From: an uncultured Verrucomicrobiota bacterium
GTDB taxonomy: Bacteria; Verrucomicrobiota; Verrucomicrobiia; Limisphaerales; UBA9464
Assembly: GCA_903939515.1 (NCBI GenBank)
Contig: CAJAHH010000116.1
Location: 1-37,082, forward strand
Length of the DNA: 37,082 nt
Reading direction: 5' to 3'
Part shown: in pieces, positions 1-37,082 of the stretch
How positions within the stretch are numbered: the first letter of the stretch is position 1
How the letters are laid out: the number at the start of each line of letters is the position of its first letter
Position numbers and translations under genes: made by a program
Notes under the pieces: model-generated
Told to the model about the DNA's origin: nothing
The model's database searches: none
The model's input: the letters and a program-made list of their open reading frames with translations, nothing else

Positions 1-111
1 ACCGCAAAGGGGCCTCGGCCCGAGAGAAAAGCACCTAAAGAAGAAAATTTGGGGACGGAGACGTTTTATCGTTTGACGGTGTGCACTAATGGGTGACCCC
101 TTTTCCAAACC

Positions 112-205
112 ATGAATCCCAGACCGCCAAGATCACGGGAATAAATGAAGGCATTCCACTGACCGCATTTCCCAAATCCGGAATTCGTTCCCCGAGCCCG
201 TTTCC
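112..205 (+). repeat. dispersed imperfect repeat, copy A
   Basis: This copy aligns by eye with 3562-3655 (same strand) and with 4468-4556 (opposite strand). Shared blocks, in order, are CCAAGATC, a GGG, ATGAA, TTCCACT, a TTTCC...AAAT block, and CGTTCC followed by CGAGCCC or TGACCCC. The TTTCC...GGAA part is an imperfect palindrome in the better copies, so the RNA or single strand could fold. A shorter match, 22 positions with two mismatches, is at 1276-1297. All copies lie in the toxin-antitoxin island at the left of the window. Confidence 0.6.
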
Positions 206-341
206 GCTTCACATATCAATACTAAGAACTGACCCCTTTTCCGTTCCCCGAGCCCGTTTCCGCTTCACATATCAATACTAAGAACTGACCCCTTTTCACG
301 TTTCCGCTTCACATATCAATACTAAGAACTGACCCCTTTTC
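186..341 (+). repeat. tandem repeat, 56-bp period with 43-bp core, three cores
   Basis: A 43-bp core that begins CGTTTCCGCTTCACATATC and ends CTGACCCCTTTTC occurs without change at 199-241, 255-297 and 299-341. The first two copies share a longer 56-bp unit (186-241 and 242-297). The third core follows after one base, and two more truncated TGACCCC motifs follow up to about 365. The identity shows recent duplication. There is no spacer structure, so it is not CRISPR. Confidence 0.9.
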
Positions 342-489
342 ACTGACCCCTTTTTCTGACCCCTTTTTTGGAACAAGGCCCACCATCGGACGGATGCCCG
401 TAGCGCAAAGAACTCTTTCAAATGACGTAGGTCGACGCGGTTCCAGCTCCAACTTTGACACTGGTCCAAATGTGAACCACCTTACCACC

Positions 490-840
490 ATGCCTACTCG
501 GTCCGCCGTCTCACCCGAGCTGGAGCTCAAGCGCTCCCTCGCTGCGTCGATCCTCCAGAAAATGGAGGAAGACAATCTCTCCATCAGCGCCTTGGCGGCA
601 CGTATCGGGACCGGACGCACCGCCGTCCGGCGCATCCTCGATGCTGAAAATACATCCATCACCTTCCGCTCGATGAGCCGCGCAGCCCACGCTGTAGGTC
701 TCAAGATCAAGCTGATCGCCGAGCCCATGTCGCCCGATGAACTCGGCCACCTCGCCCAACGCCTGGCCAAGAGCAAGACCTCAGCAACGTCCGCAAAGTT
801 GATCACACAAATCACCGAAGGCTTCTACGCCGGCTCTTGA
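490..840 (+). CDS. XRE-family HTH regulator, antitoxin-like
   Basis: A 116-residue DNA-binding protein of the helix-turn-helix XRE/HigA type. The HTH lies near residues 28-60 (ISALAARIGTGRTAVRRIL) and is followed by a helix and strand segment (SMSRAAHAVGLKIKLIAEP) typical of this group. I chose the ATG at 490 because the upstream in-frame part (394-489) has no family-like sequence and begins in the repeats. The stop (838-840) overlaps the ATG of the next gene in TGATG, which implies translational coupling. Antitoxins of this class usually pair with a RelE/HigB-type toxin. None is seen upstream, and the coupled downstream gene is the only candidate partner. The family call is from the HTH; an antitoxin role is inference. 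Confidence 0.75.
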   Translation: MPTRSAVSPELELKRSLAASILQKMEEDNLSISALAARIGTGRTAVRRILDAENTSITFRSMSRAAHAVGLKIKLIAEPMSPDELGHLAQRLAKSKTSATSAKLITQITEGFYAGS

Positions 841-1082
841 TGCCGAAGGTCCAACGCAAAGACATCCCAAGGGCGCTTTTGGGGCATCTGCTCCAACGGA
901 TCGCCGAGCGCAGCATCGACGCTCTGGCCCTCAACTCTTTGGCCGTCTGGCTCGACACCAATCCCGAGGTGCCGGACGGTGATTGGTTCAAGCGTTTTCC
1001 TTCGATGACCGTTTGCGGCCGGGGTGTCCTGATCAAAACGTTTCTGACCCCGTCCCAAGTCCCGATTGGAGCGGAATTGTGA
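840..1082 (+). CDS. small protein of unknown function coupled to the XRE regulator
   Basis: An 80-residue protein whose ATG overlaps the regulator's stop by one base. It has a predicted helical N-terminal half (ALLGHLLQRIAERSIDALAL), a proline/aspartate turn (EVPDGDWFKRF) and a compact C-terminal half with MTVCGRGVLIKTF. There is no signal peptide, membrane segment or known nuclease motif. The tight coupling and the clean protein-like sequence argue that it is real. I have a loose memory of similar small proteins beside XRE regulators but cannot name a family. It may be a toxin, a co-regulator or an accessory antitoxin part. It is not homologous by eye to RelE, HigB, HipA or PIN. Confidence 0.6.
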   Translation: MPKVQRKDIPRALLGHLLQRIAERSIDALALNSLAVWLDTNPEVPDGDWFKRFPSMTVCGRGVLIKTFLTPSQVPIGAEL

Positions 1083-1367
1083 TCCTTTCTATGAGACGGA
1101 AACCAGGTGAGGAAATGGTTTTCGATCCTAGATCGACCGGGCGGACGAAGAATGCTTTCCCTCGGGACTCTCGGACAGTTTCGGCGCACCCGGGTTCGGC
1201 TCCGCCGGTGTTGGCTGAAGTAACGCACCTGACGGCGATTATCGCGCCATCCTCGACTCCCGAGCCGGGCAATAGGAATCCCAGCCCGCCGAGATCAATG
1301 ATTGCAGGCGGGCAGAATCTGAGTGAGAGCTCCAGTGAGGAATACGATCGAGCAATCCCTTTAAAGG

Positions 1368-1430
1368 TTCCCGTTCGGGAATTATTCGGAGCGCTCGGAC
1401 GTTTGTGGAACACTAATTCCCTTACGGGAA
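1368..1430. promoter_or_regulatory. pair of inverted repeats upstream of hipBA, candidate operators
   Basis: TTCCCGTTCGGGAA at 1368-1381 and TTCCCTTACGGGAA at 1417-1430 share the arms TTCCC and CGGGAA. Their centres are 49 bp apart. HipB and related XRE antitoxins bind inverted repeats of this size upstream of their own operon, so two equal sites suggest cooperative autoregulation. No footprint or expression data are available, so the role is inferred. Confidence 0.45.
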
Positions 1431-1464
1431 CATTTCAATTGCCGGCCTATCGAACGCGGAATAG

Positions 1465-1480
1465 ATTACCGATCGGTAAT
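1465..1480. promoter_or_regulatory. 16-bp perfect palindrome abutting the hipB start
   Basis: ATTACCGATCGGTAAT is a perfect palindrome whose last base is directly followed by the ATG of hipB (1481). It occupies the place where a Shine-Dalgarno would sit, and no purine-rich site is visible there. It could be a repressor operator or, in RNA, a hairpin that limits hipB translation. The palindrome is seen directly; the role is inferred. Confidence 0.5.
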
Positions 1481-1690
1481 ATGGACATCGTTGACTCCAA
1501 AGCTCTCGGTGAGACGGTTCGTTTGGCCCGGAAGCGGTTGAAGGTCACCCAGAAGGACCTCGCATTGGCTTCCGGCACCGGTCTGCGTTTCATCATCGAG
1601 TTGGAGCAGGGAAAACCTACCTGCCAGCTCGGCAAAGCCTTGGGAATTCTTCAGGCCCTCGGATTGCGCCTCAAAGTGGTCGAATCATGA
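1481..1690 (+). CDS. hipB: HipB-type antitoxin, XRE family
   Basis: A 69-residue antitoxin of the HipBA type II module. The HTH covers residues 10-45 (ETVRLARKRLKVTQKDLAL, then GLRFIIELEQGKPTC), with the usual ending in which helix 5 leads into a hydrophobic tail (ALGILQALGLRLKVVES). The length agrees with short HipB proteins. The reading frame stays open upstream, but the family match begins at ATG 1481. The stop overlaps the hipA start as ATGA (1687-1690), which is the standard coupled order antitoxin then kinase. HipB is expected to bind DNA upstream and hold HipA inactive. Confidence 0.88.
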   Translation: MDIVDSKALGETVRLARKRLKVTQKDLALASGTGLRFIIELEQGKPTCQLGKALGILQALGLRLKVVES

Positions 1691-2946
1691 AGCGCCTCGT
1701 CGTGTACCTCAACGGGGTGCGGGTGGGCGTTCTTTTCGACGCCGAGGAGCCGGCATTTGCCTACGACGCCGACTGGCTGGCAACGGGCCCGGGCTTTCCG
1801 CTGTCGCGACAATTGCCCCTTAAGAAAGAACCCTTTTCCGGTCGCGCGGTGCGCGCTTTTTTCTCGGGCCTTCTTCCCGAGGCGGAACCGCGCGATCGAA
1901 TCGCTTCAATCCTCGGAGTCAGCGGCGGCAATGACTTTGCGATTCTAGAACGGATCGGCGGGGACTGCGCCGGAGCCGTTTCGCTCCTTCCGGAAGATGT
2001 GCCAATGGCTGCTTCGCGAACCGGGGCGCTTCGTTGGCTGGATGAACCAGCTCTGGCATCCATCGTGGAGCGGCTCCCTCAGCAGCCTCTCATGGCGGGT
2101 GAATCGGGACTCCGACTTTCTCTAGCGGGGGCACAGGTCAAACTTCCGATGATTGTCGCGGAGGATGGCGCTCCAGCCGAAATGCGGGTCGCGCTGCCGT
2201 TGGACGAAACACCGAGCACACACATTCTCAAACCGGAGCCAGCGCGTTTTCCCGGATTGGTGGCCAACGAAGCCTGGTGCATGGCCCTGGCTCGCGAGGT
2301 CGGACTCAGGGTGGCCGAATGCCACCGACAGATCATCGGCAAGACCCCGTGCCTTATCATCAAACGATACGATCGGGCTGCGGGGCCAGATGGCAGTGTC
2401 CAGCGATTGCATCAGGAGGATTTTTGTCAGGCACTGGGGTTTCCCGCCTCCCGCAAGTATCAGCAGGAAGGAGGGCCCTCTCTGAAGGACTGCTTTAGCC
2501 TGATCCGCGAGTGGTCGTCGGTACCGGTGATCGACATTCGTGACTTTCTGGACGGGGTGATCTTTGCCGCGCTGACCGGCAACGCGGATGCACACAGCAA
2601 GAATTTTTCATTCTTGTACTCGGCGAAAGAGCGCCGCCTGGCACCGCTCTACGATCAGGTTTGCACCCTGGCTTGGCCCGAGCTCTCGAAACGTCTCTCG
2701 ATGAAGATCGGAACCGCGGGAACGCTGGCGGAGGTATCGCCGGAGCATTTCCAGCAATTGGCAAAAATTGCTGGGCTGAGTTGGCCCATGGTGCGTCAGC
2801 GCTTGAAAGAAATGGCCGATCGCCTTGCGGAAGCCTGTCGTCGGTTCGATGAATCACCCGAAGGTGAAGCGGCGGCGCAGGTTCCAAGTGTTATCGTACT
2901 AGAACGAGCCGAACGCATGGCGCGTTTGGCTCAAAGGGCTTCCTGA
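1687..2946 (+). CDS. hipA: HipA-type serine/threonine kinase toxin
   Basis: A 419-residue HipA kinase, close to the usual ~420-440. In E. coli the enzyme phosphorylates glutamyl-tRNA synthetase and so causes growth arrest. Visible parts are an N-terminal subdomain (LVVYLNGVRVG, SGLLPE at 60-65), the glycine-rich loop SLAGAQVKLP (145-154) whose serine corresponds to the autophosphorylated Ser150 of E. coli, ATP-site lysine in THILKPE (K182), CLIIKRYDR (222-230), catalytic LTGNADAHSKNFSF (D301) and the metal-binding LYDQ (D323). All key residues are present, so it should be active. The start overlaps hipB by four bases. The true target in this organism is unknown; HipA homologues differ in substrate. 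Confidence 0.93.
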   Translation: MKRLVVYLNGVRVGVLFDAEEPAFAYDADWLATGPGFPLSRQLPLKKEPFSGRAVRAFFSGLLPEAEPRDRIASILGVSGGNDFAILERIGGDCAGAVSLLPEDVPMAASRTGALRWLDEPALASIVERLPQQPLMAGESGLRLSLAGAQVKLPMIVAEDGAPAEMRVALPLDETPSTHILKPEPARFPGLVANEAWCMALAREVGLRVAECHRQIIGKTPCLIIKRYDRAAGPDGSVQRLHQEDFCQALGFPASRKYQQEGGPSLKDCFSLIREWSSVPVIDIRDFLDGVIFAALTGNADAHSKNFSFLYSAKERRLAPLYDQVCTLAWPELSKRLSMKIGTAGTLAEVSPEHFQQLAKIAGLSWPMVRQRLKEMADRLAEACRRFDESPEGEAAAQVPSVIVLERAERMARLAQRAS

Positions 2947-3128
2947 ACGCTGCTGACATAATGGTCCAACGCGGCCATCGCATTGGCCGTGATGACGGTT
3001 CGTCCGAGAGAAATCCTATCAAGTCTGGTAGGTCACGAACGCATTCGGCCTCATCTGGAAGAAGGAAGAAACGCGAGCGCTCATACAGGAAGAAAACGCA
3101 CCCCAAGAACACGGCAAAACCGCGGTTT

Positions 3129-3443
3129 TCAAACCGGCAGATTTACGTGGGTTTCGGAACGGTGCTGGCAGTGGCTGGCCCGGTTGGCAGCGACAGCAGC
3201 CTTCTCGGCCTCGATGCCAGGAAACGCCACCTCCGACTGGAGGCAGCCGCGCAATTCACTGACGCCCCGAACGCGCCAGGCCACGAGCTTCTCTCCTTCG
3301 ACCGACCACGAGAGTCGAGACCCTGCTTGCACCGGGAACATCCGGCGAACCTCCTCAGGGATGGTTACCTGCATCTTTGTGGTTACAGTCGTGACGGGAC
3401 TTGCCGTGCTTTGAGGGAGACCTGAGCGCCGGGTAAGGCTCAA
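3129..3443 (-). CDS. AbrB/MazE-like antitoxin, no toxin seen
   Basis: A protein of up to 104 residues with a SpoVT/AbrB swapped-hairpin DNA-binding domain: VTTKMQVTIPEEVRRMF at about residues 20-36, then VQAGSRLSWSVEGEKLVAWRV. The C-terminal part (SELRGCLQSEVAFPGIEAEK) resembles the toxin-binding tail of VapB/MazE-type antitoxins. The longest frame begins with TTG at 3443; the ATG at the MQVTIP codon would cut the first strand, so an upstream TTG is preferred but uncertain. A PIN or MazF toxin should follow downstream (below 3129). That stretch has no such gene, so this is an orphan or the remainder of a decayed pair. Confidence 0.7.
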   Translation of the reverse strand: MSLTRRSGLPQSTASPVTTVTTKMQVTIPEEVRRMFPVQAGSRLSWSVEGEKLVAWRVRGVSELRGCLQSEVAFPGIEAEKAAVAANRASHCQHRSETHVNLPV

Positions 3444-3561
3444 GCGACTCGCAATTCTCTCTGAGTGACAGTCCGATGAATGGAGTTTCCAGAGATACGA
3501 CGCCTTGAAAGGAGTTCCCTAGGACCGTATTCGCCTCACCGGACGGGGCCTATTTCCGCAC

Positions 3562-3655
3562 GAGGCAGCCCGCCAAGATCACGGGCAGTGATGAATGCGT
3601 TCCACCACTCGCGTTTCCAAAATCGGAAACCGTTTCCTGAGCCCGTTCCCTGACC
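3562..3655 (+). repeat. dispersed imperfect repeat, copy B
   Basis: This copy matches the copy at 112-205 in the same direction and 4468-4556 in the opposite direction. Blocks CGCCAAGATCACGGG, ATGAATG, TTTCCAAAATCGGAAA and CGTTTCC/GCCCGTTCCC are visible. It ends about 40 bp before the stop of the higA gene, so with copy C it brackets the HigBA module in inverted orientation. The rest of 3444-3694 holds no gene. Confidence 0.6.
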
Positions 3656-3694
3656 TCGCCGCAGTTCCCTGCCCCGTCGCCTATGCAGTCTTCT

Positions 3695-4117
3695 TCAGAT
3701 GAAGAGTTCCGGGCTAACGCGGAAGTGGTCTGCCAGTTTGCGGATGTGCGCCACGGTCAGATTTCGATCGCCCCTGAGAATCATGGCCCCGAGGTTCCGG
3801 CTCCCACCCAGGAGCCGCGACAGATCGGCAGCCGACATCCCGGATTCGTCGAGCAGATGTCTCAGCCGGGCCCGCACCCCCACCTTGGGCCAACGCAGGT
3901 GCGCCCGATCGTAGTCCTCGAGCAATCCGCAGAGCAGGTCGAAGTAATCCCGTTGATCGGCCGTGAAGTCCTCCTGCCACAAGGCCATCGCATCGGTGAC
4001 CTCCGCCACGTTGGCGTACTCCACCCGGTCGTGGACCGGGCGCGGCATCTGAAGCCGGCAAAGCCCCGCGTAATCCTTCGGCAATGCCGGAAACTGCAGT
4101 CCATTCTTAGCCTTCAT
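3695..4117 (-). CDS. higA: HigA-type antitoxin, XRE family
   Basis: A 140-residue antitoxin. The N-terminal half carries helices that fit toxin binding (EYANVAEVTDAMALW, then FTADQRDYFDLLCGLLEDYD). The XRE HTH is at about residues 84-135 (LRHLLDESGMSAADLSRLL, then NLTVAHIRKLADHFRVSPELF). This layout, N-terminal region plus C-terminal HTH, is that of HigA proteins encoded after HigB. The ATG at 4117 overlaps the toxin stop as ATGA, which fixes the start. The frame stays open upstream to 4441, but that part is the toxin gene read in another frame. Sequence and length look intact. Confidence 0.88.
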   Translation of the reverse strand: MKAKNGLQFPALPKDYAGLCRLQMPRPVHDRVEYANVAEVTDAMALWQEDFTADQRDYFDLLCGLLEDYDRAHLRWPKVGVRARLRHLLDESGMSAADLSRLLGGSRNLGAMILRGDRNLTVAHIRKLADHFRVSPELFI

Positions 4118-4422
4118 AACTCGTCTTTCCATTTGTCCTTGCTGTACTCGGCGTGCGTGAAGAAGCGCAACGTGTACACCATCCCGTGGTCGAAGTGGAC
4201 GGCCGCGATCAGCCGGTAGGTGCTGCCGCAACCGTTGACCACGATGACCGACTTCCCGCTTCCCACCGCCACCAGATCCGCGCTCGGATAAACTCGCCGC
4301 AGATCGGACAGATTCTGCCAGCGGGCCGCTCGCACGGTGGCAATCTAGATCGTCAGGTACTTGGCAGCCTTCGGATACGCCATAGCGGCGTCCCTGATGA
4401 AGCCTTCTTTGATAATCCGCAC
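4114..4422 (-). pseudogene. higB: HigB-type toxin with an in-frame TAG
   Basis: Reading from GTG at 4422 gives a start MRIIKEGFIRDAAMAYPKA, then a TAG (complement of 4345-4347), then IATVRAARWQNLSDLRRVYP and onwards through STYRLIAAVHFD and LRFFTHAEYSKDKW to the stop overlapping higA. Without the stop the product would be about 101 residues, the normal size of HigB mRNA interferases, and tryptophan would fit well at the stop (one base change, TGG to TAG). The 73-residue part after a downstream GTG (4335) lacks the N-terminal helices, so the toxin is probably inactive. Other options are readthrough, a sequencing error or reassigned use of the shorter form. Confidence 0.8.
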
Positions 4423-4439
4423 GCATACAGAATGTATGC
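4423..4439. promoter_or_regulatory. inverted repeat at the higB start, candidate HigA operator
   Basis: GCATACAGAATGTATGC has perfect 6-bp arms around a 5-bp centre and directly abuts the GTG start of higB (4422). Autorepression through a palindrome over the promoter or start is usual for HigBA modules. The symmetry is seen in the sequence; HigA binding is inferred. Confidence 0.5.
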
Positions 4440-4467
4440 AATTGATGAACCGATCAACTGCCCAGAG

Positions 4468-4556
4468 AAGGGGTCAGGGAACGATTTCCGAATTTGGAAA
4501 TACGGCCAGTGGGATCCCTTCATCCATGCCCGGGATCTTGGTGGGTTAGGGATCAT
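4468..4556 (-). repeat. dispersed imperfect repeat, copy C (inverted)
   Basis: Read on the minus strand this matches copies A and B: CCACCAAGATCCCGGG, ATGAAGG, TCCCACTGGCCG, the palindrome-like TTTCCAAATTCGGAAA and CGTTCCCTGACCCC. It lies upstream of higB and faces copy B across the module. The CTGACCCCTT end also recalls the TGACCCCTTTT motif of the tandem repeats at 186-365, so the two repeat types may belong to one element. Confidence 0.6.
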
Positions 4557-4630
4557 GGATCCCGGCTTGGGAGGCAAGCCCGCCGCGATGACCGGCAGAG
4601 GGTTCGATGCCTCAGGCAACACCGACAGCA

Positions 4631-4736
4631 GCGGGATCGGTCCGTAGCGAGCTCTGGAAGCGATCATCCCAGCCCCTCGCGCGTAGCGCGAAAGCATCCC
4701 CTTGCCTGAGCTTCCCTGCGGGCGCAGGACCGATAT
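4631..4736. repeat. short inverted-repeat-ended element, copy 1
   Basis: About 106 bp beginning GCGGGATCGGTCC and ending GGACCGATATC. It is similar along most of its length to the second copy at 4760-4868, including GAAGCGATCA, CCCCTCGCGC, GCGCGAAAGC and TGCGGGCGCAGGACCGAT. Its right end has lost part of the terminal inverted repeat. No gene lies in 4423-4873; reading frames there are not protein-like. Confidence 0.75.
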
Positions 4737-4759
4737 CAAACCAAAGGTACGCCAGCGGA

Positions 4760-4868
4760 GCGGGATCGGTCCGTAGCCCGCGTTAGAAGCGATCAACACC
4801 TCCCCTCGCGCACAGCGCGAAAGCTCCTCCTCCTCCGAGCTTCTCTGCGGGCGCAGGACCGATCCCGC
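4760..4868. repeat. short inverted-repeat-ended element, copy 2
   Basis: 109 bp with a perfect 13-bp terminal inverted repeat: GCGGGATCGGTCC (4760-4772) and GGACCGATCCCGC (4856-4868). It ends five bases before the stop of the DUF1501 gene, so transcripts of that operon run straight into it and could fold. It may act as a REP-like or MITE-like element, or as a terminator without a U-tract. The GATCGGTCC end motif also appears in the repeats at 25040-25060 and 31173-31490. Confidence 0.75.
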
Positions 4869-4873
4869 GGAGC

Positions 4874-6334
4874 CTACGCCAACAAGGGTTTGATAACCTC
4901 TCCGGCGATGTCGGTGAGGCGGAAGTCGCGGCCTTCGAAGCGGTGCGTGAAGCGGGTGTGCTCAATGCCCAGGAGGTGCAGCATCGTGGCGTGCAAGTCG
5001 TGCACGTTCACCGGGTCTTCGACGATATTGTAGCCGAAGTCGTCGGTGCGCCCATACACCATGCCGGGCTTGACGCCACCGCCAGCCATCCACAGCGAAA
5101 AACACCGGGGATGATGGTCGCGACCAAAGCTGTTGGCACTAATGTCGCCCTGCGAATAAGCGGTGCGCCCAAACTCACCGCCCCAGACAACCAGCGTGTC
5201 GTCAAGAAGCCCACGCTGCTTAAGGTCCTGGATGAGGGCGCCGCTGGCTTGGTCGGTGTTGCGGGTCTGGGCCTTAATGCCATCGGGCAATCCACCGTGA
5301 TGATCCCAGTCGCGGTGACATAATTGGATGAAGCGAACCCCGCGCTCGGCCAGGCGACGCGCCAAGAGGCAGTTGTTGGCAAAGGACGATTTGCCGGGCT
5401 GAGCCCCATACAACTTGAGCACCGATTCGGGTTCGGTAGACAAGTCCACCAACTCCGGCACGCTCGTCTGCATGCGGAAGGCCAACTCGTAACTCTCGAT
5501 ATGCGAGGCGATGTCCGGATCGCCCAGAATTCCCAGACGCTTGCGGTTGAGTGTCTGCATGGCGTCGAGCAGTTGACGGCGCGAGTCACCGCTCATCCCC
5601 GGCGGATTAGAGACATAAAGAACTGGGTCCCCTTGGCTGCGCAATTGAACGCCTTGGTAGTTGGCCGAGAGGAACCCGTTGCCCCAGTACCGGGCTTGAA
5701 GCGATTGCCCACCGCTGCCGCTGACGAGCACGACATACGACGGCAGGTTCGCATTCTCCGAGCCCAACCCATAAGCAATCCATGAACCCATGGTGGGGCG
5801 TCCGGGCTGCTGATTACCGGTGCCAAAAAAGGTCACGGCCGGATCGTGGTTGATCGCATCGACATGCATGGTGCGAATCAGGGAAATATCATCGGCCACC
5901 GCTCCGATATTGGGCATGAGCGACGTGATCTCCATCCCGCTCTTGCCGTACTTCTTGAACTCAAAGGGAGATCCCACGCACTTGAGCACCGACTGTCCGG
6001 CCGTCATGCCGGTGATGCGCTGCCCCCGTCGGACGCTCGGCGGCAACTCCTGGCCGGTCATCTCCTTGAGCTTGGGCTTGGGGTCAAAAAGATCGAGGTG
6101 CGAGGGCGCGCCCGATTGGAAGAGGTAGATGACCCGCTTGGCCTTCGGCGGTAAATGCAACGCCTTCAGCGCACCCGGGACGGCCTGTGTGGTTGACTTG
6201 CCCGACGCTCCCCGGAGGTGCGCCGGCAACAGCGAGGCCAAGGCCATGGCACCGAGGCCCGTAGAGCTGCGGGTAAGGAACGTACGCCGGGTCAGTATGC
6301 GCTCGGCTTCGCCCTGAAGGTAGGAGGGGTTCAC
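4874..6334 (-). CDS. DUF1501 domain protein, Tat-exported
   Basis: A 486-residue protein of the DUF1501 family, distantly related to the alkaline phosphatase/sulfatase fold and common in Planctomycetota and Verrucomicrobiota. A Tat signal is seen at residues 14-40 (LTRRTFLTRSSTGLGAMALA, with the twin arginines at 16-17), so it is exported folded. Family sequence includes AKRVIYLFQSGAPSHLDLFDPKP, RFIQLCHRDWDHHGG, LVVWGGEFGRT and GRDHHPRCFSLWMAGGG, with possible metal-binding His and Asp residues. Start is GTG, and GTGA overlaps the stop of the upstream PSD1 gene (6331-6334), so the two are co-translated. The activity is unknown; the constant pairing with PSD1 proteins suggests a joint role in polymer degradation. 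Confidence 0.9.
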   Translation of the reverse strand: MNPSYLQGEAERILTRRTFLTRSSTGLGAMALASLLPAHLRGASGKSTTQAVPGALKALHLPPKAKRVIYLFQSGAPSHLDLFDPKPKLKEMTGQELPPSVRRGQRITGMTAGQSVLKCVGSPFEFKKYGKSGMEITSLMPNIGAVADDISLIRTMHVDAINHDPAVTFFGTGNQQPGRPTMGSWIAYGLGSENANLPSYVVLVSGSGGQSLQARYWGNGFLSANYQGVQLRSQGDPVLYVSNPPGMSGDSRRQLLDAMQTLNRKRLGILGDPDIASHIESYELAFRMQTSVPELVDLSTEPESVLKLYGAQPGKSSFANNCLLARRLAERGVRFIQLCHRDWDHHGGLPDGIKAQTRNTDQASGALIQDLKQRGLLDDTLVVWGGEFGRTAYSQGDISANSFGRDHHPRCFSLWMAGGGVKPGMVYGRTDDFGYNIVEDPVNVHDLHATMLHLLGIEHTRFTHRFEGRDFRLTDIAGEVIKPLLA

Positions 6335-9300
6335 TTGGTGATGGTCTCGTTGAGGTTGAGGAGCACGTTGGCCACTGCGGTCATGGCTGCCAGCGCGGCA
6401 GGATCGGAGGATTCGGGAGCCTTAGACTCGCCCACGGCAATGAGGGCCTTGGCGGCCGCCGGGTCGGCCTGGAAGCGGGCCAACTGCTGTTCGTGAGTTT
6501 GCCTCAGCACGGCCACCTCGTCGGGCTGGGGCTTGCGACCCAAGGTGTGCCGGAAGGCGCGGATCAACCGACGGTCGAGATTGGCTGGTTCCTCCTTCAG
6601 CACCCGCTGCGCAAGGCCGCGGGCCGCTTCGACGAAGGCGGGGTCATTCATGAGTACGAGAGATTGCAACGGGGTTTGCGTCCGCTGGCGCAAGAACGTG
6701 CAAACCTCGCGGTTCGGCGCATCGAATGTCGCGAAGGACGGGTAGTGCGCCGAGCGTCTCCAGAACACGTACATGCCTCGGCGATAGAGATCCTGGCCAT
6801 GATCTTGAACGAAGACCGAGTCGGTGCCGTCCCAGATGCCCGGCGGTTGATAGGGCTTGACGCTCGGACCACCCATCTTCGGGTTGAGCAGGCCTGAGAC
6901 GGCCAGCGCGTTGTCGCGGATGTATTCGGCGTCCAACCGCAGGCGCGGACCGCGGGTGAAGAGTCGATTGTAGGGGTCTCGTGTCAGCTTCTCCGGGGTA
7001 GCCGTCGCCGCCTGCCGATAGGTGGAACTAGTCACCATCAGGCGCAATTGGTCCTTCACGCTCCAGGGCTTGAGGTGAGGAGTCTTCTGGCCGCGCCGCT
7101 GAGTCGTCGCAGCTCCAGAGCCTCCGTCGCGGAAACGGACCGCCAGAAAGTCGAGCAACTCCGGATGGCTGGGCCACTCCCCTTGTGAACCAAAATCGTT
7201 GGCCGTCTTGACCAAGCCGGAGCCGAAGAGCATCGACCAGTAGCGATTAACCGTTACTCGGGCCGTGAGCGGGTGCTCCTTGGAAACCAACCAACGGGCC
7301 AACGTCAGGCGGTTGGTCGGACCTGCGGGCAGTGACGGCAGGAAGGAGGGAGTCCCTGGTTGCACCCGTTCCCCCCGCGTGCGGAAGTCGCCCCGAACCA
7401 ACACGTACGTCTCCCGAGGGGGATCCAACTCCTCCATGATGAGAGTGGTCGGAATTTTGGAATAGAAGGCGTCCTTGTTGCGGCGCGCCTGGGCTAGTGC
7501 CTTCTCGGCTCGCAGGAAGTCGACCGCATGGTTCTCGCGGTAGAAACGAGCCACCTCACTGCGTTCTTCGTCAGAGCGCTTGCCTCGCGACTTGGCCACA
7601 ATCGCCGCATAGCCCTCAAAGGTCAGTGACTGCGCCTCGGTGGCGGTGAGCGTCCGAGAATAAATCCGCAAGTCATCCAACTGACCGGTCAAGAAAGACT
7701 CTCCATTACGGGAGCCGATGCGAAGGGGTTCTTGAGTGGCAAAGGACCCCTTGAGCTGGTCCTTCTCGGTCTCCAGATCCTTGCGCACTCCGTTGACGAA
7801 GAGTTGAACGCCGGAGGCCTTGGCCGATCCATCGTAACTCATTGCGACATGAAGCCACTGGTTCTGAGCCAACTGCTCTTTGGTGCGGACCTTAATCGCG
7901 TCCTCGGGCCAAGCATGGATGAGGTGGGTTTGGAGGCGTCGATCTGAAATGAGTAGGTCCACCCCGCGGTATCCGGGGCCTTTTTCCATTTGGCTCAAGA
8001 CGGCACCATCGCCTTGGATCCGAACCCATGCGGCCACCGCGAAGGCGTTGGTGCGCCCCAAGTCCGAGCGCGAAGCGGTCTCGGCATGGGCCTTGCCATC
8101 GAGCTTCAATGCTTTACCCAAACGAGCATCAGCAAACTCGGGCGCGTTGGTTCCCTTCCAAGCGACTGCCGGATCTAGGGTGCCATCGAAATTCCACCGG
8201 ACCGTCACGCCGTGGGTCGACGCCAGCACTGGAGACTTTTCGCCCAGTTCTCGCTCCCATTTCTCCTGAGTCTCGCCCAATTCGTTGTTCCGGTCCTGGA
8301 GAGTCTTCTCGGCATCCTTGAGGGCGAAATCGGCCTCCACGAACCGGGCAGCCTGATCGGACGTCGGCACCGGCAGGCGCGGTGGCGGGTTGTCGGTGCG
8401 GATGCGATCGAGCCCCTTTTCCGGCACGTTGTGGAAGAACGCATAGAGCCGGTAAAATTCCTTGGTGCTAATGGGATCGTACTTGTGGTCGTGGCACTCG
8501 GTGCAGCCCACGGTCAACCCCATAAAGGTGGCCCCCACGGTGTTGACCCGATCCACCACGTACTTGTTGAGGTACTCGTCCGGATCGGCGCCGCCCTCGT
8601 CATTGGTCATGTTGTTGCGCACAAAACCAGTGGCCACCCGCTGACTGACGGAAGGATTGGGCAAGAGATCGCCCGCCAACTGCTCGACGGTGAATTGGTC
8701 AAAGGGCTTGTCGGCATTGAAGGCATCGATCACCCAGTCTCGCCACAACCACATGAACCGAACGCCATCGAAGTGGTATCCGCTCGTGTCGGCGTAGCGC
8801 GCCAAATCAAGCCAGTTCTGACCGACACGCTCTCCGTAATGCTGGGAATCCATCAGACGATCGACGAGGCGCTCATACGCATCCGAACGCTTGTCAGCGA
8901 GGAAGGCGTCGACTTCCTCCACAGTGGGAGGCAAACCGGTGAGATCGAGGGTGACACGGCGCTGCAAGCTAACCGAGTCGGCCTCCGGATTGGGCTTGAG
9001 CCCTTCGGACTCCAATCGAGACAGAACGAAGGTATCGATGGCATTGCGGGCCCACTTGCCGTCTTGAACTCGCGGCAACTCCGGGGCGGTGGGCACGATG
9101 AACGACCAGTGCTGTTGCCAGCCAGCTCCCTGTCGCACCCATTGCTGGAGGAGTTCAATCTGAGCGGGCGAGAGGGGCTTTCCATGCTTGGGTGGCGGCA
9201 TGATCTCGTCGGGATCCTTCGTCAGGATCCGCTCGACCAGAGTGCTCTTTTCGGGCTGACCAGCGACCAAGGCATGCTGACCAGATTTGAGCGTTTGAAA

Positions 9301-9543
9301 GGCGTCTTCCTGACGGTCGAGGCGTAACCCGGCCTTGCGTTTGCCCTCATCCGGGCCATGGCAGGCAAAGCAATGTTCCGAGAAAATGGGACGAATCTGT
9401 CGGTTGAAATCCACGCGCGGTTCCGACGTGGGTGCGGTTCCGGCTTGGAGGGCCACGGAACAAAGGCTCATCAACACCACCCAAGCGACACCGTGACAAC
9501 GGATTTGAAGAGCGCGGCACGCAATGGCAAAACAGAGGGTCAC
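6331..9543 (-). CDS. PSD1-type protein: cytochrome c, DUF1549, LamG, DUF1553
   Basis: A 1070-residue secreted protein. Residues 1-35 form a signal peptide (GVAWVVLMSLCSVALQAG). A planctomycete-type cytochrome c domain follows, with the haem motif CFACH at 58-62. The DUF1549 region lies at about 160-370 (GLPPTVEEVDAFLADKRSDA, NWLDLARYADTSGYHFDG, TVGCTECHDHKYDPIS). A LamG/concanavalin-like domain covers about 470-650 (NQWLHVAMSYDGS, GQLDDLRIYSRTL). DUF1553 follows at about 740-1020 (LARWLVSKEHPLTARVTVNR, RRSAHYPSFATFDAPNREVC). Such proteins are abundant in this phylum and are thought to take part in polysaccharide use; no reaction is proven. Start is GTG 9543, 59 bp after the kinase gene. A second CxxCH (CTECH) is inside DUF1549. 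Confidence 0.92.
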   Translation of the reverse strand: MTLCFAIACRALQIRCHGVAWVVLMSLCSVALQAGTAPTSEPRVDFNRQIRPIFSEHCFACHGPDEGKRKAGLRLDRQEDAFQTLKSGQHALVAGQPEKSTLVERILTKDPDEIMPPPKHGKPLSPAQIELLQQWVRQGAGWQQHWSFIVPTAPELPRVQDGKWARNAIDTFVLSRLESEGLKPNPEADSVSLQRRVTLDLTGLPPTVEEVDAFLADKRSDAYERLVDRLMDSQHYGERVGQNWLDLARYADTSGYHFDGVRFMWLWRDWVIDAFNADKPFDQFTVEQLAGDLLPNPSVSQRVATGFVRNNMTNDEGGADPDEYLNKYVVDRVNTVGATFMGLTVGCTECHDHKYDPISTKEFYRLYAFFHNVPEKGLDRIRTDNPPPRLPVPTSDQAARFVEADFALKDAEKTLQDRNNELGETQEKWERELGEKSPVLASTHGVTVRWNFDGTLDPAVAWKGTNAPEFADARLGKALKLDGKAHAETASRSDLGRTNAFAVAAWVRIQGDGAVLSQMEKGPGYRGVDLLISDRRLQTHLIHAWPEDAIKVRTKEQLAQNQWLHVAMSYDGSAKASGVQLFVNGVRKDLETEKDQLKGSFATQEPLRIGSRNGESFLTGQLDDLRIYSRTLTATEAQSLTFEGYAAIVAKSRGKRSDEERSEVARFYRENHAVDFLRAEKALAQARRNKDAFYSKIPTTLIMEELDPPRETYVLVRGDFRTRGERVQPGTPSFLPSLPAGPTNRLTLARWLVSKEHPLTARVTVNRYWSMLFGSGLVKTANDFGSQGEWPSHPELLDFLAVRFRDGGSGAATTQRRGQKTPHLKPWSVKDQLRLMVTSSTYRQAATATPEKLTRDPYNRLFTRGPRLRLDAEYIRDNALAVSGLLNPKMGGPSVKPYQPPGIWDGTDSVFVQDHGQDLYRRGMYVFWRRSAHYPSFATFDAPNREVCTFLRQRTQTPLQSLVLMNDPAFVEAARGLAQRVLKEEPANLDRRLIRAFRHTLGRKPQPDEVAVLRQTHEQQLARFQADPAAAKALIAVGESKAPESSDPAALAAMTAVANVLLNLNETITK

Positions 9544-9602
9544 GCCGCGAAGAATGGTCTAGCTTGGAAGGTCCAGCAACCCCCCATCGCACCTCCATCG
9601 CA

Positions 9603-11318
9603 TTAGTCGCCCGACAACCTGGCCCACCACTGACTCAGGGCTCTGCGCAAACCCAAGCGGAACAGTCCTCGGACTTCGTCATCGGAAAGGGCGCGGTCAT
9701 AGATTCGCACTTCGTCGATGTCGCCCTTGAAGAAGTAGTATTGATCCCAGCCGATTCGGACCGGCGAATCGCCTAAAGCCAAGGCCCCCACCGCAGACGT
9801 GGAGTCCCTCCGTTCGCCGTCAATCCACAATTCCAAGCGACGCCCGTCCCAAGTCTGGACCAGGTGGATCCAAGCATTTCCCGAGTAATCTTGGGGAATA
9901 TACTGGGAGCTAAAAATGTTGGGTCCTCCCTCCGGATGGACCCAGACTTCACTTTTCACGATGCCATGATCGAGCGCCAGAGTCCATTGACGCCCGGGTG
10001 AGTCTCGATCTCCAACACCTCGATCCTTGATCAAGAGCTTACCTTGGGTGGAGATCTTTTCGTGGTTGGTCTGCGGTGCGAGCACCCACAATACCGTCGA
10101 AAAGGCATTGGTCTCCGACTCCGGAAACTCCGGGATGCTAATGCCGGCCTCACCATTGAAATGCGCTGCGCGGGAGGGCGTCTTGGAGGCGTCAGCGGCC
10201 CAGGACACTCCGAAGAGGGTGCCGTGATGACCTCGGCCGCTGTGGTCTTGAGCGTCTCCATCCAGGGGATAATACGCCACGAGTCCCTCCGTCGGTTCGG
10301 CTTCAGGCACTGTTGAGGCCAACGCGCTCAGGACCTTGAAAACAGGTAATCGAGGCAACCATCCGCTCTGAAGGAGAACTAACCAGAACAAGACCCCAGA
10401 AATCACGCCACCGGCGACAAACTTCACCGATCGATTCCCACGGGGCCGCAGGAGCGCCTCGGCACGGGACAATCGGGCCGCATTTCCCGATTCCACCGCC
10501 TCTAGAACCGCCTGCACCACCCCGAGTTCCCGCAATCGATTCATTCCCATCGGATGGCACAGCGCCTCGATGAGGCGATTGATCAGGCGATCTTCACGAA
10601 TCCAAATACCGACGCCCGTCAGACGCGACGGCAGAGAGGGGAATTCCAAGCGGGTGTTTCCGCTCCACAGCTCGTAAATCAATTTTCCGAGCGCGTAGAG
10701 ATCTCGCCCACTCCCCTCACTCGTTCCGGGCGGGCAATAACCCTCGGTGGATACGGTGATGGCCACGACCTCATGGACCGCGACCACGGTGTCGAAATCG
10801 GCCAGAACCCAACGCCCTTGCAGTTGGAGCACGTTGGCGGGTTTGACATCGCCATGGGCCAAACCTCGACGATGCAGGAACGCGAGGGCTTGAACCACCG
10901 GCAAGGCCATTTTGGCCGCACCTACCGTCGTACCCGCGGCACTCATCGACACAGTCACCGGTGAGTAGTTCTCAAACTCCACCGGCTTCGAGTCCACCGA
11001 GTCCGCCAGCGGCAGCTCTTCCCAAGCAATTCCATGAACCGGCTCCAAACCATAGTCGAGAACCGGCAACAATCCGACCTCGACGGAGATCCCCTTGAGG
11101 GCTTCACGCACTTGCTGAAAACGGACCAGCGTTTCGGAATCGCACTGACGGGCAATTTTGAACACTCGCCAGGAACCTAACGAGTCCTCGACCAGGTAGA
11201 CCTCGCGAAAATTTCGGGACGAAAGGCATCGCAACCGACGGCCCCCTCCCAACCGTTCACGCAGGGACTGCGGCAGCAGTTGCAGGGGATCTTCAGAGGG
11301 TGACGGGGCGTCAATCAT
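9603..11318 (-). CDS. membrane Ser/Thr protein kinase with external LamG domain
   Basis: 571 residues in three parts. Residues 30-290 are a protein-kinase domain: likely ATP-binding lysine VFK (K54), the catalytic loop HGDVKPANV (D157), ADFDT at the DFG position (D174), and GRDLYALGKLIYEL (D206). Residues 300-320 are one transmembrane segment (FVAGGVISGVLFWLVLL). Residues 345-560 are a LamG domain (GLVAYYPLDGDAQDHSG, NAWIHLVQTWDGRRLELW, GDIDEVRIYDRALSDDE), which would lie outside the membrane. The kinase loop lacks a clear GxGxxG, and DFD replaces DFG, so activity is likely but not certain. ATG at 11318 is clear. It is first in the operon with the PSD1 and DUF1501 genes. The layout suits ligand sensing outside with signalling inside. 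Confidence 0.85.
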   Translation of the reverse strand: MIDAPSPSEDPLQLLPQSLRERLGGGRRLRCLSSRNFREVYLVEDSLGSWRVFKIARQCDSETLVRFQQVREALKGISVEVGLLPVLDYGLEPVHGIAWEELPLADSVDSKPVEFENYSPVTVSMSAAGTTVGAAKMALPVVQALAFLHRRGLAHGDVKPANVLQLQGRWVLADFDTVVAVHEVVAITVSTEGYCPPGTSEGSGRDLYALGKLIYELWSGNTRLEFPSLPSRLTGVGIWIREDRLINRLIEALCHPMGMNRLRELGVVQAVLEAVESGNAARLSRAEALLRPRGNRSVKFVAGGVISGVLFWLVLLQSGWLPRLPVFKVLSALASTVPEAEPTEGLVAYYPLDGDAQDHSGRGHHGTLFGVSWAADASKTPSRAAHFNGEAGISIPEFPESETNAFSTVLWVLAPQTNHEKISTQGKLLIKDRGVGDRDSPGRQWTLALDHGIVKSEVWVHPEGGPNIFSSQYIPQDYSGNAWIHLVQTWDGRRLELWIDGERRDSTSAVGALALGDSPVRIGWDQYYFFKGDIDEVRIYDRALSDDEVRGLFRLGLRRALSQWWARLSGD

Positions 11319-11447
11319 CCGTGGCTAAACAAAACTATGCGATACGGACATCGGCCGCACGTCTGTTGTTCGATCCAGTAACTTTCACTGAAGGCGGGTT
11401 GTTATTTCTCATTGTTCTATCGAAAGAACTCAACTGAGGCTGTGGGC

Positions 11448-13844
11448 ATGGGTCCCGAGGGAATTAGTTTTCGACCCCGCTCCACACCGCCACCTCCGTT
11501 GGGCACCCTCACCGAGTTACGGATTGAGGGTATGGATTGCGGAAATTGCGTTCGATCGGTCACCGAAGCCCTCCAAGGCGTTGCGGGAGTTTCCCGGGCC
11601 GTGGTGGACCTCCGCGGTGCCATGGCGCGGACTTACTGGATGCCCGGTCAGGCTCCAGAACCCGCACGGTTGATCGAGGCGGTAAAACGGGCGGGTTACC
11701 AATCCTTCTTGGCCGAGAACCCCGGATCCCCTTCCCCGGCCGGATCGCCCCCCGGAAACACCCCACCCAATCCCTGGACGACGGCCGTTTGGCTCGGAGT
11801 TCCTGCCACGCTGTTGCTGCTGACAGGCGATTGGATCGGAGGCTGGGGCATGCAACGAGGGTTCCAGACCCTGTCGTTGGTGCTGGCGAGCGCGGTCCAA
11901 GCGGGGGTGGGGTGGCGATTCTATCGCGGGGCCTGGCGGCAGGCGCGGGTCGGCCGCTCCAATATGGACACCCTCGTGTCACTGGGTTCATCAAGCGCCT
12001 ACCTTTGGAGCCTGTGGCTGTTTTTCACCCAGAGCCACGCCCACCTCTTCTTCGCGGAGTCGGTCAGCATCCTGACGCTCATCAGCGTGGGCCATGCACT
12101 GGAAGCCCGAATGAGCTCCAAGGCCGGAAATGCTCTGAGAGCGTTGATGGAGTTGGCTCCAACCACGGCCCGACGATTGGACTCAGCAGGACACGAGGTC
12201 GAAACCCCCGTCGCCCAACTGCGCACCGGGGACCGCCTTCGCATCAAACCCGGAGACCAAATCCCGGTCGATGCGGTCGTGCTGGAAGGGGACTCGTCGG
12301 CCGATGAATCCCTACTGACCGGGGAAGCCATGCCCGTGTGTAAATCTTCCGGAGCGGCGTTGCTGGCCGGCTCAGCCAATGTCGAGGGAAGCCTCGTTGT
12401 ACGAGTCACCGCGACCGGCGAACACACCACCTTGGCCCGCATCGCCGCAGTGGTGGAACGGGCACAGTCCAGCCGGGCTTCCATTCAACGCCTGGCCGAC
12501 CGGGTCAGCTCGGTCTTTGTGCCCGTGGTGGTGATCATCGCCTGCGTGGCGGCAGCAGCCTGGGCCTGGACTCCCGAGACACTCCGCCACTGGCAATCTT
12601 TCTTGAGTCCCCTGCTCTGGCACCCTCAGGCGAGCCTGTCCCCCATGAGCGATGCTGTTTCAGCCTTCTGTTCGGTGCTCATCGTGGCCTGTCCCTGCGC
12701 CATGGGGTTGGCCACACCGGTGGCTCTGATGGCTGGTATCAATGCCGCTGCCCGACGCGGCATTCTCATCCGGGACGCGGTGGCGCTCGAAAAAACCGGC
12801 CGCATCTCAGCCTTGGCGTTCGACAAAACCGGCACCCTCACGGTCGGGCATCCGGCCATCACTCGATGGGAAGACCTGCGGCCGGAAAATTCACGATCCA
12901 TTCCACTGCCCGCACTGGCCGGGCTTTTGGCCAATCGATCCCAACATCCAGTCTCGCGGGCCGTGAGCGCGGCGGACAAGGCTTTGCGGGATCCGTCCCC
13001 AACCTCTGGGGCCAGCCTAACGGCGCTGATCTCGTGGCGGGAGTTGCGCGGTCAAGGCATCGAGGCCATTGCGGCCGGGGGTGATCCAGGCTCTCCCCTG
13101 CGGTTGGGGTCGGTGGGTTGGATGCGCTCGTTAGGGATCCCGTTGAGCGACGTAGCTGAAGCCTGTCTGCAACGAGCATCCGAGGCCGGACACAGCGCGC
13201 TGTTGCTGGCCGAAGGCGGCGTCCTGCTGGGAATTCTGCACATCGGTGATGCCGTCCGCCCAGACTCGCTCGAGGTCGTCCGACGCCTGCAGGCGCAGGG
13301 CACGGAGACGTGGCTCATCTCAGGCGACACCGGCCCCACGTGTCAGGCCGTGGCCAAGGCCGTGGGCATCCCGCCGGAACGAGTCCGTGCCGAATGCCGG
13401 CCTGAGGACAAGGTGCGGATCCTGGGCGAAATTCAAGCCCGGGGGCTTCAGGTCGCCTTCGTGGGAGACGGTATCAACGATTCGCCGGCACTGGCCGCGG
13501 CCAACTTGGGCATCGCCGTCGCCAAGGCCTCCGACGTGGCCCGCGAGGCCGCCGACATTGTTCTGCTGCGACCCGATTTAGCCGCGGTGGTCGAGGCCTT
13601 GGACCTCGCCGATCGAACCCTGAGAACCATCCACCAGAACTTGTTCTGGGCGTTCTTCTACAACGCCGCCGCCGTGCCGCTGGCGGCCCTAGGATACCTG
13701 AGCCCCGTGGTGTGTGCCCTGACCATGGGCCTCTCGGACCTCATCGTCATCGGCAACGCCCTGCGCCTGCGGCGGAGGGCTTCCACCCCTCACCGAAACA
13801 ACGGACTCTCTGGCGAGGCGAAGGATCCAAGGATTAAGCGTTAA
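11448..13844 (+). CDS. copA: copper-type P1B-ATPase
   Basis: A 798-residue heavy-metal transporting P-type ATPase. One N-terminal metal-binding domain carries GMDCGNC (28-34). Eight membrane segments are expected. The actuator motif LLTGEAMP is at 289-296, the intramembrane metal site CPC at 415-417, the phosphorylated aspartate in DKTGTLT (D459), a SQHPVSRAV loop with the HP dipeptide, and GDGINDSPAL near the end of the P domain. CPC and the YN pair in a late helix (FYNAAAVPLAALGY) point to Cu+ export. ATG 11448 is preferred to the TTG at 11412 because GAGG sits eight bases before it. It is divergent from the kinase gene. Its end overlaps the convergent mntA by 11 bp. No CopZ or CueR is near. 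Confidence 0.92.
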   Translation: MGPEGISFRPRSTPPPPLGTLTELRIEGMDCGNCVRSVTEALQGVAGVSRAVVDLRGAMARTYWMPGQAPEPARLIEAVKRAGYQSFLAENPGSPSPAGSPPGNTPPNPWTTAVWLGVPATLLLLTGDWIGGWGMQRGFQTLSLVLASAVQAGVGWRFYRGAWRQARVGRSNMDTLVSLGSSSAYLWSLWLFFTQSHAHLFFAESVSILTLISVGHALEARMSSKAGNALRALMELAPTTARRLDSAGHEVETPVAQLRTGDRLRIKPGDQIPVDAVVLEGDSSADESLLTGEAMPVCKSSGAALLAGSANVEGSLVVRVTATGEHTTLARIAAVVERAQSSRASIQRLADRVSSVFVPVVVIIACVAAAAWAWTPETLRHWQSFLSPLLWHPQASLSPMSDAVSAFCSVLIVACPCAMGLATPVALMAGINAAARRGILIRDAVALEKTGRISALAFDKTGTLTVGHPAITRWEDLRPENSRSIPLPALAGLLANRSQHPVSRAVSAADKALRDPSPTSGASLTALISWRELRGQGIEAIAAGGDPGSPLRLGSVGWMRSLGIPLSDVAEACLQRASEAGHSALLLAEGGVLLGILHIGDAVRPDSLEVVRRLQAQGTETWLISGDTGPTCQAVAKAVGIPPERVRAECRPEDKVRILGEIQARGLQVAFVGDGINDSPALAAANLGIAVAKASDVAREAADIVLLRPDLAAVVEALDLADRTLRTIHQNLFWAFFYNAAAVPLAALGYLSPVVCALTMGLSDLIVIGNALRLRRRASTPHRNNGLSGEAKDPRIKR

Positions 13845-14172
13845 CAGGATCTTCCTGGAGAGCCCCGCGTTGAAAGAGGCAAACCCCCACCCGTTCAATG
13901 TGGGCTGCCACGTCCGGGTCGAGGTTCCGGTCGAATCGAATCAGGCTGAAGCGATACGGCAGCAGCAGGTCATCGAGTGCATCGTAGATTCTCCCGACAG
14001 ATCGCCACTCGAGCGCTTCACCCTCGAGCGAGAGATCGATATCCGAACCCGATTTGTGGGTGCCCTTGGCCCGGGATCCAAAGAGCACCGCCTTTTCTAC
14101 CTCGGGAAACCGCGCCAAGACCTCCGCGATGAGGCCCATCGTTCTTCCGGTCAATCCGTGCGTCGAGGTCAT
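13834..14172 (-). CDS. mntA: MNT-type nucleotidyltransferase, antitoxin of a HEPN/MNT pair
   Basis: A 112-residue minimal nucleotidyltransferase with GSRAKGTHKSGSDIDL (residues 32-47), i.e. the GSx10DxD signature with D44 and D46. The third acidic residue probably lies in the later strand RFSLIRFDRNL. In studied HEPN/MNT systems this enzyme adds AMP to a tyrosine of the HEPN toxin and thereby silences it. ATG 14172 overlaps the HEPN stop by four bases. The stop lies inside the 3' end of the convergent copA gene, an 11-bp overlap that could lead to transcription interference. Confidence 0.9.
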   Translation of the reverse strand: MTSTHGLTGRTMGLIAEVLARFPEVEKAVLFGSRAKGTHKSGSDIDLSLEGEALEWRSVGRIYDALDDLLLPYRFSLIRFDRNLDPDVAAHIERVGVCLFQRGALQEDPVNA

Positions 14173-14594
14173 GGATCCAACGCCTCCAATTCGGAAAACC
14201 GGCGACGGAATTCCTCAAACCTCGGAACGAAACTCCCCAGGATTGCAGCCGCAATATCTTGTGCGGTCTTTTCGTTGTAAGTGTGACTGCTGCGATTGCG
14301 GGCCTGAATCATCGCCATCCACTCCTCACCATCGATGATCAATCCCTTGGCAAAACCCTCGCGAGTGGCGTCTTTGGACCCGTAAAGAGGGCCATTGCCG
14401 CGCGATTCGAGGAAATCCTTGAGTGTGTTCCACGCCAGTTCATGGGTGAACTCGAAGGCTTGGATCAACCCCTGCTGTTCCAAATCCGACAGCCGCCTCT
14501 GCTTCGCCAACTCGGCTGCCGCCGCCAACTGAGAGAAGGCCTTGCCGAAGCTCTGGAAACGCTGACGCCAGCGGACATCTGGAGTCTTTGACAT
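14169..14594 (-). CDS. hepT: HEPN-domain toxin
   Basis: A 141-residue HEPN protein (nucleotidyltransferase substrate-binding family). Four-helix sequence is seen with EFTHELAWNTLKDFLES (48-64) and the catalytic RNRSSHTY (99-106), which fits R-x4-H-x-Y with R99, H104 and Y106; the tyrosine is the AMPylation target in related HepT toxins. HEPN toxins are RNases. All residues are present, so the module looks intact. I chose ATG 14594; a TTG at 14606 would add four residues. The region 14607-14745 upstream is gene-free and must hold the promoter. Confidence 0.9.
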   Translation of the reverse strand: MSKTPDVRWRQRFQSFGKAFSQLAAAAELAKQRRLSDLEQQGLIQAFEFTHELAWNTLKDFLESRGNGPLYGSKDATREGFAKGLIIDGEEWMAMIQARNRSSHTYNEKTAQDIAAAILGSFVPRFEEFRRRFSELEALDP

Positions 14595-14745
14595 GGAGAG
14601 AACCAATCAGAACGCCCCTGTCCTCGCAGCATCAATTTCAGCCCGTGAATCTCGAACACCCACCTCACTCACTCCAGGAACCCATCGATTCCACCCTGTT
14701 CTTCCCGTTTCTACATGTGGTGGGTAACCCGACGGTCCCGGGCAC

Positions 14746-17193
14746 TCAGGCGCGCAGGGTGGCGCCGAGGGCCGATTGGAACACGCCGATGAGGCGATCG
14801 TGGGCGGCTTGGACTTCCTCGTCCTTCAAGGTGCGGTCGGCCGCCCGATAGGTGAACGAATAAGCCAAGCTCTTATGTCCCTCGGGCACGTGCTTGCCAC
14901 GGAAGACATCGAAGAGTTCCACCGCCTCAAGGTTGTTCGGCTTGGCCTGTTTGACCGCGGCCAGGACTGCTTCGTGAGTGGTTGCCTCCGGCACGATCAT
15001 CGCCACATCGCGCTGGATCGCCGGGAAGGCGGCCAGGGGCTTGAAGCTCCGGGCTGAATTTCCACGGGCCAGAAGGATATCGAGGTCGAGTTCTGCCAGC
15101 AGGACCGCATCCCGTAAGTCGTACCGCTTGGCCAACGTCGGCAGCAGTTGACCCAATTGGCCCAAAGGCAGTTTGCCGCCGAGGGTCACCGAGGCCGACT
15201 CGAGCATCAGCGCGGTGCTCTCCGGGCGGCGCGCATAGACCACGCCGCGGAGACCGAGCCGCTCGATGAGTTCTTCGACCAAGCCCTTGAGATCATAGAC
15301 ATCGGCCTTGGCATCCCGGTCAGCTCCGGACCAGAAGCGAGGATCTCGGGAACCGGTCAGTGCAATGGCCACGCGCCACCCTTCACGGGCCACCCCGTTC
15401 TGCAGGCTGAAAACCCGGCCCATTTCGAACAACTGCACATCGCCATTGCGACGGCTGAGGTTGTGATTGAGCGAATCCAGAAGCCCTGGCAGCAACGAGG
15501 GCCGCAAGGCGTTCATGTCGCTGCTGAGGGGGTTGGCCAAAAGGACCACGTCCGGAGAGACCCACCGCGCGGCCGTGTCGGAAATGAGCGTCTGACCTTG
15601 AGCCTCGTCGAGACCCAGACCTGTTAGGATGCGCCGGACCTCAGCAAAACGGTCGTAGGTGGCATCGAAGGGATGCGCTCCCACTGCGCCCCGGGGCGTT
15701 GTGGACGGGATGCGATCAACCCCGAAAAGCCGGGCCACTTCTTCCACCAAATCCACCTCGCGCTTAAGATCCACGCGCCACGACGGCACGCGCCACACGG
15801 AGGTCGCCGATCCGCTGCCACTGCCCTGCCCCACTTCTTCGATGCCGAGCCCGGAGAGGAATTGAGCCTGAGTTTCGGAAGGAATCTCTACACCTAGAAC
15901 GACCCGAGCTCGATCGTGTCTCAGCGTTAGTTCTTTGACTTGAGGCAGGTTCGGGAAGGCGTCGACAGCCGCGCCCGACACCGTGCCACCGGCGACTTCT
16001 AGCAAAAGTTGAACGCAACGACGGCCCGCCGACTCGGCCGCCTGGACATCGGCTCCGCGCTCAAAGCGGTAGCTCGCGTCGGTGCGCAGCGCGAGCGACT
16101 TCGAGGTCCGACGAATGCCCGTCGGAGTGAAGTAGGCCGACTCGATCAGCACATCGGTGGTGTCCTCCTGGATGCCTGAATGGAGCCCTCCCATGATGCC
16201 CGCCAAGGCGATGCCGCCAGCGGCATCGGCGATGAGCAAATTCTCTGGGTTGAGTGTGTGCTCGCGACCATCGAGGGTCGTGAACTTCTCACCGTCGGAG
16301 GCGCGGCGGATCACCACTTCTGGGAGACCGGCCGCATTGGCTTGAATGCGTCGAAGATCGAAGGTGTGCAACGGTTGCCCCGTCTCCAGCATCACGTAGT
16401 TCGACACATCCACCACGTTGTTGATGCTGCGCAGCCCCACCTTCTCGAGATTGGAACGCAACCACGCCGGGCTAGGCCCAACCTTCAAGCCACGAATCAC
16501 CCGAGCCGTGTAGCGCGGGCACAACTCTGTGGCCTCGAGTCGTATGGAAGCTGAAGCCCCTTGGGTCTCGGGCAAGGTTACCTGAGGCAACCGCAGAGGA
16601 TTGCCCGTCACGGCGGCGATTTCGCGAGCAATACCGATCAGCGAGTTAAGGTCCGGACGGTTGGGGGTGACTTCAAGATCGAATACCACATCACTCCCTG
16701 AAAGTCCCAGATAGGCGGCCAGCGGCTGACCCACCGTTGCATCCTCGCGCAGGATGAGCAGACCGTCTTCGCGGCGATGACCGATGGCCTCCGGATCAAT
16801 GCCCAACTCCTCGTGGGAACACATCATGCCGTGGGATTCCACACTGCGGATCTTGCCGACCTTGATGGTAAAGGGTTGGGTGTCGCCGGCCTTCAAGGGC
16901 AGCGAGGCTCCAGGAAGAATGAGCGGAATCTTATCTCCCGCCTTGAAGTTCTGCGCACCGCAAACGATCTGACGCTCACCCTGGCCATCGGCGACCCGAC
17001 AGACGGAGAGCTTGTCGGCGTTGGGATGTTTGTCGCGGGAGAGGACCTGAGCCACAACCACGCCGTCGAATTGGCCGGTCAGGCGCACAACGCCTTCGAC
17101 CTCGAGACCCAACAGCGTGAGACGCTCGGTGAGTTCTTCCGGGGTCCCGTTGAAGTCCACATAATTGCGGAGCCAGTTGAGGGTCACTTTCAT
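14746..17193 (-). CDS. pheT: phenylalanine-tRNA ligase beta subunit
   Basis: 815 residues, the normal length of bacterial PheT. The order of domains is clear: start MKVTLNWLRNYVDF, tRNA-binding/EMAP-like fold at about 40-150 (VVAQVLSRDKHPNADKLSVC), B3/B4 editing region (TELCPRYTARVIRGLKVGPS, NNVVDVSNYVMLETGQPLHTFD), B5 (LTLRHDRARVVLG), catalytic-like core (VDLVEEVARLFGVDRIP) and the C-terminal anticodon-binding FDX-ACB domain (AFPAIQRDVAMIVPE to the end). With PheS it forms an alpha2beta2 enzyme charging tRNA-Phe. ATG 17193 follows pheS by 46 bp; a TTG six bases upstream is less likely. Confidence 0.97.
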   Translation of the reverse strand: MKVTLNWLRNYVDFNGTPEELTERLTLLGLEVEGVVRLTGQFDGVVVAQVLSRDKHPNADKLSVCRVADGQGERQIVCGAQNFKAGDKIPLILPGASLPLKAGDTQPFTIKVGKIRSVESHGMMCSHEELGIDPEAIGHRREDGLLILREDATVGQPLAAYLGLSGSDVVFDLEVTPNRPDLNSLIGIAREIAAVTGNPLRLPQVTLPETQGASASIRLEATELCPRYTARVIRGLKVGPSPAWLRSNLEKVGLRSINNVVDVSNYVMLETGQPLHTFDLRRIQANAAGLPEVVIRRASDGEKFTTLDGREHTLNPENLLIADAAGGIALAGIMGGLHSGIQEDTTDVLIESAYFTPTGIRRTSKSLALRTDASYRFERGADVQAAESAGRRCVQLLLEVAGGTVSGAAVDAFPNLPQVKELTLRHDRARVVLGVEIPSETQAQFLSGLGIEEVGQGSGSGSATSVWRVPSWRVDLKREVDLVEEVARLFGVDRIPSTTPRGAVGAHPFDATYDRFAEVRRILTGLGLDEAQGQTLISDTAARWVSPDVVLLANPLSSDMNALRPSLLPGLLDSLNHNLSRRNGDVQLFEMGRVFSLQNGVAREGWRVAIALTGSRDPRFWSGADRDAKADVYDLKGLVEELIERLGLRGVVYARRPESTALMLESASVTLGGKLPLGQLGQLLPTLAKRYDLRDAVLLAELDLDILLARGNSARSFKPLAAFPAIQRDVAMIVPEATTHEAVLAAVKQAKPNNLEAVELFDVFRGKHVPEGHKSLAYSFTYRAADRTLKDEEVQAAHDRLIGVFQSALGATLRA

Positions 17194-17239
17194 GGGCAAA
17201 AAAGATAGAGACGGAGGCGACTCGGGCTGGATGGAGACT

Positions 17240-18244
17240 TCAGAACTGCTTCAGGAAACGGATGTCGTTTTCGTACAGAAGGCGGATATCGGTGATGCCG
17301 TAGCACAGCATGGCGATGCGCTCGATGCCGAAGCCAAAGGCCCATCCGCTCCACACCTCGGGGTCGTACCCCACGTTCTCGAACACTTGCGGATGCACCA
17401 TGCCGCAACCGGCGATCTCGAGCCACTCCTTGCCCAACTTGCGGACGAGGGCGTTGGTGAAATCGATCTCCAAACTCGGCTCGGTGTAGCTGAAGTAGTG
17501 GGGTCGGAAGCGCAGTTTCACGTCATTGCCCAGCACCTCCTTGAACACCGCCTCGACGGTGCCCTTGAGGTCGCTCACCGTGACATTGCGGTCCACGTAA
17601 AGGCCCTCGATCTGGTGGAAGGTCGGGTTGTGCGTGGCATCGGCATTGTCGCGACGGAAGACACGGCCTGGCACGACGATGCGGATCGGCGGCGGGGTCT
17701 TCTCCATGACCCGGATTTGAACGGAACTTGTGTGAGTGCGCAGCAGTGGGCGCTCGGCTGTGTCCAGGAAGAAGGTGTCTTGGGCATCGCGTGCGGGATG
17801 ATCCTTCGGCGTGTTGAGCGCATCGAAGCAATGAACCTCGTCCTCGATCTCGGGACCATCTGCCACCGCGAAGCCCAGCTTGCGGAAGGCCCGCACGATA
17901 GAGTCCGTGACTTGAGTCAAGGGATGGAGTCGCCCCAGGGGACGACGGCGTCCGGGAAGAGTAAAATCGGCGGGTTCTTTAGGCAGTGCCGCCTTGAGTT
18001 CCAAAACACCGCGCACCTCGGTCAACACGGCCTCCAACTCCTGCTTGGCGGCGTTGATTGCCTTGCCCGCTAGTGGACGCTCTTCCTTGGGCAGCGAACC
18101 CAATTCCTTCATCAGGGCCGTGAATGCACCGTCGGCACCGAGGAAGCGGCCCTTGGCCCGATCCAAGGCAGAGAGATCTGGCGCGGCCCGAAGTTCTTGC
18201 TTCGCGGCGGCGAGGATGGCGGGAAGGCGTTCTTGCAGGGACAT
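17240..18244 (-). CDS. pheS: phenylalanine-tRNA ligase alpha subunit
   Basis: 334 residues, the usual size. An N-terminal coiled-coil part (residues 1-85) is followed by the class II catalytic core: motif 1 at LGFAVADGPEIEDEVHCFDA, HPARDAQDTFF, LLRTHTSSVQIRVM, motif 2 RVFRRDNADATHNPTFHQIEG, and motif 3 in GWAFGFGIERIAMLCYGI near the end. It performs phenylalanine activation and transfer with PheT. ATG 18244 is clear. The 185-bp gap to rplT contains an intrinsic terminator, so pheST probably also has its own promoter or is controlled by termination. Confidence 0.97.
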   Translation of the reverse strand: MSLQERLPAILAAAKQELRAAPDLSALDRAKGRFLGADGAFTALMKELGSLPKEERPLAGKAINAAKQELEAVLTEVRGVLELKAALPKEPADFTLPGRRRPLGRLHPLTQVTDSIVRAFRKLGFAVADGPEIEDEVHCFDALNTPKDHPARDAQDTFFLDTAERPLLRTHTSSVQIRVMEKTPPPIRIVVPGRVFRRDNADATHNPTFHQIEGLYVDRNVTVSDLKGTVEAVFKEVLGNDVKLRFRPHYFSYTEPSLEIDFTNALVRKLGKEWLEIAGCGMVHPQVFENVGYDPEVWSGWAFGFGIERIAMLCYGITDIRLLYENDIRFLKQF

Positions 18245-18343
18245 GGCAGGAGGACGGTCTGGGGAGCTTATCTGCTAGGGGTGGGATTCCCACGGGATCC
18301 ATTGGCTAGGAGTGCCCTGGGAAGTTGCCAAACAAAAGCCGGT

Positions 18344-18380
18344 GAAAGAAAAACGGGCGACCTTTGTCAAAAGGGCGCCC
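18344..18380 (-). terminator. intrinsic terminator between rplT and pheS
   Basis: On the minus strand a hairpin with arms GGGCG/CGCCC and CCTTT/AAAGG, one mismatch and a short loop, spans 18380-18355 and is followed by GTTTTTCTTTC (18354-18344). It sits about 50 bp after the rplT stop. It could end the rpmI-rplT transcript or act as an attenuator for pheST, as known for pheST in E. coli. No phenylalanine-rich leader peptide was found. Confidence 0.7.
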
Positions 18381-18429
18381 GCCTTGGGATTTCCAGTGGA
18401 ATGGATCTCTGGTTACGCAGAGCGGTTGC

Positions 18430-18855
18430 TCAAGCGGTTACAGCGTTGATCATCGCACCGGCATTGATCGCCGCACTGGCCTGAATCGTCGCACCGGGCT
18501 TGGTCTTGAGGGCGGCCTGGGCCACTTCGACGAGCTTAAGGAAAGCGCTCGCATCGGTGGCGGCGAGGTCAGCCAGAACCTTACGGTCGAGGGAGCATCC
18601 GGCGGCCTTGAGGCCTTCCATGAAGCGGCTGTAGGTCAAGCCGGCCGCACGGGCAGCAGCATTGATACGGATCTGCCAGAGATAGCGGAAGGTCCGCTTC
18701 TTGGTCTTGCGATCGCGGTACGAATACTGCATGCCGTGATCGACGGCATCGCTGGCGTACCGGTAATGGCTGCTGCGGCGTAGGCGAAAGCCTTTCGCCA
18801 GCTTGAGCATCCTTTTACGGCGTTTGCGGGAAGCGGGAGCGTTAGTGACGCGCAT
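18430..18855 (-). CDS. rplT: ribosomal protein L20
   Basis: 141 residues. The N-terminal two-thirds is typical bL20 (VTNAPASRKRRKRMLKLAKG, YSYRDRKTKKRTFRYLWQIR, INAAARAAGLTYSRFMEGLK, LDRKVLADLAATDASAFLKL). The protein is about 20 residues longer than E. coli L20 because of an alanine-rich C-terminal tail (ATIQASAAINAGAMINAVTA). It binds 23S rRNA early in 50S assembly. It lies 29 bp after rpmI in the usual order. L20 often represses its own operon, but no leader structure was identified. Confidence 0.96.
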   Translation of the reverse strand: MRVTNAPASRKRRKRMLKLAKGFRLRRSSHYRYASDAVDHGMQYSYRDRKTKKRTFRYLWQIRINAAARAAGLTYSRFMEGLKAAGCSLDRKVLADLAATDASAFLKLVEVAQAALKTKPGATIQASAAINAGAMINAVTA

Positions 18856-18884
18856 GGAAGTAGGCGGTTAAAAAGTTGGGGTGT

Positions 18885-19094
18885 TCAGTGAGAGAACGGC
18901 AGACATGCCTTGATCTTGTACACGTCGGTCTTGTGCACAAGCTTCGCAGTTCCCAGACGACGCCGCCGGTTGGCGTTCTTGCTGGAGAGCAGGTGGCGCT
19001 TTCCGGCGTGCTGGGTGAGCACCTTGCCGCTCGCGGTGATTTTGAACCGCTTAGAGACGGACTTCTTGGTTTTGATTCCCTTCGGACGACGCAT
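18885..19094 (-). CDS. rpmI: ribosomal protein L35
   Basis: 69 residues, normal for bL35. Family sequence is seen in KGIKTKKSVSKRFKITASGK and GKRHLLSSKNANRRRRL, with the basic core that binds 23S rRNA. ATG 19094. It heads the rpmI-rplT unit. infC, which usually precedes rpmI, is absent; the next gene upstream (171 bp away) is a secreted repeat protein. The stretch 19095-19265 should hold the promoter and leader; TTGATC and TAATGT spaced 16 bp (minus strand, near 19130-19160) are a weak candidate. Confidence 0.96.
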   Translation of the reverse strand: MRRPKGIKTKKSVSKRFKITASGKVLTQHAGKRHLLSSKNANRRRRLGTAKLVHKTDVYKIKACLPFSH

Positions 19095-19265
19095 AAAACT
19101 GGACCTTTTCGATAGGACGAAAGAGCGGAGACATTACGAATAATAGCCCTCGGATCAAGTGGTATTTTGACCATCCTGAAGGCAAGAGCTGATTTGCTTA
19201 GCTTTTCTCCGCATTCGCCCTGTTGCTTTTAGACAACCCGAGCGCAGCCAAGCAGGGGTGTATAT

Positions 19266-19841
19266 TCACCGCTTATTGGTGGAAGGCAACGTTGTAGTGG
19301 ATTTGCCGGAGGTTGTCCCCGGACTCCAGGTCGTACCGCCTTGGGTTAAAGTGCGAGTTTCACCCAGCAAATTGGGCTTGGTGGTCATCACTTCACCCAA
19401 AGTGCGGCCGTTGGGATCCTTGAAGCGGGTCTTGGTTTCCCTCAGTAAATTGGGCTTGGTGGTCACTCCCTCGCTGATTGTCGCGCCGCGAACGTCCTTG
19501 AAGGTGGTCTTGGACTGGCCCAGGAGATTCGGCTTACGGGCGACGGCTTCACCCAGAATCTGGCCCGAGGAATCGCGGACCGTCGTGTGCGTATTGCCCA
19601 AGAGATTTGGCTTGGTCGTGCTGGCTTCGCCCACCTTTTGTCCGCGGGAATCCTGCAACTCAGTGCGTTTCTGCCCCAGCAAATCCGGCTTGGAAGTCTT
19701 GGCTCCTGGCGGCTTGAACGACGTGTCGGCGGCGTGGACGGACAGCGCTAAAACGAAGGCTGACATCATCAGACAGCTCAGGGCGGAACGGGTTTTCACG
19801 AGATTATCTTGAACGCTGACAACCAACAGTCGCCGATCCAT
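19266..19841 (-). CDS. secreted protein with 26-residue repeats
   Basis: A protein of up to 191 residues that I cannot assign to a family. A signal peptide is likely (SALSCLMMSAFVLALSVHAA, about residues 18-38). The rest is four full tandem repeats of 26 residues plus a partial fifth, each starting KPNLLG or KPDLLG and containing a D/N-x-x-G and a VGE/LGE-like turn. It ends in a Thr/Ser/Gly/Pro-rich tail (TWSPGTTSGKSTTTLPSTNK). The regular G and polar turns suggest a beta-solenoid or beta-strand repeat. No cysteine is left in the mature part. Start is ATG 19841; an inner ATG closer to the hydrophobic stretch is possible. The repeat also leaves the opposite strand open, which produces a false antisense frame. 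Confidence 0.7.
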   Translation of the reverse strand: MDRRLLVVSVQDNLVKTRSALSCLMMSAFVLALSVHAADTSFKPPGAKTSKPDLLGQKRTELQDSRGQKVGEASTTKPNLLGNTHTTVRDSSGQILGEAVARKPNLLGQSKTTFKDVRGATISEGVTTKPNLLRETKTRFKDPNGRTLGEVMTTKPNLLGETRTLTQGGTTWSPGTTSGKSTTTLPSTNKR

Positions 19842-20198
19842 TTCCAGTGCGCAAGGGACTCGGATTCACAATGGAAAAGTAGAGTCCGCGCTTCTTGAAG
19901 CCCGAATTACCTGCTTCACCGGTGATCCGCGGCTTCGGAAATATTCTTTCTTTTGACACAACTCCCGGATCGGCTTTCTGCCATCCCTTCCCCTCTGCCT
20001 GCGGATCTACCGTTCTGCGGTGTGCCTCATCTGCTTTCCGTATCGGGTCCTTCCTCGACCCCAGTCTCACATGGCTCGTGAATCCGTTGGGTAAGGTTAC
20101 TTCACACGGCCAACAGTGACCCCGAGGGGGCTGTCGCGCGGTGCGACTCTTTGCGTTTTGCCTTCGCCATCAATTCAGTCCAATCTTGGAATCACTTA
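19842..20198. other. gene-free stretch upstream of mdh
   Basis: About 355 bp between two divergent genes with no protein-like frame. It should hold both promoters. TTGACA occurs at 19953-19958 on the plus strand without a good -10 at 16-18 bp. A small hairpin (GTCGC/GCGAC, 20133-20147) lies 50 bp before the mdh start. I see no riboswitch pattern I can name. Confidence 0.5.
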
Positions 20199-21188
20199 AT
20201 GAACGCTCCCATCCGTGTCGCTGTGACCGGCGCTGCCGGTCAAATTGGTTACTCCCTCCTGTTCCGCATCGCCTCTGGCGCGATGTTCGGACCCGCTCAA
20301 CCGGTCATTCTCCACCTGATCGAAATCGAACCCGCACTCAAGGCCCTCAGCGGCGTGGTGATGGAACTCGACGACTGCGCTTTCCCGCTGCTCCAAGGAG
20401 TGGTTCCGACCGCCAGCCTCGACGAAGGCTTCCGCGGCGTGAACTGGGCCCTGCTCGTGGGTAGCGTGCCCCGCAAGCAAGGCATGGAGCGAAAAGACCT
20501 GCTCGGCATCAACGGCAAGATCTTCACGGGCCAAGGACAGGCCATCCAACGCAATGCCGCGTCGGACATCCGCACGCTGGTCGTCGGCAACCCCTGCAAT
20601 ACGAACTGCCTCATCGCCATGAATGCGGCGCGGGAGATCGGTTCCGACCGCTGGTTCGCGATGACCATGCTCGACCAGAACCGCGCCAAGACACAGTTGG
20701 CCAAGAAGGCCGGGGTGCGCGTCGATCAGGTTTCCAACATCGCCATCTGGGGCAACCACAGCTCGACGATGTATCCTGATTTCTACCAGGCACGCATCGC
20801 TGGCCACGCCGCGACGGATGTCATCAACGATGAGGCTTGGTTCAAAGACTCGTTCATCCCAACAGTTCAAAAGCGTGGGGCAGCCATCATCGAGGCGCGC
20901 GGCCTGAGCTCTGCGGCCTCGGCCGCCAATGCTGTGGTCGACACAGTGCGCGCCCTGACCACACCGACCCATCCCGACGACAGCTTCAGCGTCGCCGTCT
21001 GCTCCCAGGGCGACTACGGGATCGAGAAGGGGCTCATCTTCAGCCATCCGACCCGCAGCGACGGCCAGCGTTGGGAGATCATCCAGGGCGTGCCCATTAA
21101 CGAATTCAGCCGCTCCAAGATCACGGCGACAGAGAATGAACTGAAGGAGGAGAAGTCGTTGGTGGCCGACTTACTGCCGCAGGCCTAA
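20199..21188 (+). CDS. mdh: malate dehydrogenase
   Basis: 329 residues, the length of the NAD-dependent malate dehydrogenases of the longer group. Seen are the Rossmann motif [20 protein letters not shown] (residues 7-26), substrate-binding arginines in [14 protein letters not shown], the cofactor-site [26 protein letters not shown], the catalytic aspartate/histidine pair with [18 protein letters not shown], and [12 protein letters not shown]. It interconverts malate and oxaloacetate in the citric-acid cycle. ATG 20199 begins the family match; the frame opens 16 codons earlier without similarity. A strong terminator follows at 21223. Confidence 0.96.
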
Positions 21189-21222
21189 CCCCCTCGGGAG
21201 GCCTTGCACAGGCCCTTTGAGC

Positions 21223-21255
21223 AAAACGCCCCAACCAAAAGGTTGGGGCGTTTTT
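21223..21255. terminator. bidirectional intrinsic terminator between mdh and rho
   Basis: A perfect stem AAAACGCCCCAACC / GGTTGGGGCGTTTT with an AAAA loop, followed by T-runs in both directions. It lies 34 bp after mdh and about 50 bp after the end of rho on the other strand, so it serves both convergent genes. Confidence 0.92.
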
Positions 21256-21307
21256 CGTTTGGATCCGACCTAAGCCGGATCCGGCGTTGAGGGATCGTTG
21301 TCCCCGA

Positions 21308-22879
21308 TCAGCCCAACTTGGCCAAGAGTTCTGCGTTGGTCTTGTGCTTCTTGAGAGCGGCAATAAGGGTCTCCATGGCTTCCACCGGCTGGAGATCGGT
21401 CATCATGCGACGCAGCTTGCGAATGGCATCGATCTGGTTGGGCGCAAAGAGCTTCTCTTCCTTGCGGGTTCCCGACTTGGGAATGTCGATGGCCGGATAG
21501 ATGCGACGCTCGGAGAGCTTCCGATCCAGAATAAGCTCCATGTTACCGGTGCCCTTGAACTCCTGGAAAATCAGCTCATCCATGCGGCTTCCGGTATCCA
21601 CTAGCGCGGTGGCTAGAATGGTCAGCGAGCCCCCCTCCTCGACCTTGCGGGCCGAAGCAAACATCTTACGCGGAATTTCCAGAGCACGAGCATCGACACC
21701 ACCGGTCATGGTTCGGCCAGAGCCGCCATGGACGGAATTGTAGGCACGGGCCACGCGGGTGATAGAATCGAGCAAGACGAAGACATCTTTGCCTGCCTCC
21801 ACCATGCGACGGCAACGCTCGATCATCAACCGGCTCAGGCGCACGTGGGTCTCTAGGTCTTGGTCGTTGCTGGACGCTACCACCTCGGCCTTCACACTGC
21901 GCTGGAAGTCGGTGACTTCCTCGGGCCGCTCATCAATGAGCAGGACCATGCAATACACCTCGGGATGGTTGGTGGTAATGGCGTTGCAAATCTGCTTGAG
22001 GATCGTGGTCTTGCCGGTGCGCGGGGGCGCGACGATCAGACCGCGGGTCCCTTTGCCGATGGGCGTCACGAGATCGATGATGCGGGTCTCGAGGCTATCG
22101 GGCGTGGTCTCCAGCTGAAACTTGTCGATCGGATCGATGGTGGTGAGATTCTCAAAGCGCATGGCGTGCAAATAGTCCTGGTAGGACTTGCCATTGACTT
22201 CGATCACCTCGCGCATCTGAGGGCTGCTGCCTCGATGCGGCGGATTCACCGAGCACTTAACCTGACAGCCTTCGCGCAGAGCCAAACGCTTGATGGAATC
22301 AGGCGTGAGGAACACATCGGTAGGCTTTGGCGCATAATTCCCCTTCGAGGAACGCAAAAATCCGAAGCCCTTTTCGGACATCTCGAGCCAGCCTTCCATG
22401 ATGACCGGCTCAGCCTGTGGCTGAGGAGGATTGCCGCCCCGATTTTCACCCCGGTTTTCACCCGAGCCACCTTGGTTGCCTTGGTTACCGCCCTGGCCGC
22501 CACCTTGATAATTACCCCCTTGTTGGTTGTAACCGCGATTACCTCCACCGCCCTGTCCGCCGCCGCCGCCGCCCTGATTGTGGCGCTGCCCCTGATGGCC
22601 ACCGTGTCGCTGATGGTGACCACCATGACGACGTCCACCACCGCCGCCGCCTTGACGGAAGCCGCCTTGGCCACCGCCCGGACGGAAGGTGCCTTGATGG
22701 CCTTGCTGACCTTGCGGCCCGCCTTGTTGGGGATTCCCCTGAAACCCGGAGGCATCGCCTCCACTGGGGCGGGAGTCACCCGAATCGGGGCCGTGGGCCG
22801 GTTGCGGTGATGTCGAGGAAGCCGGATTGGGCTCCTGAGACCGGGGAACTGATTCCTCCGGTGATTGCTGATTGCTCAT
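21308..22879 (-). CDS. rho: transcription termination factor Rho with glycine-rich N-terminus
   Basis: 523 residues against about 420 in E. coli. Residues 1-155 are disordered and rich in Gly, Gln, Asn, His and Arg (runs such as [12 protein letters not shown]), in place of the usual N-terminal helical Rho_N domain. The RNA-binding cold-shock-like domain follows at about 158-235 ([20 protein letters not shown]). The ATPase has the P-loop APPRTGKT (284-291), [29 protein letters not shown], the Q/R-loop region [11 protein letters not shown], and [20 protein letters not shown]. It ends Rho-dependent transcription. ATG 22879. Similar disordered insertions are known in Rho of Bacteroidota and other phyla and can drive condensation. 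Confidence 0.96.
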
Positions 22880-23099
22880 GCGCTATGGTATGTCGGAAGA
22901 GTCCGGTCCCAGATATGCGGCAGAAGTAATGGCCGCGGGAATATTGACTTGGGGAAGCTGCGGAGAGGGAAAACTTCAACGCAGACGGACTTCAGACCCC
23001 AAAGACTTAGATGTGGTTCTTAGTGGGAGCAATAGCTTTTTTTAAAAAACTTTCTTTTTCACATTTCCTTCCAAGGAAAGCCGGGTTGACTGCCCGTCC

Positions 23100-24380
23100 A
23101 TGATGGTTCCTTTGGCTTACGGACGCGGATGGCTTCCAGTGATCTTTCCCGACGATGCCACGACGGTGATTGAACCACGCCCGGCTCCCTCCCTTCGAGA
23201 CGAACAGGCCTCCGTTCTGGCAGCACTAGAATCACCGCTCGGCGCCTCCCCATTACGAGAGTGGCTCACGCCCGGTTGCCGCATTTGCATTCTCTTCACA
23301 GACATCACTCGGGCCACCCCCAACGAACGACTGATTCCGTGGCTTTTGGCTTATCTGGAAGAGGCCGGAGTGCAACGAGATCAGGTCACCCTGCTCTGCC
23401 AACTGGGCACCCACCGACCCTGCACCCGAGAAGAATTCGAGCAGTTGCTCACGCCCGAAGTGGTGGCGAACTGGAGGGTCCTCAACCATGAACCCTTCAA
23501 CCACGACGTGTGTGTTGCCCTCGGAACAACACGAACCGGCGTTCCAGCGTGGATTAATCGACACTGTGTGGAAGCCGATGTCCGCATCGTCACGGGGTTC
23601 ATCGAACCTCATTTCTTCGCAGGATTCAGCGGTGGCCCGAAAGGCATCATGCCGGGCGTGGCACATGTGGACACCGTCATGAGCAACCATGGGGCTCAGA
23701 ATTTGGGAAACCCCAAGGCCAGTTTCGGCCACTGCGAGGGGAATCCTGTGTGGGAAGAGATGCTGGAAATTGCCCAGCGCGTAGGTCCCAGTTTTCTGCT
23801 CAATGTCACACTGAACGATCGGAAAGAGATCACTGGTGTCTTCGCTGGGGAACTCGCCACGGCCCACCGGGCCGGACGCGAGACAGTGCGGCAGGCGGCC
23901 ATGCAACCAGTCGATGCTCCATTCGAGGTGGTGGTCACCACCAATTCGGGATTCCCGCTGGACCAAAATTTATATCAAGGGGTCAAAGGCATGTCTGCGG
24001 CCGCGCGGATTATCCGCCCAGGTGGAACCATCATCCTCGCAGCGGAGTGTTCCGACGGAATTCCCACCGGAAGCCCGTATGATCTGCTGCTGCGCGAGGA
24101 GTCCTCTATCGAAGGTGTCCTGGCTCGATTGGCAACACCGGGATTTTCCCAACCGGAACAGTGGCAGGCCCAACTTCAGGGAGTCGTCCAGAGCAAGGCT
24201 CGGGTGTTGGTCCATTCGAGCCTGCCGGAGGACTTGCTGCGAAGAGCCCATCTGGAACCCTGTCCGGACATCGGCGAGGCCGTTCGGAACGCACTCCTCA
24301 ACTCCGGTCCCGGAGCGCGCGTCGCGGTCCTTCCCCTCGGTCCACTGACTATTCCCTATTTGCAGTCGCACGAAGGCTAA
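23100..24380 (+). CDS. larA: LarA-type nickel-pincer racemase/epimerase
   Basis: 426 residues, the normal LarA (DUF2088) length. Seen are FTDITRATP (D68, R71), GTHRPCTREE (H105), GFIEPHFFAGFSGGPKGIMPG (H171, K181) and VMSNHGAQN (H197), in the order and spacing of the acid/base histidines, cofactor lysine and nickel histidine of lactate racemase. The family racemises or epimerises 2-hydroxyacids using a nickel-pincer nucleotide; the true substrate here is unknown. ATG 23100; a second ATG follows at once. The cofactor genes larB, larC and larE are not in the window. It is divergent from rho across a 220-bp AT-rich gap. Confidence 0.9.
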   Translation: MMVPLAYGRGWLPVIFPDDATTVIEPRPAPSLRDEQASVLAALESPLGASPLREWLTPGCRICILFTDITRATPNERLIPWLLAYLEEAGVQRDQVTLLCQLGTHRPCTREEFEQLLTPEVVANWRVLNHEPFNHDVCVALGTTRTGVPAWINRHCVEADVRIVTGFIEPHFFAGFSGGPKGIMPGVAHVDTVMSNHGAQNLGNPKASFGHCEGNPVWEEMLEIAQRVGPSFLLNVTLNDRKEITGVFAGELATAHRAGRETVRQAAMQPVDAPFEVVVTTNSGFPLDQNLYQGVKGMSAAARIIRPGGTIILAAECSDGIPTGSPYDLLLREESSIEGVLARLATPGFSQPEQWQAQLQGVVQSKARVLVHSSLPEDLLRRAHLEPCPDIGEAVRNALLNSGPGARVAVLPLGPLTIPYLQSHEG

Positions 24381-24589
24381 GCGCATTGGCAACCGCAGCG
24401 TCTGGCGGTGCCTGTCCCTCGGGGTCCGTCTACGTTCAAGGGTGATCCCAGATTCGGACGACAGGGATTTTGGCTCTACTGAGCTGCTTCAACCGAGATT
24501 AGTTTTCGGAGGGCCCACTTTTAATTGCGACCGACCGATGCGTGCGACTTGACGATGAGGGGATCCCCTGCATAACGTCACGGCCGGTT

Positions 24590-24665
24590 GGTGGTCGTAG
24601 ATCAATGGTAGATCCCCAGATTGTGATTCTGGTCGTTGCGGGTTCGAGTCCCGTCGGCCACCCCA
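24590..24665 (+). tRNA. tRNA-His (GTG anticodon)
   Basis: The cloverleaf can be folded by hand. The acceptor GTGGTCG (24591-24597) pairs with CGGCCAC (24655-24661). The D stem is GATC/GATC, and the anticodon stem CCAGA/TCTGG encloses loop TTGTGAT. The T stem GCGGG/CCCGT encloses TTCGAGT. The extra G-1 (24590) opposite discriminator C (24662) is the hallmark of tRNA-His. CCA is encoded (24663-24665). Confidence 0.97.
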
Positions 24666-24759
24666 CCTTACCCCGAGCCAACGGCTCAGGGTTGTTTGCT
24701 TCAGAGCCGTTGTTGTCTTAGATCCGTTTTCTTCTTAGTGCGGTCGTTTTATGACCGCA

Positions 24760-24827
24760 GTCGTTGTCTGAGCTTGGTCGTTGTCCCAGCTCGGTCGTTG
24801 TCCCAGCTCGGTCGTTGTCTGAGCGCT
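24760..24827 (+). repeat. 17-bp tandem repeat, four units
   Basis: Units begin at 24760, 24777, 24794 and 24811. The middle two are identical (GTCGTTGTCCCAGCTCG), and the outer two differ in the last third (CTGAGC in place of CCAGCTC). Too short and too uniform for CRISPR. It directly follows a hairpin. Confidence 0.85.
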
Positions 24828-24990
24828 ACAGACCTTTTTTCCAGTGCGATCTCTTTCTTAAGAGAATCGCTTGCGGGGCATCGCACTGAGGTCCTCGCGC
24901 CACGGTGCACGATAGGACTCAAGAGCTCATTCAGCTACATTCTGGATTCCTGCGTTCTGGATTCCTGCGGCAAACTCTGCCTCACCCACG

Positions 24991-25068
24991 CACCTCCGAA
25001 ATAGGGCGATTTCTCCGAAAGCGCCACGTCTGCAGACACGGACCGCTCGGAGATCGGTCCCTACCTAG
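24991..25068 (+). repeat. partial copy of the 148-bp dispersed repeat
   Basis: Matches the repeat at 31201-31496 in ACCTCCGA, GGCGATTTCTCC, AAAGCGCCA, GTC.GCAGACACGGACCG and CTCGGAGATCGGTCC, but lacks the short insert CCGCAGGGCCAGACCG. GGACCG...CGGTCC forms a hairpin. It ends just before the stop of iscX on the opposite strand. Confidence 0.75.
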
Positions 25069-25085
25069 GCACCGCTGGCTGATGA

Positions 25086-25286
25086 TTACTTCTGCTCCGA
25101 GTACCAAGCCATTTGGATGTTCTCGAGAATCTTCTCGTTGGAAGACTCCGGCTTGTCGCCGAATTCAGGCAACTCGCAGACCATCTTGTGCAATTTCGGG
25201 AAGCTGAGCTTCAAGGGGTCCTGATCCGGAAAAGCATCCATCAAGGCCCAGGCGATTTCTTCAGAATCTCTCCATGTCAGTTTCAT
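25086..25286 (-). CDS. iscX: IscX-like Fe-S assembly protein
   Basis: 66 residues, exactly the size of IscX (YfhJ). The sequence MKLTWRDSEEIAWALMDAFP, DPLKLSFPKLHKMVCEL and SNEKILENIQMAWYSEQ follows the E. coli protein through the conserved acidic pattern, including D-x-x-EIA, the PDxDP turn and SNEKILE. IscX binds IscS and iron and tunes Fe-S cluster assembly. The longer frame starts at 25319, but the family match starts at ATG 25286. No other isc gene is nearby. It lies 126 bp after the Nudix gene on the same strand. Confidence 0.9.
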   Translation of the reverse strand: MKLTWRDSEEIAWALMDAFPDQDPLKLSFPKLHKMVCELPEFGDKPESSNEKILENIQMAWYSEQK

Positions 25287-25412
25287 ACTTTGCCGGAGAG
25301 TGCCCTCGGATGGTTCCAAATAAAAGGGAGAGACCGAAAAATCCAGGTGACAACCGGTGAGCGCCTCAAAGGGGATATCGGTGGGCTATCCGTGTCAGTG
25401 CGTGGTTGGGCT

Positions 25413-25985
25413 CTACGCGGAACGGCCCCAGAGCTCGTAGTGGTACAACGCTGCCACGGCCAAGGAATGGCGGACACGCCCTCCAGTGACCAGTGCAGAA
25501 ATATCAGAAATCGGAAACAGGCGCACGGCAATGTCTTCGGAGTCATCCAACTCCAACTCGCCGACCCGCCGGCAATTCCGCACCAAGACCGTTCGACACC
25601 GATTGCTCTGGATGGCCGAATTGGGCAACACGCAACCGATCTCGATGGCTCCGTCGCCCGCATAGCCAGTTTCTTCCCGCAATTCCCGAAGGCCAGCAGC
25701 TACAGAATCGATCTCGCCTGGGTCCATGATGCCGCCAGGAACTTCTAATTCCACCGCCGCAACGCCATGCCGAAACTGCTCTACCAAAATCAGTTCATTC
25801 TCTGCGGTAATGGCGATGACATTCACCCAATCCGAACAATCCATCACATAGAAGTCCCGCTCCACCCCATTGCGCGGGCTGCGACGCCTCACCGAACGGA
25901 GTTGGAAGATTCGGAAATCACCCAAGGATTGGGTCCCCAAATCCGGCCACGAGCGGATCTCACTGCTGGAATCTCCAGGACTCAT
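25413..25985 (-). CDS. Nudix hydrolase, ADP-ribose pyrophosphatase-like
   Basis: 190 residues. The Nudix box is at 84-108 (GGIMDPGEIDSV, then GLRELREETGY), with the metal-binding REXXEE helix present. The loop between the first Glu and Arg-Glu has eight residues where the standard box has seven. The preceding strands (VIAITAENELILVEQFRHG, VELEVPGG) match ADP-ribose/nucleoside-diphosphate-sugar pyrophosphatases. The ATG at 25985 overlaps the stop of the small gene upstream by four bases. The likely substrate is ADP-ribose or a related dinucleotide, which is inference. Confidence 0.88.
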   Translation of the reverse strand: MSPGDSSSEIRSWPDLGTQSLGDFRIFQLRSVRRRSPRNGVERDFYVMDCSDWVNVIAITAENELILVEQFRHGVAAVELEVPGGIMDPGEIDSVAAGLRELREETGYAGDGAIEIGCVLPNSAIQSNRCRTVLVRNCRRVGELELDDSEDIAVRLFPISDISALVTGGRVRHSLAVAALYHYELWGRSA

Positions 25986-26203
25986 GCCAGCGGATCAGTC
26001 GTTGATGCCTGGGACTGTGCAGCCCAACCGCCAGCCATCGCCCGCAACAAGTGGCCAAGGGCCTCCTCGTAGGAACGCCCCTTAGCCTCAGACAATTGGC
26101 TAGCGCGTCGATGGAGTTGCAGGGCCATCTCTGGGCATTTGTCGGGCGGGCACCCGAACCCCTGAAGGATCGTGGTGATGGCGGTGAGAGTTTCAGCTTC
26201 CAC
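25982..26203 (-). CDS. small helical protein coupled to the Nudix gene
   Basis: About 73 residues if started at GTG 26203, or 80 from TTG 26224. I do not know a named family. The sequence is protein-like and helical: LTAITTILQGFGCPPDKCPE, MALQLHRRASQLSEAKGRSY, EEALGHLLRAMAGGWAAQ. It resembles a small cytosolic helical bundle. The upstream start would lie inside the intrinsic terminator of the cyclophilin gene, which makes the GTG just after the T-run more likely, though no ribosome site is clear. Its ATGA overlap with the Nudix gene supports that it is translated. Confidence 0.6.
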   Translation of the reverse strand: MEAETLTAITTILQGFGCPPDKCPEMALQLHRRASQLSEAKGRSYEEALGHLLRAMAGGWAAQSQASTTDPLA

Positions 26204-26243
26204 AAAAAAGAAAAACGGCGGCAAGGAGTGAGCCCAGCCGCCG
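26203..26243 (-). terminator. intrinsic terminator after the cyclophilin gene
   Basis: On the minus strand CGGCGGC (26243-26237) pairs with GCCGCCG (26222-26216), followed by TTTTTCTTTTTT down to about 26204. It lies 24 bp after the cyclophilin stop and overlaps the first codons of the longest version of the next small gene. Confidence 0.88.
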
Positions 26244-26266
26244 CAAAGTATTCCGAAAGGCTACGA

Positions 26267-26881
26267 CTACTTCAAGGTGGCGCGATCCACGATCTGGATG
26301 CTCTCCACGCCCTGACGCTTGTCCGGACGATCCTGGGAGCCAACCTTAGTGGTGGCCAACTTCTCCAGCACATCGTCGCCCTGGATAAGCTTGCCGAAGG
26401 CCGTGTACTGACGATCCAAGAAGCTCGGGTCGCCGTGGCAGATGAAGAACTGGCTGCCTGCAGAATCCGGATCCTGGGACCGGGCCATGGAGATCACACC
26501 CCGCTTGTGGGAGCGCTCGTTGAACTCGGCCTTGATCTTGTAGCCCGGGTCGCCGGTGCCCCAGCGGTTTTGCTTGGTATCGTCCTTGGTCAGCGGATCG
26601 CCGCCCTGAACCATGAAGCCCTTGATGATCCGGTGGAACGCGGTGCCATCGTAGAAGCCCTTTTTGGCCAGGGTTTTGAAATTCTCGACGGTCTTCGGGG
26701 CCACATCAGGCCAGAACTCGATGACCATGTCGCCGGCAACGGTCTTGATGACGGCGACCTCGTTGGTGGTGTTGCTCACTGGGGTTTCTTTTTTGTCAGT
26801 TTTGGTGGGAGCCTTGTCTTCGGCAGACACGGCGAGGCCGCAAAGAAGCGCGGCGGCCAGCGCGAAAAGGACTCGTTTCAT
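26267..26881 (-). CDS. secreted peptidyl-prolyl cis-trans isomerase, cyclophilin type
   Basis: 204 residues from ATG 26881. A signal peptide covers the first ~20 residues (MKRVLFALAAALLCGLAVSA), followed by a charged linker of about 25 residues. The cyclophilin domain shows VAPKTVENFKTLAKKGFYDG, FHRIIKGFMVQGGDP with the catalytic arginine, KRGVISMAR, DSAGSQFFICHGDPSFLD and YTAFGKLIQG. It should help protein folding in the periplasm. The six codons upstream of 26881 in the frame are ignored because the signal peptide starts best here. Confidence 0.93.
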   Translation of the reverse strand: MKRVLFALAAALLCGLAVSAEDKAPTKTDKKETPVSNTTNEVAVIKTVAGDMVIEFWPDVAPKTVENFKTLAKKGFYDGTAFHRIIKGFMVQGGDPLTKDDTKQNRWGTGDPGYKIKAEFNERSHKRGVISMARSQDPDSAGSQFFICHGDPSFLDRQYTAFGKLIQGDDVLEKLATTKVGSQDRPDKRQGVESIQIVDRATLK

Positions 26882-26956
26882 GCTTCGCACAATGAACAAC
26901 AGGACAGGCTTTCTGTCACGCCGAGAAACGCGACACCGTGGCCTAGGGCCTGGAAT

Positions 26957-27838
26957 TTATCGGGCCGCCACCAGGAGCGCGGATCCCAGCGCCATGATGC
27001 AGGCTCCAGTCAGCCGGCGAGCAAACTGGGTCTCACCAAAAAAGGCCCATCCCAAGAATACGCTCAGCACCGCGGACAACTGGAAGAATGACAATGCGAT
27101 CCCTGTCGGCAGCTGATCCAGGACCATGAAGGTGCTGGCTTGCATCAGCCCCGTCGTCAACGCGAGCGCCAACCCAGCCAACAAACTGCCCAGGGCTACG
27201 GTCCCGGCTTGGGGACAGGCTGCGCGGGCTTTCCAAGCAAACGGGGCAGCCACCAGAAAACCCAACAGCACCCATCCGGCAAAGGCCCGTACCGGATCAG
27301 AAACTGCCAACGCCCGTTTCAATGTCACGGCCTCGGCCGCCGAGAATACCAGGGCCAGAAAACGTAGCTGGACACCACGATCCAGAAACAGCTCCCAAGG
27401 ACGCCCCTTCCTACCTCCCCTTCCCCCCAAGAGAAGACTGCCCAAAAACACCAATCCCATGCCCACCCATTGCCAACCCTCAGGCCGTTCCCCCAGCAAG
27501 AACCAACCAGGAACGAGGCTCACCCAGGGCTTGTAGGCGTTGATGGGACCCAACAGGGACAGGTCCGAGCGCCGGACAGCCTCAATGATGAGCCAATTGG
27601 CCGCCACGGCCAGGGCGGCCGACAGCAAGCTCCACAACCAAAAGACCCAACCCAGTGAATCGCCGGCCCGAAGCAGAATCACCATAGCCACCGGACCCAG
27701 CACCCCATGCGTGAAGGCCAGCAAGACCGGCGCCGGCCATCCTCCTCCGGCCAAGGCCTTTTGGAGGGCGTTTGAGCACGGGTTGGAAATCACCCGGAGA
27801 GCGATTACCAGCCAGGGCGTCAGACCGGGGTCTCCCAT
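26957..27838 (-). CDS. EamA-family (DMT) membrane transporter
   Basis: 293 residues with about ten hydrophobic segments in two similar halves, the drug/metabolite transporter layout. Seen are segments such as LLAFTHGVLGPVAMVILL, WLIIEAVRRSDLSLLGPINA (the half-repeat end with the conserved polar and proline residues), WVSLVPGWFLLGERPEGWQW and the second-half counterpart LPTGIALSFFQLSAVLSVFL plus WAFFGETQFARRLTG. Substrate unknown; members export amino acids, nucleosides or other metabolites. Start is ATG 27838. Likely a single gene. Confidence 0.85.
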   Translation of the reverse strand: MGDPGLTPWLVIALRVISNPCSNALQKALAGGGWPAPVLLAFTHGVLGPVAMVILLRAGDSLGWVFWLWSLLSAALAVAANWLIIEAVRRSDLSLLGPINAYKPWVSLVPGWFLLGERPEGWQWVGMGLVFLGSLLLGGRGGRKGRPWELFLDRGVQLRFLALVFSAAEAVTLKRALAVSDPVRAFAGWVLLGFLVAAPFAWKARAACPQAGTVALGSLLAGLALALTTGLMQASTFMVLDQLPTGIALSFFQLSAVLSVFLGWAFFGETQFARRLTGACIMALGSALLVAAR

Positions 27839-27891
27839 GTTGCGGGATTTAGAGCGGAGGGCAGAGAGGTGCTTCTTTAGCCCCGATAAAT

Positions 27892-28371
27892 TCAGCCCCG
27901 GTAAATCACCATCACTCCGAAGTCGGCCAGGAGCTTCTGGGTGGCGATATCGAGGTAGCTGTAGTTAATGGGGGTGATGCTCACGAGGGCCTGGTCGCCG
28001 ATCTTATTAAGGAAATCCGACACCACCTCGTCGAAAGTGTCCTTACCGACTTCCTTGCAGTCGGAATGACGGATGGTCTTCATCCGCATCCCCGGCTTTG
28101 ACTCCTTGGCCGCCAGTTCCAGCGACTTGTTGGGCTTTTGGATGAGGGACTCGATCGGTTTCTGGGAGGCCGGAACCGCCATGCGTTTTTCATCACGCGG
28201 TGACGGAGTCGAGCCAGCGGTCCCCGTCAAGGCCGTCTTGATCGGCACGGCGGCCGCAGTCGGCACGGTCACCGATTTTTGGCAGGTCGGGCAGTCGAAG
28301 TGCTGACCGGCGGCGTCTTGGTCGACCTCGAGACTGAGGCCGCAATGGGGGCAGTTGAAAACAATGTCCAT
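27892..28371 (-). CDS. zinc-ribbon protein of unknown function
   Basis: 159 residues from ATG 28371. The N-terminus is a zinc ribbon with CPHC (C7, C10) and CPTC (C27, C30). A charged, lysine-rich linker (about 35-95) leads to a C-terminal domain of about 65 residues with NKIGDQALVSITPINYSYLD and LLADFGVMVIYRG. I cannot name that domain. The gene starts four bases after the stop of the membrane-anchored gene upstream (28376), so the two form an operon. No signal peptide; the protein should be cytosolic. Confidence 0.75.
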   Translation of the reverse strand: MDIVFNCPHCGLSLEVDQDAAGQHFDCPTCQKSVTVPTAAAVPIKTALTGTAGSTPSPRDEKRMAVPASQKPIESLIQKPNKSLELAAKESKPGMRMKTIRHSDCKEVGKDTFDEVVSDFLNKIGDQALVSITPINYSYLDIATQKLLADFGVMVIYRG

Positions 28372-28375
28372 GGAA

Positions 28376-28795
28376 TCACTCAAACGTTCGGGAAAGCTGC
28401 TTCAGTCGGGAAGCCAAGGGTGAGTTGGCCGGCGTTCGTGCCTTCACCGCGGCGTAAAGCCGACGGGCCTCGGCCGGGTTATTGCGGACCAGCATTTGCG
28501 CGTAGTCCAATTGGATAGCCGATAATCGGGGCTCGGGAACCCATGCCCCATTCTGGTTGAGCCATTGACGGAGCGCCTGCGGACCGGCCTGCGTGGCGAT
28601 CGCCAACGAGGCTTCTAACGGCGGTGACAGGGCGGGCAGGGATTCATCGCCCACCACTGGGGCAGCGTTCTCCCGGGCCTGTTCTCGGGCATGCTCGTCC
28701 GAGGGTATCGAACGGTAGACCAGCGAGATCCGGTAAACACCGAATCCCACCGTGGCTACCAACAAGAATAGCAGCACGAATTTCACGGAGCACAC
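28376..28795 (-). CDS. membrane-anchored protein of unknown function
   Basis: 139 residues (GTG start at 28795; another GTG nine bases on is possible). One N-terminal transmembrane segment (FVLLFLLVATVGFGVYRISL) anchors a helical domain. The C-terminal part (LDYAQMLVRNNPAEARRLYA, LASRLKQLSRTF) is reminiscent of one or two tetratricopeptide-like helical hairpins, though I would not claim the family. The N-terminus lies inside and the helical part outside if the signal anchor is standard. Followed at once by the zinc-ribbon gene. Confidence 0.65.
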   Translation of the reverse strand: MCSVKFVLLFLLVATVGFGVYRISLVYRSIPSDEHAREQARENAAPVVGDESLPALSPPLEASLAIATQAGPQALRQWLNQNGAWVPEPRLSAIQLDYAQMLVRNNPAEARRLYAAVKARTPANSPLASRLKQLSRTFE

Positions 28796-28825
28796 ACTTC
28801 ATCACCTACCCCCAAGATCCGCCAG

Positions 28826-30088
28826 TTACTCCCCAGGAATTCTCTGAATCCGGGCCCCAAGCTTCTGAAGTTTCAGCTCCATCCGCTCATAGCCGCGGTC
28901 GAGATGATAGACTCGGTGAACTTGAGTGCTGCCCTTGGCTGCAAGCCCAGCAATGACCAACGCCGCCGACGCCCGAAGATCAGAGGCCATCACCGGAGCG
29001 CCGCTCAGAGGTCGACCTCCTTTAACAATGGCACTGGGGCCCTCGATGGCAATATCCGCACCCAGACGCATGAGTTCCGAGGCATGCATGAATCGCGACT
29101 CGAAGATGCGCTCGGTGATAATGCTCGTCCCCGGAGCCTGACAGGCCAAGGCCATCAGTTGGGCCTGCATGTCGGTGGGGAAGCCGCTGTACGGCATGGT
29201 GGTGATGTCGATGGGCTTGATGGAACCCGTGCCTCGGACCGTCAGCATTCCAGCCCCCCGGCGAATCTCCGCGCCGGCCTCCTGGAGCTTGTCGAGGACT
29301 GCCCCGAGGTGATCGGCGCGGGCCCCGCGCAAAATGACTTCACCGCCGGTCGCCACAGCCACGGCTGCGAAGGTACCGGCCTCGATGCGGTCGGTGATGA
29401 CTTCGTGATCGGCACCGTGTAGCTCCTTCACTCCGTGGATGGTGATCGTCGGACTGCCCGCGCCGGTGATCTTCGCCCCCATGGAGATGAGGAAGTCGGC
29501 CAGATCCACCACTTCGGGCTCGCAGGCGGCACTCTCGATGACGGTGATGCCGACAGCCAGTGTGGCGGCCATCATCAAGTTGGCTGTTCCTAAAACCGTG
29601 GGACCCACGCGACCGCCGAGGAAGATCATCTGCCCTTCTAAACGCGAGGCATGCACCCGCACATAGCCAGCTTCCACCTCGACCTGAGCACCCAGACCAC
29701 GCAACGCCTTGAGATGTAAATCGATCGGGCGCGTGCCGATGACGCAGCCTCCGGGCAACGACACCACCGCTTCCTTCAGGCGCGCCAAAAGAGGTCCAAG
29801 AATGCAGATCGATCCCCGCATCTTGCGGATCAATTCGTAATCACCGCGGCCGGAGATGTTCGCGGCTCGGATGGTCAAGGTGCTGCCGTCCTGAGTCACC
29901 TCAGCTCCGAGGGACTGAAGGATCTTAAGCATGAAACCAACGTCGCTCAGGTCGGGCACCCGACGGATGATGCAGGTTTCAGAGGTGAGCAACGTTGCCG
30001 CAAGAATGGGCAGCACAGCGTTCTTCGAGCCGCTGATGGTCACTTCTCCGTTCAAGGGGAGTCCGCCTTCGATCAAAAAACTATCCAT
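28826..30088 (-). CDS. murA: UDP-N-acetylglucosamine 1-carboxyvinyltransferase
   Basis: 420 residues, the normal MurA length. It transfers enolpyruvate from PEP to UDP-GlcNAc, the first committed step of peptidoglycan synthesis. Visible are K22 in ISGSKNAVLPIL, the active-site loop with C115 (SLPGGCVIGTRP), RGSICILGPLLAR, TAACEPEVVDL-like SAACEPEVVDLADFL, DRIEAGTF, YSGFPTDMQAQ and RFMHASELMRLGADI. Cys rather than Asp at 115 predicts sensitivity to fosfomycin. ATG 30088. It lies 39 bp after prmC on the same strand. Confidence 0.97.
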   Translation of the reverse strand: MDSFLIEGGLPLNGEVTISGSKNAVLPILAATLLTSETCIIRRVPDLSDVGFMLKILQSLGAEVTQDGSTLTIRAANISGRGDYELIRKMRGSICILGPLLARLKEAVVSLPGGCVIGTRPIDLHLKALRGLGAQVEVEAGYVRVHASRLEGQMIFLGGRVGPTVLGTANLMMAATLAVGITVIESAACEPEVVDLADFLISMGAKITGAGSPTITIHGVKELHGADHEVITDRIEAGTFAAVAVATGGEVILRGARADHLGAVLDKLQEAGAEIRRGAGMLTVRGTGSIKPIDITTMPYSGFPTDMQAQLMALACQAPGTSIITERIFESRFMHASELMRLGADIAIEGPSAIVKGGRPLSGAPVMASDLRASAALVIAGLAAKGSTQVHRVYHLDRGYERMELKLQKLGARIQRIPGE

Positions 30089-30127
30089 GGATTGAGGAAC
30101 CGGAGATGCCCGCGTGGGTTGGTGGAT

Positions 30128-31006
30128 TCAGATCGCACGGGCGGCCGGTGGGTAGACGATGAGAATCCGCTCGCGCTCGCTCAAGTCTTTCTCTGCTGAA
30201 ATCTCGCCCCAACCCTCTTCGGTAAAGAGCTGGATCAGGGCCGGAGCCTGACCGTCCCCGAACTCCAACAGGAGACAGCCCGAGGCGCTCAACCAGTGCT
30301 GACCCAACTTGGCTAGGATGCGGTAGAACTCCAAACCATCGGCCCCACCGTCCAAGGCCAGTCGGGGATCATGGTCGCGCACCTCGGGATCCAATCGGGA
30401 GATTTCGTCGGTGGGAATGTACGGGGGGTTGGACACAATCAGGTCCAGATTCTGGAACTCAGTCGCGCCAAGACTCCTCAGGTCGCGATGCAAAAAATCA
30501 ATGCCGTTGAATCCAAGCCGAGCTGCATTGGATCGGGCGATTCGCAAGGCCGCTTCCGAGACATCAATCGCTTGGACGGATACCCCTGGAATGCCGGCCA
30601 GGGCCATCGCCAGGCAACCAGATCCCGTGCCGATATCGAGGGCCTTCAAGGCGCGACCCGCAATGCCACCGGCCCGCTGTCGGAGCCAATCCTGAGCCTT
30701 TAAGGCCAGTACCTCGGTCTCGGGCCTTGGCACCAGAACATCACCGGAGACTTCAATCTCCCAATCGAGAAACGGAGCCGTGCCCAAGATGTGTTGCAGC
30801 GGTTCCCGCTGGCAGCGGCGTCGCACCCAAGTCTCCAACTGTTGCCGGTGCTCAAGAGAAACCAATAAGTCACCCCGCAAACGCAACTGGACGGGACTGG
30901 ACCCGGTTAATTGCCATAGCATCCAGCACGCCTCGATTTCTCCGGACTCAATGCCGGCAGATTGAAGCGTCTGGGTGATCCACGACAAGGTGTCCCGAAC
31001 GGTCAT
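30128..31006 (-). CDS. prmC: release factor glutamine methyltransferase
   Basis: 292 residues from ATG 31006. The N-terminal helical domain is followed by the Rossmann methyltransferase: ALDIGTGSGCLAMALAG (SAM site), VQAIDVSEAALRIARSNAAR, and the catalytic NPPY in LIVSNPPYIPTDEI, then LALDGGADGLEFYR. It methylates the GGQ glutamine of RF1/RF2 with S-adenosyl-methionine. The frame extends 24 codons upstream but the family match starts at MTVRDTLSW. The usual partner prfA is not present; murA follows instead. Confidence 0.93.
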   Translation of the reverse strand: MTVRDTLSWITQTLQSAGIESGEIEACWMLWQLTGSSPVQLRLRGDLLVSLEHRQQLETWVRRRCQREPLQHILGTAPFLDWEIEVSGDVLVPRPETEVLALKAQDWLRQRAGGIAGRALKALDIGTGSGCLAMALAGIPGVSVQAIDVSEAALRIARSNAARLGFNGIDFLHRDLRSLGATEFQNLDLIVSNPPYIPTDEISRLDPEVRDHDPRLALDGGADGLEFYRILAKLGQHWLSASGCLLLEFGDGQAPALIQLFTEEGWGEISAEKDLSERERILIVYPPAARAI

Positions 31007-31674
31007 GCGAGTAGAAACTCGCCCCCACCCTGCCCCCTGTCGAGGCAATCGCCACCCTGAGCGCAACACTTCCGACACGCTTCCTCGGTTGGGAGATTGC
31101 TCTGAAAGCGCCGTTTCCTAGCTCGAACTGCGGTCGCCGGTCTCTCGGGGTTTCCAACGCCCTCAGACGGACCGCTCGGAGATCGGTCCCTACCTCGGAA
31201 GTCATTGGGCTACATCCCAGAGTCCTACTACAAACCCAGCCCTATCCGCAAACCTCCGAGGCATGGCGATTTCTCCCAAAGCGCCAACGTCCGCAGACAC
31301 GGACCGCCGCAGGGCCAGACCGCTCGGAGATCGGTCTCTACCGCGGAGGTCATTGGGCTACATCCCAGAGTCCTACTACAAACCCAGCCCTATCCGCAAA
31401 CCTCCGAGGCATGGCGATTTCTCCCAAAGCGCCAACGTCCGCAGACACGGACCGCCGCAGGGTCAGACCGCTCGGAGATCGGTCCTTTCCAGGGAGCTCG
31501 ATGGCTCCATCGGCATCCCTTATCTTAGCCGGTGTCACCCTTTGGAGGTCAACGACCTCATACCCCTCCGCCACGCCCATCCCACAGGGTGTCAAAAATT
31601 TTGAGGCAACAGGCTGAGATCTTTATGGCCGTTCGAGTCGTGCCTTTCAGCCCGAAGCAGCTCACGATTTTAAC
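31007..31674. other. gene-free stretch with 148-bp tandem repeats
   Basis: About 670 bp between divergent prmC and the CotH gene, without a convincing gene. The middle (31173-31496) is taken by the tandem repeat listed next. The flanks (31007-31172 and 31497-31674) show nothing I can name. The promoters for both neighbours should lie here. Confidence 0.6.
31173..31496 (+). repeat. 148-bp tandem repeat, two full units plus a partial
   Basis: Units 31201-31348 and 31349-31496 are almost identical, and 31173-31200 is the end of a preceding unit. Each contains GTCATTGGGCTACATCCCAG, CCTCCGAGGCATGGCGATTT, GTCCGCAGACACGGACCG and ends CTCGGAGATCGGTC. GGACCG...CGGTCC arms can pair. A partial copy is at 24991-25068, and the GATCGGTCC motif is shared with the elements at 4631-4868, so a genome-wide family is likely. 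Confidence 0.88.
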
Positions 31675-33132
31675 GTGCGCCGATACCTCTGCGATCTTCC
31701 ATTCCTGATTCTCGTCGCAGTCGTTCTCGTCCTCCGATCCGGAGCCGAACTGGCCCCTCCTCCTCCGTCGACTTCGGTGTTCTCGGTCGCCGAGATTCTA
31801 CGGCAAGACGGGGCGGGATTACCCTCGACCTGGGGTCGCGAAGACGGCTGGGAAGCACCTGCCTGGTACCGGATGTCGGTGCCGGCTGATGGGGCGGCCA
31901 AAACTGAACAACGACTGCAAGAGGCCCTCGAGGCCCTTCCCCATCTGTTCTTGAACCTGAAGAACGAAGATCTCTATGGCGAGGAACAGGGGCTCTACCG
32001 GCATACCCAAGAATCCGGGGACGCCTGGGAACGGCCGGTCCAACTCACCTTTCGAACTTCCCCCCGCGGCCCGGGTTTTCAAGTTCAGGCCGGTCTGAGG
32101 ATTCAGGGAGGATGGAATCGCCGCCCCAAAGAATCACCGAAGCATTCCTTCCGGGTCGTCTTCCGTTCCCGCTATGGGCTGCCGGCCCTCAAAAACGCAT
32201 TGTTCCCCGGGCAAGAGGGGAGCCTTGATCAGTTCATTCTCCGCGCCGGCAACAATCACTCCTGGCTGCACTGGGACGGAAAGGAACGTCGGAGCGCCGA
32301 CTACCTGCGAGACCCTTGGATGCGGGCGACCTATTCCGTGATGGGGCATTCGGCCTCCCGCAGCCGTCCCGTGCATTTGCATCTCAATGGCCTCTATTGG
32401 GGAATCTACGATTTGTGCGAACGCCCGGACGCTGGCTTCGCAGCCCGGACCTGGGGCGGTCGGAGCGTCGATTATGATGCGCGCAACGCCAACAAGGTGC
32501 TCTCCGGCGACACCATCGCCTGGGATCGGTTGATGAGGTTGATCAACGCAGGCATTACCAATGAGGTGACTGAGAAGGCCCTCCGCGCCGAGTTGAATGT
32601 GCCTGCCTTCATCGATTTTATGCTGCTCAACCTGTACGGCGCCAACGGCGATTGGGACCGCTCATCCAATTGGTACGCAGCCCGGCGTCGGAATCCTCCA
32701 GGTCTATGGCAGTTTCTAATTTGGGACGGGGAGCGAACCCTCGAAAACCCGCAGGACAACCGCCTGCAAGACGACGACGACCAATCGCCGACCCGCATTT
32801 TTCAAAAGCTTCGACAGTCTCCAAACTTCTGCCGCGAGTTCGCAACCCGAGCCAGAAAGCACATGGCCCCAGGAGCCGCTCTTTCGGCCGATGCCGCGGC
32901 CGCCCGATACCGCTCGATGGCCGATCATTTGGAACCGGCCTTGTTTGCGGAGGCCTTGCGATGGGGCGACTACCGGAACCAAATTCATCGCTACAAGGAG
33001 GGGGCCTTCGAAACGTACACGGTCGAGGGACATTGGAAGCCGGAGGTCGAACGCATCGTCCAACGCTATTTCCCGGCGCGCGTGGAAGCCTTCAAGTCAC
33101 AACTCCGAGAGGTCGGACTTTACGAACCCTGA
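31675..33132 (+). CDS. CotH-type protein kinase-like secreted protein
   Basis: 485 residues from GTG 31675. A signal peptide or anchor is at 1-27 (LCDLPFLILVAVVLVLRSGA). The CotH domain spans about 85-470, with KESPKHSFRVVFRSRYG (nucleotide-binding lysine region), LNGLYWGIYDLCER (238-250), GDWDRSSNWYA (325-335) and FLIWDGERTLE (347-357). Bacillus CotH phosphorylates spore-coat proteins. The D-W-D-x3-N and W-D pieces carry the likely catalytic and metal-binding residues, but the second motif reads D-G-E where many CotH proteins have D-x-D. The partner is unknown. No spore genes are near, so a role at the cell surface is more likely. Confidence 0.85.
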   Translation: MRRYLCDLPFLILVAVVLVLRSGAELAPPPPSTSVFSVAEILRQDGAGLPSTWGREDGWEAPAWYRMSVPADGAAKTEQRLQEALEALPHLFLNLKNEDLYGEEQGLYRHTQESGDAWERPVQLTFRTSPRGPGFQVQAGLRIQGGWNRRPKESPKHSFRVVFRSRYGLPALKNALFPGQEGSLDQFILRAGNNHSWLHWDGKERRSADYLRDPWMRATYSVMGHSASRSRPVHLHLNGLYWGIYDLCERPDAGFAARTWGGRSVDYDARNANKVLSGDTIAWDRLMRLINAGITNEVTEKALRAELNVPAFIDFMLLNLYGANGDWDRSSNWYAARRRNPPGLWQFLIWDGERTLENPQDNRLQDDDDQSPTRIFQKLRQSPNFCREFATRARKHMAPGAALSADAAAARYRSMADHLEPALFAEALRWGDYRNQIHRYKEGAFETYTVEGHWKPEVERIVQRYFPARVEAFKSQLREVGLYEP

Positions 33133-33216
33133 CAGGCTCTAAGACCGAGACCGACTTCCCTTCCCCTCCCCGGTCTCCCAGACAAACCAAGGGCCTTGGA
33201 CTGCTGCAAACGACGA

Positions 33217-33251
33217 GGCCGTGCGATCCGTTAGAAACGGCCCGCACGGCC
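33217..33251. terminator. hairpin between convergent CotH and SNF2 genes
   Basis: GGCCGTGC (33217-33224) pairs with GCACGGCC (33244-33251), with an inner CCGTT/AACGG stem. It sits midway between two convergent stops. There is no clear T-run, so it is a weak or Rho-assisted terminator, or a simple structure. Confidence 0.4.
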
Positions 33252-33277
33252 CCAATGCTTTCCGGAAAAACCGCGGG

Positions 33278-36200
33278 TCAGTCCTCGCTGAAGAGGTACT
33301 CGAGGTCGTCCTTCGTCAGATTGCTCGCAAAACCTTCCTCGCCGAGCACGTCGGCGATGGTGGCCGACTTGCGCTGCTGAAGGTCCCAGATTTTTTCTTC
33401 CACGGTGCCCGGAGTGATCAACCGATAGGCCATCACGGTCTGGGTCTGGCCGATGCGGTGCGAGCGGTCGATGGCCTGCGCCTCGACGGCCGGGTTCCAC
33501 CACGGATCGTACAACACCACGTAGCTGGCGTTGGTGAGGTTCAACCCCGTGCCCGCCGCGCGGAGCGACAAGAGGAACACGCAGGGATCCGGATCGGCCT
33601 GGAAGGCATTGACCACCTCCATACGCGCCTTGGTCTCGCCGGTCAGGATGTGAGTCTTGATGCCCCGCTCACGGCAGGCGGCCTCCAAAAGCTTCAGCAT
33701 CTCCCCGAACTGGGAGAAGAGCAGGATCTTGTTGCCGGAAGCCAAGATGGGCTCGAGCAGCTCGAAGAGCGTCTCGGTCTTGCCCGAAACGCAGTCGTTG
33801 CCGACGAGCCTTGGATGGCAGCAAATCTGGCGCAGGCGGGTGAGCGCTGCCAAGACGTGCATCTTGGACTTGGCCACACCCTTCTCCTGCATGGTCTTCA
33901 TAACCTGCTCGCGGCTGCGGCGCAGCTCGGCCAGGTACAGTTTGCGCTGATCGTCGTCCAACTCGCAGTCGCGGCGCTCCTCGATGCGGTCAGGCAGATC
34001 CTTGGCCACCTGCTTCTTGAGGCGGCGCAGCATGATCGGGCGTAGCTTGGCACTCAGGCGACGGCGCTTGGCTGAGCCATCCCATTCGGGACCATCGCCC
34101 TTGGACTCATAGATCTCATTGAAGTTCTGCTGGTTGCCCAAGTATCCCGGCTGCGAGAAGTCGACGATCGACCAGAGATCGAGCATGCGGTTTTCCAGCG
34201 GGGTACCCGTAAGTGCCAAACGGTGATCGGCCTCGATCTCCTTCACAGCAACGGTCACCTGAGCCGTCGGGTTCTTGATGAATTGAGCCTCGTCGAGCAC
34301 CAGGGCGCGGAAGTGGAACTTGCCCAACTCTTCCAAGTCCCGGCGGAGGATGGCGTAGTTGGTGACCACGATATCGGCGTCGGGGATTTGCTTGCGCAAA
34401 TTGTGTCGCTGCTGGCCCGACTGAAGCACCAGCACCTTAAGGTTCGGGGCAAACTTCTCGGCCTCACGACGCCAGTTGTGCAGTACCGAGGCCGGACACA
34501 GGACCAACGACGGCTTTTTGTCCTTCTTGGAAGCATTCTCATGCAACCAGGTCAGCCACGCCAAGGTCTGGAGGGTTTTACCCAAGCCCATGTCGTCCGC
34601 CAAAATGCCACCCAGACGAAGCCGGGTGAGGTTGGCCAAGAAGTTGAACCCTTCCTGCTGATAGGGACGTAGTTCGGCGCAAATGCTCGCCGGCAATTTC
34701 GTCTCGGGCACCCCCTTGAAATTCGCCAGCTTGGCGCGCAATTCAGCGACCACCTTGTTGGCTCCAAGGGCATCCAGAGTTGTTTCATCCAACTGAGTCG
34801 CGTGGATCAGGGACGTCTTCTGGGCGTCTGCCGAGAGACCTTCGAGTCCCAGGGTGGCTGCCATCTCGTGAGCCTTGCGGTTGGCGTCGATGTCCAACTC
34901 CACCCAGCCGCCGTCGGGCAGCTTGACGAAGCGCGAGGTGGCCGCGGCCAGTCGTTCCAAGTCTGCCTTGGAAAGCTTCATGCCCTCGGCTTCCCACTCG
35001 GCACTCACGGACAACCAGTCGATACCAGAACCCTTGAGCACCAGCTTGGGCTTCACGAGCCGCCGATTAAGGAAGAGGCGCTGGAAGCTGGGGTTACCCA
35101 GGTAGTCAGCCTCCTTGGGGCGGTCAAACCACGCCGTGGCCAACTGAGACAGGCAGTTCTCATTGGCATCGAGCACCCAAAGACCTGGCTCCGGAGTAAA
35201 CCAATCGGCCTGCTGCAGCCAATGGATCGCCGGCAACAGCCGAATATCGTCGAGGAGTTCCGGACGGTTTTCGGTTCCCTGACGCTCCACCACCCGAGTC
35301 CATTCGTGGCCGTTCCATTGCCACTCGGAAGCGTCCTTTTCACTAATAGCCAAGAGACGGACGCGAACCACCTCGTCGGCCAGTTCGAAGGTGAACTGGG
35401 GACGGGCCGTATGGGTCTCGCACAGCTCGCTCCAATTGGCGTTGGGCTGCTCCTTGGCCTGGGTGCGGCGCAATTCGGTGAGCAGGCGCTGAGACAACCG
35501 CTTCACCGGCACCACCGGCCGTTGGGCCCATGGACCCAGCAGTGTGGCCGGAGGCGCGTGGCGCAAAACGAAGAACTCGTTGCCCACCAACACGAGCGGA
35601 GGCTCTCCGACGAAGAACTGACATTCCGGCAAGGGCTGGTTCACCCCATTGGGCAATGACAGCACGTGAGTAAAACTCATCTCGCCTTCAATGGTCTCCA
35701 GTCGCGGCTTCAATTCGGCCACCCGTCCCACAAAATCAATGTTGGTCGCTTTGCCCAGCAGCTCAAGCCGCTGTCCGTGGGCCCACTTGGCAAGCCAGGT
35801 CAGCAAGTCTGGGCCGTCGAGTAGCATAACCTCCCCTTCGGGCACCTTCTCCGACCAGTGCCCATGCAACCAGTCGATCACCTGCCAGTCTTCAGCCGGG
35901 AAGAGTTCGGCTTCGTGAGCCGCACGAGTGCGCAGGTCGCACAGGTCCGAAACAAAGCGCTCTTTCTCGCCGGAGCGGGAACGGAACAGGAAGAAATGGA
36001 CGGCCAGACGCCACTGATTGGAGTTCTCGTCTTCCCGCTTCGGTTCACAAACGACCCGCAGGGCCGCACGAGGTGAATCCAGATGCGTGTGGTTAGGGGG
36101 GAAGAGCCAGTTCTCCAACTCCTGAACGAAGCCGGTCTCCTTCTCAGTCTGTTCGACGGCCGCAAACTTTTCGAAGTTGGCGTACTGGAGCAATTCGGTC

Positions 36201-36553
36201 GGCAACGACCGATTGTTTCGCAGGAACAGCATGGCCACTTCCTCCAGACGGGGCTTGCCCGTCGAGGATTGCATTCGCGGCCACCATTCCGACTGACCGA
36301 AGTCCTTGCGGCTCAGGGAGAGCTTCTCGAGATAGTCATCCAGCAGCAGGAAGGCCCTCTGAGGATCCATGCAGGTGGCAAAGAGCTTCAGCACGCTCTC
36401 CCGTTCAGAGACCTTCTCCTTGGAGTCGGCCAGTTCGCGGCGCAAGTCCGCGAAAGAGCCGTAGGTCGTGTTGAGCACCTTGTGGTGCGCGTCATATTTG
36501 GAACTGGCCGCCGATTTGATCGCAGGGCCCGCCTTCCTTACTATTCTCGCCAT
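33278..36553 (-). CDS. SNF2-family DEAD-like helicase/ATPase
   Basis: 1091 residues. The C-terminal ~450 residues are a full SNF2 motor: ELRPYQQEGFNFLANL, the Walker A DDMGLGKT (about 652-659), LVLCPASVLHNWRREAEKF, VVTNYAILRRD, LDEAQFIKNP (DEAQ box near 753), LALTGTPLENRMLDLWSI, then ILLFSQFGEMLKLLEAACRE, HILTGET, FLLSLRAAGTGLNLT, VVLYDPWWNPAVEAQAIDRS and HRIGQ. The N-terminal ~600 residues fit the long extension of bacterial SNF2 proteins (WFTPEPGLWVLDANENCLSQ), but no SWIM zinc finger is visible. It should move on double-stranded DNA or remove bound proteins. ATG 36553. It is convergent with the CotH gene. Confidence 0.92.
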   Translation of the reverse strand: MARIVRKAGPAIKSAASSKYDAHHKVLNTTYGSFADLRRELADSKEKVSERESVLKLFATCMDPQRAFLLLDDYLEKLSLSRKDFGQSEWWPRMQSSTGKPRLEEVAMLFLRNNRSLPTELLQYANFEKFAAVEQTEKETGFVQELENWLFPPNHTHLDSPRAALRVVCEPKREDENSNQWRLAVHFFLFRSRSGEKERFVSDLCDLRTRAAHEAELFPAEDWQVIDWLHGHWSEKVPEGEVMLLDGPDLLTWLAKWAHGQRLELLGKATNIDFVGRVAELKPRLETIEGEMSFTHVLSLPNGVNQPLPECQFFVGEPPLVLVGNEFFVLRHAPPATLLGPWAQRPVVPVKRLSQRLLTELRRTQAKEQPNANWSELCETHTARPQFTFELADEVVRVRLLAISEKDASEWQWNGHEWTRVVERQGTENRPELLDDIRLLPAIHWLQQADWFTPEPGLWVLDANENCLSQLATAWFDRPKEADYLGNPSFQRLFLNRRLVKPKLVLKGSGIDWLSVSAEWEAEGMKLSKADLERLAAATSRFVKLPDGGWVELDIDANRKAHEMAATLGLEGLSADAQKTSLIHATQLDETTLDALGANKVVAELRAKLANFKGVPETKLPASICAELRPYQQEGFNFLANLTRLRLGGILADDMGLGKTLQTLAWLTWLHENASKKDKKPSLVLCPASVLHNWRREAEKFAPNLKVLVLQSGQQRHNLRKQIPDADIVVTNYAILRRDLEELGKFHFRALVLDEAQFIKNPTAQVTVAVKEIEADHRLALTGTPLENRMLDLWSIVDFSQPGYLGNQQNFNEIYESKGDGPEWDGSAKRRRLSAKLRPIMLRRLKKQVAKDLPDRIEERRDCELDDDQRKLYLAELRRSREQVMKTMQEKGVAKSKMHVLAALTRLRQICCHPRLVGNDCVSGKTETLFELLEPILASGNKILLFSQFGEMLKLLEAACRERGIKTHILTGETKARMEVVNAFQADPDPCVFLLSLRAAGTGLNLTNASYVVLYDPWWNPAVEAQAIDRSHRIGQTQTVMAYRLITPGTVEEKIWDLQQRKSATIADVLGEEGFASNLTKDDLEYLFSED

Positions 36554-36775
36554 GTGTTTTTCCGGAGTCGCGCCGGATCGGATCCGTCACGTCCCTCAGG
36601 TTGTCCACAACAGACGCCTTTGCGGTCAATAGGAATCCCATTCAGCGAAAAAGCTCATGAATCGCCGCCTTGACTATGAATGCCCCCTTCCTGGGTTTGC
36701 AGCACGGATCCAGCCCGTTACGGACCGCTTCGAGATGGGATTGTCAACAGAACCTCGTAAAGGTTTGCCTCAGAC

Positions 36776-37082
36776 TCAAGGACGGAGGCCAATCCGATGC
36801 CATCGGTCGAGAGTCCGGGGCAACTCTTGGCGAGCGCCACCGAGGCGTACCCACTCCGCCTTGAGGACCTCGGCGCCCTGCCCCAACCCGAAGTGGGCCT
36901 CGGTATCTGACTGGGATCGGTAGCCGTCTCCGTTGACCCACCAGTGACGCCGGATGCCCTCCCGGGTGGTTACTTCCAAGTGGGAACCCGGAGCCGGAGC
37001 GTTCAGCCGATACCCAATCCAGTGTCCGTCGTTGATGGAACGATTTCGGAAGATCAACAGCCTCTGGCGAGTCAATGGCCAT
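36776..37082 (-). CDS. C-terminal part of an ASPIC/UnbV-domain protein, cut by the window edge
   Basis: The frame is open to the last base of the window, so the 5' part is outside. The last ~100 residues fit the ASPIC/UnbV domain: LLIFRNRSINDGHWIGYRLN, SHLEVTTREG, HWWVNGDGYRSQSDTEAHFG and LGQGAEVLKAEWVRLG. This domain commonly ends large secreted proteins with FG-GAP/VCBS beta-propeller repeats in Planctomycetota and Verrucomicrobiota. A TTG at 37075 could give a false short start, but the preceding codons remain in frame. The intergenic stretch to the SNF2 gene (36554-36775) shows nothing. Confidence 0.75.
   Translation of the reverse strand, partial: WPLTRQRLLIFRNRSINDGHWIGYRLNAPAPGSHLEVTTREGIRRHWWVNGDGYRSQSDTEAHFGLGQGAEVLKAEWVRLGGARQELPRTLDRWHRIGLRP

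Follow-up and report, generated by a model that had tools for sequence, protein, structure and literature searches.

A probable type II toxin-antitoxin pair from an uncultured Verrucomicrobiota bacterium, in which one antitoxin tail is found behind interchangeable fronts

Antitoxins consist of separable DNA-binding and neutralising modules, and neutralising parts also occur alone (PMC10440598, in the text available). In the PanA (Panacea) antitoxins treated in that text, modules have been exchanged in evolution, the neutralising part can be separated from the DNA-binding part, and one antitoxin domain meets many toxins. DUF2281 antitoxins have VapC/PIN partners, and a DUF2281 antitoxin of VapC was confirmed by toxicity and rescue assays, according to the available part of PMC12654330. 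The DUF397-XRE pairs of actinobacteria are predicted toxin-antitoxin systems in which an XRE protein of about 300 aa, with an uncharacterised C-terminal part, lies beside a small predicted toxin (PMC2701414, as far as its available text describes them). DUF4258 toxins, of the RelE/ParE type, are listed with unknown target and with MqsA partners in fusions (available text of PMC11980606). In HipBA, an XRE antitoxin lies upstream of the HipA kinase in a start/stop-linked operon.

The locus described here is part of the window, the whole stretch of 37,082 nucleotides that was analysed, from a host genome of 4.7 Mb. On its forward strand, an XRE gene (the proposed antitoxin) runs from the ATG at 490 to the TGA at 838–840 (490–840) and encodes 116 aa, made up of an XRE helix-turn-helix front and a C-terminal tail. 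Its stop codon overlaps the ATG at 840–842 of a small gene on the same strand (the proposed toxin; 840–1082, 80 aa, without family match) in the sequence TGATG (838–842), an overlap that the earlier note had pointed out and that is confirmed here together with both frames. The pair resembles HipBA in its upstream XRE antitoxin and start/stop-linked operon, and HipB chains come closest to the HTH part of the window's model; the proposed antitoxin carries an additional tail, however, and the partner is not the HipA kinase but an 80-aa protein without a Pfam match, for which reason HipBA identity was rejected. With the DUF397-XRE pairs, which can be likened by description only, it shares an XRE protein that has an uncharacterised C-terminal part and a small predicted toxin as neighbour. 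Most of the tail proteins introduced below have a DUF2281- or VapB-like front (under cut-off), but the toxin and the C-terminal tail differ from those of DUF2281 antitoxins, and the window copy has XRE instead. The separable modules recall PanA; here, in contrast, the toxin-tail pair is fixed and the antitoxin front changes. DUF4258 and RelE-ParE toxins are of similar size and share a faint likeness with the first helix of the small protein, but there is no significant similarity over its whole length, and the partners are different.

Two small adjacent genes that are co-directional and, from the overlap, apparently linked in translation are what is expected of a type II toxin-antitoxin operon. 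The spacing between them at 54 sites was −8 in 19, −1 in 9, +2 in 10, +3 in 10 and another value in 6. In seven comparisons per gene, dN/dS was 0.13–0.34 for the XRE gene and 0.07–0.26 for the small gene, indicating that both are under purifying selection. The close relatives (9 loci, from a pattern search of GTDB contigs) are metagenome-assembled genomes; several of their records are labelled Verrucomicrobia or Opitutia, and some of these labels look misassigned.

The pair is followed by a HipBA pair (1481–2946) and, on the opposite strand, by a HigBA pair (3695–4335), so that three toxin-antitoxin-like pairs are found within 3.9 kb (490–4335). HipB, HipA and HigA likewise adjoin the pair at one other locus (L032). 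The HigB frame of the window (4114–4356, minus strand) is broken by a TAG near the N-terminus; in the relatives' loci L232 and L233, frames that match it at 96% are open over 119 aa, and what the window has may be a shortened or decayed toxin. Direct repeats occur upstream of the pair (85–356), with three copies of a 56-nt unit (186–341) and five copies of a 22-nt unit containing TGACCCCTTTT.

The antitoxin-like HTH attributed to the upstream protein from its sequence was borne out by several searches. Pfam gave HTH_37 (E=3.1e-4) and HTH_3 (E=0.0036), both short of the curated cut-offs, and PHROGs gave phrog_1373 (transcriptional regulator, E=4e-10). The AlphaFold model, made with 9 sequences, has a mean pLDDT of 75.6, with blocks at 79–92 over residues 11–70, a weak linker at residues 74–78, and a tail modelled as helices 82–94 and 98–110. 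HipB antitoxin chains are among the first ranks when this model is searched with Foldseek (probability 1.00 but E=0.15), and no match was found at E≤0.001.

The small protein contains both DGDWFKRF and MTVCGRGVLIKTF, as quoted in the earlier note, which had seen no known toxin motif in it. The database searches agree: no family was matched in Pfam or PADLOC, and the best matches in NCBIfam (E=0.045), PHROGs (E=0.28) and PDB sequences (E=0.029) are not convincing, leaving it without a characterised family in these libraries. Used as a single query, it has homologues in 40 of 194 genomes of relatives at E≤0.01, and profile A1, built from 32 members, matches 57 of the order's 320 genomes at E≤1e-6, the host genome being included in both counts. 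This occurrence across the order, together with purifying selection, indicates a genuine gene family. In a sample of the phylum, the same profile matched at least 4 of 387 genomes (the host included, one of the four doubtful), a lower bound because scoring was mostly limited to 14 candidates in each genome. Twelve columns are invariant in the 32 members (R6, P10, R24, P42, V44, P45, W49, C59, G60, T67, L69, G77), and H16, K51 and F53 are among those conserved at ≥90%. The AlphaFold model (8 close sequences) is poor (pLDDT 52.9), with helices at 11–24 and 28–40 and strands at 48–53, 56–61 and 64–68, and Foldseek found no useful fold match for it (best E 0.86).

Homologues of the small protein were absent from 72,556 plasmid records and, by pattern search and tblastn, from viral contigs; a phage search gave one weak match (PP885688.1, 261558–261779; 33.8%, E=7e-3). 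Mobility, which is common in toxin-antitoxin systems, is thus not supported. The phage match falls close to the beginning of a long gene of Tunturiibacter phage Tunturi_5 whose annotation is MutT/NUDIX hydrolase.

In the upstream protein, the constant part is a C-terminal tail of about 37 residues ending in GFY(G/A), with the pattern ..L..LA.RM..S.DPAE..RLK..I.RGFYG or its XRE-type equivalent. In the window this tail, the proposed toxin-binding part, is matched by the tail profile at 721–831 (forward strand; residues 78–114, ending GFYA). Profile A4, composed of 24 non-XRE partners only, also picks up the window's XRE tail (721–828, E=8.9e-7). Its matches occur in 99 of these 320 genomes at E≤1e-4; among those listed, many span the N-terminal half only, so this half is also found in other proteins. 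The front is variable. Close relatives have an XRE partner, and in more distant relatives the partner is a protein, mostly of 69–73 aa, without a recognisable HTH (MTAxxVIEEIxxLPPxEQ...) or else one of about 59–68 aa with a short basic leader. By reading, the fronts at 55 sites are XRE in 8, DUF2281-like (VIEEI-type) in 43 and a short leader in 4. Among five non-XRE partners tested, one resembles DUF2281 (E=0.0034, under cut-off) and one VapB (E=0.14); the TilS substrate-binding domain of Pfam matched one of the five above cut-off (E=2.2e-5) and two more under it, which is taken as a probable helical likeness.

The pairing itself is strict. From 148 raw sites, 100 with distinct junction sequence were retained, identical junctions being merged (L034 with the window among them) and loci fetched for other families being left out. 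All 55 intact small genes are preceded by a tail gene, 54 by profile and one (L117) by eye, its tail lying under the profile threshold but being legible. The tail profile was built from 28 of the 54 sites, and the other 26 were not used for it; L118 is counted as intact, although its match has no proper start codon and the frame of its partner runs on. Both the conserved pairing and the presence in the antitoxin of a separate conserved part for the toxin, as suggested by one tail on three fronts, are features of type II systems. An undescribed two-gene regulatory or toxin-antitoxin pair, as had been proposed, fits these findings and the lack of a characterised family, but the partner is conserved as an XRE gene at only 8 of the 55 sites. 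In most genomes the small protein is therefore not conserved beside XRE genes, an outcome that the earlier note, taken literally, would have counted against the proposal; yet the tail accompanies it more strictly than had been expected. No description of this pair was found in the literature searched, which is no proof of its absence from print.

The small protein might instead belong, as a divergent member, to the DUF4258 branch of RelE/ParE (BECR) toxins, the likeliest candidate among toxin families, in which case the pair would extend a toxin family already known. This is rather unlikely. The idea was raised by eye and by one weak Pfam match, 1 of the 32 small-protein members matching DUF4258 (PF14076) at E=0.0098, and no other RelE-type family was among the Pfam matches of the 32. 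It gains from the local hhalign score against DUF4258 (20.7–20.9), which is above all shuffles (300 and 120), and from the helix-helix-strand-strand-strand order of the poor model. However, the alignment is limited to residues 10–34 (the first helix), with an hhalign probability of 12%, the global score is 10.5 with 2 of 300 shuffles higher, and a helical control, antitoxin profile A4, reaches 19.3 against DUF4258 and likewise exceeds its own shuffles. Scores against BrnT (9.5), ParE (9.9) and HigB (14.1) were lower, those for HigB and ParE falling inside the shuffle range, and identity with HigBA / gp49-HTH was rejected. By reading, the partners of DUF4258 genes in relatives also differ from the tail proteins; in L061–L087 these genes are followed by frames that, by eye, we take to resemble MqsA-type zinc proteins or DUF2283 proteins. 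After these controls, and because the antitoxin control scored nearly as high, membership in DUF4258 is not claimed.

Decay of the pair is one-sided. A full tail occurs with an intact small gene at 53 sites, and with a partial (18) or absent (6) small gene at 24; truncated tails are accompanied by a partial small gene once and by none in four cases, and 10 sites have a small-gene fragment without a tail. This count sets aside five contig-edge sites and L173, the second piece of one broken tail. The reverse loss, an intact small gene whose tail is lost, was found at no site, against 24, once L113 and L117 had been read (both have intact small genes, and partners below the script thresholds but legible by eye). 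No front half was matched at three of the 24 sites (L047, L125, L172), and L051 is ambiguous, leaving about 20 with a whole partner; the sites are related by descent, and assembly errors may lie behind some of the frameshifts. Twenty tail matches were chosen for the absence of a neighbouring small-gene match, and the sequence downstream was read by eye. Small-gene remnants were detected by profile in 8 of the 20 (L131=L159, L135=L158, L157=L162, L164, L165, L166, L169, L171) and by eye in L177, and no other toxin was recognised by eye after any of these tails. At L170 (G608:C43), a cut-short tail gene is followed by an XRE-like frame in place of the small gene.

Upstream of the XRE-type genes (10 loci) the sequence is variable, except for a block next to the start with the consensus TTTGACACTGGTTCAAAANTGAACCACC. 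In the window, the −35 hexamer TTGACA (455–460) and the candidate −10 hexamer CACCTT (478–483), both on the forward strand, are 17 nt apart, and the −10 ends 6 nt before the ATG at 490. Comparison of XRE-type loci (without L118, which had been misfiled among them) finds TTG in register in 10 of 10, A2 of the −10 in 10 of 10, and T6 in 9 of 10. The spacer is filled by an imperfect palindrome, TGGTCCAAATGTGAACCA (462–479, forward strand), which is a candidate operator. The pattern TGGTNCAAANNTGNACCA, derived from XRE-type loci and then scanned over all loci collected by then, immediately precedes the start codon in 11 distinct XRE-type loci (the window, L003, L004, L005, L035–L038, L040, L041 and L174). 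It was not found in the decayed XRE-type remnants L059 and L173, and the sequence of L034 ends before its position. One variable arm position of the palindrome pairs in 5 of the 11 (T/A in L004, L037 and L040; A/T in L005 and L041) and is unpaired in the other six, the window among them, so the operator is only partly symmetric. Within the host genome the pattern occurs once, as does a reversed control. A simple consensus scan for promoters detected none in front of the XRE gene, and the layout proposed here rests on the comparison of loci.

In the non-XRE loci (e.g. L006, L007 and L008; 100 nt upstream), A2 and T6 of the −10 are found exactly at −12 in 35 of 45, and 33 of the 45 additionally have TTG at a spacing of 16–18 nt; in other registers the full combination occurs 0.28 times on average and 3 times at most. 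Such a layout is compatible with leaderless transcription in the family, to which the XRE branch would have added an operator. Autoregulation, which is expected of type II systems, may act through the conserved imperfect palindrome in the 11 XRE-type loci; a recognisable DNA-binding front is missing from the partner at 47 of 55 sites.

The best reading of the pair is a type II toxin-antitoxin module, which we consider likely in view of the strict pairing, the constant tail on interchangeable fronts, the one-sided decay, and the promoter palindrome in the branch with a DNA-binding front. Purifying selection on both genes, the confirmed DUF2281 antitoxin of VapC and the separable modules described for antitoxins also speak for it. 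In such a module, the 80-residue protein would be the toxin, and the tail of the upstream antitoxin (about residues 78–114) would bind and neutralise it; the contact is placed in this constant part because related genomes put the same tail behind other fronts. The XRE domain would dimerise on the palindrome at 462–479, between the −35 and −10 hexamers, and shut off the operon, transcription would probably start at or beside the antitoxin ATG, and the TGATG overlap would couple translation of the toxin to that of the antitoxin. Binding, neutralisation, repression and toxicity are what we infer, and for a toxic protein neutralised by its partner the one-sided decay gives indirect support. Most small type II toxins act by RNA cleavage or another block of translation, and by that analogy our guess, an even bet, is that this one does so too. 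It is conceivable, although we lean against it, that the small protein acts as a toxin whose fold or target is new to toxin-antitoxin systems, held by a tail that occurs behind at least three fronts within one order, in a leaderless operon that in the XRE branch has its whole operator within the promoter spacer.

Alternatively, the upstream protein could be a repressor and the 80-residue protein its non-toxic co-regulator or anti-repressor, which would bind the tail to switch the regulator. This reading accounts for the strictness of the pairing, for the tail and for the operator no less well than a toxin would. It is nonetheless improbable, since the 47 of 55 partners without a recognisable DNA-binding domain (with DUF2281-like or short fronts) leave nothing obvious to co-regulate, and the one-sided loss, always of the small gene, is more simply explained by a toxin. 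Reversed roles, with a toxic upstream protein and a small antidote, are hardly credible: gene order alone does not decide the roles, but the upstream gene has outlived a small gene now partial or absent at 24 sites, and its product has an antitoxin-like modular layout.

As a putative toxin-antitoxin module, the pair contributes a candidate toxin family with strict pairing, from a phylum that has been little studied. It also offers a natural experiment on antitoxin modularity, in which a fixed toxin-tail pair is combined with three interchangeable fronts, one of them with its own operator. If this is true, the tail alone would neutralise the toxin, and the XRE type would repress its operon, whereas the other types may not.
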